64,000 bases of DNA from NCBI GenBank assembly GCA_933822405.4, contig CAKOGP040001936.1, forward strand, positions 186,001-250,000. The letters run 5' to 3'. A program made the translations under genes and the position numbers. The notes under the pieces are model-generated. The model ran no database searches. It had not been told where the DNA came from and worked only from the letters and a program-made list of their open reading frames with translations. The stretch comes from Cylindrotheca closterium. Its lineage: Eukaryota; Bacillariophyta; Bacillariophyceae; Bacillariales; Bacillariaceae. Below are positions 1 through 64,000 of this stretch, piece after piece (positions within the stretch are counted from its first letter, which is position 1; the number at the start of each line of letters is the position of its first letter).

Positions 1-930
1 GGTACCAATGAATTCTTGTCGGCAATTATTGGAGTAAGGCTATTGCAGAAATGGCTCTCACCAGAGCATTTGATACAAATTGCGACATGTATAGAGGCAA
101 CAATTCCATTCAGACCAGTGATTGATGGTAAAACACCAATGGATCGCCTATATGACCGGTTAGCAGCTGTTGCTAATGAAAAATCAGAGAGCTGGCTAGT
201 CGAGACTGTTAGAATGGCAGCAGCTACGGCGAATTGTGACCTCTGCTCATTTGATAGCAACGATCGTGACTTCTTCTTGGATAGTTCATGGAAGCTAATC
301 CCTGAAGGACGGCCAATCCTGTTGCAAGAAGATTGTCCTCTGATGGAATTCCTTTTGGAATGTCATGCTCTAATGGGACGAAGCTCCTTTCTGCAGGGAG
401 CAGTTCCAAAAATTTTTCAGAGCTTTCGTCAAGTTCCGTCTGATTCAGAAATGGAGGACAAACAACGGAAGACTCGCGATAACTTGAGTCTAGTAATTGT
501 GTACGGCGAAGTCAGACTGTTGCAAATGATGTGTTTGGTTGCTTTTGCCAAAGCAGTTGGAGAAGATCCACTATCCGTACCCTTGCGGCCATACCTAGGG
601 TTGGAAGTACTAGAACCTACTAAGGCGAACCCAACACTGACAAGCGCTGAGCGCCAAATCAGGCACTGGCTTATCAGTGGAAGAAGAGCTGGCTTTGACT
701 GGGATCCAGCTTCATCATCGCTTGGGCGTTATCTGTTCGATACCCTAGGGACAAAGGGTATTAGCGAATTGGTTGAAGTAGGAAAGAGCCACGAAAAGGG
801 AAGCAAAGAAATACTGAATCACCTCCCAAAGACAATGGTCGAGGCGATAGGTAGCAACCTTGCAAAGCACTTTCCAGAAAAGGAAGAGAGTTATCTTCAG
901 GTATCAAAGAAGTTTGGGGTAAGCACCTGA
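1..930 (+). CDS. Unrecognised protein, C-terminal part (5' truncated by window edge)
   Basis: The reading frame is open from base 1 and ends with TGA at 928-930, so 309 codons of the C-terminal part are visible and the true start lies outside the window. The segment is largely alpha-helical, soluble and without membrane segments. Near its beginning it contains a run with FLSAIIGVRLLQKW followed by ACIEATIPFR-like residues (here TCIEATIPFR). From memory this resembles the part after the metal-binding histidines in some HD-domain phosphohydrolase-like proteins, but the HD motif itself would lie upstream and is not visible. I therefore give no function. That it is a real coding segment is well supported by its length and by the lack of a plausible competing frame. 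Confidence 0.7.
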   Translation, partial: GTNEFLSAIIGVRLLQKWLSPEHLIQIATCIEATIPFRPVIDGKTPMDRLYDRLAAVANEKSESWLVETVRMAAATANCDLCSFDSNDRDFFLDSSWKLIPEGRPILLQEDCPLMEFLLECHALMGRSSFLQGAVPKIFQSFRQVPSDSEMEDKQRKTRDNLSLVIVYGEVRLLQMMCLVAFAKAVGEDPLSVPLRPYLGLEVLEPTKANPTLTSAERQIRHWLISGRRAGFDWDPASSSLGRYLFDTLGTKGISELVEVGKSHEKGSKEILNHLPKTMVEAIGSNLAKHFPEKEESYLQVSKKFGVST

Positions 931-1150
931 TTTCATTGTCACTCAGATAAATATGCATACTTTTTGATCAGCGTAGGCATGCATTGGTGTCCTTCGCTTT
1001 TCATGTGATGTTATCATCTAGTGGACAAGTTTCGGTGACCATAATTTAGGCTTCTTCGCATTGATTTTTCCCCGTCGAAAGTAGAAGAAGCAATTCAAAT
1101 GTAATAATAATGCTCTACAGCAGTTTAAATTTTGCCCAAAAAACATTGAG

Positions 1151-2011
1151 CTAGCATGATCTCATTCCATTATTTGCGATGATGTTGAAGAATTCTGTAC
1201 GTTTCCCACTGTCACTCTCAAAACAACCACGAGCAGAATAAGTGAAAGTTGAAGCTCCCACCTTTTCGACTCCTCTCATGACCATGCACATATGTGAACA
1301 TTCCATTGCAACCATTACTCCCAGCGGCTCAACAGTCTCCACTATTGCCTCCGCAACTTGTCTCGTCAATCGTTCTTGCACCTGAAGCCTCCTTGCAAAA
1401 ACTTCAGCAATTCTTGCAAGCTTGCTCAAGCCAATAACTTTCCCATTGGGAATATAACCAATGTGTATCTTTCCAGTGAAGGGGACCATGTGGTGCTCGC
1501 ATAGACTGTGAATGTCAATGTTGCGGACCAAGACCATTTCGTTATGATCCTCGGAGAAAACTGCCCCGTTTGTAACTTCTTTGCAGTTCTCGCAGTATCC
1601 TTGTGTCATAAACAGAAGCGCTTTAGCCCACCGCGTTGGTGTCTTCTGTAGGCCCTCTCTATCCGGGTCTTCACCGATGCATTCGAGTATTGTTTTGCAA
1701 GCATCAGTCATTTTCTTCAAGGTTTCATCATCACTTTCACGCGGCTTCTTCGCAGATAATTGGGTTCCATGACTCTCAGGAGATGAACGCTTTCTTTCGT
1801 GACGAGCTTTTTCTTCTTGATGATCCGATTGAACCTCTACAAGTATGCCTGAGTCAGAGGTCGTTGTTTGGCTTCCGGCTGGTTTGTGCATATCAGTATG
1901 CAGGTTTAGAGGAGCTTTCGGGACAAGATGCCTAACAACGCTTTCCTTCAGAACCTTGACATTGGTCGGAGTTGGTTTGATGGTGTCGGTAGTCGTGACG
2001 CCGGTAATCAT
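1151..2011 (-). CDS. GCH1: GTP cyclohydrolase I
   Basis: This enzyme converts GTP to 7,8-dihydroneopterin triphosphate, the first step of folate and tetrahydrobiopterin synthesis. Family signatures are clear: [16 protein letters not shown], then [20 protein letters not shown] with the zinc cysteine and catalytic histidines, [20 protein letters not shown], and the second zinc cysteine in [11 protein letters not shown]. The predicted protein of 286 aa is slightly longer than typical enzymes, because about 100 low-complexity residues precede the catalytic domain. The frame is open further upstream to about 2194, but the only in-frame ATG before the domain is at 2011, so that start is chosen. An ATG at 2153 in another frame could belong to an upstream exon that I could not resolve. 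It converges on the preceding partial gene. Confidence 0.93.
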
Positions 2012-2250
2012 TGGCAAACAACAGATTAAGCCAAAGAAAACTTGAATGATTGATGATGCTGGAAATGATGGGACGACAACGTCTGTCCGTCCAAAAGCGA
2101 AAGCGTAGGTTGGCGGCCAGAAGGGCAAGAGAAAAAAGGGTACCCTCGGACATTGTAACAGGTACCGGTACTTCACAAATGAAAAACTGTACAATAGTAA
2201 TAAATAACGCTTCGAATTACAGTATGAGACTTGTTCGAAATGTGCTGTTT

Positions 2251-4119
2251 TTAGTCATCATCGTTATCCTCAAATAGACTGTCTCGAAAGCATTCGGGTG
2301 CATTGCGAACGAAGAAGCGATGATCAATCGTATGAGGGATTTCTAGTTGAAGCTCTTCGCTTGGAGTTTCTTCTTTTTGACCATCAATCACTTCCCATGC
2401 AGGTGATACTTGCACCAATGGACTGCCAAGAATCGCTGAATCTGTGCCTCCACTTTCGACTGGAGATGATTTGTCGTAGCCTTTTGTTATATTCTGCACC
2501 CAAGAGTGATCGCCTGTGGCCGGTGGAAGAGGCCCACAAGGCCCATATAATCGTCGTTGTTTCATAGACTTCGGAACATTTCTGGTCCAAAAGCCGACCA
2601 TGAACGTCAATCGATTCGCAGTTTCCCCTTTCTGAGGATTTCTCCATGATCGAATCAAGTCTTTTTGCGACTGCGGGGTATTCCCTTCTTCTTTGTCGTC
2701 TGGTTGACCTCTTCCTGGGCACGGTAGAACTCCATGCAAGAGATTGCCTGGAAAAAGAAGGAACGAATTATCCTTAGGAGCACTCAGCCAGGCAGAATCG
2801 GCAACCTCTTTGGAATCAGGAGTTTGGTTGAGTATGATAGTTGTGCCTCCCTTGTTGTCGTCATCCCCACCTGTTAGATATAAAACTGATGAAAGTATTG
2901 GATGCGTCACTTTCTTTTCTTGCTGGAGCATAGATTCATCGGTATCAAAGTGAAGGTTATGCCCAAGGTTTGCTTTGATGGACCTTGTATGAACCCACCA
3001 TTCGAACCCACAAATGGATTCTGCATCGGTCTTGCATAGGACTTGCTTGGCTCGTGGTAACAAATAATTTACAATCACATCTTCAATCAGATTTCGTGGC
3101 GCAATGTTCTTCTTATACTCCACAAAGTACGAATAGTAACCTCTATTAGAATAGTCACTCTCGTTCCAATACTCCGCATCCGGGGAAAACGTATCTTTTA
3201 TGGACGCGTATAGTTTTTGCGGCAAGACTCCATCTTGAGGTCGGAATGCAAGGGGTGCTTTGGACACGCGTCTATCGGGTGCTTTTGTCTGCAACGTCCA
3301 AACATTTGGATGCAAACGGTGTGTGACAGGAAGCTTTTTCAAATGCATCAGCGCAGTTTGGTGATCAACCATCGACCACAGCATAGCGCACATGAAGCGG
3401 GCGGTTGATTCTACTGTTGATGCAGAATACTCGCCTTCTTTGTCTTGGTCATCATCCTCTTCCTTTTCGTCCTCGCTTTTCTTGTCGTCGGCTTCTAGAT
3501 CCTCTTCTTCCTCCTCGCTCTCCTCTTGAGTCGGCTCAAATTCGACCCCCACCACTTGGTTCAGTATCAACAATTCAATCCATTCTTTTAAAAGCAAGTC
3601 TTCCACGTCTTCGTCGTTCAAGATCTCCAAGGCTTTCGATCGTAGCCGACTCGCATTTTCCACAGCACACTGGTACCACTGTCGGCAGTTGGATGGCGAC
3701 AATTGATTCGTCATACGTCCAAAATTTGCACCCATAGACCATGTTGCAGCATTTTCAGGAAAGAAATCCAAAGATTTTATCAAAAGGGATTGGACTTGCT
3801 TGGCTCCATCATTCTTGGGGTCCCTTTGCTCGGATTGCATATCGTCCCTTGTGGACAGATATTCACCAATTGCAAGGTCTGCAAGTGTATTGTATGCGAC
3901 CGATAAAAGTACGGGTAACAAGTCCACCACAGAAGTCCACGGTGAATCGGAGTACTTGACATGCACCTCCGATAGCTCGATGATTTCCTGAAGCTCGTCA
4001 ACATCACCCTCTCCACCGTTTTCTTCTACGGAATCAAGGTACTGGCGAAAATGCTCCCATACTTCGGAGCATAGTGCCTCTAAATCAATCTTTGTCTTCT
4101 TTTTATTCGGTGGAGACAT
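2251..4119 (-). CDS. 2-oxoglutarate/Fe(II)-dependent oxygenase-like protein
   Basis: This is a 622-aa intronless protein. The C-terminal half holds a prolyl-4-hydroxylase-type double-stranded beta-helix. A NLHFDTDE motif supplies His and Asp iron ligands near residues 390-392, VLYLTGGD marks a core strand, and [11 protein letters not shown] supplies the distal His near residue 462. The N-terminal 200 residues are helical and may be TPR-like, followed by a strongly acidic stretch (about residues 190-230, many E and D). The substrate cannot be told. The ATG at 4119 is preferred over an upstream in-frame extension to 4221 because the coding-like sequence starts there. It is divergent from the serine-rich gene starting at 4335, leaving about 215 bp as a shared promoter region. 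Confidence 0.8.
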
Positions 4120-4334
4120 TGTTAATGAGTAAAAATGCAGATGATTGCATGCAATCCTTTTATTTTTACAAATCTTTTTCGTTTTGTGGTTGAATATCAT
4201 TCGATTGAGTCGAGTCGACAATGGTGGTTCGACGACTCAACGGAGTCACGAGCGTTGAGCCCGCCAAAGCGACAACAGATAGCGCATTTGTCAAAAACGA
4301 CATACCGAGAGTGATTTGAGAGGTCACATCCATC
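4120..4334. promoter_or_regulatory. Shared intergenic promoter region of two divergent genes
   Basis: About 215 bp separate the ATG of the minus-strand oxygenase (4119) and the ATG of the plus-strand serine-rich gene (4335). Both promoters and 5' UTRs must fit here, so a bidirectional promoter is inferred. No specific transcription factor site is recognised. Confidence 0.4.
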
Positions 4335-7300
4335 ATGAGGTCTTCTTCCTATCATTCTCGATACTTCTCCAATCATTCTCCTTCCTTACATGCTTCGACA
4401 GGATCAGCCGCGGTACCAAGCCCGGCATTTACCCATCATCACACAGCTCCTCTTCACCAATTCAATCATCCAGAACAAGAGCGAGTACAAAATGAACTCC
4501 AATACGGGAGCCAGTCTCAATACAGGCACAATTCGCATTATCATAGCCACAGTACGACTGCTCAGACATCTTCGCAACATGTATATGCCGCTATAACACA
4601 ACAAGCACCAGATGAACCATTCCTGTCCAAATCACCGTATAGCAATGTTGAACAAGCTGGGAAAGACATCCTTCGGTCCGCTCGGCAGAAACTCGATGCG
4701 AGGCGGAAAGCTAGACCAATATCTGTAGAGCAAAAGACTTCATCTACGTTGATACCAAATGCATTGGTGATGAAATCACCGTCTGTTGGTGATATCAAAC
4801 GACAACTGTGGAGTGACGATGAAAAGTTACAGAGTTCACCAGTGACAAAACTCCATCATTCTACGGCAACACAACCACCAACACAACATGCTGATCAGAA
4901 TAGTATCCAAACAAGCGAATCGGCATCGCTGAGTCTGCGAAGTTATAGATCTCTATCCCCATCAAGAGTTCACACCAACGTTATGGATCGAAGCTATGAC
5001 TCTGTCGATGCCAAGTCTACAACACAAACTACTCCTACTACAAGTACTGACAGCGGGCGTGGACGTGGAGGGCCGCTTTTTCATTCCAAATATTATGCTG
5101 CTGCGAGAGCTGCACGATTGCGGGACCAGAAAGAGCAAGAACAACAAAGGTCTCGATCCAGTTCAATACCTGCGGTGTCATTGGGTAAAGAAAGTGCGTC
5201 GAAACTTCCAACTCGTCAGCCCAGCCCCCCGCGTTCCCATGCACCGAGATCAAGATCTCTTTCAAGATCGTTTTCATCAACAAACAAAAACGGTGCATCG
5301 GAACAGCAAGAAACTGCTCCAGCGCATCAGAACAGTCACTTGGGTTCAAATTCAAAACGATCTCGATCTCTCTCCAGATCATTCCCGCCGACCAAGGAAA
5401 GCATTTCATCAACTTGTGCAAAACAACACGCGACAATAACCTCCCGCCAGGCGAGCACCTCATTGCGAACTTCTCCGCTAAGGGCTCGATATATATCTAG
5501 GTCATTCTCATCGACGAACGAGACTGCAGCATCAACAAGGACAGTAGATTCGAAGCAACACGCGAATAATATACCCACTCGCCACACTAGCCCCTTACCA
5601 ACGTCACAACGCAATTCGCACAGCATGCCACCGCGAAAGAAGTCCGAGCAGGCCAAGGTTGCCAAGGTCCCGAGCTCACCGCAAACCCACATGTCCAGTA
5701 ACAGTCCCAGGTCTGCCTCATCTAGTTCAACCACGGAGAAGGAACACCGCCTCAAAGGGAGCTCCCCTAACGGAACTTCTATCCTTGCAAGGGGGAGACT
5801 CGCAAATATGGCACTTGAAAAGGGCTTAGCAAATAGGAACGGGAGATCTCGATCACCATTCATTGAGAAGCGGATGCGTTCGTTTTCTCGTGATCGTGAG
5901 CAGAACGAGCTCAAGCTGTCACCGGAACAGAGGCCGCAACAAACCGTTGAACAGCAACATTTTGTTGAAGCAGGGCAAGGGGCTTCAGACAGAACCCAAC
6001 CGTTGCAGACGTATGGGGCAAGCTCGAGCATGCAAGGAGCTGAAAAGACTACAAAACCCAAAGTTGCGTCTGCGCGTGGAGAACGTTCCAGCATTGCAGC
6101 CTTTTGGAATGGTAAAATCAATCGAGTGACCTCGAGTCCGAGAGGATCGACTGAAAGCCCACAGAAACGTCCAACGAGGCAGAAAGAGGAGAAAGAAAAA
6201 GAAATCAATTCCACTGAATCCAAACCTTCCAGCTTGGATCTCATGGCCAAACTTAATGCAGTTGATCGTCAAAATCCAGCACAAGCTTTGGCTCAAATTG
6301 ACTTCATTTTGCGAGAAGAAGGTCGAATGAACTCGTTTGAACCCATTTTGATCAATCCCAATGTTGGAAATGATGACGACTCGGCAGGGACAACGATATC
6401 ATCCCTCACAAATCCGGATTATAGAGATTGGCAAATTCAGCAGCAAATGCGTGCAAATCAGAATGTTCCGAATCAGATCGCACCTACTACCGCAGTTTCT
6501 TCGTTTCGACGCCCGCGCCCATCGCATTTGCAGAACTACAATCCCAACAGTTTTTCAAAGGAAAAATCAAATCCCCTTTTCACCAATCATCAAAAGCAGC
6601 CACAGCCCGTTGCAACAACGACTTTAGAAAAGCAAAAAGCTAAACAAATGGCAAAGCTTGCGAACACTTCCAGGGAAGCGAAAACCATTATCTACAGTAC
6701 TACGGTCAATCAAGAAACAACCCTTCAGGATTCCACTAGCTCTCCACTTCCAAGGCCATCGTCACTGCCTACGCAACGTTCGCATCCGTGGGATGGCGAC
6801 GCACCTGATACTGAATCTATCCCAGTCAGTGTCCCACCGATTGAAGAAAGAGTTGCGACTATTGATGCACATACCGAATTCAAAAGGCAAGAGCAAACGA
6901 TGCGTAGTCGAAGCACAGTTCCTGCCAAGACTCCTAGAGTGGAGACCAATTCAGGCTCATCAGGTCTGGCCGATAATGATTTCAATATTAATGCGAAGAC
7001 AGGTGATTTGACTGCAAAGCAGTCAAACAAGAAAGTCTCGACTCCAAGAATCACTCCCCAACAGTATGCGAATTCGCGAAAGATTTCAGATAACTTTGAC
7101 ACAGCATGGGCCTTGATGCCAGATAGTGGCTTTGCGCCTGTGGGCAGCCCAAAAGGACGACAGGGACGGGGTTCACAATCATCGAGAACCTCTCGCACCC
7201 TAGACTTAAATACCTCGTTTGATGCTTCCAGCAATGCCACCCGATCCTATCATTCTCGGTCATTGTCCATTCCAGAAGACGGTGATAGCGAAGGAGTGAA

Positions 7301-7742
7301 TGGAGAAAGGTTTTCGATTGAAGTCTCGCTGTACAATCCAGATCCAAACACTCCAAATAAGGGGGGCAGCAAACCCAAGTCTCGGAAAAGAGGATTTCTT
7401 CGATCATTGGTACGGCGGCAAAATGGAAAGAAAGGAACCACTTCTTCAACGAACAGCGAGTCGCAGAATAGTACAGGAATGTATTCTGGGTCACAGTCAA
7501 GTTCTGCTGCACAATCTCGTTCAGCACCGGGTAGCATGAATTCTGGGCGAAGCTCTTCAGTTGTTTCCCCGCCTTCTATCCGCAATGAATCTCGACAGAG
7601 AAGTCGATCGACGGCCCCTAGTAAACCTTCATCTCCGGCTCCATCGCAAACAGCGCAGTCTGATGGTTCAATCGATGGGTTTCGGACAGCTAGTATGGCT
7701 AAAAAATACAGCCGCGTAATGAGACTGTATGACGATGATTGA
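4335..7742 (+). CDS. Disordered Ser/Arg-rich protein with internal repeats
   Basis: This single-exon gene encodes 1135 aa with almost no hydrophobic core. It is rich in Ser, Arg, Gln, Thr and Pro, so most of the chain is probably disordered. RSRSLSRSF-like blocks followed by STN/PTK recur three times (about residues 310-400), which suggests internal duplication. A basic patch, KSRKRGFLRSLVRRQNGKKG, lies near the C-terminus (about 1025-1045), and the last residues are acidic (YDDD). Many SP and SxRS sites suggest heavy phosphorylation. It has no RNA-recognition motif or other recognised domain, so it should not be called an SR splicing factor. Function unknown. The ATG at 4335 is the first in frame. 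Confidence 0.75.
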   Translation: MRSSSYHSRYFSNHSPSLHASTGSAAVPSPAFTHHHTAPLHQFNHPEQERVQNELQYGSQSQYRHNSHYHSHSTTAQTSSQHVYAAITQQAPDEPFLSKSPYSNVEQAGKDILRSARQKLDARRKARPISVEQKTSSTLIPNALVMKSPSVGDIKRQLWSDDEKLQSSPVTKLHHSTATQPPTQHADQNSIQTSESASLSLRSYRSLSPSRVHTNVMDRSYDSVDAKSTTQTTPTTSTDSGRGRGGPLFHSKYYAAARAARLRDQKEQEQQRSRSSSIPAVSLGKESASKLPTRQPSPPRSHAPRSRSLSRSFSSTNKNGASEQQETAPAHQNSHLGSNSKRSRSLSRSFPPTKESISSTCAKQHATITSRQASTSLRTSPLRARYISRSFSSTNETAASTRTVDSKQHANNIPTRHTSPLPTSQRNSHSMPPRKKSEQAKVAKVPSSPQTHMSSNSPRSASSSSTTEKEHRLKGSSPNGTSILARGRLANMALEKGLANRNGRSRSPFIEKRMRSFSRDREQNELKLSPEQRPQQTVEQQHFVEAGQGASDRTQPLQTYGASSSMQGAEKTTKPKVASARGERSSIAAFWNGKINRVTSSPRGSTESPQKRPTRQKEEKEKEINSTESKPSSLDLMAKLNAVDRQNPAQALAQIDFILREEGRMNSFEPILINPNVGNDDDSAGTTISSLTNPDYRDWQIQQQMRANQNVPNQIAPTTAVSSFRRPRPSHLQNYNPNSFSKEKSNPLFTNHQKQPQPVATTTLEKQKAKQMAKLANTSREAKTIIYSTTVNQETTLQDSTSSPLPRPSSLPTQRSHPWDGDAPDTESIPVSVPPIEERVATIDAHTEFKRQEQTMRSRSTVPAKTPRVETNSGSSGLADNDFNINAKTGDLTAKQSNKKVSTPRITPQQYANSRKISDNFDTAWALMPDSGFAPVGSPKGRQGRGSQSSRTSRTLDLNTSFDASSNATRSYHSRSLSIPEDGDSEGVNGERFSIEVSLYNPDPNTPNKGGSKPKSRKRGFLRSLVRRQNGKKGTTSSTNSESQNSTGMYSGSQSSSAAQSRSAPGSMNSGRSSSVVSPPSIRNESRQRSRSTAPSKPSSPAPSQTAQSDGSIDGFRTASMAKKYSRVMRLYDDD

Positions 7743-7972
7743 TTGCGGCTAAATACTCTAAGCTCTAAAAGATGGTATCGTAATGTCCTGGTACCACTGT
7801 ACTGTGCAATGAGCTGTATTATACCGATACTGTAAGACGCTGTTTTCTTAAACTCGGATTGATCAAACAATCGTCCATCCGACTCAATCAAATCGAATAA
7901 GCATCATACCTTTTCAAACTAAACAAAAGCTTCGCAAGTGACCCCTTTCACAACAGTATAGCTGTTCTGATC

Positions 7973-10900
7973 ATGGAGAAATATGTTCTTGGTTATTTCC
8001 GAGAACAGCTTTCCAAGGTGAGAGACTATGTGTGTCCCCGTGCTCAGGATGACTTGAATTTTGTTTTCTGATGCACCGTTGCCTGGACAACTTAGATCAT
8101 CATCGGATTCCGAGAGGAACAGGTAAATGCTAATCTTTTAAATGGGAAGGGTGAAATTCGAGATCTTCAAATAAATTGCTCCGTTGTGAACAAGATGGTG
8201 TCCCAATTGGTACCATTTGCAACATTCGAGGAAGTCCATGTTTCTAGATTGGGATTTCAGGTTACTTCGTGGGCAAACCTTCGAAAGGCACCAATAGTCG
8301 TGGATATCGGGTGCATTACAGCTGTCGTTGAGGAGCCTCTCAACTATGTTACCGGTATGAAGAAGACAGGGATTCGAATGTTCACAGAAAAGGAGCTAGC
8401 ACGTATGATTGAAGAGGAACTTTTGAAACCATTCCGCAAAACTGGTGCTTATGGTATTGTGGATAGAATAACAGACAACTTGACAATCGAGATTGAAAAG
8501 ATTGATATATCATTCTCTACGATGGGCAGATTCAAGACTAAACGAATTGGACCTTGGACCCCCCCTGTGCTTCATATTGAATGCAGGAATTTTCGAAGCA
8601 CTGCTGTTGATATACATGGACATGAAGGAACCCCAGAACAAATCTGGGCGCACAACCACCGACGAAACCAGGCCTTTTTGCTTTGTAGAAAAGTGGCGTT
8701 GGAGACATGCGTTAGTCTGAAGAGCCCGGAAAAAGAAATCACTCTGATAAAAGGCTTGAAATTGGAAGTTCAAATTGCACTCAGACAGCGTTTGAGAGAT
8801 GGTCATATTCTAGGAATACAGTCGGATGTAACTATTCCTTCGGTTGATGTAGTCCTGGATCAGGAGAATCTACCTATGGTTGCCAGTTTGATGGCGGGAC
8901 TTCAATATTGCGTGACGAAAGATCGTTCTTATGAAGATCCGCTTCATTCAAAATCAGCACAGGGCGGTTCAGCTCTGGCTTCCGTCATTGCTTCTTCAAG
9001 AAACAGCAATCCCGAAGCAAAGACAGCTACGGCAGAGGAAGTGGCCAGCAATTTTACACCTGAAATTGACGATGACAACATTTCAGAAGGTTCTTCGTCG
9101 AGCAGCGAGGGCGACGAAGGAGTCGCGTCGGATGCTGCACAGTCAAGTGCCGAATCAACAAACACTTCTAAGCTGGACGTTTTGGAAAGGCCTGTTCTTG
9201 TGTTGCCACTTGGCATCATCATTCACCAAGATGTTTGTATCACAGCTTCGATTCACCAGGCTGTTATAAGAGGTTCCTACGCGGGTGAGGAAGACGGATG
9301 CGTACAACTCACAGCACAAGGAACAATCGCGGAGCTGATTTGGCCCAAGGCCAATAGCGAATTTGGTTTCCATGCCCAAGCATCCGTTGCGTACTGTACT
9401 CTAGAAGAGGCATATGGTAATCAGCGAACGACCCTTTTTATCAATGGAATAGCCCGGAAAGACCATAGCTCAATGGGTAACAAACAAACGAACGCAGAAG
9501 AGATCAGCTTTGACGAGAATTTTCCATTTTTCGAGAAGCGGTCTATTCGAAATGATCCTCTCGATCTACGTCGGACTTTCCCAAGTCAAGGTGTTGGGCA
9601 GAAACTTACCGTGGATTTCTTGAATAAAGACTTGGCCAACCCCAAGGTGTTCAACGAGACTGGCATCAATCAGGTCGAGATAATCTTGGACTTGCAACCG
9701 TGGTGGCGAGTCACTCGCTTTGTGTTGAATGAGCCAAGTGGCGGATACGATCCTAGGCTACATTCTGGTGACTGGTCAGATGTGTTGACTGTGGATATGC
9801 TTCAAGATCCCACAAAACCGATTGACCTCGATGATCAGCTACAATTTACAAAACAAAAGTTTCTTGGTGATGACTACATGCTTTCATCAGATGTATTTAG
9901 TGCTGTTGTCCGTCTTACGAACATCACAATCCGCTGCCCTGCGGCAATAAAAGAGAGTGTTCGAGCATGTGATTTGCTATTGGAACTAGAGGAAGTAACG
10001 GTCACGGTCACTTCAGATCTGCCGAGGTCTTTCCTGACTGGAAAACTCTCAAATTGGGAAAAAGAAGATGAAACAAACAACAAAAAAGTGGAGTTTCCAA
10101 ATGATCATTCAGACATTCTGTTTCACATCGAAAGCGAGCAGGATTCCCTGTTGGCTCATCAGGCTTCGTCGAATTCCAAGATTTCATCAACCTTTCGTCA
10201 GCAGATCACTGTGCGGGGATTTCAAATGAGAATAATTCCTGTGGTTCCTTTTTGCAATGCTTCTGATCCACAACAGTTGTTTGCTCCTACTGATGTAACT
10301 CTAATTGCATCCCTCGAGGGAGGAAGCCCTTCGGTCGATGATGAAGCTGCAAAACTGGTATTTTACCTCTCGATCCATGTTCACAAAGCGTTTCTCAATC
10401 TCGATCTCGATCTAATTGCTGGTATGACAAGCACTCTTCTTTATCATGGTGATACAGTTATTGATGCCTTGAAACACGTGAAAGATATGGGGTCGAGTGC
10501 AAAGAACAAAACTAAAGTACGCAACCAGAAGGTTGTTAAGAAGTCAATGACGGGTAGACAGGAGATGATACGGCGGCAGGTTTTGCGGAGTAAAGCAGCT
10601 GCAGGACTCTCTATAGTTGTTTGTTTACAGCTGTCTGAGTTTGGTCTTTCCTTCTGGCGTCAGAACATTCCGTTGGAAAGCCCTGTGATATCAACTGACA
10701 GCAAAGAATCCAGCCTTTCGTTCGACGCAAGTCACATTGCTGCATTGAGGCTACTGGAAATTCGAATAGAGAATTTTGAAGTTGGAGCTGAGTTTGGATT
10801 TAGAAATGAAAAAGTATCGCGGACAGTATTGAAATGCTGCCTGGAACGTTTTCAAGTACGACTTTGTAGGGTTCGGAACAACCTGAAGCAAAACAGCCCC

Positions 10901-13900
10901 ACATTGAGTTCAGATGCACAGGAACATCATGACAGTATGGTGGAGCTTCTTTCTTTCGGTGGGAAACCTGGACAGGACAAGGTGCTGAGCACCCCAAACG
11001 AGGACCCGCCAATTGCTATCAGATGCGAAGAACTAAAGTGTAATGACTCAAAAGCGTGGTCACTGGCTGCCAAAGTAACCTCTTCGGCGATTTTGAATCT
11101 CTACTTTGATGAACTAAAGGATTGCGCTGCATTGTGCATTGAGGCACTAATGATGCCAAGCTGGTCCAAGAGAAATCCCCGAAATGTAGGCAACGTAATA
11201 TTTCCTCCGCATTCGCTGGGTGCTTTCTTTCATTCCCTCATACCCAAGATGCAATCAAGCGGGAAAAAGACAAAGAATCTCGATATCGATTTCGGTTCAA
11301 ATTTCGAGGAACCGGCAGTTGAGCGCATGATGAAGAAGTTTCTCGAGGAATTTCTGCCGCATCTAGATATGATTTTGTGCCGTTGCGAACTCGCAAATTT
11401 CACCATACAAATACCTATTGGTCCATCCAACAGCAAGCGAATTGGTTTAATCCTTAACCAATCTGACCTCTCTATGATGTTATGCCCAGATCCGGATCGA
11501 TTGGTCCACGAAATTGAAGAGGTCCTATCTACCGAAACATCGAAGTGGCGCTTCATGATGGCGTCAAAAGCCAGTGGTTTGCATTTGGGATTTTTGTCAC
11601 GCTCCAGTCTTTTCGCGCACCCTTCTACTGATCCCAACAGTGATGTTCAAATCCTCGTACAGCCATGTGGTATTGACGTCACTTACTCTGGAGGGCGGTT
11701 CGACCTCTCGATGAGTGACAATCTACGAATAGGTGATATTCGCTTGCTTGAAGCTCAAGTATCTCACATGAAAGAGATCACAAAGAATTTCAAAGACAGG
11801 ACACTGGATCTTTCTGCCCAGCTTTCCACGTTGCCTGCATGGCCAAGCGCAAAAGGCAAAGGGTTTGATGTCCATGCGAAAGAAACAAAATATGATGGAG
11901 AGGAGGAGACGGCGAACCTTCGTGCAGTTCGCAATTCTCGATCCCTACTGGATATGTTGCACACTGAGCTTGTCGAGTACGAACAGAGGGTCAGAGATGA
12001 GCTTGGGAAAAAGGATTTAAAGGTGGCTCTTTTGCAAAAGGAAGTGTTCGTCAAGGAACGAGAACGCTTCAGTGCGGTGTCTCTTTTGGCGTCACGTGCG
12101 TCTGGTTGGATTCGAATGGGTGGTGTCCACTTGGTTGGTCAAAGAGTCACTAGGAAGGCAACAATGCTGCCTTACTGGATGATTCTCCGAAAGGAACTGA
12201 TTCTCCTGTTCAGCGCACCTGGGGAGGTAAGATAGAGTTTCAATCTCGAAGGTTTCCTTTTTACGTTTCTGACATTATCTCTGTAGCTCCGGCCACTCGA
12301 TGCAGTACAACTAGGAGGCGCTACGATAAGAGATCTCGGTGGAGCAGGTGTCAAACGAGGTTTTGCAATAGTCGAAAGAGACAACACTACAAGGTTTTTC
12401 GTCTGCGAATCTGCTGCCGACTATACGGTTTGGATAAGCGATCTATCAGCCGCTATTTTGGCTTGCAACGGGACAGTAGATGTGGGCGGAACAGTAGACG
12501 AAAAAGGCGATGCTAGTGGTAACGTGGAAAAAAGCCTTGGCAACATGGACACAGTCGAAGGAGAAGGACCGGGTTTGCGGGAGAAAATCAATCTATCAAA
12601 TCGTCTTGCAGGTGCAAAGAACAAGTTTGGTTCTGCGATACAAACAGCACGGCAGAAAGGAAGGGTAGTGTCTGACACAGCTAGGCAGAAGAGCAAGGAA
12701 ATGTCAGATCGCTTCGACGGTAGTAGCAAGGGTTCACTGGGGTCGACGGATAGGTTTGAATCCGAAGATGCCCGTTCTACGACTGGAAACAGCACTACTG
12801 ATGGTGAGGGTAACGAGGGCAAAGGCCGTTTCAGTAGATTTGGATCAGCACTCCAAAGTGCACGACAACGAGTTCGTGAAACCGCTGAAGAAAAACAAGG
12901 TTCCCTAGCTGGCCTACGCAATAAAATCCCAGTGCCAGGTCGGCTAACAAAGGGAGACAATCGTCCAACGGAAGTGGAGGTGATACACAACGACTCTATT
13001 GAAATTTATTCCTGGAGATGCCGTGCATGCACTTACACCAGCAATGTCGAGAATGCTCCAACTGTACAATCGACTTGCGAGATGTGTGGGTCTCCATGGC
13101 AACCAGAGGAAGTAAACGACCAGGAAGCTTCAGCGCCCGCTGCTCCGTCACCAAACGATCCGAATGCGAGCTCTAATCACAGTCCCTTGACACCAGTTGA
13201 AGAATCCCAAGAAGGGAATACGGGTGCAAACCGTGGCGATACCAACCGCCGCGGGTTTCTTGGAATTGGAGGTGGTCTACCAAAACAAGATGGCATGAAT
13301 CTCCAAGGAAGGTTCAACTTCCGGAAGAAAAACAGCGATATCAGCGAAAGGTATTCACCAATCACGATGCGAGATATTTTTGCTCGAGGACGAGCCCCAC
13401 CCTTACCTGACCACGCATTGGATTGGGAACCGTTGAAGTTGTTTGAAGGTCGTTGGATTGTATCTGTGACACCGGAACCAGTCGACTCCAATATCTCAAA
13501 ATCTACCACAGAAACAGAACCCCAGGAAGTGCCGTCTGACAATACTTCTGAACAAAACAGTGATTTAGCTCATAAGCCTTCTTCCGCACCAGGAGAGAAT
13601 GTTCGAGCTTTCTTCCGCATCAAGGTGCGACAATGCGACAAGAACCATAAAGATTCTTCGTCAGAGAATCTCCGCACACTGGGTGATATTCTTGAAATCT
13701 ATACCCAAGTTTCGGAAGATATTGAGCGGATTGCAGCACAGCTCCTTCAAGTCGATACCACCAATGGCCAGGTATCATTAAGCGACAGGGAGAACGTGGT
13801 CGATAAACTAGTGGTTTGCGGTATGATGCTGGGTGGCATCTTGGATATGGATGAGATGTCCAACCTTTTGAACAAGACTCGCAACTACCAAGGTATGTGC

Positions 13901-14924
13901 TTTGTTCAGATTTTGTAGGCGAATGATGTGATATCTCAAAAGTTTTACTGTAGCGGATGTATTGGAGGGATTCTTGAACTCAGTACTTGAATGCCCAATG
14001 CCAGTAGGCACCCTAGGAAGCCTTACAGAGGTTCTTGGAATATGTGTTTCGACTAAAGACGTCACCCTCGTACCATCTCAAACAGAATCTAGAACAGAAA
14101 GTGCGAAAGATGACACTGTGACTTCAACTATTGAACTTGGTGAAAACCGGAAAGCTAACAAAGAAGACGACATGTTGTTGTCGGCATCACAACTGGAACC
14201 AGAGAAAATGCTCTCTCTAATCTCTACTTGCGGTGCTCAGATGCTTCGAGCCGAGTACAATAGTCCACGGCCTACAAAAAACCGACCTGTGACACAGTCA
14301 GAAACCGAAGCTCTTCCGGTCCCAGCGGTTATTAATAAATTTACGGCCTTTGGATCGCCGCTTCTGCCAGCTTCGATCCAAAAGGAACTTCAAAGACCTT
14401 TACATGACGCTCTCATTCGAATCATGGCTGAACGTGACGTGTCAAATGCACAACTCATTGGAAGCAGTGTCCTACATGCCCATGCACTCGAAAATGAGAA
14501 GCGAAAGAATAGATTGCTTGAGCTGGAACTCGAGGTTTTGCGTCGGTTGTCGCAGGCAAATCAGCCTAGTGGTAACTTATTCGGTGGCCAACTAGCTGCC
14601 ACTGTGCCACACAAGGATCTGGAAGCAAAGGTGAAGAAGCTCCAGCTTGAAAACAGTGACGACATGATGATAGCATTAAGTCAACAGCTTGGAGTAGAAA
14701 TTCATGCCAAGACTGAGCTTGAGGCTGAAATCAAGAGGATGAAAGAGAGCGATAAACTCAAAAGTGAGGTTGAAATAGCCGAAAACGAAGCACTGAAAAA
14801 AGAACTAAAGAGGGTGAAGGATCTCCTGGCTGCAGAGGAGCGCAGTAAACAAAGCGCCTTTATGGAATCTGAAAAGTATAAGGCTTCATACGAACGCCTG
14901 AAGGCAGAGCATGGAGAAAACTAA
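7973..14924 (+). CDS. Chorein-domain (VPS13/BLTP-type) protein with PH domain and RanBP2 zinc finger
   Basis: Four exons are inferred: 7973-8017, 8117-12226, 12287-13892 and 13954-14924, together 2243 codons in one frame. Donors are GTGAGA, GTAAGA and GTATGT; acceptors end in AG. The tiny first exon gives MEKYVLGYFREQLSK, continuing EQVNANLLNGKGEIRDLQIN, a classic chorein N-terminus. This hydrophobic-groove family moves bulk lipid between membranes at contact sites. A PH domain spans exons 2-3 (about residues 1340-1445, closing with YTVWISDL). A RanBP2-type zinc finger (WRCRAC ... CEMCGSPW) lies near 1628-1656, and a charged coiled coil fills the last 200 residues. Order of domains is seen directly; lipid transfer is family knowledge; organelle targets are unknown. 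Confidence 0.85.
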
Positions 14925-14989
14925 GTAGATAGGAATTGTTTCCGATGGGAGACATCAATTAGTATTCCTTTCAAATGGAACTAGACAAT

Positions 14990-16216
14990 TCAGCAAGACG
15001 ACAGTGCATTGTCCGCAATCTGCGTCAGGTCTTCTTCAACTTGCTCCCGCGTCTTCCCGCACCAATGTTTGTGATACTTAAAATGTTTCTTTTGGCACGC
15101 TGTACTGCAGTATTGAGCTAGCCTACAACGAGAACATCGAAGCAGTCCTATTCTGATAGATAAGCACGCCCAGCAATGGCGAGAACCTTTGACGCGTTTC
15201 CACTTTTTGAATTCATTCGAGTCGCCCTCATAAAATCTCGTCTCTGCTTTTTCCCTAATATCTTGTTTTGATGGCAGCGCTATGTACAACACAGCCTCGG
15301 CATCAATAGCGGACTGAAACCGATCTGTCGAAGGAAAAAGATGAATCTGCCGCCGAATCGAAAATCCTGCCCACTCGTAAAAGAATCGTTTGTCTGTCAC
15401 TGTCGAGCCCGCTTCGTCCAGTTCAATTTCCGTATTGGTCAATCTTGTTGCCTTTATTTGAATGCTTCGAGCTGATGCATCATTGTTCAATGATTCCAAA
15501 GTGAAGTTGTCCTTTACAAATCTCTTCACCCAAAACCACAGCTCCTCCAAGAACTTGCGGCCCCTGTATTCCTTATGTACTGAAATCATTTCTATTGTTG
15601 GACCGATGCTAGGGTCTTTTGACATATCCTTGTAGGCTAGCAAGCATCGAGCAACAACTATGTCACAGATACAGAGATCGAATTTTGTGGAAATGCCTTG
15701 TTTCAGGTCACCTCCAAAGCCTGTTGTAACTCGAAGAATCTTTTCTTGCCCGACTTGCCGTTCTATCGTGTCATGAAAAAGGAAAGCACAGTAACCCCAT
15801 TGACAGAATGCCGAGATTTTGAAGATCATTTCACATCCTGCCTCATCTGTAGCTTCAAACATTGCATACCGACCAACATTGGCTTCGTATTCACCAGTGT
15901 ACATGAATCCTTTCAAGAGTACTTCCCCTGCAGCATTCTTGATCGCAACTCTATCATCCGATATTCTTTCTACCTTAGCTTGAAGCTTCTCATGCGCCAT
16001 ACGAAAAAAGTCCAACAGATCTTGAAATACTGATTCTGCAAAGTTACATGTCATCCACATTGTCCCATGGTTTTCTCTGGCAATGGGATTGGCACTGCCA
16101 CATTGCACATGCTCCCAATCCACTGGCCAATCTGACTTGTTGTTGATATTGGGCAGTTCAATTTGTAAAGCTCGGACGAGACTGCTCTCAACTAACGATC
16201 GCCGTGCTTCTTTCAT
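14990..16216 (-). CDS. MYND zinc-finger protein with GNAT-like segment
   Basis: This 408-aa intronless protein ends in a MYND finger (about residues 347-390: CWACLSI ... LRCSRCRLAQYCSTACQ ... H ... C), with a complete set of Cys/His ligands. MYND fingers normally bind proline-rich partner peptides. Upstream, ISVHKEYRGRKFLEELW near residue 216 resembles the acetyl-CoA loop of GNAT acetyltransferases (R-G-x-G/K type), and FYEWAGF fits a late GNAT strand. The match is partial, so acetyltransferase activity is only a suggestion. The start is placed at the ATG at 16216; the frame stays open two codons further upstream without an ATG. It converges with the preceding chorein gene, with about 65 bp between stops. 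Confidence 0.75.
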   Translation of the reverse strand: MKEARRSLVESSLVRALQIELPNINNKSDWPVDWEHVQCGSANPIARENHGTMWMTCNFAESVFQDLLDFFRMAHEKLQAKVERISDDRVAIKNAAGEVLLKGFMYTGEYEANVGRYAMFEATDEAGCEMIFKISAFCQWGYCAFLFHDTIERQVGQEKILRVTTGFGGDLKQGISTKFDLCICDIVVARCLLAYKDMSKDPSIGPTIEMISVHKEYRGRKFLEELWFWVKRFVKDNFTLESLNNDASARSIQIKATRLTNTEIELDEAGSTVTDKRFFYEWAGFSIRRQIHLFPSTDRFQSAIDAEAVLYIALPSKQDIREKAETRFYEGDSNEFKKWKRVKGSRHCWACLSIRIGLLRCSRCRLAQYCSTACQKKHFKYHKHWCGKTREQVEEDLTQIADNALSSC

Positions 16217-16352
16217 GGGCAATGCACATTCGAAATCCAGAGGTTTTATGGATTAGTCGTAGTCGTAATAGATTTGATCAGTGATGCGAATTAAAAATCA
16301 TTCAATTTTATAAATCAGCTATATAATAAATAATTTCACAGAGATGGCAGAT

Positions 16353-16425
16353 TCACTATTAGCTCAGTTGGTAGAGCGTGCGACTGTTAATCGCAAGGTC
16401 AGCGGTTCGATCCCGCTATAGTGAG
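16353..16425 (+). tRNA. tRNA-Asn (anticodon GTT)
   Basis: This 73-nt cloverleaf is complete. The acceptor stem TCACTAT pairs with ATAGTGA, the D stem is GCTC/GAGC, the anticodon stem TGCGA/TCGCA encloses loop CTGTTAA with anticodon GTT, and the T arm is AGCGG-TTCGATC-CCGCT. There is no intron and no encoded CCA, as expected for a nuclear gene. The internal A box (TAGCTCAGTTGG) and B box (GGTTCGATCC) are intact. A run of eight T at 16427-16434 serves as RNA polymerase III terminator. Confidence 0.97.
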
Positions 16426-16442
16426 TGTTTTTTTTCGACATA

Positions 16443-16569
16443 ACTGCAACTACTACTGCGAAGTATTATTTTACGCATGGTGTTATTAAAAATACCTGGT
16501 ACCATACATGTACAGACTGCAACTACTGTGAAGTATTATGTTATGCATGGTGGTACCATACATGTACAG
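16443..16569. repeat. Imperfect two-copy tandem repeat
   Basis: Two adjacent related segments, 16443-16515 and 16516-16569, both begin ACTGCAACTACT and both end GGTACCATACATGTACAG. The first copy has an extra AT-rich insertion of about 19 bp. It sits just downstream of the tRNA-Asn gene. No coding potential is seen. Confidence 0.75.
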
Positions 16570-16705
16570 GAGCGCACAGTGTAAGAAGGGTGAAGTTACA
16601 ATTGTCGCATCAGTCTTCAGTACTAATATACTATGGTCCAGCTGAGGCAACAGGTATCTAGACGAATTAAAAAGCAATTTACAATCAACGCGTCATAGAA
16701 ATCTT

Positions 16706-18347
16706 TTAATGATCCCTTCGCTTCTTTCGTTGCCCGCTCCCTCGTTGATTATGAAGTGCTCCACCTCTTCCTCCGCTACCACCGGCATAGCCCTTCCGAA
16801 TCTGCTTATGGATACTTTCCTCCAGTCCACCGTCGTCTCCTTTTCCAGTTCTTCGTTTTCTTTGACCCTGTCCTTTTGTTGCGGCCAACTGCTCCTTGAG
16901 CTCTCTTGTCGCTAGTCGTTGGGCTTCATTGACACGCTCTAGAAGCACCAAGACAGTCTCTTCATCCAACTTATACTCGGGTAACTTCTTTCCCAACAGG
17001 CCCTCGAGTCGTTGGTAGACCTCTACATCATACTGTGTCACCATTGCAATAGCCTTACCTGACTTTCCAGCACGGGCAGTCCGACCGACTCGGTGGATGT
17101 AATCCTTACCATGTCCTGGTAAATCAAAGTTCACCACAACGTCGACATTGGGGATGTCCAAACCGCGAGAGGCCACATCAGTGCAAATCAGAATCGAACG
17201 AGACCCGCTGGTGAATTTGTTCAGTGCACCCAAACGTTTTGGCTGAGACATTTGTCCATGTAGACAGATTGCAGGAAATCCAAGATTTCGCAACATCAGA
17301 GCCAATCTCTGGACATTGTTACAAGTTGCTCCTGTGAGAAAAAAAAAGCATGGACGAGGGTGAGAAGCAGTCCCAATGGACAAACATGCAAACTTTCATT
17401 CTACAATCCACAATTTGTTGCGTACCAAAGACAAGTATCGATTGTCCCGCAAACTCGTTAATCAAATATGTCAGGTAGCAGTCCTTGTACTTTGCAGGAA
17501 TGAAGAGATAATTCTGTAGAAGGTGTTTTGGCGTTTGGAATTTTGTGGAGACTTCGACCTTGATTGGATCCTTCAAACACGCTCGCTGCAGTTTTTGAAC
17601 CTTGGAAGTCATGGTAGCCGAGAAGAGCAACGTTCTTCGTTCCTCTGGAATAACTTGCAAAAGTTCGTTCAACTCTTGTTCAAAGTCTAACGAGAGCATG
17701 CGATCAGCTTCATCCAGTACAAGATACTTCAGCTTGCGAAGATGGAATCCCTTTGTGTTTGTCAAGTGATCCAGCAGCCGACCGGGTGTGGCAACAATAA
17801 TGTGCGGATTGCGGCCAAGCGCGATAGCTTGTTGCGTTTGAGAAACACCACCAACGACACAAACACTTGTTGCCCCCATTGCCTGTCCAAGACCCTCGAC
17901 GACTTGGTGAATTTGAAACGCCAATTCCCTCGTTGGTGCCAAAATGACTGCAAAGACAGCACCACGGACAGGGTTCTCAAGAAGATTCTGCAATACCGGT
18001 ATGCAAAACGCTCCAGTCTTTCCACTTCCTGTTTCTGCAAGACCAATAATATCTCTTCCCTGCAGCGCGTCAGGCAATACTTTTTCCTGAATACGGGTTG
18101 CATTTGCCCAGCCCAACTTATCACATGCCTCACAGATGGCCTCGCAAACGCCAAGAGAAGCAAATGATGTTTCGGTCAATATTCCAACCTCCCCGTCAGG
18201 TTCGTCGGCAGAACCTTGTGCTGTCTTTGGTTCCTCATTTTCATTCGTTCTTCTTTCGACCGCCTTCTTTTCTTCTGCTTCTACTTCTACGTCCTCTTTG
18301 CGCACCACATTGCTCTTGATTTGCTTCTTTTTCGACGCTGATCCCAT
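16706..18347 (-). CDS. DDX47: DEAD-box RNA helicase, DDX47/Rrp3-like
   Basis: Two exons on the minus strand, 18347-17426 and 17331-16706, with a 94-nt intron (donor GTACGC, acceptor CACAG), give 515 aa. The join reads [17 protein letters not shown]. All helicase motifs are present: the Q motif ending [37 protein letters not shown], then [11 protein letters not shown] and [10 protein letters not shown]. Overall layout and the late motifs best match DDX47/Rrp3, a nucleolar helicase for 18S rRNA processing. The C-terminal tail is basic and glycine-rich (GGSGGRGG), typical for RNA binding. The paralogue assignment is less certain than the DEAD-box call itself. Confidence 0.92.
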
Positions 18348-18568
18348 CTTGGGTTGTTTCGTTGCGAGGGAAGGTATCTATCGAAAATGGAAATGTAAAG
18401 AAAATGGCATGAGTTTTGGATTATTGGTGGTGTCGGATGGTTTGATTCATCGGACTAATATCTTTGATTCTGAATTCCTGATTCCGTTTTTCAACTGCAA
18501 GTCGAAAGTTACAGTCAAAATTGATCTCTTACTGGTACGAGTATACCGTATCCAAGATCGTCATCAAA

Positions 18569-19424
18569 ATGATGTTTTACATCAGCCTTCTCCTCATCCA
18601 GCTAGCTCTATGCACTGGGTTCTCAGTGAGGCCCTCGTCAATTACCAATTCTTTGGTTGGACAAGGAAGATACTCAGGTTTCCCATCTTCAAGTAATGGC
18701 TTGGCTCAATTCATGAGCACTGATGACAACGACGTCACACCTCAAAGAAGGAGAAGGCGGAAGAAGGTTGACACCGACTTGACTGACAAAGTGAATGAAG
18801 ACAGTGGGGAAAGCGTGATCGCCAATGCAACGATAGATTTGAAACCGCGAGCTAGAGCACCCGTTACGCTAGAAGTACAGGATGTAAGAGGACTCGTAGG
18901 AGGGGTTCCAAGTGTCAAATCCACTCGTAATCCTCCTCCAACTACAAAGTCGAATGCCCCTCCCACTCCAATGGCCAGCGACCAAAGCTTGGAAACTTCA
19001 ACAGATGGCACAGTGCCAGACGATTCCTTCGCTCAACTCTTGGAGGATGCGCGTAGAATGAGCGACGATACCGGTGGTATTGGTGACAGTGGAGGTGACG
19101 GTGATGACACTATTAAGGCCAAGGCCCGTAATATTCTATCGACAATTGTGACGGCCGACTTTTTTGTTGTTTTCGGGTTTCTCCTTTGGTTTCTTGCTGG
19201 GATTGGATTCCGTGCCGTCTTCAATGATGACACCGTCCAAATTGCATTCAATAGTAAGATTTTGTGTTGATGGGCACCGGTGACTCTCAACCAAACACTA
19301 TCCTGACACTTCCATTCTTCTTCATAAAGATAATTTTGAACTTCTTGTGCAACCAGCTCTAGGGGTCTTGATGTTGGGAACAGTTGCCGGCAACTTCTTG
19401 AAGGACGAGGAGGAAGAGGATTAG
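18569..19424 (+). CDS. Putative plastid-targeted membrane protein, function unknown
   Basis: Two exons, 18569-19253 and 19357-19424, with a 103-nt intron (donor GTAAGA, acceptor ACCAG), give 250 aa. The N-terminus starts MMFYISLLLIQLALCTGFSVRP: a signal peptide followed by a GF/SxRP motif, like the bipartite presequence of diatom plastid proteins. The middle is acidic and basic by turns and looks disordered. Two hydrophobic helices close the protein: DFFVVFGFLLWFLAGIGF and, across the exon junction, the TLGVLMLGTVAGNF segment, followed by an acidic tail. The start at 18569 is chosen because it makes the signal peptide. No family is recognised; the plastid location is inferred. Confidence 0.72.
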
Positions 19425-19530
19425 ACCTAATATTTTCAAAGTATTCTCCTCATCTACCATCAGTCCAGTTCACTTCACTTCACTTCATTTTATTGCCCAC
19501 ATCCTTTGCTAGCTCTCTTGTTTTGCCATT

Positions 19531-20871
19531 CTATTTTCGCTTTGCTGTTGATAGGTCATTATTTCCTGCAGGATGCAGCGAGGCTGGCAGCTCCTTGTTC
19601 AAAGCGTGGTATGTTGCTCCTCTAGTTGTGATTGCTCCACCACCCAAGCATACCAGACCCTTAAGGTAAATACCACAGACTTGACCAGTAGCAATACCAC
19701 GGAATGGTTTCTCCAAGACGACTTCAACCCCTCGACCATCCTTTGTTGCCCTCACCTCGCACTCGTTTAGTGGCTGTAGGTGCCTTATGCGACACTGTGC
19801 CTTGAGCGGAAGCTTTGGTGGGATTCCTTGAATCCAATTTACGCCCTCCACTATAAATGAGTCGCTATACAGAGCCGGATGGTGAGTTCCTGGACAAACA
19901 AGTACAGTTTTTGCATCTGGTTTGTCGACCACAAACCACTTTTGCGCAGCCCCGGATATCTTTGCCCCCTGTCCAATTGTGGCATATGCTAGTGAAGGTG
20001 TTTCACTCGGATAGAAGGATGATATCACCGAACCATCGTCAACATTGATGCACGTGGCTTTCATCTCCTGCCCACTCTTGGGCTCGATGTACTCGTTAAC
20101 AAACTCTGCATGGCGCCTCTTTCCAATAAAGCAAATGCCCATCGATTCTCGTTTTGACGCAGTTGGCAATCTGGCAGATTGTGCTATATCTCTGACAGAC
20201 TCTGAATGCATATCTCCTTGCGATGGGTCTTTGGTAGATCCCTTGTTCAGATCTCCGAGGGGGAACATGACACCACGCAATGCATTCGCAGACACTCCAC
20301 AGAGGAAATAAGACTGATCTTTGCGTACATCTCTCGCTGCCATCAGGATGGGCTGTTCCATATCCAAAAAATCTGCCGATGCGGGATTGGAATCAAGGAA
20401 TTCTTCTAGACAAAGAGGGACTTGCGTTCTATCATCAGACCCATCATACAGTCTTGCATAATGCCCCGTCGCCAATGTATCAATGTCGAATCTCTTTCGC
20501 AGATATTCCTTCAGTACCCCAAATTTAATGTATCGATTGCAATCGACGTCTGGATTCGGCGTGATTGATTGAGACAAATTTGTAATATAGGGCTCAAACA
20601 CGCTGTTCCAATAATCCTGCTCAAATGATGTGTGAAAAATTGGAATATCCAGATGCCTTGCAACTGCTTGTGCATCCTTCCAGTCGCCTTCCCAACACTT
20701 TGTGTCTCGAGAGCCATCATCGTCGCCATGATAGTCCCAGTTTGACATGTGTATTCCAAGGACGTCCATGTTCATTTTAGTAAGCAGATGAGCTGCCACC
20801 GAAGAATCAACACCCCCGCTCAATGCAACTGCAACTTGGCGTCGTGCTAAGGGCGCGCTGAATAGTCCCAT
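19531..20871 (-). CDS. mnmA: tRNA-specific 2-thiouridylase MnmA
   Basis: This enzyme installs sulfur at C2 of the wobble uridine in organellar tRNAs. The 446-aa protein opens with the PP-loop VAVALSGGVDSSVAAHLL (near residue 18). The catalytic Cys111 lies in NPDVDCNRYIKFG, and the second catalytic Cys247 in ESMGICFIGKR, so both redox-partner cysteines are kept. GHYARL and an FAD-independent C-terminal beta-barrel complete the family pattern. The frame extends five codons upstream, but the first ATG is at 20871 (MGLFSAPLARRQ). The short N-terminus is basic and could be an organelle signal, although none is obvious. It is divergent from the SET gene. Confidence 0.93.
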   Translation of the reverse strand: MGLFSAPLARRQVAVALSGGVDSSVAAHLLTKMNMDVLGIHMSNWDYHGDDDGSRDTKCWEGDWKDAQAVARHLDIPIFHTSFEQDYWNSVFEPYITNLSQSITPNPDVDCNRYIKFGVLKEYLRKRFDIDTLATGHYARLYDGSDDRTQVPLCLEEFLDSNPASADFLDMEQPILMAARDVRKDQSYFLCGVSANALRGVMFPLGDLNKGSTKDPSQGDMHSESVRDIAQSARLPTASKRESMGICFIGKRRHAEFVNEYIEPKSGQEMKATCINVDDGSVISSFYPSETPSLAYATIGQGAKISGAAQKWFVVDKPDAKTVLVCPGTHHPALYSDSFIVEGVNWIQGIPPKLPLKAQCRIRHLQPLNECEVRATKDGRGVEVVLEKPFRGIATGQVCGIYLKGLVCLGGGAITTRGATYHALNKELPASLHPAGNNDLSTAKRK

Positions 20872-21045
20872 TGCGTCGGTAGACACTTCAATGGAGGAGG
20901 GACGTGAATTTATAGTGTTACTGTATAATATATATTACTGCAAGGACAATTGTGACATCGCGAGGCTCTGCGCGAGCGGAAGTTGGTGCAAACGCAAAAC
21001 GCAAAACGCAACACGCAACACACAACACACAACACACAACAAGTA
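20872..21045. promoter_or_regulatory. Divergent promoter region with A/C-rich simple repeat
   Basis: The 174 bp between the ATGs of mnmA (20871, minus) and the SET gene (21046, plus) must hold both promoters. The plus-strand 5' UTR side, about 20990-21042, is a decaying simple repeat: ACGCAAA units grade into ACACAAC units. This leaves little room for conventional elements. A bidirectional arrangement is inferred only from geometry. Confidence 0.4.
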
Positions 21046-21891
21046 ATGTTGACAAGGAAGAAACTTACAAACACTGCAATATTGTCCATGGGGATTATCT
21101 CACTCATCACTTCTCATGGCTCTGCATTTGAATCGCTGCAGGTACATCAGCGTAGTATAGCGAAATCCTCTCGCAGCATTATCCGATGCCTGGGTTCACA
21201 AGATGGGGAGAAAGACGAAGTTATCGTTAGAACAATTGATACAGAAGCTAGCACGTTTGACTGGGATGACAGAATAGACATACAGAAGAGATGGACAAAT
21301 AGTGAAAAGGGATGGAACGTTGGCGTCGAGTGGAAAGAGACACCTTACGGAGCTGGTTTGTTCGCAACCCAAGACATTGATGCAGGGACGTTACTGCGGA
21401 AAGGGAGAATCGGCCTCAATCTCATCGAGTTCCAGTCTATTGAAGAGATCGACATTTTTTGCAGAGGAAGTGGTGATTGCAGCAGCTCTGAGATGGACGC
21501 AAAACTAATGTATGTGAAGGATTACCTGTGGGGCTTCAATCCCAATGCTGATGAAAGAGGCTACGATATTTTGGATAGCGGGGCAAACAAGCTGAGCCTG
21601 GAGCACGAAGAGGCGAGATTTTTTGGTATGTGGGTGCCAGGGAACGGATTGAATCACAGCCCAAACCCAAACACTGTATATCGAGCGGCAGTTCCAGGTG
21701 GCACAGAGGTTGGGATCGATCTTTTTGCATTGATAGACATCAGTAAAGATGATGAGCTACTGGATGATTATCGTCGACATGGTACTGCGCCGACTTGGTT
21801 ACTCAGTTTCGCTAGAGAACGGGGTGTTACTCTGAATTTTGCTGAATGTAACGATTTTGTTGTTTGCAGTGATGAAGGAAAGGGCCCATGA
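21046..21891 (+). CDS. SET-domain protein, putatively plastid-targeted
   Basis: This 281-aa intronless protein carries the SET signatures. TPYGAGLFATQDIDAGTLL (about residues 105-125) matches the N-SET G-x-G strand. GMWVPGNGLNHSPNPN (about 190-205) stands for the NHS/C motif, and DELLDDYR (about 235) is the D/E-Y element. The family methylates lysine in histones or, in plastids, Rubisco and aldolase. The N-terminus MLTRKKLTN followed by a hydrophobic stretch and SHGSAFESL looks like a signal peptide with an ASAF-type plastid motif, so a non-histone plastid substrate is possible. The ATG at 21046 follows the repeat-rich leader; an upstream non-ATG extension is repetitive and was rejected. Substrate unknown. 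Confidence 0.78.
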   Translation: MLTRKKLTNTAILSMGIISLITSHGSAFESLQVHQRSIAKSSRSIIRCLGSQDGEKDEVIVRTIDTEASTFDWDDRIDIQKRWTNSEKGWNVGVEWKETPYGAGLFATQDIDAGTLLRKGRIGLNLIEFQSIEEIDIFCRGSGDCSSSEMDAKLMYVKDYLWGFNPNADERGYDILDSGANKLSLEHEEARFFGMWVPGNGLNHSPNPNTVYRAAVPGGTEVGIDLFALIDISKDDELLDDYRRHGTAPTWLLSFARERGVTLNFAECNDFVVCSDEGKGP

Positions 21892-22594
21892 GCAAGAGTT
21901 TGATGGGATTTCAATCATGTCGACGGGGATATGAATGCTATTTTTGCGTTGAATGAAGAAAAAAAATGTCGCTTCAATGTTTGAAGATCTTTGCACTGAT
22001 TGCGTGTTCAGGGTTCCTTGGATTGATGTGCATTGAACATGTAGTCTCAGGAAGAAAACTGCAATACGGAATTTGTCATGCAGTAATGTGAGATTTGCAT
22101 TAAAGTCAGAAAAGGCAGATGGGAAAGGTCTGTCGTGGAATTAAATCGAATGACAATCGCCCACCCGAAAGTCTTCAGAGAATCCATTCAATATGCAGCA
22201 GTATAAGTGGAAACAGACAAAGCTATACGGCTTCTGCTCCTCTTCGTCCAGAGACTGCTGCCAACTGTAGATCAAAACAAACTCATAAACTCTTTGAACT
22301 TTCAATCGATCGATCGATCTCAACTCTACATAAGAAATATATTTTCCCTTCAATTTTATCTTGAAGAAAATCGTCAACACTTTCGAACGTAGACCTTCCA
22401 GGTACCACCAGGTACAGTGGTACTGGTAATAGCGTTGGTCAATGGACAAGCAGGTGTGTCCGGTAGAAATAGAGTTACGGAGAAACAGTTGAAGGTTTTT
22501 CTTCGCGTCTGCATCTCCAGCTACTTTTTGAAAAACGGACGACCAATTCCACAAGATTTTATACCTACACTGCCTACAGTACCAACGAGAGCCA
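21892..22594. other. Intergenic region without a supported gene
   Basis: About 700 bp between the SET gene and methylthioribose kinase. Only short overlapping frames occur on both strands, without protein-like composition. A GATC-rich run (ATCGATCGATCGATCT) sits near 22305-22320, and a GTAC-rich cluster at 22399-22430. The right end must contain the kinase promoter. Confidence 0.5.
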
Positions 22595-23922
22595 ATGACA
22601 GTAACAGAAGCAAAAATCTTGACTGTGGAAACAATTCCAAAGTATCTTGAATCTCACTTGACGAGTTTGCAAGGTGTTGTCGATACTTTGGATGGCATCG
22701 AGGTTACTACAATTGCTGGTGGAAATGTCAACTACGCATTTTGTATCAAGCTGGGCAATGGATCCACGATCTTTTTGAAGCAAGCTCCAGAATTCGTGGC
22801 TATTTTCGGGCCCGATGGCTTTCCTTTAACTTCCGAAAGGATGCAGCGAGAAATGGATGTCTATAACGAATGGAAGGATATGTTGGGCGAGGAATTATCC
22901 AAGAAATATTTGCCAACAATTCATTTCTTTGACAGTGAGTAAGAGTGTTCACAGTACCGAACTGGATTGAATCGATAACAGGTGCCTCATTGATGTTTAT
23001 GCTTTTCTCATCATCATAGAAAGCTGCATGGTCGTCATTATGGAGTTTTTTGATGGGTATGACTTGTTGGATCATGTCTTGGTTGATAGGGCCGGTGACT
23101 ATCATCCAAACGTAGGTCAGTCCTTGGGGGACTTTTTGGGCAAAACCCATGCAAGAACCCACGCATCTAAGGTCTCCGCTGAACGAAAAGAGCACTTAAT
23201 TAAGCATTATGAGAACAGGGAAATGAGAGATATTCAACTTGAATTTGTCTTCACAAAATGCTACAAGGAAGCTACGGACGAGCAACGTGCGGGGCTCGAC
23301 GTGACACCAGAATTCATGGGTGAGATTGAGCTCCTTAAAAAGCAGTATGATGGCGAATCATCTTCCAACTTGGTACTTTCGCATGGAGATATTCATCCCG
23401 GTAGTGTTATGGTGGACTCCTCCGGAAATACCAAGGTAATAGATCCGGAGTTCACTGTAAGTTTTATTGTTCCAAGTCTTTCATGTTTCATTTTGGTGCT
23501 CATCCATTCGCACCGGAAAGATATATGGTCCACCTGGACTTGATGTTGGCTCCCTTTTGTCTGGTTATTGTCTCGGTGCCATCCATCAAGCGTATTCCAA
23601 CAATCCGAATGGTGTAGATCGCATTGTGGATGGGGCAAAGGAAATTTGGGACTCCTATGCGAAAGCAATGAAGGAAGAGGGGCTGGAAGATTTTCTTCCT
23701 GCTATTGAGGTCGAATCTGTTGGCTTTACTGTAGCAGAGATCTGCCGCACTGCTCTCGAATTCGCAGGAGGCCGCAAATGGCTACAATTTGAAAATGCCG
23801 ACACGAAGGCCGCTGCGAAAAAGGCTGCCTTGCAAGTGGTTGGAAACTGCATGATTGCACGTCACAAGGGAGGTATGGATTTGCTCTTTTCAGAAACGAA
23901 ATCTGTTTCAGTCAGAAGATAG
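22595..23922 (+). CDS. mtnK: S-methyl-5-thioribose kinase
   Basis: Three exons, 22595-22934, 23020-23456 and 23521-23922, give 392 aa, close to the usual 400. The enzyme phosphorylates 5-methylthioribose in methionine salvage. Evidence is AGGNVNYAF (nucleotide loop), the catalytic SHGDIHPGSVMV near residue 233 and VIDPEFTIYGPPGLDVGS near 252, which is created by the second splice. Both introns use canonical sites (GTGAGT, GTAAGT) and keep frame. The stop codon TAG at 23920-23922 lies inside the first unit of a 90-bp tandem repeat. Diatoms and plants with this kinase use the two-enzyme MTA nucleosidase/MTR kinase route; the partner genes are not in the window. Confidence 0.9.
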
Positions 23923-24271
23923 GCTTTTAGACTATTCCGTACATGTAACTTTTAGCAAACCAATGAAGATGGCTTGCATGTTATAAAAATAGAATTCAGC
24001 CTCAGAAGATAGGCTTTTAGACTATTCCGTACATGTAACTTTTAGCAAACCAATGAAGATGGCTTGCATGTTATAAAAATAGAATTCAGCCTCAGAAGAT
24101 AGGCTTTTAGACTATTCCGTACATGTAACTTTTAGCAAACCAATGAAGATGGCTTGCATGTTATAAAAATAGAATTCAGCCTCAGAAGATAGGCTTTTAG
24201 ACTATTCCGTACATGTAACTTTTAGCAAACCAATGAAGATGGCTTGCATGTTATAAAAATAGAATTCAGCC
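23912..24271. repeat. Perfect tandem repeat, 4 x 90 bp
   Basis: Four units begin at 23912, 24002, 24092 and 24182 and appear identical over all 90 bases. Each starts TCAGAAGATAGGC and ends GAATTCAGCC. The first unit contains the last three codons and the stop of the methylthioribose kinase gene, so units 2-4 are copies of the gene's 3' end plus its 3' UTR. Each unit carries AT-rich TTATAAAAATAG, perhaps a poly(A)-signal region. Identity suggests very recent expansion or active homogenisation. Confidence 0.97.
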
Positions 24272-24307
24272 TCACATACTCCTGCGGCGCTATTTCAAAA
24301 AGGAACG

Positions 24308-24380
24308 CTCACTATAGCGGGATCGAACCGCTGACCTTGCGATTAACAGTCGCACGCTCTGCCAACTGAGCTAATAGTGA
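24308..24380 (-). tRNA. tRNA-Asn (anticodon GTT), second copy
   Basis: This 73-nt gene is an inverted copy of the tRNA-Asn at 16353-16425. It differs by one base in the D loop (GGC instead of GGT). All stems, the anticodon GTT and the A and B boxes are intact. On the minus strand it is followed by a T5 run (complement of 24297-24301), a minimal RNA polymerase III terminator. It begins 36 bp after the 90-bp repeat array. Confidence 0.96.
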
Positions 24381-24497
24381 ACTGCCTCTTCGCACGATAA
24401 TAGAGTTCTAATAACTACTGGTTTTGCAAGCCTTGCACTTGACGGCAAACCAATCGATTCATTCTGATGGTTCTGGCATCAAAATCACTACTGGTCC

Positions 24498-26027
24498 ATG
24501 TGCTTTAAGAGCTCGCTTTCTACAATCCACCATAGCAACCTCACTGGAATCCAGAGAAGAAATCTGAAAGAGAGGCTCCGATATCTGAGAAGATTTACTC
24601 AGAAGCACTGCACTCAGATGTCTGATGTATCGAATGCGAAATGGTTGGCGTCGAAGGTGAATAACCTGAGGGCCATTGCTGAAAATGAACAGCTAGAAGG
24701 TTTAGACCAGAAGATATACAGTGACAATCCATGCTGGGGCTCACCTGAGAAATGTGACTTGCAGCACCTATTTTCAAAGGTGCAGAAAAAGGATGTTGTA
24801 ATCCATGAAACCAAGAACTATTTAATTTTCAACAAACCCCCTGATCTCAGGATGGACGGGCCATATCCATCGACGGTTCACAAAGTCTTGACATTCTGGT
24901 TTCCACCCCCTTCGATAAATACAAACAACGAAAAGGAATTGTTAAGCAGAGTGTCAAAGTTGCACCAGCACAATCATGTTGACGATAACGCGTTGCGTCC
25001 GTGTCACCAACTTGACTACGCCACTTCTGGTATTTTGTGTGTTGCAAGAACCCATGAGGCAGCTTCAGCTGCTGGAGTGTTATGGGAGGGTAGAAAAGTA
25101 TCAAAGTCGTACTTGGCAGTGATACATGGCCACATCAAGTCAAACACTTCGCTTCCAGTTTTGAAATCTGAAGTTGTATTGTCGACATTATCACAAGTGG
25201 AGAGAAGCTATCGGAACAGAAGGGGAAAATCAAAATCGAAGGTCACTTTTAATGGCTTCATGCCCCCTCATGCAATATTTTGTAAATGGAAGTCTGTTAG
25301 GGAGAATGGGAAAGCAAAAAAGAAAAAGCGCAGGCGCGCTAGTCAACTCTCTGAGGAGCAGTGGTCGAAAGTATGGGAACCTATAGAGAAGATTGTTCCG
25401 GAAACTGCGGTAGCCATGGATTGGAAAGATCTTTGCAAAAATCGAGTTGAATGGAAAAAAACTTTTGTGGCAGCCGCAGCAATTCACAATCGTTTACTTC
25501 GGAACGAAAGAGAAGCTGAAGAACCAGAAAAGGGGGAACCAAGTCTGCCGACATTGTTCATGGTCGAGGAAGACCTGTATATCTTCTGTCCTCTTGCACA
25601 GGCGTCGAGTGACTTTACTATGAAGATTCCTTTATCAATCGCGCAGTTGTACCCTTCGGTGGCAAAACTTGGAGCAAACGACGACGAGGAGGACTTCAAG
25701 CCTTCACTAACTCGATGTCAAATCATTGAAGAGGTAACCTATCGAGGAAGACCAGCTACAAAAGTAAAGTTGTGGCCGATTACAGGCCGCCGCCACCAGC
25801 TTCGAGTGCATACGGCCTTGAGTGGACATGCTATACTTGGAGATGTTAGCTACAGTAGTGATGTTAACGAACAGGAAGCAACAACGAAAACGCGACTTCC
25901 ACCGAGGATGTGTCTACATGCGTACTCACTAGCTTTACCGCTGTTAGGTGAAAGGCAGGACTGGAGTATCACAACCACAGACCCTTTTTCAGTTGTTGAA
26001 GGGGAGCTAGTGATAAAAGAAATATAG
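24498..26027 (+). CDS. RluA-family pseudouridine synthase (RPUSD1-like)
   Basis: This 509-aa single-exon protein carries RluA family motifs. YLIFNKPPDLRMDG is the first strand, and CHQLDYATSGILCVAR holds the catalytic aspartate in the HxLDxxTSG motif. SYLAVIHG and the C-terminal PITGRRHQLRVHTALSGHAILGD complete the fold. The Gln in place of the usual Arg before LD resembles metazoan RPUSD1 proteins rather than bacterial RluA/RluC. An insertion of about 150 residues, basic and then charged (about residues 235-400), separates the two catalytic halves and makes the protein longer than average. The target RNA is unknown. A downstream ATG (MSDVSNAKW, residue 41) is an alternative start. Confidence 0.88.
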   Translation: MCFKSSLSTIHHSNLTGIQRRNLKERLRYLRRFTQKHCTQMSDVSNAKWLASKVNNLRAIAENEQLEGLDQKIYSDNPCWGSPEKCDLQHLFSKVQKKDVVIHETKNYLIFNKPPDLRMDGPYPSTVHKVLTFWFPPPSINTNNEKELLSRVSKLHQHNHVDDNALRPCHQLDYATSGILCVARTHEAASAAGVLWEGRKVSKSYLAVIHGHIKSNTSLPVLKSEVVLSTLSQVERSYRNRRGKSKSKVTFNGFMPPHAIFCKWKSVRENGKAKKKKRRRASQLSEEQWSKVWEPIEKIVPETAVAMDWKDLCKNRVEWKKTFVAAAAIHNRLLRNEREAEEPEKGEPSLPTLFMVEEDLYIFCPLAQASSDFTMKIPLSIAQLYPSVAKLGANDDEEDFKPSLTRCQIIEEVTYRGRPATKVKLWPITGRRHQLRVHTALSGHAILGDVSYSSDVNEQEATTKTRLPPRMCLHAYSLALPLLGERQDWSITTTDPFSVVEGELVIKEI

Positions 26028-26342
26028 TATTACAGTAGAATGCATCTTTCTAGTTGATCTACCGTACATGCGTCGAAGATTTTTTCTATTTCAATCAAGC
26101 CCACAAGCTACAGTAACTGAAGATCTGTTTCAATCGTGAGGTATATATTTACGAGTAGTTGTGACTAATTCAGTCACGAATGTGGCAAGTTTCGAGTACT
26201 CGTGCTAGAAAACTTCAGAACATATTTCGTGGAGAGAACTATCTGTCAACGAACACGGTAATGGCTATATAGTAGAGGTAATTGACTATCAAAGCTGCAC
26301 CTTTGTAAGCACTTGCTTTGCCTACATCTGGAACGAAAGCAG
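26028..26342. other. Intergenic region without a supported gene
   Basis: About 315 bp, AT-rich, with stop codons in all frames. It must hold the end of the pseudouridine synthase transcript and the promoter of the diacylglycerol kinase gene. No specific element is recognised. Confidence 0.5.
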
Positions 26343-29300
26343 ATGACCACGTATGTGGACGTTGATAGGTCCGCCGAGGCAATTCAGGAGGACGAAGAAC
26401 TCATAGAGGCCGTCAACCAAATTGTCGAGAAGACTGCAGAAATCATCTACGAAGATGTCAAGAACGATGTTTCTGGATTCTATTTGAAAGTGAGACAATC
26501 AATCTATACGATGTTCCCATTTTTGATGTGTTGGAAGGATGACCGAGCTTTGTTCTGGGATGACATGCACAAGTTAGCAGTAACCTTTGCTTTGTTTGTT
26601 CTAGCGTTTCTGATCCTCTCGCCGTCGCAATTCTGGGTAAAGAAATCCTCATCGTGGTTATCTTTTGGAAATAAAACTTCAAAAACTCAGCGAAAGGCCT
26701 CAGCGCGACATTTCAACCATCTCCAAAGGCTGAGACGTTTCACTTCTCGCGGTGATGAAACCGAATCATCAGAGGATATATTGGAACGACCACAACCTCA
26801 ACGAAGAAGATCATTTTCGAGCGTCGATTACAAACTTAAGGATTTTGAAATGGATGACGATGAAGACGAGGATGAGGATGAGGAAAAAGAAGAGGAGAGA
26901 TTTGCCAAGATGTGGCCAACGATAGTTTCGCAATCGCGGTATCGAAGTTTGGTGTTGCCTCCCGAGTGCAAACGAGTAGACAAGCCACCTAGTAGTTACA
27001 TGATCTCCACATTAAAAGAAGAGAAGAAAGATGACAAAGAGCAAGGTGACGACGATAATCCATTTGATCGGCTGGTGACCTACTGGAGGCACTTTCTTGT
27101 TTTCATGGTGTCAATGATGCGATATGATTACGGAGGGGCAGGGTGGACGTTGTTCTACTGGCTGGAGTCTCTGGGCAGAGCGAGAAAAAAGATGCAGAAA
27201 TCAAAGAAAGACGACAGCAATGACGACGACGAGTCAGAGTCCAGCAGCGTGCTAGACAAGCGGAGTGGTTTTGGTACAGCTTCCGCCCAGACCACTTCCG
27301 AGTCGTCCCCTGTTATGAAGCCAAGAGGCAGACCCAGAAGAAAACGAGACTCGATAATGGCGCAACAACCTTGTCGTGAAACTATTGATGGTTCGAAAGT
27401 TGTCACTAATGAGAATGACACGAACGATGCTACCGATACTCCGAATGTCCCACAAAGCACTCAATCGCAGCTTTCCACGGGGGACGAGGAGAAGAAAGAC
27501 TGCGTTGATGACAGCGAAAGTACAAGAACACTCGTAGAAGAAAGTTCCATTTCATCTCCACCGTCGACACCTAAGAAAAGCACGACGACAGAATCTTGTG
27601 CCTCTAGTGAGCCGCCTACAAAAAAAGATAGTTTTTCAAGTGTTTACGACACTCCAGCAAATGATCGCAGCTCTGATCCAACAACACCAAGCGACCCTGT
27701 TGTTCCCTTGGAATTCGATTGCGATGAGGCTACAAACCCGGTATTACATTCCGGAAGGACGAAAGACGCGCTGAAATATTACCGACCAGCAACACAGCGG
27801 AAGAATCTAGGAACAGACTTTATGTCACGTGAGAAGAATTATCTGACATCGTCTGCACCCGGAAGTTTTCTTCCCAACATGAGAGGTCAAGTGGAACGGA
27901 GAGGATCTGCAGATGATACTTATTTCTTTGAAGCGGCTAGTACCGATGAGTCACTGCGTAAAATGGCAGTAGAGATCCCGGTTCCAGATCGAAATGGGTA
28001 CATTTTGGGCGACGAGTTTCTTGAAGATGATGAAAACACGCCGCTACTTGTTTTTGTTAATTCCAGATCTGGTCCACAACAAGGCCACCTCTTGATTACC
28101 CAACTTCGTAGTTTGCTGAATCCGGTTCAAGTTTGGGACTTATCGGACGGAGGACCGGAAGAAGCTTTAGAGAGTTTTTCTGCTTTTACAAGATTGCGGA
28201 TTTTGGTTTGTGGTGGTGACGGTACAGTGAGCTGGATCATTAGTACCATCGAAAAGATGAAGCTGCAAAGATGGCCACCCATTGCAATCTTACCCTTGGG
28301 GACAGGCAATGATTTGGCTAGAGTACACGGTTGGGGTGGTGGGTATAGTAACGAGTCTCTAATTGAAATACTTGAGCAGGTTGCTGAAAGCTATATTTCT
28401 TGGCTCGACCGATGGGAATTTACTATCGAAAATAAGAAGGGAAAAGTGAAAAAGGTGAAGTCCTTCTTCAACTACTTTGGGGTCGGTGCAGATGCCCAGA
28501 TGGCGTTGCAAGTTCACAAGGTGAGTGTACAATTCCCTAGCCATCCACAGGTATCTTTGATGTACTCCGTACTAATCTTGTGCTCTATCTAGCTGCGGGA
28601 ATACCAACCGAATCTATTCTTTTCGCGAGTCATCAACAAGGCCTGGTATGGGATATTTGGTGCCGAAGATGCCATCAAGGTCCGTAACATTACCTCCTTT
28701 TGCTTTAGTCCTTTGTGTTTTCCTAACCAGTGATGAACAATAGGCAACTTCATTGAATCTCCCAAACGACATAACACTCATTGCAGACGGCGTCGAGGTT
28801 CCTCTTCCGCCTGATTCTCAAGGGATTATTCTCTTGAACATTGATTCGTATGGGGGAGGTGTTCCGCTATGGGCTCGTGGTTCAAAGGAATCGCCCTCAA
28901 TCAGCAATAGTATTGATCGCCCGTACTCGATAAAAAGATCAAGGAGCCTCGAGTAAGTACCATTGATGTGTTGGAATCACAAGTTTGAGCCAAAAGGCTA
29001 TATTTCTCATGCTTTGGTTTGTGAAGTCCCGGTTGGATGCGAAGAAGGAGTAGAGCGCTGGGATTAGATGAAATCGACCCGCCTTCCATGTTTGGAGAAG
29101 AGGATGGCGTCGATGACATTTCGACATGTCTCACCGACGAAGAAAGGTTTGCTAGAGTTACAAGTTGTGAGCGCCCGAGCAGCTGCCAAGATGGTTTCCT
29201 AGATGTTGTTTCGGTTCGCGGATCGTTTCATTTAGGACAAATTCGTGTCGGACTCAGTACGTGTCAGCAACTTTGCCAATGCAGGGATCTCAAAATTGTC

Positions 29301-29660
29301 ATCAAACGCAAAGTTCCAGTTCAACTAGATGGTGAACCTTGGAGTCAGAGTGCATGTACACTCCATGTGAAACGGAAAAAGGAGGCTGCAATTATGTTGC
29401 ACCGTTCTGCTGGTGATAGCAACGGTGTGGAAACTGAAATGTCAAAACTTCTTGATTGGGCCGAAGAACGCTCCTACATTGATAGTGAGACGCACGCGGT
29501 GCTGATGAAAGAATTCAGCCGTCGCATCGAAAACAAGACGCGCGAACGTCGGCTAAGATCCAAGGACGGTTTGATTCTATCACTGAAACGAGCCATGGAG
29601 AGTACTGGGAATTTGGGGAATGGGGGATACCAGAGCGGTCACAATGGAATTATGTTTTAG
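26343..29660 (+). CDS. Diacylglycerol kinase, membrane-anchored, without visible C1 domains
   Basis: Four exons, 26343-28520, 28593-28679, 28744-28952 and 29027-29660, total 1035 aa. The enzyme phosphorylates diacylglycerol to phosphatidic acid. The catalytic domain starts near residue 567 with LLVFVNSRSGPQQG, then LVCGGDGTVSW near 622 and LPLGTGNDLARVHGWGGG near 650. The accessory domain begins FFNYFGVGADAQMALQVHK and continues through the small exon 2 with NLFFSRVINKAWYGIFGA. A hydrophobic segment (about residues 73-95, LAVTFALFVLAFLILSPS) probably anchors it. The 350-residue linker is acidic and Ser/Thr-rich. No zinc-binding C1 domain is visible, unlike most animal isoforms. The ATG at 26343 begins MTTYVDVDRS. 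Confidence 0.9.
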
Positions 29661-30148
29661 ATTGTATTGCACAAATCATGCTGCACATGAATTGGTGGAG
29701 TTTGACACGCTTTGATTCAATCCTCGATCCAACCCAGCTATCGAGAGAATTAAAAAATCAGTTACTCCCTGTCAACTAGTTTGAAGTACATGTACACGAG
29801 TACGAGGTACTGACTGTACTGTACAATACCCTGGTACACGTGTACTGGTACCAGATATAACACTTTTTTCAGTCTACATTTGTTGTCTTTCGGAAGTCTC
29901 AGTCCGATGGTACGCGACCACCTCATTGGTTCAAAAGTTTGATTAAACAAGACTGATGTCGAGTGTGACATAAATCTGCCGGTATTTTATATTTACATTA
30001 CTGTATATCAAAGAAATGAAGTTTTAGTCGAGCGTTGAACAAACCCACAAAATTTGAGCTGCCAAAGCAGTTTGAGACAATACATTCATCATCGAAAGAA
30101 TCAGACTGGCCAATAGTGACCCGAAAGTAACATTAACGTAGCAGCAAG
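29661..30148. other. Intergenic region with dense GTAC palindromes
   Basis: About 490 bp without a supported gene. Around 29784-29860 the tetramer GTAC occurs repeatedly, often as TGTACA, GGTACC or AGTACT-like palindromes. The rest is AT-rich and should contain the promoter of the WW-domain gene. Confidence 0.5.
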
Positions 30149-32635
30149 ATGGCAACGGAGGTGGAAATTGATCCATCCTTCCAGCTGAAGCCAGATTCGG
30201 AACTAACGGCGACTCAAGACATGCCACAAAACACCAAAACCTATGCTGACTCCAATGGGACAAGGAAATCTCCTCGGAAGAAGAGTCTAATGGGCGTCTT
30301 CAAAAAGAAGAAGAACATGCAATACGAGACGATGGAGGATACCCCAGCAACTGCTCCTTCGACACCAGAGGGAAACGAAGATCTCGAGATTGATCTAACC
30401 GTCAACGTCGTCTCGGCTGCTGGAGAGGATCCAGCTTTTGGGTTTGACGCGGATGATAACAATAATATGATGGCCATGGACGTTCCTGATATCTTTCCAC
30501 ATGAAGGGCAACGCACGGCGACTTCCGACGACCAGAACCAAATCGTCCAACCGGCCCAATTCAAGGTCCCAACTCAATTTGAGCCAGAGCTGGAAGTTGT
30601 TCTGGACGATACACACGACAAGCAGCTGCAAAAGGAAAACGAACAGGCGCGAAAACACCTTGAAACTGCACATCAGCAAGTTGGCCTAGTTTCCACACAC
30701 ACCAATGATCTAGCAAAAGACGATGCTGTATTTTGCACCCCCTTGAATGGCTTTTATGAAGAACCACCAAAGGCCCAACAACCTGCTAATGGATTTGAAA
30801 CTGCCGAGTCCAGTCAGGATCCGCCACTCCAAGCGACCAAGCAACGGGCGGTTATCACCACATCTGATCTTGGCGAGGAGTACGCTAGGCACGAAAATTT
30901 TGAAGTCGTTTTGGATCCATCTTACTACTCCCCCTCGGAAAAGAATGGTTTCAGTGAAAAAAGGGGCGCTGAAGCCGGCAGAATCACTATACCAACTGTC
31001 GACAATGCAGCACTTGAAATTCAGCGAGACTTAGAAGGCTTTGAGCGACAAATGAAAGAAGAATCGAGGGAAGAAAAGTCACCAGGAACACAACTGGAAT
31101 CAAAGCAGCTGGAGCCATTGGTCTCTCATGAAGCACCGAGAGCTTCACCCTCCCCGCTGGATGCGGGAAGCGAAGAATTACCAATGGGTGTGGTCGAGGT
31201 ATCAATCGAAGAACCGCCAGAAGTTAAGATAAGCGTCGAGACGCAACCCGCAGTTCAAGAGACAAAGCCGAAGAAAGAGAAGAAGAGCCGAAAAATGAAT
31301 CTCGGAAAGCTGACGAAGAAAGTCAAAGCCATGTCTTCCAGGGCATCCGTAAAAGCTCTTTCATCGAAGGCATCCAAGGTATTGAAGAGCGTACCAACTC
31401 CAGTTTTGCCATCCAAGAAAGATAGACAAGAATTCAGCCCTTCTGCGGAGGAGTCAGAAAAAACTGCGGAGCCAGAAAAACCAACGAAACCAAAAGCACT
31501 ATGGAGAGCTGTAGAAGATCCAAATTCCGGAAAGTTTTACTACTATCATCGAAATACGCGAGAAACGACTTGGAGCAAACCGCAAGAATATATGGCGTAT
31601 GAAGGAGCCATGGCGAAATACGAGCGTGATCGTATTTCTTACGAAAAGTACCATCACAAGCCAATTGAAGAGCTTGTAATTGATACGAGTATCAACGCTG
31701 AAGGCTCACCATCGGGGCAGGATGACCTCTCGAACGGAACTGAGGACCAAATGGATGACGATGAAGTGGACAGGCTTGGGTTAAAGAATGTTGAATATCT
31801 CGAAGAGGAACCATTTGATGAAGGACCTTCCGAACCAAAACCCTTTGACGAAGCGTATGACGATCCACGGCCATTAGCTCCATTAGGCTCGCAAGGCAGG
31901 GTGGCTTCTCAATTTAGTACAATGACGGAAAAGACTGAACGAATCAACAACGTTACAAATGGGAGTCAAATTTCACACAAGAGCCAAGGATTTTCTGGGC
32001 TCGAAATCTTGGATGAAGACAAACGCGAGCATCAGAGTGAGCAAAGCTTCAGTGGTGCAATGAGGGGACCAAGAGCTCCGCGCCCTGTTCCCCGTGTGTC
32101 AAGCAGTCACCGAACGAGAGAGCTCCGAGTGGAAGATCTTGGTGGCTCTCGTATTGCTGCGGAGACATTTGATAGGCGTGGCAGAGTTGTGAAGGGCCGC
32201 GAGCTATCTTCTAACGAGGAGGTTTCCTCTTTGTCGGAGCGGAGACCAGCTAACGGCACGTTTGACCAAGACGATACGATTTCTGGTCTGAGTGACGTGG
32301 ATATGGACTACAACATGCGAAGAGACAACTTCAATAATGCAAGACATCGCGCTCTCGATGATGCCATAGAGAGAAAAGACGGAGATCTTTTCAAGGCTCT
32401 GATGGCTGGTATGAAAGCCTCTGGTGATGGCATACAGAAGACATATCCTGGTTGGAATCAGAGTGAAGTCGACAGAATGATTGCCAGGGATGATTGGGAT
32501 ACTGTCCGGTCTTATGTCTCAGCCATAAGAGGCGTCAACTCAATGCCACATCTACCAACTAATGTGGCACCAGCACGATTTGGCAAAAACACTACCGACG
32601 AAGTAGCGTCTTTGGATACTGACTACTCGGTCTAA
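30149..32635 (+). CDS. WW-domain protein, largely disordered
   Basis: This 828-aa single-exon protein has one WW domain near residues 450-482: LWRAVEDPNSGKFYYYHRN, then TRETTWSKP. Both signature tryptophans and the aromatic triplet are present. WW domains bind proline-rich or phospho-Ser/Thr-Pro ligands. Before it lies a Lys-rich block (KKEKKSRKMNLGKLTKKVK), and most other sequence is acidic, Gln/Glu-rich and predicted disordered. A conserved-looking helical region near the C-terminus (about 720-800: RHRALDDAIERKDGDLFKALMAGMK) is the only other compact segment. No enzyme domain is present, so it is probably an adaptor; partners are unknown. Confidence 0.8.
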   Translation: MATEVEIDPSFQLKPDSELTATQDMPQNTKTYADSNGTRKSPRKKSLMGVFKKKKNMQYETMEDTPATAPSTPEGNEDLEIDLTVNVVSAAGEDPAFGFDADDNNNMMAMDVPDIFPHEGQRTATSDDQNQIVQPAQFKVPTQFEPELEVVLDDTHDKQLQKENEQARKHLETAHQQVGLVSTHTNDLAKDDAVFCTPLNGFYEEPPKAQQPANGFETAESSQDPPLQATKQRAVITTSDLGEEYARHENFEVVLDPSYYSPSEKNGFSEKRGAEAGRITIPTVDNAALEIQRDLEGFERQMKEESREEKSPGTQLESKQLEPLVSHEAPRASPSPLDAGSEELPMGVVEVSIEEPPEVKISVETQPAVQETKPKKEKKSRKMNLGKLTKKVKAMSSRASVKALSSKASKVLKSVPTPVLPSKKDRQEFSPSAEESEKTAEPEKPTKPKALWRAVEDPNSGKFYYYHRNTRETTWSKPQEYMAYEGAMAKYERDRISYEKYHHKPIEELVIDTSINAEGSPSGQDDLSNGTEDQMDDDEVDRLGLKNVEYLEEEPFDEGPSEPKPFDEAYDDPRPLAPLGSQGRVASQFSTMTEKTERINNVTNGSQISHKSQGFSGLEILDEDKREHQSEQSFSGAMRGPRAPRPVPRVSSSHRTRELRVEDLGGSRIAAETFDRRGRVVKGRELSSNEEVSSLSERRPANGTFDQDDTISGLSDVDMDYNMRRDNFNNARHRALDDAIERKDGDLFKALMAGMKASGDGIQKTYPGWNQSEVDRMIARDDWDTVRSYVSAIRGVNSMPHLPTNVAPARFGKNTTDEVASLDTDYSV

Positions 32636-32769
32636 ATGTAAACTCATAACGGAGATGGTTCTTCTTTTGTGCAGTTTTCATTTAGTCTCATCATACAGGA
32701 CTCATCGAGCACGAAGTGTGTCCGAACGAATGTGTCCAAGAGCTGAAAAAAGTATTTTTCCTATCAAAA

Positions 32770-34710
32770 CTATCGTTTTACAAGTAACGCTCCTCCAAGC
32801 CCATTCCTATCTCTTCCTCTATAGCAGTTGTACCCTTCCTCCACTAGCCATGTTGTCACTGCACGTTCCAAGGCTCCACCTCCTTTCTGATGCGTTTTGG
32901 ATCCAACGTGATGTCCAGTACCAGTGACAATCCATACCTCATGTAGCTCAGATAGCTTGTTCGGCAGGACCCTGGCCAAGACAGCTGAAAAAGTCTTGGT
33001 AGACTGGAAATGGAGGTCAATAACATCTCTTCTCTTGACGCTAGCTGAAACTCGGGTGTACCGTTCAATTGGATCAGGGATATGAAAGAATGTTGCATCC
33101 CTATTTTCGTGAGGATTCCACAAATCTTGTGGGATACGAACCGTCGGCAGAGCTGATGGCGTTGCCGCTTTTGGACTAGCGACGCTCGTTGGAGATGCAA
33201 ATTTAAACTGACTGTACCCTTTGGATGCAATATTGGCGAAAGAGCTTGCTTCCAAATTCGTTCGGACAGATGTTGGAGTACGATTAGCCTTCATTCCATG
33301 AGATGACGCACTGCTACTATCCATTGTAGGTGTTGAAGCCGCTGGTAGCGGACCAAAGTCGCCTGAAAAGACCTGCTGCGGAGCTTGTGATCTGCTTGGT
33401 ATATTTTCCACTAGTTTTGGGTTGAAGCCATGAAGGAATCTACAAGTACTTCCTTTTCCACACCTTCCTCGAAGCCAGAACAAACAGGTGTGACCTTCGA
33501 CATCATGACTAAACTGGCAATCACTGCGATAGCAGCCGCCATGAAGCATGTGTCTGCAGACAGGCTTTGCTGTCATTGCTGCATCAACTACATATTGTGC
33601 AATATTGATATCACCTTTTGCAATAAACCCAGCTTCCCTCGCCGCCTCTTCACTCAGGTCATGATTCATGGACAATAGAATTTCGACACAGGAATCTAAT
33701 TGTTGCTTGAAGAATTGATTGCCCGGAGGTGCACTGTGCAATGCAGTATTTGAAGGTTGCGTGGCTGATTTTGAGTTGCATGCAGAGTTATCTTCTACAT
33801 CCACACTGTTGGCTCGTGTCCGTGCTGGTCGAAAGAGTGCGGCTGCCAAATCTGGATCAGTATGAGTCTTTGACCCCTTTCGTCCACGGCTCATCTTTTC
33901 TGGTGCTTGTTGTTTTTTCACCGAGGCGGATGTTGCAGCTGAAAGCGTGGGGAAGGCACCTCCATCATCCGATGGTGAATCTGATTTCTTTCCATCATCT
34001 GATTCTTTCTCCTGTTCTTGTTCTTGTTGATTCCTTTGTGTTAGTTCTTGTTCTTGTTTCTGCTGTTGCTGCTCAAAAGCCTCGCGAAAATGAGCGTGCC
34101 CACCAATTCTGGAAATGTGCGGAGATGGGTTGTTCAAAGCACCAAGAAGGTCCACAGGAACCAGCGCTTCCATTTTCATGGGAGATGGTGCGCCGACTTG
34201 AATGGGAGTGAATGGCTCTCCAAACACAGAGTCGAATTTGACATCTTCAGAGGAAGTTTCTTTGCTAGACGTGTCGCTCATGCTCTTGAATGAATCCAAG
34301 CCTCCGCCGGAGTACAAACCAAAACTTTGGGACCTCTTTCGTGTCTGAACTCCCACGGTTGTAAAAACTCCAAAGCTAGCAGATCGACTTCTGGTTTCGC
34401 TGGGAATAGTTCCAGTACAAACAGCTGTTGCAATAGCCAAAACTGCTTGTGTTGCAGACTCATTCTCCATGCTACACTGATCCTCCAACAACTCCAGCAA
34501 TGACTCAAATTCTGGCAACTTCGTAACCTCATCTTTGCTACTAATGTCCGCACAACGTAACAATGAAGTCACATATGGACCCACACTCTCATCCACCACG
34601 GCTTCGGGAGGGCTCAGTCTTCGCAAGACGCGTATAGCGTATGCATCCACTGCCGTCTCCAACGCCGCCGACGAAGTCCCATTCATCTCCACCGATGTAA
34701 TGGGCACCAT
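32770..34710 (-). CDS. CCCH zinc-finger and Smr-domain protein
   Basis: This 646-aa intronless protein combines two CCCH fingers (about residues 385-430: CRHMLHGGCYRSDCQFSH and CLFWLRGRCGKGSTCRFLH) with a C-terminal Smr domain (about 565-646). The Smr domain shows VIDLHFQSTK and GTGHHVG, corresponding to the DxH and HGxG-type nuclease motifs; the latter reads GTGHH here. A CUE-like helix pair (VEILLSMNHDLSEEAAREAGF) precedes the fingers. This order resembles plant CCCH-Smr proteins and N4BP2/NONU-1-type RNA endonucleases that cut stalled mRNAs. RNA binding is well supported and cleavage plausible but not certain. The N-terminal 300 residues are disordered, with a polyglutamine/glutamate tract. 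Confidence 0.88.
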   Translation of the reverse strand: MVPITSVEMNGTSSAALETAVDAYAIRVLRRLSPPEAVVDESVGPYVTSLLRCADISSKDEVTKLPEFESLLELLEDQCSMENESATQAVLAIATAVCTGTIPSETRSRSASFGVFTTVGVQTRKRSQSFGLYSGGGLDSFKSMSDTSSKETSSEDVKFDSVFGEPFTPIQVGAPSPMKMEALVPVDLLGALNNPSPHISRIGGHAHFREAFEQQQQKQEQELTQRNQQEQEQEKESDDGKKSDSPSDDGGAFPTLSAATSASVKKQQAPEKMSRGRKGSKTHTDPDLAAALFRPARTRANSVDVEDNSACNSKSATQPSNTALHSAPPGNQFFKQQLDSCVEILLSMNHDLSEEAAREAGFIAKGDINIAQYVVDAAMTAKPVCRHMLHGGCYRSDCQFSHDVEGHTCLFWLRGRCGKGSTCRFLHGFNPKLVENIPSRSQAPQQVFSGDFGPLPAASTPTMDSSSASSHGMKANRTPTSVRTNLEASSFANIASKGYSQFKFASPTSVASPKAATPSALPTVRIPQDLWNPHENRDATFFHIPDPIERYTRVSASVKRRDVIDLHFQSTKTFSAVLARVLPNKLSELHEVWIVTGTGHHVGSKTHQKGGGALERAVTTWLVEEGYNCYRGRDRNGLGGALLVKR

Positions 34711-35661
34711 TTTGTCGTCTATTTACAATTCTAATAAGACTTTCTTTGTCTCCTTCTTTAGTATCTCCGCGTCAACACGTAGTTGTCATTGCGACCAAAA
34801 AATGGGAACTCGGATGGATGAAACGAAACTCTATTTCTGCTTGGACAATGCTGCGTTGCTGATGAAATATTGTTCCCAACGGTGTTACTACTTTTTTTGA
34901 AGGAGATTGGTTTCTTTGGCGCTTGGAGGCTAATGAGAACTGTGTTCGACAGCACCCGGTATTCAAGTGTGATTCTTGTGCCTTGGGTCTTCGTCACTTC
35001 AATTATTGCGTTCGTACCAAAATTTTACGTAGCCAAATTTTTTCTTTGATTCGAACTAGTCGATCATTGGGAACTTGTTGAGCTAATGTACAGTACAGTA
35101 GCGAGTAGAGTCGAGCAGTAAGGTACAGTAGTGGTACTGTAGCTATTTTACTGTTGTGGCTTGTTTCTCACCTCTCAAACGAAGCAGTATTTGAAAGTAG
35201 GACATGGCTTGGCATTCTACTTTGTGTTCTTCCGTTTCAATGCATACAGTACACGTACCTGGTACAGTATATACCGTACCATGGCACGGTATTGTGACTG
35301 TCCTCACTACTTCCATCAAATTCAAATTCGGGATAACTCTTTTTTAACCGTTTATGCTCACCCCTCAACTATTTTCACCACCGACTACCTGCTACCGTTA
35401 CCAGGTAGCTGGTACTGCAACCAAGACCGTGACCCACCTGTGGCAACAAGGAAAGGCTACTGATATAATAGGACTAGTAGCGTAGCCTTCGTTTTTAAAT
35501 TCCATCTTACACTTTTAGTGATAGGTCTACTGTAGTTTCCAACGACGAGGCAGACGAACAAGTGACTACCTAACGGAGTAGTTCACAATGGTTACGATCC
35601 CAGTTGAAGTAGAAGTAGCAGACGTGTACAATAAGAACAAAGTGGCTACAGTTTGTTGATC
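34711..35661. other. Intergenic region without a supported gene
   Basis: About 950 bp separate two minus-strand genes. No frame has protein-like composition, and no splice-consistent gene was found. GTAC-rich palindromic clusters occur at about 35085-35145 and 35245-35290, and a shorter one near 35398-35415. The left end must be the promoter of the CCCH-Smr gene. Confidence 0.5.
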
Positions 35662-36342
35662 TTATGATTGCACATATGGGGTGTTGTATTCTCCTGGAGT
35701 ATTTGGGTCACTCTTGTCCATTAGGTCCGAACGATGTGCGCCGAGAATTGCTGCAAAGGATCCCAATAGAATGCATTCTACCAAACATAGCAGGCTCATG
35801 AATCCCTCTTGGGCTCCAGAGAACCCATCTTTACCTTCATCGAATTTGTAACCAGTGTATCTAGTGATACGAGTTCAATTGGATGCATGGGGTTAGTGAA
35901 TCACTCACTCATTTTTCTACGAATCTTCTGATCGAACGAAACCAAGCTTGGCACTTACATCAATGAAAGGAAAAAGAACATTTGCGCCATTGCCAAAACT
36001 CCACCCATAAAAAAACCAACGGCCATGGAATTGTGAAATTTGCGCATAATCATGGTACCACCAATGCTTAATCCCAACAACATGGCAGCAGACCAGAACG
36101 AAACAAAGGCTTCCGCAAACGATCGAGATCCCATTACAACGCATGACATGAGTGCCAAAATTCCAGTCATTGCCAAGATCGAATACCTAGATCAAATGAA
36201 CCAATCAATGAGGGAGGGTTAGAATCAGAGGTTGTTGTGTATTGGAAACAAAGAGGGAATCGTACCACCATCCAGCAATTAAGCGCCTTGAGGACCCGCC
36301 GCAGAATTTGTGAGCTATCGCTGAAGTTACAGATGTCATCAT
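35662..36342 (-). CDS. Four-helix membrane protein, family unknown
   Basis: Three exons on the minus strand, 36342-36266, 36186-35959 and 35860-35662, give 167 aa in one frame; the first donor could also be 3 nt earlier (166 aa). Introns of about 79 and 98 nt have GTACGA and GTAAGT donors and CTAG acceptors. Four hydrophobic helices follow: ILAMTGILALMSCVVMG, AAMLLGLSIGGTMIM, GFFMGGVLAMAQMFFFLSLIY and LLCLVECILLGSFAAILGA. The short N-terminus and the acidic/polar C-terminus (DKSDPNTPGEYN) are hydrophilic. The layout is like MARVEL-type tetraspan proteins, but no motif proves it. The gene is invisible to single-frame searches because its exons are short. Confidence 0.7.
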
Positions 36343-36832
36343 GATGGAATAGTGCTGACTTGGAGTTAGGAGAGGGACAGTGAATCTCCTATTTAGCTCT
36401 TTCGTTATTTTTCTTTCCTTTCGACGAGCAGGAATTGAACTTGAAAAAGAGCGAGCCGCTGTCTTTCAGCGCCGCGCCGGCATATTTAATTTGAAATTCA
36501 TGTCACTTTTCTGGTATCAATTTTCACAACGGACCATCTTGTTTCTGAAAGCATTCACCATGGCTTGTCACTACAAGGGTACCACGAACGGCTTCTATCA
36601 TGCTGGCCTCGACAGGGCTACAATGAGTAAGCCTCCTTTCGGATGGTAAGCAATAGAAAAATTCCTTTCAGTAACGGGCTTACCTGAGACCCCTACCGGA
36701 ATTCGCCGTCAATGTTTCAAAAAATGAAAGTCATTTCTATTATTTATATTTACAGCAAGATCTATTCTCGCTACTATCGATGACTGTTTGAATGCGGCTC
36801 GAGAGAAGCAGTTTGGGTGAATGAATCATCGA
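36343..36832. other. Intergenic region without a supported gene
   Basis: About 490 bp between two minus-strand membrane-protein genes. A plus-strand frame of 89 codons is present here but has no domain, no clear start context and runs opposite to both neighbours; it was not accepted. The left end should hold the promoter of the four-helix gene. Confidence 0.45.
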
Positions 36833-37754
36833 TCATACCATGCGAGTGTTCGTCCAACTTGGTGTGGAATTGTATTCAGGATCTTCTTGCTTTTCTTCTT
36901 CAGCCAACAGATTTTCATTTTTCCCATCGTTGTCGATTGCTGTACCATCCGGATCATCTTCATGCGCAGAAGCATGCCCGGCATCAGCCTTGAGGAAATG
37001 GTCTGCGATCCAAAAGTAAATGACGTTCAAGAAACCGGGAAAGAAGATCATGACGAATAACAATTCGAATCTGATATTGACTTGAAATGGTTCAAAAAGT
37101 ATGCCTCCAAAGAATGCTAGTGGCTCTGCAAAGAATACCATGGTGTAGTAGATGATAACCTTGGCAATCGATTGAATGATGATCCAGACTAAAACTTGAT
37201 TGAACCAATGGATTAGCCCCCCAGGGCCTTCATACACACCATTGTGTTTCAATGATGCCCAATCGTAACGATTTGCCAAAATATCGATCACCTTCAAGAA
37301 CCACACAGCCAGCACTAGCCCCAGAGTGGTATCCACCAAATAACAGATGCCATACCACGCGCATTGATCATTCAATGTTCCACCAGCCGCAACATTCTCA
37401 ATGATGACTGCCGCAATAAACTAAAAAGAGGCAAACATATAGAATATACTTGTCATTAGCAATGAAAACGGCCGAGCATTGGAATTCATACATCACACTG
37501 TCAATGTGTTGACTTACCATGTTGCAGACGTGTGCATAACACGCGCCAAGGCCTTGTTTCGACACGTCCAACATCCAGGTTCGAAATTTCCGCCTCGGTC
37601 GCTCAAAGTGTCGCTTGAACCACAGCGACAGCAACGCTGCAATCGCAAGTACTAGTTGCACAGCAATGGTGAAGAAGTCATCACTGTCATACACCTTGCA
37701 GACTTCTTCGAGTTCTTCCTCCACATAATCGTCTGCCACTGCGTCGTCTGCCAT
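36833..37754 (-). CDS. STIMATE (TMEM110)-family ER membrane protein
   Basis: Two exons on the minus strand, 37754-37518 and 37420-36833, with a 97-nt intron (GTAAGT ... TTTAG), give 274 aa. The first exon ends with RTWMLDVSKQGLGACYAHVCNM and the second continues FIAAVIIENVAAGG, then CAWYGICYLVDTTLGLVLAVW. The DxSKQGxGAxxAH and CxWYxxxxxxDxTLG patterns are the signature of the STIMATE/TMEM110 family. In animals the family sits in the ER and promotes STIM-Orai calcium entry at plasma-membrane junctions. Four to five membrane helices are visible, with an acidic tail. Whether calcium regulation applies in algae, where STIM is not generally known, is open. Confidence 0.85.
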
Positions 37755-38830
37755 TGTTGTTGAATTTTACAGTGTTATACTCTGAACTTTCAAACACACA
37801 TGTAATAGGACTCGAAAGTGCCAATGTCTTGATGAAAGGGATGAACTTGTTTCGGTCGCCAAGTTTGAGAATGGGTTGGAGTGGATGCTGATATTACTGA
37901 CGATACAATACTGTATATTACGGTATGATGTAACTTGTACACAAAGACGACTCCACGCGAAAGAGTGGATGTTTGTCTTCAAAAATAGGCAGGCTTTCGC
38001 TCGCTGGCCTGTCATTTTTTTACTGGCCAGATTTAGTCTTGGCGGACAATGAATCGATTCATTCGATGATGGACCACATTTTGTATGGTGGTACTGGTAC
38101 TGTATGATACCCCGGTACGTCCGGTGGTACCGGTACTGCACGTGTACGGTACAACAAATGAATTGACTCATTGACTCACTCTACAGCTGTTGAACTAATT
38201 TTTGGTTTCCCCCTTTGTCGAATGTATGTACACGTATGGCACTGCTGGTTGCTGTGGAACTGGCACCAATCATGGTTCCAGCCAATTGTTGCAATCATAC
38301 GACTAGCTAGAATCTAGTAGTACTACCGGTGGTACCTAGTGGTAGTGGTAGCAAGTCAATGAGTTTCGGCAAATTGTACTGTAACTTGCTCTATTTCTCC
38401 AAAAAACCAATGATCACGAATCAATTTTGGGCGAGACAAGTCTTCGGACACCGACTTGTTAATCAGATTCTCTCGCACACATCGCCATTTGCAGTCCTGG
38501 TTTGCCGTTCCCAGTCTGCAGTGACAATAATACAAGTACGAGTACTGTGTTGGTATTTTCATAGCAATCCATTTTCCTTACCCCCATCATCAATCAAAAC
38601 ATTACCATACAGCTATTCTGTTTTTCTTCATCGAGAAGGACTGTTAGAATAAGCATCTTCGGCGCGCGTTGTTTGCAATCTCACGATATCGAACCTTTTT
38701 CGAGACTTTGTCTGGATTTTGCGACAAATCTTTTGACTTGAACGAGATTTGCAAGTTGCAACGAGATAATACGAGCTACACAAGTCGCGCTGTATTCAGC
38801 TTCGGTTCCAAGTTATTATTCTGGAGCAGT
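37755..38830. other. Intergenic region with dense GTAC palindromes
   Basis: About 1.08 kb between the divergently transcribed STIMATE and PDZ genes. No gene is supported. GTAC clusters lie at about 38085-38155 (with TGGTACCGGTAC and CGTGTACGGTAC) and 38310-38345. The region must contain both promoters. Confidence 0.5.
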
Positions 38831-41072
38831 ATGGCGCATCGGATAAGCCCGTCTACTTCGACGACGCGACAATTGACGAGAACAAAATACTCAATGAGTA
38901 GCTTCCGAATACTTTTCTTTTTTGTCTTCGCAGTTGAATCGGTCAAGGCGAATGCGTTTTTTGAACCGACGCCAACAGAGCCACCAGTGAATATTCTATG
39001 GACAGATGATGACGTCGTTGTAAATACGGCAAACACTACAACAACGTCAATACCAACCACTAGCCCAATACAGAGTCCACCTCCTCCTACTCTTGCTCCA
39101 GTTGTCCCACCTACACCATTTCCTTCAAAGGCACCTACCAAGAGACCTACAAAGGCGCCTACACAGAATCCAACGCCAGGCCCGACTCCCTTTCCCACGC
39201 CACCTCCGACTCCATTGCCCACAAAGCTTCCCACTCCATTGCCAACCAAGAACCCCACTCCGTTGCCAACTAAGAACCCAACCCCAGCGCCCACAAAGGC
39301 TCCCACAAAGGCACCAACCCCGGGACCAACTGCAGCACCATCGCAAAGTCCAACTAGGAGACCAACTCGGCTTCCATCCTCAGCGCCATCGAGGATACCA
39401 ACACCAAACCCAACCAAGGCTCCAACACAAACTCCGTCTCGATTCCCAACTGGAAGGCCGTCGGTCTCACCAACCAGAGAGAATTCTTCCTTACCAACCC
39501 CGTCTCCTAGTATTTCCCCGACAGATGTTGCATCTGTTCCACCAACTCAGTTTCCTAGTCAGGAACCATCCAAAATCCCGACCACGCAACCATCCAAAAT
39601 GCCAACCAACATTCCGTCGATATCGCCCACTGTATCCCCGGCGCCATCGAGCAATCCAACGACGCCTCAACCATCTTCGCTGCCATCGTTTGGTCCAACT
39701 ATGCAGCCAAGTTATGAACCCAGCTCGTTGCCGTCGAGTTCGCCTTCTCAGTCACCCTCTTTACCCCAACAAGAAGTCTTGATTGTCTCGTTCATGACGC
39801 TTGCACCATATCGATCAACATCTGTGTTGTCCGGTACTTCTTCTATCGCATTTGAACGGGCAACCCGGGAGCATGTGTTTCAACAAATTAAGCTGTTGGA
39901 TATTGAACCAGAACTTTTGGAATTGAGTGTTCAGACTGACATCAAAACCCAAGTCCCACCGGAGGCTCCCAGTGCGGCCGATCAATCGAACGATGCAAGA
40001 TTGCTACAGAACGCCAGGTTTGCAAACAATTCGCTGATTGTGGAATTTAATGTATTTGTAACCTTTCGCTCTATGAGCAACGACCACGATTTGGATGAGT
40101 TCGTCTTTTCTGCTTGGGATGCACCCGGTGAGAAGGAATCATTTATCAATCGCTTGAAATCGCTCTCTTCGTTTTTCCAAAATATCGAGGAGGTCAACGT
40201 AGAAGTTGAGGGCTTTATACCAAAGAGACCTGATCCAGTCGATCTTGCTGAAGATGGACCAGATATTGCGGTGATTGCGGGGGGTGCTGGTGGTGGTGCG
40301 CTGTTGCTTCTCTTGTGCGGCTACTTGTACGTCCGAAACAAGAGCGAGAAGGAAGGGATAAATGACTATGATCAAACCAAGGCAACGACACAATCTGGTC
40401 AAAGAATAGCGGCCGAAATTTTGGTGGAACCACAAGATGAAGTCAGTACGCTTGGTGACCCAATGTTTGCTCCGGGAGGTATGCTTATTGGGAGTCTGGA
40501 AAAGGACGAAGTCACTGCAAGGTAAGCACGAGTATGAGTCAATGTGAAGTCTTAAAGCTTCAACATATATACTCATCCAACTGCAATGTTCTGATTCTAG
40601 TGTCGGCGACGACTATGACTATGCCAGACAATATCGAAACGAACGGAATCCAGCCTCACTGGCTGGAGACCGGTCAAGACTAATGTCAGAAGACTATACA
40701 AAGTCTTCGTCTGTGAATTCTGCCACCATGATGTCGAAACTAGGGCGTATGGGCGAATCGCTATTTGCTGACGATGCTTCCTTTGAACAGCAATTCGCTC
40801 AACCGGAAGAGCGATTCGACGTTGTTGCACCTGCTGGAAAACTAGGGATGGTGATTGACACACCCAACGGCGGCTTCCCGGTGGTCCATGCTATTAAAGA
40901 CACAAGTGTTCTGTCGGACAGGGTGCGTGTTGGCGACCGTCTACTCTCGGTGGACGGGGATGACTGTACCGCAATGACAGCTATGCAAGTGTCAAAGCTA
41001 ATCAGTCTCAAATCCGAGAAACCTGCTCGTGTTCTTGTATTCGCTCGCTCTAATGCGAGTCCAACCGCGTAA
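38831..41072 (+). CDS. Type I membrane protein with Pro/Thr repeat stalk and cytosolic PDZ domain
   Basis: Two exons, 38831-40521 and 40601-41072 (donor GTAAGC, acceptor TTCTAG), give 720 aa. An ATG at 38894 would start directly with the signal peptide ([16 protein letters not shown]). A secreted stalk follows: over 90 residue triplets and quartets like PTKAPT, PTPLPTK and PSxxPS (about residues 60-320). Next come a compact ectodomain of about 150 residues and one membrane helix ([23 protein letters not shown], about 477-500). The second exon supplies a PDZ domain (about 635-712, [13 protein letters not shown] ... [12 protein letters not shown]). Pro/Thr-rich stalks are typical diatom cell-wall or adhesion modules, probably O-glycosylated. 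Surface location is inferred; the ligand is unknown. Confidence 0.85.
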
Positions 41073-41199
41073 CGACGAACGAGACACAAACCAAGAAGAG
41101 TGTTCATATCTGTGTGATTTTTGTATAGACTATTTGAGCTGTCATGAACTGTGGATTCCAAGTCTAGAGGTTAAATTTCTAGAGTATGAAAGTAGAGAA

Positions 41200-42245
41200 T
41201 TAGAGTGGCACTTGTCCAGTGGTCCCGTACTTTTCAATGTATTCCTTTTGACCTCGGGACAACGTCTTCGAGATTGGCGAGTTGATCTTAGCGAAGTCTC
41301 CCCAACCGGTACTCATTACTGGAGCGACAGCAGCCACTAGTTCATCTATTTCTGGCGCCGCGGCAGCTTCGGGCTCAGCAATCGGAGCTGGAGGTGCAAC
41401 AGGAGCTGCTGGTGGGGGTGGAGGAGTAGCTTCGACTACTGGGGCGGCTGGTTCTTCGACAGGAGTAGGAGCGGCAGGTACCTCTGCTACGAAATTAGCA
41501 AACGCTGCAATATCATCTGACTCTTCGACTGTGACCATGATTGGAGTTCCAACGGCAATATCATCTTTCTCATTGTAAAAAATAAGTTGGTGATTTTATA
41601 TGTGGATTTGTCTGTCTTCACTTATATCGTTCAAAACTTACCTCCTCCAGCGTCCATGAGAATCTTGGCAACAAAACCTTCGTCTTGAGCTTCAAAGTCC
41701 ATGGAGGCTTTGTCCTAGTGGTCGTTGGAATTGTAAGATTAGAACAAATTAGGGTTTGGGTCTGCACAAAGAGCCACCAACAATCATAATGAGCGAAAGA
41801 GTCCCTTTCGATTCTTAGCAACGTACCGTTTCAATTTTGGCAAGAGGCTCCCCTGCAGAAAATTCGGACCCTTCTGAAACGTACCACTCAGCCAGAACTC
41901 CCGTTTCCATTGTCTGTAAAGATACGAAGTCCGTCGGTTAATACATCTATGTCATCTTGCGCCAATCAAAACAGAACAGTCAAAATTCTCACTTACTGGC
42001 GATAGAGCTGGCATTCCGACCACCTTTTAATTGTTTGTCAATATGAGAGGAGTCATGAGGGCATAAAAGAGCATCGTCAGAATAATGCTTACCAAGTGAT
42101 ATGGGAGATCGTCCTCACCAACAGCTATCGATCGGGAGAAGGATCGTACGGCAGCTACTCTCTTGGAGTGTTGAAGCGAGAGGGAAGAAGAACGAGCAGC
42201 AACTCTTGACAAATGTGACAATCGGCAGATAGATGTGGAAGCCAT
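41200..42245 (-). CDS. Mitochondrial lipoyl-domain protein, E3-binding-protein (PDHX/Pdx1)-like
   Basis: Five exons on the minus strand, 42245-42093, 42023-41997, 41913-41827, 41714-41642 and 41564-41200, give 234 aa. The N-terminus (MASTSICRLSHLSRVAARSS) is a mitochondrial presequence. The lipoyl domain reads VVGMPALSP, TMETGVLAEWYV and IETDKASMDFEAQDEGFVAKIL, with lipoyl-lysine Lys91 formed across the exon 3-4 junction, then DDIAVGTPIMV. A Pro/Ala linker follows. The last 35 residues (SPISKTLSRGQKEYIEKYG) may be a degenerate subunit-binding domain. No acetyltransferase domain is present, so the protein cannot be a normal E2. A role holding E3 in the pyruvate dehydrogenase complex, as for Pdx1, is inferred. 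Confidence 0.8.
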
Positions 42246-44333
42246 TTTTCCTCGATATTTTATTGGATAAAATTGATTCTGGATTTCTGATATTTCAAGC
42301 TCGGTCTCGCGATTCTGTCTACTGAGTCTTGATCGATTGTTAGGTGCAACAAGGGAGTCAGTTGGAATATGTTTTCAGCCACAACAAAAATCAAAATCTT
42401 TTGTTGGCTTCTATTCTCGTTGAGCGAAGTTCTCGGCAGCAAAACGGCAGAAGATCGCCGATGACGGACGACACGCAGAATTTCAGAGGTGGTCGGATGG
42501 GTCAATCATCAGTTTATGTTTTGAAGGAAGGACAGACGACAATGTCAAGGTCCAATCATCCAGTGTCAACATTGTCAATCACAATCATCACAATTCGCAA
42601 CTCATTCCTCATTCCATTCAGTGCTTAGTACAAAGATTATTTTGGGTCCAAGTGGTACAGGAGATCGCTATTATCTTCCGCACTGTAGTACGAGAAGTAA
42701 CTACTATAATATACTCTTGCATCAGCTAGTATTACTATCAGCCAGCTATTAGTACGAACATTGTGCTGCTAATCACTACTACATCTATCAGCCAGCCAGT
42801 CAGCCCGCCCTATTGGGTGAAGGATCGAATTACTTGTGCCTCCCGACCAAACTATGTTGGCACTACCCATTACAATGAAATAGCAGTAGATCTAAAAGCG
42901 CGGTTGTTTGTTTGGGAAGCTGCGGAGCCAAGTGGTGAAAGAAGTATTTTGAATTTTGCCGGAGTGCGGTGCTGTGACCTTGTTTAGCGTGAATGTTTAG
43001 CGTGGATTTGGACCTATCAAAGTACTTTAACGCTAAACATGAATTGGATGAACGAAGTGCAGACGACGATATTCAAATACCCAAATTTCACACTCACCAC
43101 AATGGATGACAATTCAACTCTACACTGGCTTAGAATTAGATTGAATTTTGTAGTCGAATGTTAATATATTGTATTCTATCTTGTTGTGGATGTCATGGGA
43201 GGAGGTCGTTGCCTAGATACAACTGGAAACCTGGTCACTCCCCCTCCTGATAGGGCAAGCAACAGGCAGTGCACACCAATAATTCAGCCATGATCTGTAG
43301 GTTTTCGTCATATTTGATTTGCCAGGCGGGTTGTCACTTTCCTCGTTATTCTTTCATGTATCATCTTTGAGCGCTATTTTGAGGAAGCATGCTGGCTTGT
43401 AGGTATAAATCACTGGAGAATTGTCGCCAAGCAATTGCTGCTGCTACCCCTGCCTGAAACCTTGTATTGCATCAGCTACAGTCGTAAGTGCCTTCATATG
43501 CTGTGCATTCTTGGTATCTCATACAATTCGCCTGAAAGCTCCCCAGTTCGGATTTCTTTCACTCTGCTCACTTGATGACAGGCAGCGCCCATGCTGATTT
43601 GCAAGCCAACTAGAAGATTGACAAAACAACCTCATCCCATTTGCCATCCGCTTCGTCGTCTGGAAATCTTAGATGCTCTCATTTTTTCAGTCTGCACAGT
43701 GGACGACAGCGCTCATGCCGATCTTCAAAGCCAACGAGCAAGGAGATAGCAAAACAATATTATTCCCCTTGCGGGCACCACTGACTCCAGTTGTATCAGC
43801 TCGTTCGTTTCAGCCCCCATGGCGGAAGATTGTTGGCGAAACGCATGTTTCTTCCTCTGCTTCAGTTCCAATCTTGTCTTCTTAATCATTTGATGGCTCG
43901 GTTTTGGGTAACAAGGCTCGCCAGCAGCCCCGTGGCTTCACCTCGTTGGATTACAAGAAATACACATCACAATTGCCAACTTCTGAAGCAGCTGTCACCA
44001 TCAGTCTATTCTTTGTCTCCTGATCTCAGTTTCATTTGTTGTTCGCTATGAGGAAGCTTGTGAAAACAAGTAGCTACAGTATGGTTTTAAATGATTCGGT
44101 TCACGATTTTGTAGTGTCATCCATCATCTTATGTATCCGGGGTACTTTGGGGCGTCTGATCATGGGCCAAATTTTGAAAATAGTTTTACGTGCAAGGAAG
44201 CACCGTTTTGTCTGACGAAAGGGCATGAAGTCCAATCAGTCAAACTACGAAAATTGTAACCATCTGCCCATCGCATCGCATCGTATGATATCAATATCAC
44301 AGTCTTCAAGACACAACCCTGTCGATAAAAACC
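42246..44333. other. Gene-poor region with decayed repeats
   Basis: About 2.1 kb without a supported gene, the longest such stretch in the window. Short frames of 60-90 codons occur but have no domain or splice-consistent partner. Two related blocks, 43575-43630 and 43701-43758, share a diverged sequence (CAGCGCNCATGC ... AAGCCAAC ... CAAAACAA), which suggests an old duplication. GTTTAGCG occurs twice near 42984-43003, with its complement CGCTAAAC near 43031. The right end is the RF2 promoter. Confidence 0.5.
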
Positions 44334-45701
44334 ATGACAACCACTGTCACATCGTCAATTTTTTTTTCCCTCATGGTTGTTTCGCAACTTCTCAGACAGC
44401 GAGCTTTCCAAGCTCATGCGTTCTGCTCTCTGAACTGCCGACAACAGAAATTCCCCAGCACAAACAAGCAATTCATTCGTCTCCTTGCTAGCGCTACAGG
44501 CACCCAATACACGGATGAAGCACTGGGAGAAGCCAGGCGAAAACTAGAGGAAGCAGTGAAACTATACGAAGCGAATGTCAAAGCAACCCCGCCAAATGTT
44601 GACCTAATTCTTCGCGAGCTGGAGACTGAAGCAAGTGAACCAGACTTTTGGGAGACTTCGAACCAAGCACGAAACTCCCACGTAACATCACAGATCAGTC
44701 GTTATAGTCGCATTGTAGCAAGATTAAAAGAATGGGAAAGTCTAAAAGGGGATGGAGAGGTAGCAGTGGATATGTTGCTGTCAGAAGATGCCGATGACTT
44801 CTTTTCAATCGAGGAGAAAGAATCCCTTTTGGAAGAACTCAAGGTGGCCAGCGAAAAGCTACTGGAAGACGGCAAACGATACGAGCTAGAGTTGTTACTG
44901 AGCGGGCCATATGACGACCAACCTTGCAGAATTCTCTTGACAGCTGGAGCGGGAGGTACGGAAGCCAATGATTGGGTTGCTGACCTTCGGCGCATGTATG
45001 AACGACACGCTTCTAAGATGGGTTTCGCCGTAACGCTGGAGGATGAGCAAGCAGGAGAAGTGGTTGGGTATAAAAGTGTCGAATTAATCGTTGATGGTGG
45101 AGCAAACCCATACGGGTGGTTCAAGGGAGAAAAGGGGGCGCACCGCCTGGTGCGGCTGTCCCCTTTCAATGCAAACAACAAACGACAAACTACTTTCGCG
45201 GGAGTTGATGTGGCGCCCATCTTTGTCGACGAAGCAACTTTTGACGACATCGATATTCCCGACAGTGAATTAGAGATCACCACCATGCGAAGTGGTGGAG
45301 CGGGTGGGCAAAACGTGAATAAGGTCAACTCGGCCGTCCGAATCAAGCACCTGCCCACAGGATTGGCTGTAAAGTGTACACAAGAGCGTAGCCAGGCGAT
45401 GAATAAGGACATTGCAATGAAACGATTAAAGGCTCAGCTCTTGGCCATTGCCAAAGAACAAAGAGTCGCAGAAATCAAGGAAATTCACGGGGATCGAGTC
45501 GAAGCTGCCTGGGGTCAACAAATTCGAAACTATGTTCTCCACCCTTACAAGATGATTAAGGATCAACGGACAGGCTGGGAGACTAGTAACGTGCAGAACT
45601 TCCTCGATGGCGACTTGGAATCTTGTATTGCTGAACTCCTCCGACACAATGCCCAAGAAGAACAGGATGCTAGCCTGCAAGAACCATCGACAGCGCAATA
45701 G
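44334..45701 (+). CDS. prfB: Peptide chain release factor 2, plastid-targeted
   Basis: This 455-aa intronless protein is a class I bacterial-type release factor. The catalytic loop is MRSGGAGGQNVNKVNSAVR (GGQ near residue 325), and RLVRLSPFNANNKRQT contains SPF, the tripeptide that makes RF2 read UGA and UAA. Helical domain 1 begins after about residue 60. The N-terminus MTTTVTSSIFFSLMVVSQLL followed by FQAHAFCSL fits a signal peptide plus ASAF-type motif, so plastid import is more likely than mitochondrial. The bacterial prfB programmed frameshift site is absent; the frame is continuous, as expected for a nuclear copy. Confidence 0.92.
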   Translation: MTTTVTSSIFFSLMVVSQLLRQRAFQAHAFCSLNCRQQKFPSTNKQFIRLLASATGTQYTDEALGEARRKLEEAVKLYEANVKATPPNVDLILRELETEASEPDFWETSNQARNSHVTSQISRYSRIVARLKEWESLKGDGEVAVDMLLSEDADDFFSIEEKESLLEELKVASEKLLEDGKRYELELLLSGPYDDQPCRILLTAGAGGTEANDWVADLRRMYERHASKMGFAVTLEDEQAGEVVGYKSVELIVDGGANPYGWFKGEKGAHRLVRLSPFNANNKRQTTFAGVDVAPIFVDEATFDDIDIPDSELEITTMRSGGAGGQNVNKVNSAVRIKHLPTGLAVKCTQERSQAMNKDIAMKRLKAQLLAIAKEQRVAEIKEIHGDRVEAAWGQQIRNYVLHPYKMIKDQRTGWETSNVQNFLDGDLESCIAELLRHNAQEEQDASLQEPSTAQ

Positions 45702-45935
45702 CATTGGGTAGGATTTGGCGATACCATCGTGGATAAATCACTGTAGAAAGCCCACGCTGCTGACACAAAACGATTGGTCGGAGGGATGATCTGGTCTCTT
45801 TAAAAGGAAAGTGTTCCTGTCGCCCTTGTTTTGTTGCTACTCCACAGTATGCTACTTCGCGAATTACTATGTCTCGACTATATTAATAATATAGAGATAT
45901 TACATCTTACGTGAAATTGCACCTAGTTCTAGAGC

Positions 45936-47778
45936 TCACTTTCTATTCTTTATTGCATCTCGGATTACTTTGAACCGCTGGACACATTGTTTTTTGGTTT
46001 TCCCCTCGACACTTTTGGCAATGCTTGCCCATCGCTCATTCTTGTCAATTGATGCAGGAAACTTCGCAAGAGCGGCTTGCAGCGCCTTGTCCTGTTCGTC
46101 AGACCAGGAATCTTCTGTCGAAGCACCATCTGTTGCCGGTGCATCTGTCGTTGCAGCAGCAGCATTTGTTCCATTTCGACTGGCCGTGGATGCCTTATTC
46201 TGGTTGAATGTTTCGATGCACTCTTCTCGCGTTCGAGGCATCTCTGGGTGGCAAACATTATTGATATATGAAGCAATTTGGTCCCAACGGTTTGCTCCTC
46301 CAGGAGGGAACTTTTTCACACCCTTTGCCAATGTAGACATTTCATCTTTTGTGAAGGGCTTCTTTTTGGGACCTGTGGCGCTTTTGTCCGAATTTGTCGT
46401 GCTTGCGACTACTACAGGTGCCTCTTCTGCCTCTTTTTCCATATTCTTCACATTGTTCGCGCGTTTCCGGACGAGCTCTAGCACTTCTCCTGGTGATGAC
46501 TTCGAGTCCAGGTTTGTGTTCAACTTGGTGAGTTGTTCCCGATTTAAAGTGGAACAAATCATATCGACTTCGTCTTCCAATGCATGTTCGGACTCCAGCA
46601 AAGATGCCAACGCTTCACTAACATGGCGTCTGAAAACCTGCTTCGTCTTTCGAAGTAGTTTCTTCTCCTTTTCGCGTTGTAGTTTTTCCTCTTTCTTCCG
46701 TTCTTCAACTTCCTTTTGCTTCCGCTCCTCCGCAAGCCGTGATTCCTCTTCTTGCCGTTTCTTCTCGAGCGCCTCTTCTTCTCGCCGTCTTTGTTTCTCT
46801 TCCTTCTCTCTGATAAGCCTTTGTTTCTCTTGTAGTAGACGTGGATCTGCCGCCATTGCCCTTTCCAGTAAAGTTGTGATTCTAGACAACTCCTGCTGCT
46901 TTAATTTCTTGGCGCGTTTGTCAATTTCCTTTTGATACCATCTTTTCTCATATCTGGATTCTGCCTGCTCCAGCTGGTCCTGCGTCTCTAATTCTCGCGA
47001 GGCCTGCATCCCAAAGTCTCTCCATGACTCGAAGTGAGCCCAATAGTCGTAGAACTCTAAGCGAGAAAAGGTTAGAACAAGACATCTCGTACTGTAACAG
47101 CGGATGGATCGAAGATAACTTACGATTTACTTCACCAATCGGTGTAGACTCGTCCCCCAATGAAAGTGGTTTCAGCATGCTAGTCCTGGAACTACGCGAT
47201 TTCCTTCTGTTGCTCTTCTTGTTTGAGGTCGGCAATAATCTGGCATCAAAGTGAAGGTTTCTTTGGAAGCAGCTGCCAAAATCCTCGAAGAAGTTGTCGG
47301 TTTTCTCATCTGGTATACTCTCGTCAAATGGCATCTCTGTAGAGTCGTAGGCAAGCTTTTGTGTGCTCAAAATATCGAAAGCAGCCTTCACTTTGAGGAA
47401 CACTGCATCTTCTTCTCCCCGACCTGACTTATCAGGGTGATATTTTAAGCAGGCTTTGCGATACGCCTTCTTGACATCGTCGGGAGACAAAGTGGCTTTG
47501 AAAGGCAGATGTAACACCTTGTAGTAATCCAAAGCGTCAAGATCTTGCTCCGAGAGGGAAAACAAGTCAATCGCAGGGGATTCACTTTCTTGGCTCTTGT
47601 CGTCGCTCTCTGAATCTTCATTTTCGTTGTCGTTGGGGTTGGAAGAAAAGTCGAAATCGTCGCTTAATGTGTGCACCGATTTGAATTCAGTAAAACCCTT
47701 TCCAACTGACTCAATGCAGATTGTTTCCAGGGTATCAGCCCAGTCCAAGGTAACTCCAGCCAGGGCAATCGACGGCAT
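45936..47778 (-). CDS. DNAJC2: Zuotin/DNAJC2-type ribosome-associated J protein
   Basis: Two exons on the minus strand, 47778-47124 and 47056-45936 (67-nt intron, GTAAGT ... CTTAG), give 591 aa. The J domain (about residues 80-150) has DYYKVLHLPF and the HPD motif in KYHPDKSG. Then comes the zuotin homology region, joined at the splice as VNQFYDYWAHFESWRDF. A long charged helix (about 270-370, rich in EEK/KRQ) matches the ribosome-binding middle domain. Two SANT/Myb domains close the protein (about 430-480 and 530-590: KPFTKDEMSTLAKGVKKFP and DSWSDEQDKALQAALAKFP). This is animal/plant-type architecture; yeast zuotin lacks the SANT pair. It helps Hsp70 fold nascent chains at the ribosome exit. 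Confidence 0.93.
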
Positions 47779-47917
47779 TCTTTTGTTGTGAGTTGTTGGG
47801 TGGTTTTGGGTCAATCCGTCAAACACCGTCAATGGTGAATGCGCACTATGTGCGCACAAAACAACTGCATTTGTCTGCGGATTGCAATTTTTGGTGAAAC
47901 AGATATGACATTGCGGG
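47779..47917. promoter_or_regulatory. Compact divergent promoter region
   Basis: Only 139 bp separate the ATGs of zuotin (47778, minus) and the HAD-methyltransferase-MDR gene (47918, plus). Both 5' UTRs and promoters must share it. No specific motif is recognised. Confidence 0.4.
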
Positions 47918-50700
47918 ATGACAGCAAAACAAAAGATGCACAAACCTTCCTCTTATCTCTTCATTGCAGCAATATTATGCTTACTTCGACCATCTGAGGC
48001 ATCGTCGTCGCATCGACCGATAGCTTTCTTGTTGGACGTAGACAATACGCTCTATGATGAATTGGACAGCGGGATCGAATCTCAAATTGTAAAGAACACA
48101 CATTCATACTGCAAAGAAAGGTTTGGAATGGAGAAGGAAGAAGCTGATGACCTTTTTCGACAGTTTGGATCCACAATGGAAGGTTTAAAACAAACCATTT
48201 TGAAAGGAAAGCTAGAATCTGAGGTTCACGAAGCTTTGGATGATTTTTATGCAACAGTTTACAAAAAGATCGACTACTCAAGTTTGCTGCTGGAATCGAC
48301 GGCGCAAGAGTCTTCGACTGGATACTCTATGACAAGAGACCGAAAGCAACTACGTCAGCTGCTCCGTTTCTGTCCGCATCCTATATGGATATCGTCAAAT
48401 TCGCCGAGCTGGCACGTTCGAAGGACACTTGAGGCCATGGGTCTTGCTGATATTCATTTTGAACGTTGTTTCACACCTGACCGACTCCCATTCTATCCTA
48501 CGAAGCATGACCCAATTCGTTTCTTTGGTGAATACTGCGAGGAATTGCTTTCCTACGCTCGATTGATCGTCTTTGATGATTCAAGCTGGAATCTTTCCCG
48601 CATATGCGAGAACTTTCCAAGAGCGGAAGGCGTACTCGTCTCGCGTCGAAATCCTTTGACTACCGCATGGCTTCGGACCGTTTTACTCGATCCTGAGTTT
48701 AAATTCGATCAAGTACAATACCTTGACTCAAAGAATGCCGTGGATCGAAAATCGATAAACTCGAATATCTGGAATGAAGTTGTAGCCAGTCTTCAAGGCC
48801 TTCGAAAACGTGAAGTACATATTGCAGATGTTGGCGCGGGGATTCTGTCCATGCTTGATCTCTTCCTTCATGGAGACGTCAGTAAAGGTCTAAACCCTCT
48901 TCTGATAGACACGAAGGGACCTTATTTCGTTCACTACACTGCCTACGAGTCAAATGCAAAGCTCTATGAAGCTTGCCACCAAAAGCTTCTTTCATGGGGA
49001 TTAACAGCACGAGAGAAATCGGAAAATGTGATCATCTACGAGGGACCGTCGGTACGAGTGAGACTCATTCTAGAAGACTTTGACAGGTCGCCACCAATTC
49101 CAACCCCTGATTTGATTGTTGGTTGCTGTTTCGCTGATTTGTTCGATCCTTCTCAACTCGTGCCATCGTTGATAAGGTCCTTTAGTCTTTTAGATTGTCA
49201 GCGCACAATCTTATATTTCCCCATTACATTTGAAGGCATTACCCAACTGTTCCCTCCGCAACCTTTTGAGTCGACCATCGACGGTACGATACCATCAGAC
49301 ACAGCTGCACTTGGTGTTTATTCAGAGGCACTTTCCAGAGACCTTGGACACAACTTAGATCCAGCGTTACTGCAAGATGAAATGGAACGACATGGTTTTT
49401 CCCTTCAGAGGAAAGGTGGGTCTATGTGGAATATCCATCATGATGTAAATCCCTACCTTTATATGTGCATGCTCTACTTCTTTGGAAGTGCTGCTGGACC
49501 AAAACTACAACACAATGGATTTGACGCACAAGGCTGGATACAAAGAATACGCAAAACGAATCCTCATATTCAAGTGTCGAACGTAGACTTGATGTTTCGG
49601 GTTGGAAAAAATCTCGATCACTGTCTACACAACACTGAATCTGACCTGGTAATGGAGGAAATCTATTTTGTCGGAACTAGAGACGTGATAACTCGCAAGA
49701 AGAGGATCCCCGAGCTCCTCCCAACACAAGTGCTAAGTAAGTACGAAACCTTGCGATGAAATCAGATCGCATATGTCGACTCAAGCATGCCCCAGTCAAA
49801 TCATCGCATTCTTTAATAAGTTCAGGGACAGAGTTGAAAATTTTTAATGGACAGTTTGACGACGCCGTACTTGACGCAACAATTGAAGACATGAAAGATG
49901 AGCGAATGGCGTACCCATTGTCGTATGGTTATTGCCTTGTCGGACACGTCATTCAGTGCGGAGATGCCGTGCCGAATGATCTTATCGGGAAACTTGTTTT
50001 TAGCTTCTCTCCACATGCATCCCATGTCGTCACTAATTTTGATAATATTCATGTCGTTCCAGATAATATTTCACCTGAAGATGCCATTTTCATGCCATCG
50101 GTGGAAACTGCTCTTTCGTTGATTCATGATGCCAGTCCTCGAATGGGAGAGAATGTCGCCGTGTTCGGGCAAGGATTAATTGGGCTACTAGTGACGGCTA
50201 TTCTCGGTACTCAAAGACAGACTTCGAATTCGGCAAAGTTTGGAGTGGTTACTGCGTTTGAGACTATCCCAACTCGCTTAATGGCTGCTGCACGATTCGG
50301 AGCTTCACAAGCACTCTTGCCTGGTAGCTTTAGTGGGCCTTTTGACGTTTCGATTGAAGTTAGTGGAAACTTTAAAGCACTTCAATCAGCCATAGATCTT
50401 ACAGCTGATGGTGGACGGATTATCGTCGGATCGTGGTATGGTAACTCCGCAGTAAATTTGAATCTCGGGATTGAGTTTCACCGGAGTCAGAAGACAATTA
50501 GGGCATCTCAAGTGAGCAAAATCCCCTTGCAATTGCAAAGTACATGGAACAAAGATAGACGATTTGAATTCACTTGGGAGCTAGTAAGGAACTTAAAGCC
50601 GTCGCGGATGCTGTCTAGAGTAACTGACATCAACGGTGGGAAAACTGCTTACGAAGCGCTTGATAGGGGTGAAGAAATCGCCATTGCATTCAAATATTGA
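47918..50700 (+). CDS. Three-domain fusion: HAD hydrolase, SAM methyltransferase-like, MDR oxidoreductase
   Basis: Two exons, 47918-49736 and 49796-50700, give 907 aa. The 59-nt intron (GTAAGT ... CCCAG) restores QVLIKSSHSLISSGTELKIF, a typical start of a zinc-type MDR domain. A signal-like stretch (residues 10-30) precedes the HAD domain, which has DVDNTLYDE (40-48), ISSNSP near 148 and IVFDDSSWN near 217, as in pyrimidine 5'-nucleotidases. The middle part has a SAM-binding-like HIADVGAGILSMLDL near 304. The MDR part carries VAVFGQGLIGLL near 728 and lacks the catalytic-zinc cysteine near SGTE, like BchC-type dehydrogenases. If unspliced, two frames overlap by ATGA at 49756. Substrates are unknown; the fusion is not one I recognise. 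Confidence 0.8.
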
Positions 50701-50786
50701 TCAGGTTATTAAGCTTAACTTGCAGCCTTCTCTAGCCGAAAATGCGTTTTCTGTGTACCACCGTACGGTTTGCACTGTCCTTTGGC

Positions 50787-53700
50787 TTAGTTGAACGAAC
50801 GTCGCCTGTAGAAGAGCACATAGGCTGCGGACGAGATTAACTCGTGTGTTCGAGTGCCTATCTTTGTGACAGACGAGTCGTCGAAAGCTGCGAACGTGTT
50901 GCTCATTGAATTCTCGTCCCATTCGCGAGCAAACGCCGTATAGTGACCGAAACCTAGCCGCCCATAGTGGTTGATCACGCCAAACAAGTCATACTCAGCC
51001 GGGACAGTTTCATCGATAATTGATGATGTCGCTTTCGCGCAATGTGGCTCCATATTGAGGCCATCAACTGGAAAATCTACGAAAGTGTCCAACTTTTCAC
51101 GTCGAAGCGTATGTTTGTATGCAAACCGCTTCAGATGAACGACCAGAATATTTGGTAGCCTCCACAATTTCATCGTTTTCAGTGCCTTGACGTGTTCTTT
51201 GCAACTAGAACAATACCACATGTTGCGCTCATCAAGACGCTCTGGGTTTGTGAATGTCTCGAAGCATTGATCTAATGAAATCGCACTTCTATTATGGTTG
51301 TTGCGTTGAGACCGCAGTACATTCTGCATGCTGTCATGTTCAGCATGTGCCATGAAAAGTTCTGGGCGGATAACTGATCCACCCTTTCGAGCCACTCGAG
51401 CATCCCATTCCAGCGACAAGAACAAGAAATCTTCAGTGCACTTGTCACCGATGAACTTCAGCAGAGAGTCAGATGAATGAACTGGCAAGAGAGATGTGAG
51501 CTTCCCATCTCCCGTCGAAAAAGCATCTATAGGAGCTTTGCTTTTTCCATCAATTATGTGTATTTTCAGAATGTCCTCGGGCTTGAAGTCTTCATCGTCG
51601 ATGTCGTCATCTCCATTTTTTTCTCCGATATAATGGCGTAGCATTCTCCATAAACGCTCCCAGACCTGTTGACATGGCAGATCGATATGAAATGAAATCA
51701 TCAATGGATAACCTATCAGAGTTTTGTCCCGTTCTTCACCATCTCCTTTACATACGAGGGTGTTGACAGCAACGGCGTGAATACTCCGACTTGTGAAAGG
51801 CTCAATCTCGAAAGCAGCAACAACGTCGTTGGCTCCGATCTTGTGAACAGCTTTGTTGTCGTGTAAGAGTTCATAAATGGTGTGATTGTAGATATCGGCG
51901 AAAACGATTTTGCTCTGTGAGACGCCGGTCTGTTCTGCGAGTTTCGACTTGAGATCGGCAACAGAACCACGGCGAGAAACAGTGATCGCGTGTCGAAGAG
52001 GCATTTTACCTCCTACGGCACCGAAAAATAAAACAGGGATAGTAACTGTAATGCTTTCCATCTGTGGGATTTCCAATGACACGTGATTAAATGCATCAAA
52101 TGAAACAGAAACTCTTCTGCACTTTGGGCAAATGCATGTGGATTGAAATTGTCCATAGAAGGTATCAAAGACCAACGAATCGTTACGTTTCCGATGTGCA
52201 TCCCAAGCCCCTGCGCCTGCTATGGCCATATTTTGTCCATCAGTAACATCTGGCATTTCCACATAAGGTGCACTCGTTATTCGATTGAGATCTTCATGCA
52301 GACCATCCAGGAGGTATGCGAGAAATTCTTGTGCGTCGTGCTGTAAAGAACCAGCAAAACGGGGAGCGAACAGCGCAATGGCCCTTTTAAGTGACGTAGG
52401 CGATATTGCAGTGGCTTTGTCGTTCATCCATAATCCTTTCATCACTACATCATAAGCAACCGCCAGTTTCCCACCTGTTCCCAAAACGTTGGTTTTGTTG
52501 ATGTCTTTTCTGAACTGATTCGATAAGAAGTACCGCGTAAGCGGGGTAGCATGGCTTAGACATTGCAGTGCAGAATTCATGAAACAAGTATTTCCCAGGT
52601 TGTTCAATCCGATCATTCCTCCTTCTCTAGTACGTTGCCTTCCGCCCAAGCTGCCGTTTGTACAAGACCCTCGATGGAAAGGCCAATGAGATTCTTGGCA
52701 CTCCCAACCACAGTAGCTTACTGACATACAGCTTTTGCATTTCAAAGATGCATATGGAGCTTTGCAAGCAGTGCAGCTTTGCAGAGCTCTCGATCGACGA
52801 CGATCTCTAGAAGGAGGATACAGATTGACGACTCCCGCAGCAGTGGTCCTGCGACAAATACTCGGGGTTACTTCTCCGTACCATGATCGCAGTGCGAAAT
52901 ATACTTCTCTTGGTAATATTTCATAGTGATAACCTCGCACCAAGTTGGGTTTGAGATGAAGTTGCCCAGGCCTGCAAAACCAATGTAGGTGAAGACTTGA
53001 ATCAGGCACAAACAGACATGAATTGTCAATAGATTCTGGCTGTAGACGAAAATTACTACCACAGCTAGAGTCATCGTCAGACGAGTCATCATTCTCATCC
53101 ATCTGTGGCAAGGTAGCGCCCGATGGCAGTAACTGCAAAACATGTTTCGCTCTGTCCCTGTCGTCATTTTCTGCAAAATGATAAAAGAAATCCACGTATC
53201 TACACCAGTCTCGCCACCAATTCCATGAGAGTATGAAAAAAGCTTCCTCTCCTCTCTGCTCTCTTGATCCCTTGCGCGCCATCAGCAACCTCAATATATC
53301 TTGTTTCATTTCCGCGGCGGTCCTTTGACAACTCTTTCTACTCACATTATCGGTGTCTTTTTCCTTTCCAAGAGTTTCATTATCTGACGAGTAAGATTCA
53401 CAGATTCTCTGCAATCTCGCTAGAGCGGTTTTGTACGTTTCATTTTGCTTTTGGTCAACCCCGGGGCTCTCATCTTCATGAAAGGACAAACACTCCTTCA
53501 AATCATCCATCGATTCATTCAAGACTTTTCGAATCGTTTCTTTAGACCATGTTCTATTATTGTCTAGACACAATCCCTCCTTCGCTAGGGCCCTGCGATA
53601 TAAAGCTAGACTGATCAATTAGCTAATGATAGTAGAATCGACAATGCAAGATTCTAGTGCTTCGTTCAAACTCGGCAACAAATCGAGGTTGTCATCATTA

Positions 53701-54017
53701 TCCACTTCCTCCAGACTTCAATTTGCGGCATTCTTACCCTTCCTGTTTTTCGGTTCTTTGGCAAGAATCCAATTGCATAACTTAACGGCTTCCTCGAATT
53801 CTTTTAGCTTCAGACGAATCATCGCTAAATTTGCATTCAAGGCAATAACCAGCGGGGAATCATCGAGATTATGTAGCCCATCAAGCCCATTCTGATACGC
53901 CTTTGAAGCGTCGCCAAACTGCCCGTTGGTGTAATGATGATTACCACGTTCTTTCCAAATCAGTGCCGTTTCCTCGGGATTAGTATTGTTTGTGTCATTG
54001 TCATTCGTTTGGTTCAT
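50787..54017 (-). CDS. Ubiquitin-specific protease with N-terminal TPR and MYND finger
   Basis: Two exons on the minus strand, 54017-53738 and 53605-50787, give 1032 aa. The 132-nt intron joins EPKNRK to ALYRRALAKEGL, completing a TPR repeat (about residues 14-115), of the type that binds Hsp90/Hsp70 tails. A tryptophan-rich segment (WNWWRDWCRYVDFF, about 215-230) suggests a DUSP domain. A MYND finger follows (about 361-400, CTACKAPYASLKCKSC). The peptidase has the Cys box GLNNLGNTCFMNSALQCL near 425 and the His box YGRLGFGHYTAF near 978, so it should be active. Zinc-ribbon CxxC pairs (CICPKC, CSSC) are present. Substrate unknown. A retrotransposon lies 71 bp before the ATG. Confidence 0.9.
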
Positions 54018-54082
54018 CAAAGTTCTAGGAGGTTGCTCCTGATCGCACGAATTCAGGCTCTGTTGTATTATATTGTTTGATG

Positions 54083-54087
54083 TTACA
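54083..54087. other. Target-site duplication, left copy (TTACA)
   Basis: TTACA immediately precedes the left LTR and is repeated immediately after the right LTR at 59332-59336. A 5-bp duplication is normal for Copia integrases. Confidence 0.93.
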
Positions 54088-54261
54088 TGTGAGAATATTC
54101 AATGAATTGGAGGTTCGTACGTCACCTCACAGAGATGGGATGGACGAACAGTAGCCTCTGATGTCGTATCAACCAAGATGTTGTTGACACGATATATACA
54201 CACTATAGATATATACTTTTACTACATTGATCCTACCCTTAAAAGACATCAGATTTTCACA
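54088..54261 (+). repeat. Left LTR, 174 bp
   Basis: Begins TGTGAG and ends TCACA, a short inverted repeat at the termini. It contains an AT-rich TATATA block near 54193-54215 that could supply the TATA box. No difference from the right LTR was found by eye. Confidence 0.95.
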
Positions 54262-54302
54262 CGCTCCCTCTGCGTTTTACAACACTGAATACGACATACT
54301 GA

Positions 54303-55196
54303 ATGCCGGGAGGAGAGTCAACGCGACGGTCAAGAAGAACAAATCTAGGACAACCACCACGTCGACTCGGAGAAGAAGAAGAAACCTTGGAACAAGACAG
54401 CAACAGAACTGTTCGATTTCGCGACGAAAACCTCGAAGAAATTATCGACAACAGAACTGCCCAAGTTGAAATGGATCAAGGGCAAGGTGCAGCACCACAA
54501 CAGGGTGCAGACGCGAATGCAGCAAACCAAGGAAACAACCAGAATGTTGCAAACAATCCGGCACAAGCCGCTGGGAACAATGCGGGTCAAGCAGTGACCC
54601 CACAGTTACGCCAAGTGATTGCGACTGAAATTGCGAATGCGATAGGGCCGCTAATGCAACTGCTCCAAGGACAACAGCAACAGCCGCCACAGCAAGCCCA
54701 ACCTCAAGCACAACAGCAACCACCAGCGCCACATCAGCAGCAGCAGCCACCAGCACAACAGATCCAAGGACAGCAGCAACAGCCGCCACAGCAGGCACAA
54801 CCGCTAGCGCAACAACAGCCTCTAGCGCAACAACAGCCTGCACAACAACAGCTGCCGCCACTACAAAATCCTCCGGTACCGCAACCACAACCAGCTGCTG
54901 CCGCCGCAGTCCAACAACCACAAATTGTAATGGCGTCAATGTCCACCTTTCCACAAGGGACCGACCCAATGATTGATCCCAAGGATCCTGTGCATGGTCG
55001 CCTTAATCGGAGTATGTATAACGAGGCCAAGGAGGAACTCAAGACCAAGATTGACGGGAAGAACTTGAGCATGGTTATCTCGGAACTCAGGGAGAGATGC
55101 AGTGCAATCAACTGCACGGACCTATTCAACGTTGTCACCACAAATGGGACAAAGAATTTACTCAAGCACTATGGAGAGATCACATTCGAGCCATGA
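54303..55196 (+). pseudogene. Gag remnant, Gln/Pro-rich
   Basis: A 297-codon frame starts at ATG 54303, 41 bp after the left LTR. The N-terminal third is charged, and the middle is a long Gln/Pro/Ala run (QQQPPQQAQ-type repeats, about 54665-54910). The last 90 codons resemble a capsid fragment (RLNRSMYNEAKEELKTKI). No CCHC zinc knuckle is present, and the frame ends abruptly, so most of capsid and nucleocapsid appears deleted. Assignment as gag rests on position. Confidence 0.7.
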
Positions 55197-55429
55197 ACAC
55201 ATCCTTAATCTTTGAGCATGATTCTGTGCCGGTGGGAATTGACAGCTGCACGTCTGCAACTGTGTGTGGGGCACGACCGATGTTCATTGGAGAACTGGAA
55301 CCGGTGTTTGGTCTTAAGCTTGAAGGCGCAACAAATACAAGCATTCCAATTGTCGGACGCGGCACACTACACATCTGTGCTCTCAACACCTTACAGCTAG
55401 AGAGGCATGGATCCGCCCCACTGCACTGA
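55193..55429 (+). pseudogene. Protease-like remnant
   Basis: A short frame following the gag remnant in a different phase contains SVPVGIDSCTSATVCGARPM, where DSCTS could correspond to the aspartic protease D-S/T-G motif in altered form. Downstream are FIGELEPVFGLKLEG and VGRGTL strands. It stops at 55429, 11 bp before the next frame. Function as a protease is doubtful. Confidence 0.5.
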
Positions 55430-55440
55430 CTATTGGAAAT

Positions 55441-56376
55441 GTGGAACTACCTGCGGGATCAGTCCTGCAACACCAAGAAGATCGGGAACTAATAAATCAA
55501 GAAATGGACAACAAGAACTTCGAGAAGGACCCTTTTGACCTTTGTGGTGAGACAGCACCTATTCTTGCCGACACAATCGCGGGAGCATTTGAAGAACCGG
55601 CACTGAAAGATTTCAATTTTGAATCTATTCTGTCAGAAGACTGGGATTCAACAGCCCCTGAAGCCCGACTCCCATCACTGAATGAGACGGACAAACGTAC
55701 TTTGATGCTACGATGGCACTATCGTCTTGGCCACATGCCGTTCAGCCATCTCAAAGCAAGTGCAGCCGCTGGACTACTTGACCCTTGTCTTGCCACTGTT
55801 CAAGAACATCCATTTTGCCCTGGCTGTCAGTTTGGGAAAGCAACACGTCGGCCATGGCGTCATCGCTCTAAGAAGAAAGACGGGAGCCGAAAGAAACTTT
55901 GTCAAGCAACTCATCCTGGTGACATTATCTCTGTGGACACTGCGGAATCCCAAAATGTACCTGGCCTTGTTGCCCAGTTGCGTGGACGTCCAACCCTTAT
56001 GCGGTACCATTATGCGACCACATTTGTGGATCACTTCTCTGATCTTGACTATGTGCATCTCCACCAACGCAATGATGGTGACAGCATTCTTGAAGCAAAA
56101 CTTGCATTTGAACGCTATGCTGGGACCTTTGGCGTCTCTGTGAAACACTATCATTGTGATAATGGCGTGTTTGCCGACACCAACTTCAAAACGGCATGTC
56201 GCGCTGCTCGTGAAACCTCCAGTTTTATGGGGATTTGCAATGATTTCCTCCTCTCAAATTCGAAATTCCACTCTTCGAGAGGGAGAGAAACGGACAGCAC
56301 TGCAGGAATTGTGAACACCGATGATAGACCAGATGTCAAACAATTTCAGCACTGCAGGAATTGTGAACACCGATGA
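55441..56376 (+). pseudogene. GAG-pre-integrase and truncated integrase
   Basis: The frame carries the HHCC zinc element (HYRLGHMPF ... CPGCQFGKATRRPW) and the first two catalytic aspartates of the integrase core (IISVDTAES and YHCDNGVFAD). After FKTACRAARE the normal core is replaced by unrelated residues, so the catalytic Glu is missing. A 52-bp tandem duplication (56296-56399) then shifts the frame. The integrase should be inactive. Confidence 0.85.
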
Positions 56377-56399
56377 TAGACCAGATGTCAAACAATTTC
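56296..56399. repeat. Tandem duplication, 2 x 52 bp, inside the integrase
   Basis: Copies 56296-56347 and 56348-56399 are identical and begin AGCACTGCAGGAATTGTG. The 52-bp period is not a multiple of three, so the duplication breaks the integrase frame. Confidence 0.95.
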
Positions 56400-57730
56400 A
56401 CACATTTGGCTGCCCGGTGTACAACTTGGATCCAAAGCTTCAGAGTGGAAATTCACTGGAAAATAAATGGTGTGATCAAGCGCGTATTGGAATTTATCTT
56501 GGACTATCACGAGAACATGCACACTCAGTATCACTAGTGTTGAACCCCGACACAGGACTGACTTCACCACAGTTTCATGTGAAGCACGATGAACGATTCG
56601 AAACGACAAAGATTCCAGCAATGAGGAATGTTGGAAAATGGCAAGGAATCACGAGAATACACGAAACTGTACTGAAGCCAAAGAGAGCACGATCAAACAA
56701 GAGAACCAAACTGTCCCATACTCCCGTGTCTGAGCCCATTGACACAACTCAAACTCCCACACCTGAGTCAAATGGTGAGAACGGTGCACCCGTGCAAGAG
56801 AGCATGGGAGCCCATTCGATCGACCGGAACGGCCAAGATAGGCTAGGTCAACCCGAGCGGAACGGCCAAGATAGGCTAGCTCACGACCGGAACGGCCGAG
56901 ATAGGCTAGGTCAACCCGAGCGGAACGGCCGAGATAGGCTAGCTCACGACCGGAACGGCCAAGATAGGCTAGGTCAACCCGAGCGGAACGGCCGAGATAG
57001 GCTAGCTCACGACCGGAACGGCCAAGATAGGCTAGGTCAACCCGAGCGGAACGGCCAAGATAGGCTAGCTCACGACCGGAACGGGGAAGACCCCATGCAT
57101 ACTCAGCAAGAGAATGAGCAATTGATTCAGAGGGAGACTCCAGCGTCTTCACAAAGGGAGACCCAATCCGATCCTCAGAGGGAGACACAATTGTTTTCTC
57201 AGAGGGAGGATGGATCCGCCTCTCAGAGGGAGACAGAAAGAGTGAGTTTCCAACATCCGGCGCTGCAGGGAACAGTAAACTCCCAAACACAAGCAATTCA
57301 AGCCCTGAAAGCACACAAATCCTCCTCACAGAAACGAAAACGAGGACGAGAGGAGATGGAAGAAACTGAAACTGCGACGTCCCTTGAGGAACATCGCCGC
57401 GAAATGCAATTGACGATCCGATGTTATAAAACTGAGATCGCCAGAGAGGTTCATGCAGAAGAGCTGGTCGAGCAATGCATGACTTCAAATCCGTTTGCAT
57501 TCGCAGCGACGCTTGCAGATGAAGACACTATGTATCTGAATCAGGCAAAGAAAGAACCTGACTGGGTACAGTTTCACGAAGCAATGGTCAAAGAAATACA
57601 AGACCACACTGAGGGGAAACACTGGGAAGTCGTTCCAAGAAGTTCCATGCCAGAAGGCCACCGTGCCATGCGTGGAGTATGGTCCATGAAGCGAAAGCGG
57701 AGAGTGGGAACCGGAGAAGTCTACAAATGA
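56321..57730 (+). pseudogene. Integrase C-terminus, repeat linker and start of reverse transcriptase
   Basis: After the duplicated segment the frame continues HTFGCPVYNLDPKLQSG and ARIGIYLGLSREHAHSVSLV, the Copia integrase C-terminal region. A linker with 63-bp repeats (56822-57073) and SQRET-type short repeats follows. It then begins the reverse transcriptase (DWVQFHEAMVKEIQDH, HWEVVPRSSMPEG). The frame ends at TGA 57728-57730, but the same frame continues as RT beyond it, so this is a single nonsense codon rather than a domain end. Confidence 0.85.
56822..57073. repeat. Coding minisatellite, 4 x 63 bp
   Basis: Four units start at 56822, 56885, 56948 and 57011, plus a partial fifth. Each encodes DRNGxDRLGQPERNGxDRLAH, where x alternates Gln (CAA) and Arg (CGA). 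Within a unit two half-repeats of 33 and 30 bp are visible. It lies in the integrase-RT linker of the retrotransposon. Confidence 0.95.
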
Positions 57731-59122
57731 AAGGCGAGATTATGCATCGATGGCAGTTCGCAAGAGAAAGGCGTCAACTATTGGGAGACCTACTCCCCAG
57801 TTGTTGGTTGGGAGACAATTCGAAGCCTACTGACACTGGCGATACTCAATGGATGGACTACCAGACAAATCGACTTCGTACTGGCATTTCCACAAGCAGA
57901 AGTTGAATGTCCGATGTACATGGAAATTCCGAAAGAATGTTACGTTGATGGATCGGAGTTGAACGATAACAACGTTTTGCTTTTGAAGAAGAACTTATAT
58001 GGGACCAAGCAGGCGAGCCGTGTGTGGTTCGAATTTCTGAAGGAAGGACTGGAGGAAATTGGTTTTGTACAGTCGAGTGAGGACAAGGCAGTCTTCTACA
58101 AAGGCGAGACGATCTTTGTTGTATATGTTGATGATGGGATTTTGATGGGTCCAAACGGACGCGAAATTGATGACGTCATCGGACAACTCGGACACAAGTA
58201 TAAATTAACGGACGAAGGCGACCTAAATGAATATCTCGGCATCAAAATGAAGAGAACCAAAGACGGTCGTGAACTAACCCAACCAGCACTGATCCAACGC
58301 ATATTGCAGACGGTCGGAGTGTCGCTCAATAGAGGAGATCGGCAAGAAGTGAAAACCCCAGCGACAAAAACGTTACACAAAGATGAAGGGGGTGAGAAGC
58401 GCCGAATGAATTGGGACTACAGATCGGTGGTTGGGATGCTGAATTGGTTGGCACGTTCAACGCGTCCAGAACTCATATTTGCAGTGTCACAAGTTGGTAG
58501 GTTCATGGCGTTTCCTAAGAAATCCCATGAAGATGCGATAATGAGAATATGCACCTACTTGAGAGACACTCGAGACAAAGGAATGATCATGAAACCTGAC
58601 AAGAATAAAGGATTTGAGGTTTATGCCGATGCAGATTTCGCTGGAGGATACAACAAGCACAATGCAGAAGACCCAGCGACAGCAAAATCACGAACTTGCT
58701 ATCACATCATGTTTAACAACTGCCTTGTATATTCCCACTCAAAACTTCAGACAGAGATTGCATTGAGTACAACTGAAGCGGAGTACATTTGCTTGTCCCA
58801 AGCGCTACGGACAGTGATCAGTTTGATGCGATTCTTCAAAGAACTAGCAAGGAAGATCAAATCATTCAAGTACAAACGACGAAGGTTCAAATGCAAGGCA
58901 TTTGAAGACAACAATGGCGCGATAGCGATCGCAACAACTGAAAACTTACGGCCACGAACAAAACACATCAATATCAAATACCATCACTTCAAACGCTACG
59001 TGCGAAAAGGGTATGTGACGATTGAACGGATAGACACAATTGATCAACTTGCCGACATTGGTACCAAGCCTCTTTTGCCCCATATGTTCATACCATTGCG
59101 GAAAGCACTCATTGGATGGTAA
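57731..59122 (+). pseudogene. Reverse transcriptase and RNase H of the Copia element
   Basis: In frame with the preceding segment after one TGA codon. RT motifs include KKNLYGTKQASRVWFEFL and the active-site FVVYVDDGILMG. RNase H follows with VYADADFAGG, SRTCYHIMFNNCLVYSHSK and STTEAEYICLSQALR, ending DIGTKPLLPHMF. This half is otherwise uninterrupted to the stop at 59122, 35 bp before the right LTR. Confidence 0.9.
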
Positions 59123-59157
59123 TAAATGCTCTGACTATTCGTCCTCCCAAGAGGGAG

Positions 59158-59331
59158 TGTGAGAATATTCAATGAATTGGAGGTTCGTACGTCACCTCAC
59201 AGAGATGGGATGGACGAACAGTAGCCTCTGATGTCGTATCAACCAAGATGTTGTTGACACGATATATACACACTATAGATATATACTTTTACTACATTGA
59301 TCCTACCCTTAAAAGACATCAGATTTTCACA
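59158..59331 (+). repeat. Right LTR, 174 bp
   Basis: Same sequence as the left LTR by eye; directly preceded by the polypurine tract and followed by the TTACA duplication at 59332-59336. Confidence 0.95.
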
Positions 59332-59336
59332 TTACA
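59332..59336. other. Target-site duplication, right copy (TTACA)
   Basis: TTACA directly after the right LTR matches the five bases before the left LTR, proving that both LTRs belong to one insertion. Confidence 0.93.
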
Positions 59337-59435
59337 GACTTTTATTTTGTGTCAAATACTGTAGCGGGTGACGAACAGACGTGGAAGTTAACTCAATTAC
59401 AGGAGTGACTCTAGCACCTTGAGCTCATCTTACAT

Positions 59436-62400
59436 CTAGTTGAGTTCTAATCGAGTAAATGCGTCTCCCCCATCACTCTGTTCTGCTGCCCCCCATTGCT
59501 TCACCAATTTCTTCTCAGACTGAAACCACCGCCGTAACTTAGTCTTCAAAACTCCACCAGTCCCATGTCCATGTAAAACAAATATGGCTCCCCGTTGATT
59601 AATGATTGCTTTGGAGATTTTGGTTCTGATACGATCTTTCGCCTCTTCAAAATTACAACCTCTGACGTCCACGGTATTTGATTCTGTTCGAATCACGATA
59701 GTCTGCTTTGGTTTGGCAGGATCTACTGAAGCAGGCGCCTTTTTCATTTCACTTTTCAGAGCCCTTTCAGCTGTTTTCGACAGTTTCGAGCCCTTCGAAG
59801 GCGTCTTCAAGTTGAATGAGGAATTGGAGACAGTTGGTCTTAATGCAACATCAGCTGGTTTTAATGCAACATCAGTCAACTTCATCGCCATAGTTACACC
59901 CGAGACTTTGACCTGTACCTGTCGACCTAGAATCTTCTCAACAATCGCTTGACGTTGGAAAAGCGGACCAATCTTGCAAACAATCAGCTCGTCGCCTTCC
60001 TTCAGCTCGGGACGTTCCCGCATTTCTTGTATGGGAACTAGTTCTGCTTGTGCATCTTGCAGCGTTTCCTTTGCTATCTTCTTTGCCCTCAGGACACTAG
60101 GGACATTTTCTGCCTCACTTATAGCATCCCGTTTCACAAATCTGATATCATCCCAGCTCTTTGCCACCAACTTCTTCGATGGATCGGACTTGAGCTTTTT
60201 CAATACATCTTCGAGGATCGCTTCCTTCTCTTCTAATGCCTTCGCAAACTTTTTTGCTTCGTCTCGCCGTGCAGTAAGCATTTTTCTTTCCAGCTTATTC
60301 TGTTCCTCTTTCATCTTTTGCTCCATAACCTTCATTTCATTTTGCTTCTGTTCCAACTCTTCTACCCTCTCATCAATCAATGCTTTCTGATCTTCCAAAT
60401 CTCGGATGAGGTCCCCCATCTGGCGCGTCTCTGAATCCAACAGTTCATTTGCTCTGGCAATCACTGGTTGAGGAAGTCCAAGTCGCTCAGCGACAGAGAT
60501 CGCAAATGACTCACCAACAGTGCCAGGAAGAAGCTTATAGGTTGGACGACCCTTGACAAATTGCATACCTCCAACTGAAAACCTATCATCAGATGCTGCG
60601 AGCTGCTTCAACGCCATATAGTGCGTTGTGATTGCAACGCGGCATCCAGTTGCCAAAAGTGCCTCGAGAAGTGCTTGTGCAATGGCCACACCCTGGGCCG
60701 GGTCTGTACCTGAGCCAACCTCATCCATCAACACCAAGGCATCCTTGCCTGAATTTGCCAATACCTCACGACACACAAGTAGGTGGCCTGAAAACGTCGA
60801 TAGATCGGATCCAACGCTTTGTATGTCTCCAATATCTGCAAGTACTGGATCAAAATAGTCCACTCTTGGCTCGTAGCCTGGACAAGAAGGTGTAGCAGGA
60901 ACAGGAATTCCAGTTCTGGCCAATAATGCGGCAAGCCCCAAAAGCTTCAAGATTACAGTTTTCCCACCAGAGTTGGGTCCGGTAAGAACAAGTCCCTGAT
61001 TTCCATTCGCACCAAGGTCGAGATCAGAACCGACAACATTATCAATTTTGCGAAGTAGAAGAACAGGATGCTTTGCATTTTTTAAAGAAATGATCCCCTC
61101 GTTCCCGACTTCGGGGATGACACCGCCGATTTTGGCTCCAAGTAAGCACCTTGCTAGTGTAAGATCCACCTGACCCACTGCTTCGACTGCATCCTTCAAA
61201 TCGTAGCGGTTGCTCCAAACTTGATCGGTCAAGTAACGCCAAACACGAGCTTCTTCAGACCGGAGCTCTGCTTCAGTTTGGCGTAACTCGTTTGTAGGAG
61301 TGATAATTTCACTGGGTTCTACATATACTGTTTTGCCAGATCTTGAAGAATCATGAACAATCCCGAACTGCGAAGCATATCGGGGCTTCATGGGGATAAC
61401 GAGCCTGCCTCCTCCGTTCGATATTTCGGAGTACAGAGGGCCACCACTCTCCAATTCCAATTTGGATTTCACCGAAGGCATGTTCACAAGGGAGTCTAAG
61501 GTGGACAATATCTCAGTTTTTAGGGTTTTGATCTTTTCCCGAAGCCGTCCCAACGTTGGAAATGTCTTGCTTGAAAGGCTGCCCCGTTCATCGAACGCTT
61601 CATCTAACAGATCATGAAGTGTGTCATTGAGCTGCATGCCTTCCAATAGACCTGGAAGAGCGACGAATTCTTTCGCCTCTATCTTTCGCAATCCATTGCT
61701 CCATAGCTGTAGGTCTTGAAAGGCATTCATCATCGTCCAGACGTCTAAAAGCTCCGGGCCCTCGAGAACATTGTCGTTCTCCATTATCTCGAGTATTGAA
61801 TCTAAGTCGAAGGACACCCCTTCCAATGGAGGCGGGTTGCCCCTACCAATTGTCACTTTGTAGTTTAGACGATTCTTGTATGATGGATTTCCAAGATCCA
61901 GAAATTCGTCCAACAACCATTGCATTTCCTGAACCTCCTTGTATCGTGCGCGTACGCCGTCAGGAGAAGTCGCAACCAGTGGCCGATTTGCTACCTTTGT
62001 AGCAGACTCTTTATCTTTCGGTTTTATATCTTTATTCATTTGGTGCGCAAGTGCTTCTTGTGCCCGTTTCTTTCCAGGGAGTGAAAGGCATTCATCCACC
62101 AAAGCATGGATGACGAAAGGAAAATCAATAGTATCAATCGAGCGCTGGAAAAGGTCAAGCATTTCTCCTTGAGGCGTGAAATCTTCAGTTGGCAATTCTA
62201 CTTTCGCTATTGAAGACTCTGGTCTCGATTTAGGCTGTATCTTTCCCGCCCACCAGTCATTGTTCTGTTGTTGTTGGCTCTTTTCGTTCAACGAGGACGG
62301 AGCTTCAAAGACTGGGTCGACCTTTGGATCCCAACTGGACTTATGCAAAGGTTGTCGCAGTAGGGAGTATCCATCTTTTCCAGCTTTTGATTCGTTTTCG

Positions 62401-62585
62401 GATAACGCAACAGAGCTTTGTACTTCATCATTGACAGCGGCCTGATAAGATTTTTTTCGTTGACCATGACCACATGTGTTTTCTGTTGGAAGGAGAAATG
62501 ATTCACTCGGAGGCATGCATAGATGTGCGAAAATGAGTGCTAAGTGAAACATGTTGCGAGAAACTTTCTTATTGTAGAAAATCAT
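59436..62585 (-). CDS. mutS2: MutS2-type ATPase with Smr domain, plastid-targeted
   Basis: This 1049-aa intronless protein has the MutS2 core: GLVLTGPNSGGKTVILKLLG (Walker A near residue 535), DIQSVGSDLSTFSGHL, and ALVLMDEVGSGTDPAQG (Walker B near 615), then AITTHYMALK. A long charged coiled coil (about 730-810) and a C-terminal Smr domain (about 970-1049, VDVRGCNFEEA and VLHGHGTGGVL) follow. The HGHGTG motif needed for nuclease activity is intact. Bacterial MutS2 splits collided ribosomes or suppresses recombination. The N-terminus NMFHLALIFAHLCMPPSESFLLP looks like a signal peptide with plastid cleavage motif. An ATG at 62552 is an alternative start that sits nearer the signal core. Confidence 0.93.
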   Translation of the reverse strand: MIFYNKKVSRNMFHLALIFAHLCMPPSESFLLPTENTCGHGQRKKSYQAAVNDEVQSSVALSENESKAGKDGYSLLRQPLHKSSWDPKVDPVFEAPSSLNEKSQQQQNNDWWAGKIQPKSRPESSIAKVELPTEDFTPQGEMLDLFQRSIDTIDFPFVIHALVDECLSLPGKKRAQEALAHQMNKDIKPKDKESATKVANRPLVATSPDGVRARYKEVQEMQWLLDEFLDLGNPSYKNRLNYKVTIGRGNPPPLEGVSFDLDSILEIMENDNVLEGPELLDVWTMMNAFQDLQLWSNGLRKIEAKEFVALPGLLEGMQLNDTLHDLLDEAFDERGSLSSKTFPTLGRLREKIKTLKTEILSTLDSLVNMPSVKSKLELESGGPLYSEISNGGGRLVIPMKPRYASQFGIVHDSSRSGKTVYVEPSEIITPTNELRQTEAELRSEEARVWRYLTDQVWSNRYDLKDAVEAVGQVDLTLARCLLGAKIGGVIPEVGNEGIISLKNAKHPVLLLRKIDNVVGSDLDLGANGNQGLVLTGPNSGGKTVILKLLGLAALLARTGIPVPATPSCPGYEPRVDYFDPVLADIGDIQSVGSDLSTFSGHLLVCREVLANSGKDALVLMDEVGSGTDPAQGVAIAQALLEALLATGCRVAITTHYMALKQLAASDDRFSVGGMQFVKGRPTYKLLPGTVGESFAISVAERLGLPQPVIARANELLDSETRQMGDLIRDLEDQKALIDERVEELEQKQNEMKVMEQKMKEEQNKLERKMLTARRDEAKKFAKALEEKEAILEDVLKKLKSDPSKKLVAKSWDDIRFVKRDAISEAENVPSVLRAKKIAKETLQDAQAELVPIQEMRERPELKEGDELIVCKIGPLFQRQAIVEKILGRQVQVKVSGVTMAMKLTDVALKPADVALRPTVSNSSFNLKTPSKGSKLSKTAERALKSEMKKAPASVDPAKPKQTIVIRTESNTVDVRGCNFEEAKDRIRTKISKAIINQRGAIFVLHGHGTGGVLKTKLRRWFQSEKKLVKQWGAAEQSDGGDAFTRLELN

Positions 62586-62992
62586 GGCTTTCCCAATGGC
62601 GGTATTGCTCTGTTATTAATATGTTTCGTTGTTTTGGTCGTTGGTAGTGGTTGTTTTGTCAAAATTCACGGATGACGGTGATGCATTCACTCCCTGACAC
62701 ATTCTCATCATTCGTTTCTGATTCATTTGGAAGTACTCGTGAAGTTTCTCATTTCTTAGACTGACTGAAGACTGACGTAATATTAAAATACATGTATGAA
62801 TTGGGTTTGGGGCTCAGCACTTATTGGGGTTGGGGTCATCTTTCCAATGACTGGACCTCACATCACCAAAAAAAATGAGGATGAAATATCTGTTGTGATA
62901 ATACGATCTCGACATTTCATCCATAAGCCTTGCGAGAAGCATTTACACAGTGATATTTTTTTGAATACGGCACTGATCCGATACAGCCAAGA
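62586..62992. promoter_or_regulatory. Divergent intergenic region
   Basis: About 407 bp between the ATGs of MutS2 (minus) and the partial gene at 62993 (plus). It contains both promoters. No individual element is recognised; a short plus-strand frame from 62796 has no domain and was not accepted. Confidence 0.4.
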
Positions 62993-64000
62993 ATGGCAGA
63001 TACATCCGACAGGGACAGCGACGATTCTAGTGGCGACGCTCTCGATGTATCTCCAGAAACTGAAAGTGTGATAGTTTCACTGGTTGATGATGAATACATT
63101 GCAAAACAGATCACAGAATTTCGACAGGTTCTGTTGGATAAGGCAGAAGAGGAGAGTGAATTTTACTTGGAAGAAAGGCTGCTATCTCTAAGACTTGGTG
63201 CAGAGTTTTCGAGTGACCTCGTTTCAAATTCCAACGAAGAAGAGGCACTTCCTCCTGAAATAGAGAGAAGAATATTGGTCAGGCTTGTTGAAGCATACTA
63301 TATTGGACAAGGAGACGTTGTAGCACTTGGTCGACAACTTACAAGTTTCCACAAGGCGTTGCAACCATTCTGGAAAGAAACAAATCCTGGAAGTAGCACT
63401 TTTTCCAGACTTCCTGGCGAAACATCCGCGGATATATTCGAACATCTGAGATCAGTCTTTTCATCAGAAGATGCTAAAAATCCTTCCATCTTTTTCCGGG
63501 CATTCTGCTACGCGCATCATCGACTTGATTATTCTTCTTTAGTGGACGATACGCTGTTGGACGCATATTGTCTTTGCTTTTTTACCATTCAAGTACTGCA
63601 AGGCAGTTTTCATGGAATTGACCTGGACATCGGATCAATTCATACTATGATTGATGATGAATTCTTCGACGGCAAAAGTCACGATGATATTGAATTGACA
63701 TCAGAAGACATCCTTTGGTGTTTCTGTCATTTGTTGTTGAGGATTGGATCTGTGATCCGCAGCAAGCATGGACTGGATTTTTACAATGGAATCTTTGCGG
63801 AGCCTTACAGTGTCATAATGAAGGAAGAATTGCTTGTTGCTCGACTGTCGATGGATTTAAGGCCCGAGAGCCCTGCTTCATTCTATGCTGCATACAGAAT
63901 GGTAATGGATACAAGACGAATATTGCCAGAGAAAATGCAAAGTGGTTGGTTAGAACCTGCATATGGCTTTGCGATTCAGGGTCTTTCGAAAGCAGAAAAA
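62993..64000 (+). CDS. Unrecognised protein, N-terminal 336 codons (3' truncated by window edge)
   Basis: A frame opens at ATG 62993 (MADTSDRDSDDSSGDALD) and stays open to the last base, so the gene continues beyond the window. The first 30 residues are acidic and Ser-rich. The rest is soluble and mainly helical, with FYLEERLLSLRLG, RILVRLVEAYYIGQG, FRAFCYAHHRLDYSSL and CFCHLLLRIGSVIRS. No signal peptide, membrane segment or catalytic motif is seen. The composition is like a cytosolic helical-repeat or scaffold protein, but no family is recognised. No GT-AG intron is needed within the visible part. Confidence 0.75.
   Translation, partial: MADTSDRDSDDSSGDALDVSPETESVIVSLVDDEYIAKQITEFRQVLLDKAEEESEFYLEERLLSLRLGAEFSSDLVSNSNEEEALPPEIERRILVRLVEAYYIGQGDVVALGRQLTSFHKALQPFWKETNPGSSTFSRLPGETSADIFEHLRSVFSSEDAKNPSIFFRAFCYAHHRLDYSSLVDDTLLDAYCLCFFTIQVLQGSFHGIDLDIGSIHTMIDDEFFDGKSHDDIELTSEDILWCFCHLLLRIGSVIRSKHGLDFYNGIFAEPYSVIMKEELLVARLSMDLRPESPASFYAAYRMVMDTRRILPEKMQSGWLEPAYGFAIQGLSKAEK

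Follow-up and report, generated by a model that had tools for sequence, protein, structure and literature searches.

A gene of the diatom Cylindrotheca closterium encodes, in a single chain, a HAD phosphatase domain, a class I SAM methyltransferase (MT) domain and an apparently zinc-less MDR domain, preceded by a hydrophobic leader. The fusion is genuine and broadly distributed among diatoms. Alignment and profile comparison identify its MT and MDR domains as relatives of two genes that lie in one widespread prokaryotic operon, together with a PTPS gene, a GT4 glycosyltransferase gene and, in many instances, genes related to riboflavin synthesis. The interpretation that we favour, with a confidence a little above even, is that the fusion is a three-domain enzyme of an undescribed GTP-derived pyrimidine/pterin pathway.

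Gene structure and the intron junction

The gene lies on the plus strand of the window, the whole stretch of 64,000 nucleotides that was analysed, between two minus-strand neighbours. The features are listed below, with the evidence for each in brackets.

45936-47943, minus strand: Zuotin/DNAJC2-like gene with DnaJ, zuotin homology and Myb/SANT domains, in two ORFs (domain matches)
47918..48013, plus strand: N-terminal leader of the HAD-MT-MDR fusion, aa 1-32, a hydrophobic stretch, putative signal peptide or signal anchor (leader hydrophobicity in homologues)
48014..48712, plus strand: HAD phosphatase domain, aa 33-265; the catalytic motifs D40/D42, S160, K196 and D220/D221 are all present (TIGR01993, PDB 7ef6, motif conservation)
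48713..49642, plus strand: class I SAM methyltransferase domain, aa 266-575, related to the operon MTs (AlphaFold, Foldseek, hhalign)
49643..49736, plus strand: first, N-terminal strands of the MDR domain, encoded in exon 1 (alignment to homologues and to the operon MDR profile)
49737..49795, plus strand: GT-AG intron of 59 nt, phase 1, at a position common to several relatives (splice motif, homologue alignment)
49796..50700, plus strand: exon 2, the remainder of the apparently zinc-less, BchC-like MDR domain, and stop codon (hhalign to operon MDRs, plasmid matches)
50787-53618, minus strand: gene for a ubiquitin-specific protease that has DUSP and MYND-finger domains; it and the fusion gene are convergent (domain matches)

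The Zuotin/DNAJC2-like gene probably contains an intron near 47060-47125. Its likely ATG, placed by eye at 47778, is about 140 nt from that of the fusion, and the two genes are therefore divergent and separated by a short spacer.

Two ORFs, 47918-49759 and 49756-50700, share an ATGA overlap, and excision of 49737-49795 (59 nt, GTAAGT...CCCCAG) yields a single 907-aa product containing QVLIKSSHSLISSGTE. The intron, the frame overlap and the length of the product had all been proposed in the initial annotation and are upheld by the sequence and by read-through of the junction in homologues. A protein search with the whole product returned 176 matches at E <= 0.001. Among the 120 of these that were listed, 105 cover all three domains, in agreement with the proposed order HAD-MT-MDR in one chain, eight lack most or part of the HAD domain and seven lack the MDR domain. 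MT and MDR are both covered by 112 of the listed homologues. In 105 of these the junction is uninterrupted (a strict pattern identified 74 and inspection by eye a further 31), and six of the 112 carry at this site an in-frame insert, which is read as the same intron translated. The full model of one insert-bearing database sequence, P0005, has a mean pLDDT of 84.3 and a pTM of 0.84, with three folded domains and an N-terminal helix (residues 2-21); pLDDT falls below 50 over residues 615-641, at the insert.

The best protein match, the public C. closterium protein P0001 (99% identity), is missing 16 conserved residues where the MDR domain begins, a gap that fits the use of a later acceptor near 49825. 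Three transcript-derived proteins are continuous across the junction and retain SLISSGTELK, namely P0002 (MMETSP, 84% identity), P0035 (MMETSP/EukProt) and P0036 (taxid 33649, Thalassionema nitzschioides). For this reason the acceptor at 49795 is better supported than that of P0001, and the public annotation is probably wrong at this site. The seven MDR-less entries among the 120 end at the donor site, whose bases are translated as SK, GT or GK, or up to about 40 residues beyond it. They therefore have the appearance of mechanical ORF calls and not of separate genes, and their end points indicate that the intron position is common to several relatives. Together with the ATGA overlap, these seven ORFs are what could be cited for two genes, or for a dicistronic transcript, that in silico splicing has wrongly united. 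Such an error has a close to negligible probability, as transcript-derived and insert-free relatives run through the junction and the second ORF (49756-50700) by itself is devoid of the first MDR strands.

The leader and the HAD domain

A hydrophobic 12-mer is present in the leader of 75 of 91 homologues scored, as against 222 of 1820 control segments, and the signal-like N-terminus originally described is thus substantiated. Scoring was confined to the 91 of 263 proteins with an initial M and a leader of 15-130 residues ahead of motif I.

The HAD domain matches the pyrimidine 5'-nucleotidase equivalog TIGR01993 with an E value of 6.1e-17 and 62 bits, short of the cut-off of 142.9, and scores below the cut-off of the Pfam Hydrolase model; the nearest solved chain is an XMP phosphatase (PDB 7ef6, E 1.8e-4). 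The catalytic residues are conserved almost without exception in homologues: D40 in 105/105, D42 in 106/106, S160 in 118/119, K196 in 119/120 and D221 in 120/120. By its motifs I-IV, with the catalytic acids, Ser/Thr and Lys, the domain is a member of the HAD superfamily phosphatases. It shares the motif I DxDNTLY and all acidic motifs with the nucleotidases represented by TIGR01993 and 7ef6, but differs from them in its sub-cut-off score, in being fused and in its leader. The domain is likely to be a 5'-phosphate monoesterase. No ORF with the diatom HAD profile was detected in 92 prokaryotic loci and four further ones (L107-L110).

The methyltransferase domain

No Pfam family matches the second domain at E <= 1. 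Its AlphaFold model (pLDDT 93.3) retrieves 358 PDB chains at E <= 0.001 in Foldseek, and SAM methyltransferases head the best 50, from 1.3e-9. Comparison by hhalign with haloarchaeal operon MTs gives a probability of 99.5 and an E value of 2.4e-22, at an identity of about 21-25%. The modelled Rossmann methyltransferase fold and the GxG and acidic ribose-binding motifs are those of a class I SAM methyltransferase. A scan of genome contigs with the MT profile gave 24 stretches that fit a pattern, none of which was confirmed.

Motif I of this domain reads GAGILSM, in which the usual last glycine is absent, and the domain is much more diverged from its prokaryotic relatives than is the MDR domain. 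Both points would suit a fusion in which one domain, most probably the MT, is catalytically dead and acts as a scaffold or substrate binder. This we regard as improbable, as D-x-G-x-G, the ribose-binding Glu and the blocks GCCFADL, PITF and PSD are near-invariant in about 120 sequences.

The MDR domain

The third domain resembles MDR alcohol dehydrogenases in structure and sequence matches. The nucleotide-binding glycines G731/G733/G736 are conserved, and a Foldseek search with the P0005 model retrieves 6ie0 (E 2.9e-19, TM of target 0.77); the GxGxxG fold and the modelled MDR structure identify the domain as a member of the MDR superfamily. Residue 616 is Ser/Thr in 113/113 sequences and GYS/GYC replaces GHE. 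These sites are, on our assumption, the catalytic zinc-ligand positions (the Cys before GT/SD and the His-Glu of GHE), and the domain is accordingly predicted to be zinc-less and not a zinc-dependent alcohol dehydrogenase. Beta 2 ends in an acidic residue (D or E) in 115/115 sequences, which suggests a preference for NAD. Aligned with operon MDRs by hhalign, the domain gives an E value of 4.8e-68 and 34% identity across 323 columns; on plasmids, the highest-ranking matches come from haloarchaea (up to 37.3% identity) and belong for the most part to MDR-PTPS-GT4-MT operons. The diatom domain also retains SWYG, FHRS and SQVS, signatures of the operon MDRs of Chloroflexi/haloarchaeal type.

The BchC-like character noted initially is confirmed inasmuch as TIGR01202 (BchC, bacteriochlorophyllide dehydrogenase) is the best NCBIfam model: the MDR subfamily style is the same, but the score of 46.8 bits is far short of the curated cut-off of 291.25. 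This top rank is the point in favour of an enzyme of chlorophyll-like pigments, in which the MDR would act in the manner of BchC on a chlorophyll side chain. We judge such a role very improbable, given the failed cut-off, the scores of two operon MDRs (60.6 bits for a haloarchaeon and 78.6 for Desulfolinea) and the presence of RibA, RibD and PTPS as operon neighbours; the pigment-like substrate that had been suggested is not supported by the score or by these riboflavin/pterin-type neighbours.

Distribution of the fusion

An organism is shown for 21 of the 120 listed homologues, and all 21 are diatoms, both centric and pennate; for P0036 this was confirmed by taxonomy and for the other 20 it is our own assignment. 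The initial view referred to algae; the named carriers support the presence of the fusion in diatoms, not in algae more widely. A search of the protein database with an alignment of six MT rows gave 27 matches, none with an organism name, and no prokaryotic name occurs among the 120 listed of 438 matches to the MDR alignment. The host genome (47.6 Mb in 572 contigs) contains no second full copy of exon 1 of the fusion, and a single weak match was found to the HAD region (E 0.0011).

A widespread prokaryotic operon

The operon is often laid out as RibA/RibD - MDR - PTPS - glycosyltransferase - MT, accompanied by a CDP-alcohol transferase, and its proteins are annotated as 'zinc-binding alcohol dehydrogenase', '6-carboxytetrahydropterin synthase' and 'class I SAM-dependent methyltransferase'. 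Of 72,556 plasmid records searched with the diatom MT, seven match, all from haloarchaea and two from the same Haloarcula strain, and in 7/7 an MDR gene lies within 2 kb of the MT. At four plasmid loci inspected gene by gene, MDR is followed by PTPS, then by a glycosyltransferase (except in L002) and then by MT; the gene table of L005 has no PTPS, and a 33-bit PTPS match is present there. Natronorubrum, Rhizobium, Peteryoungia, Streptomyces, Thiodictyon and Methylosinus have the full run as well, and among haloarchaea it is complete in, for example, Haloarcula vallismortis (locus L014). In Halobellus, Haloarcula pelagica and Rhodobacteraceae SC52 the run is devoid of GT4. Genes for GTP cyclohydrolase II or IIa, a RibD family protein, CDP-alcohol phosphatidyltransferase and creatininase are found near the operon in several instances. 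The Natrarchaeobaculum locus L007 contains MDR and GTP cyclohydrolase IIa, yet shows no match for PTPS, GT4 or MT.

When genome contigs were scanned with the MDR profile, at least 593 relatives were confirmed, of which the best 80 were kept, a set skewed to haloarchaea as the first row of the profile is haloarchaeal. Within these best 80 of at least 593 loci, MDR was recorded in 79, PTPS in 70, GT4 in 58, MT in 56, CDP-alcohol transferase in 51, RibD in 29, RibA in 23, an LPG-flippase-like protein in 19 and GCH IIa in 12. The MT is on the same strand as the MDR and no more than 6.5 kb away in 55/79 loci of this set, and RibD abuts the MDR upstream in 26/79. Some contigs are short: at least 4 kb of downstream sequence is available in 62/79 loci, and 50 of these 62 have the MT. 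When the diatom MT profile was run against 92 loci, all 78 domain matches (78/78) were operon MTs. On an Anaerolineales contig (L059:1143-2501), RibA and RibD are joined in one ORF with the operon MDR directly downstream; the ORF was identified by eye and its RibD part by blastp.

The diatom shares with this operon homologous MDR and MT domains and, elsewhere in its genome, a PTPS of an operon subtype; a RibD-type protein there resembles that of the operon, but less specifically. The diatom differs in that its MT and MDR follow a HAD domain in one fused chain, the gene order is altered, GT4 was not found and signal-like leaders are present. The operon in turn resembles the upper pathway of riboflavin and F420 in often having GTP cyclohydrolase II/IIa and a RibD-type reductase, but adds PTPS, MDR, MT, GT4 and CDP-alcohol transferase; HAD phosphatases also act in that upper pathway. 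No description of the operon or of the HAD-MT-MDR fusion was found in the literature searched, which lay mostly outside subscription journals.

Partner genes in the diatom genome

The host genome has a single match to PF01242 (PTPS), at C267:391971-392336 (L094:1405-1875). The protein, of 156 aa, has a hydrophobic leader and is of the sequence type MIAHS...FGPAGGMHGATY. Its identity is 44.7% to the Thiodictyon operon PTPS and 39.5-41.2% to those of Rhizobium, Peteryoungia and Streptomyces, as compared with 21-23% for Desulfolinea and Haladaptatus and at most 31% (over 74 residues) at loci of the other type. By these identities the diatom PTPS belongs to an operon subtype, the Rhizobium/Streptomyces type. 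Among its 20 plasmid matches, 15 adjoin an MDR gene (12 by coordinates and three by locus inspection) and three, from Streptomyces, have no adjacent MDR; H71 and H74 are outside both counts. The protein has HGAT in place of the canonical HGH, as do its Rhizobium/Streptomyces-type relatives, which we take to mean the loss of one zinc-binding His. A canonical QueD or BH4 enzyme was considered and rejected: within COG0720 (PTPS/QueD) the diatom protein shares PF01242 but falls below the cut-offs of QueD (31.5 of 89.25 bits) and 6PTHBS (34.1 of 125.5 bits), and its chemistry may differ from that of QueD. For one subfamily, PTPS-V, the function is reported to be unclear (PMC5041015). The same PTPS subtype occurs outside the MDR operon on the Streptomyces plasmids L109, L111 and L112, in the vicinity of genes for MBL-fold hydrolase, cupin, GPP34 or discoidin proteins, which constitutes a second genomic setting for this subtype.

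PF01872 (RibD_C) has three matches in the host, of which L104 and L105 were compared and L106 was left out. Against operon RibDs, L104 (316 aa, with a leader) reaches 120 bits and L105 no more than 65.5. Neither passes an NCBIfam cut-off, and the link of L104 to the operon RibDs is suggestive only, because the general ribD_Cterm model gives 118.5 bits; L104 could be a riboflavin enzyme. Like the PTPS, L104 has a signal-like N-terminus. GTP cyclohydrolase II is matched by a 628-aa frame, presumably RibBA, and by one other sequence. A candidate operon GTP cyclohydrolase, L102, was rejected, as it reads to us as URC1-like. An operon-type GT4 was not found in the host genome, where the best matches (44.5 and 42.6 bits) are generic; L095, tried as a candidate, appears instead to be SQD2-like. 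The fusion and the partner genes are on separate contigs (C392, C267 and C1).

Origin of the diatom set

An MDR tree of 100 sequences, built without two duplicate plasmid loci and the truncated L068, unites the 11 diatom rows in a single clade (100/100). This clade has a stem of 1.41 and is placed next to the Chloroflexi sequence L085 (97/80); bootstrap values had not yet converged, and the composition of several diatom rows is deviant. The diatom MDR thus groups with MDRs of Chloroflexi/haloarchaeal type and the diatom PTPS with the Rhizobium/Streptomyces type, a mismatch that argues against one simple operon transfer. The set is either a mosaic or derived from a donor outside the sample.

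A proposed pathway

That MT and MDR are related to two genes of one operon strongly supports the initial proposal, in which the multi-enzyme performs steps of a single pathway. In the GTP-derived route that we favour, GTP cyclohydrolase II/IIa and a RibD-type reductase would give a ribityl-diaminopyrimidine phosphate or a pterin formed from that compound, and the PTPS-like protein, by analogy with its family, would rework the side chain. The fused HAD, possibly a eukaryotic-type nucleotidase recruited for dephosphorylation, would take off the phosphate, as nucleotidase-type HADs remove 5'-phosphates; the MT would methylate the freed compound, and the zinc-less MDR would oxidise or reduce a side-chain hydroxyl or carbonyl with NAD(H). 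Because the fusion, the PTPS and L104 all begin with a hydrophobic leader, these steps may run in or on secretory membranes. The presence of GT4 and CDP-alcohol transferase in the operon suggests that the prokaryotic end product is glycosylated and perhaps lipid-linked; in the diatom the route apparently ends sooner or relies on different enzymes.

Several observations count against this pathway. A leader for the secretory route is odd for enzymes that use SAM and NAD, and the separate contigs, the missing GT4, the lack of a diatom-type HAD at the loci scanned, the differing affinities of MDR and PTPS, the unspecific RibD link and the low MT identity also weigh on that side. An alternative is that MT and MDR derive from the operon but came to serve, together with a HAD, another pathway peculiar to diatoms, and that the host PTPS and RibD are unrelated to it. 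The dispersal over contigs, the absence of GT4, the mixed affinities of MDR and PTPS and the unspecific RibD link would all agree with such a recruitment; however, the sole PTPS match in the host is of an operon subtype and has a similar leader, as has L104, and the diatom MDR keeps the SWYG, FHRS and SQVS signatures. We rate this alternative as unlikely, albeit deserving of serious weight.

A broader proposal, which is offered tentatively and with a confidence clearly below even, extends the GTP-derived pathway to all the organisms concerned. Operon and fusion would together mark out a cofactor or signalling/redox metabolite that is derived from GTP and has not been described, namely a ribityl-pyrimidine or pterin bearing a methyl group (glycosylated, and perhaps lipid-anchored via the CDP-alcohol transferase, in prokaryotes), in haloarchaea, Chloroflexi and proteobacteria and across diatoms, where its maker would be HAD-MT-MDR on secretory membranes.

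Biological meaning

A conserved diatom enzyme is thereby tied to a conserved archaeal and bacterial operon for which no description was found in the literature searched. Since MT and MDR are fused, they would act in one route, and the gene content of the operon indicates the class of molecule to look for. The results suggest that the labels 'alcohol dehydrogenase', 'bacteriochlorophyllide dehydrogenase' and 'threonine dehydrogenase' carried by these proteins mislead. The fusion may point to a new small molecule in major primary producers.
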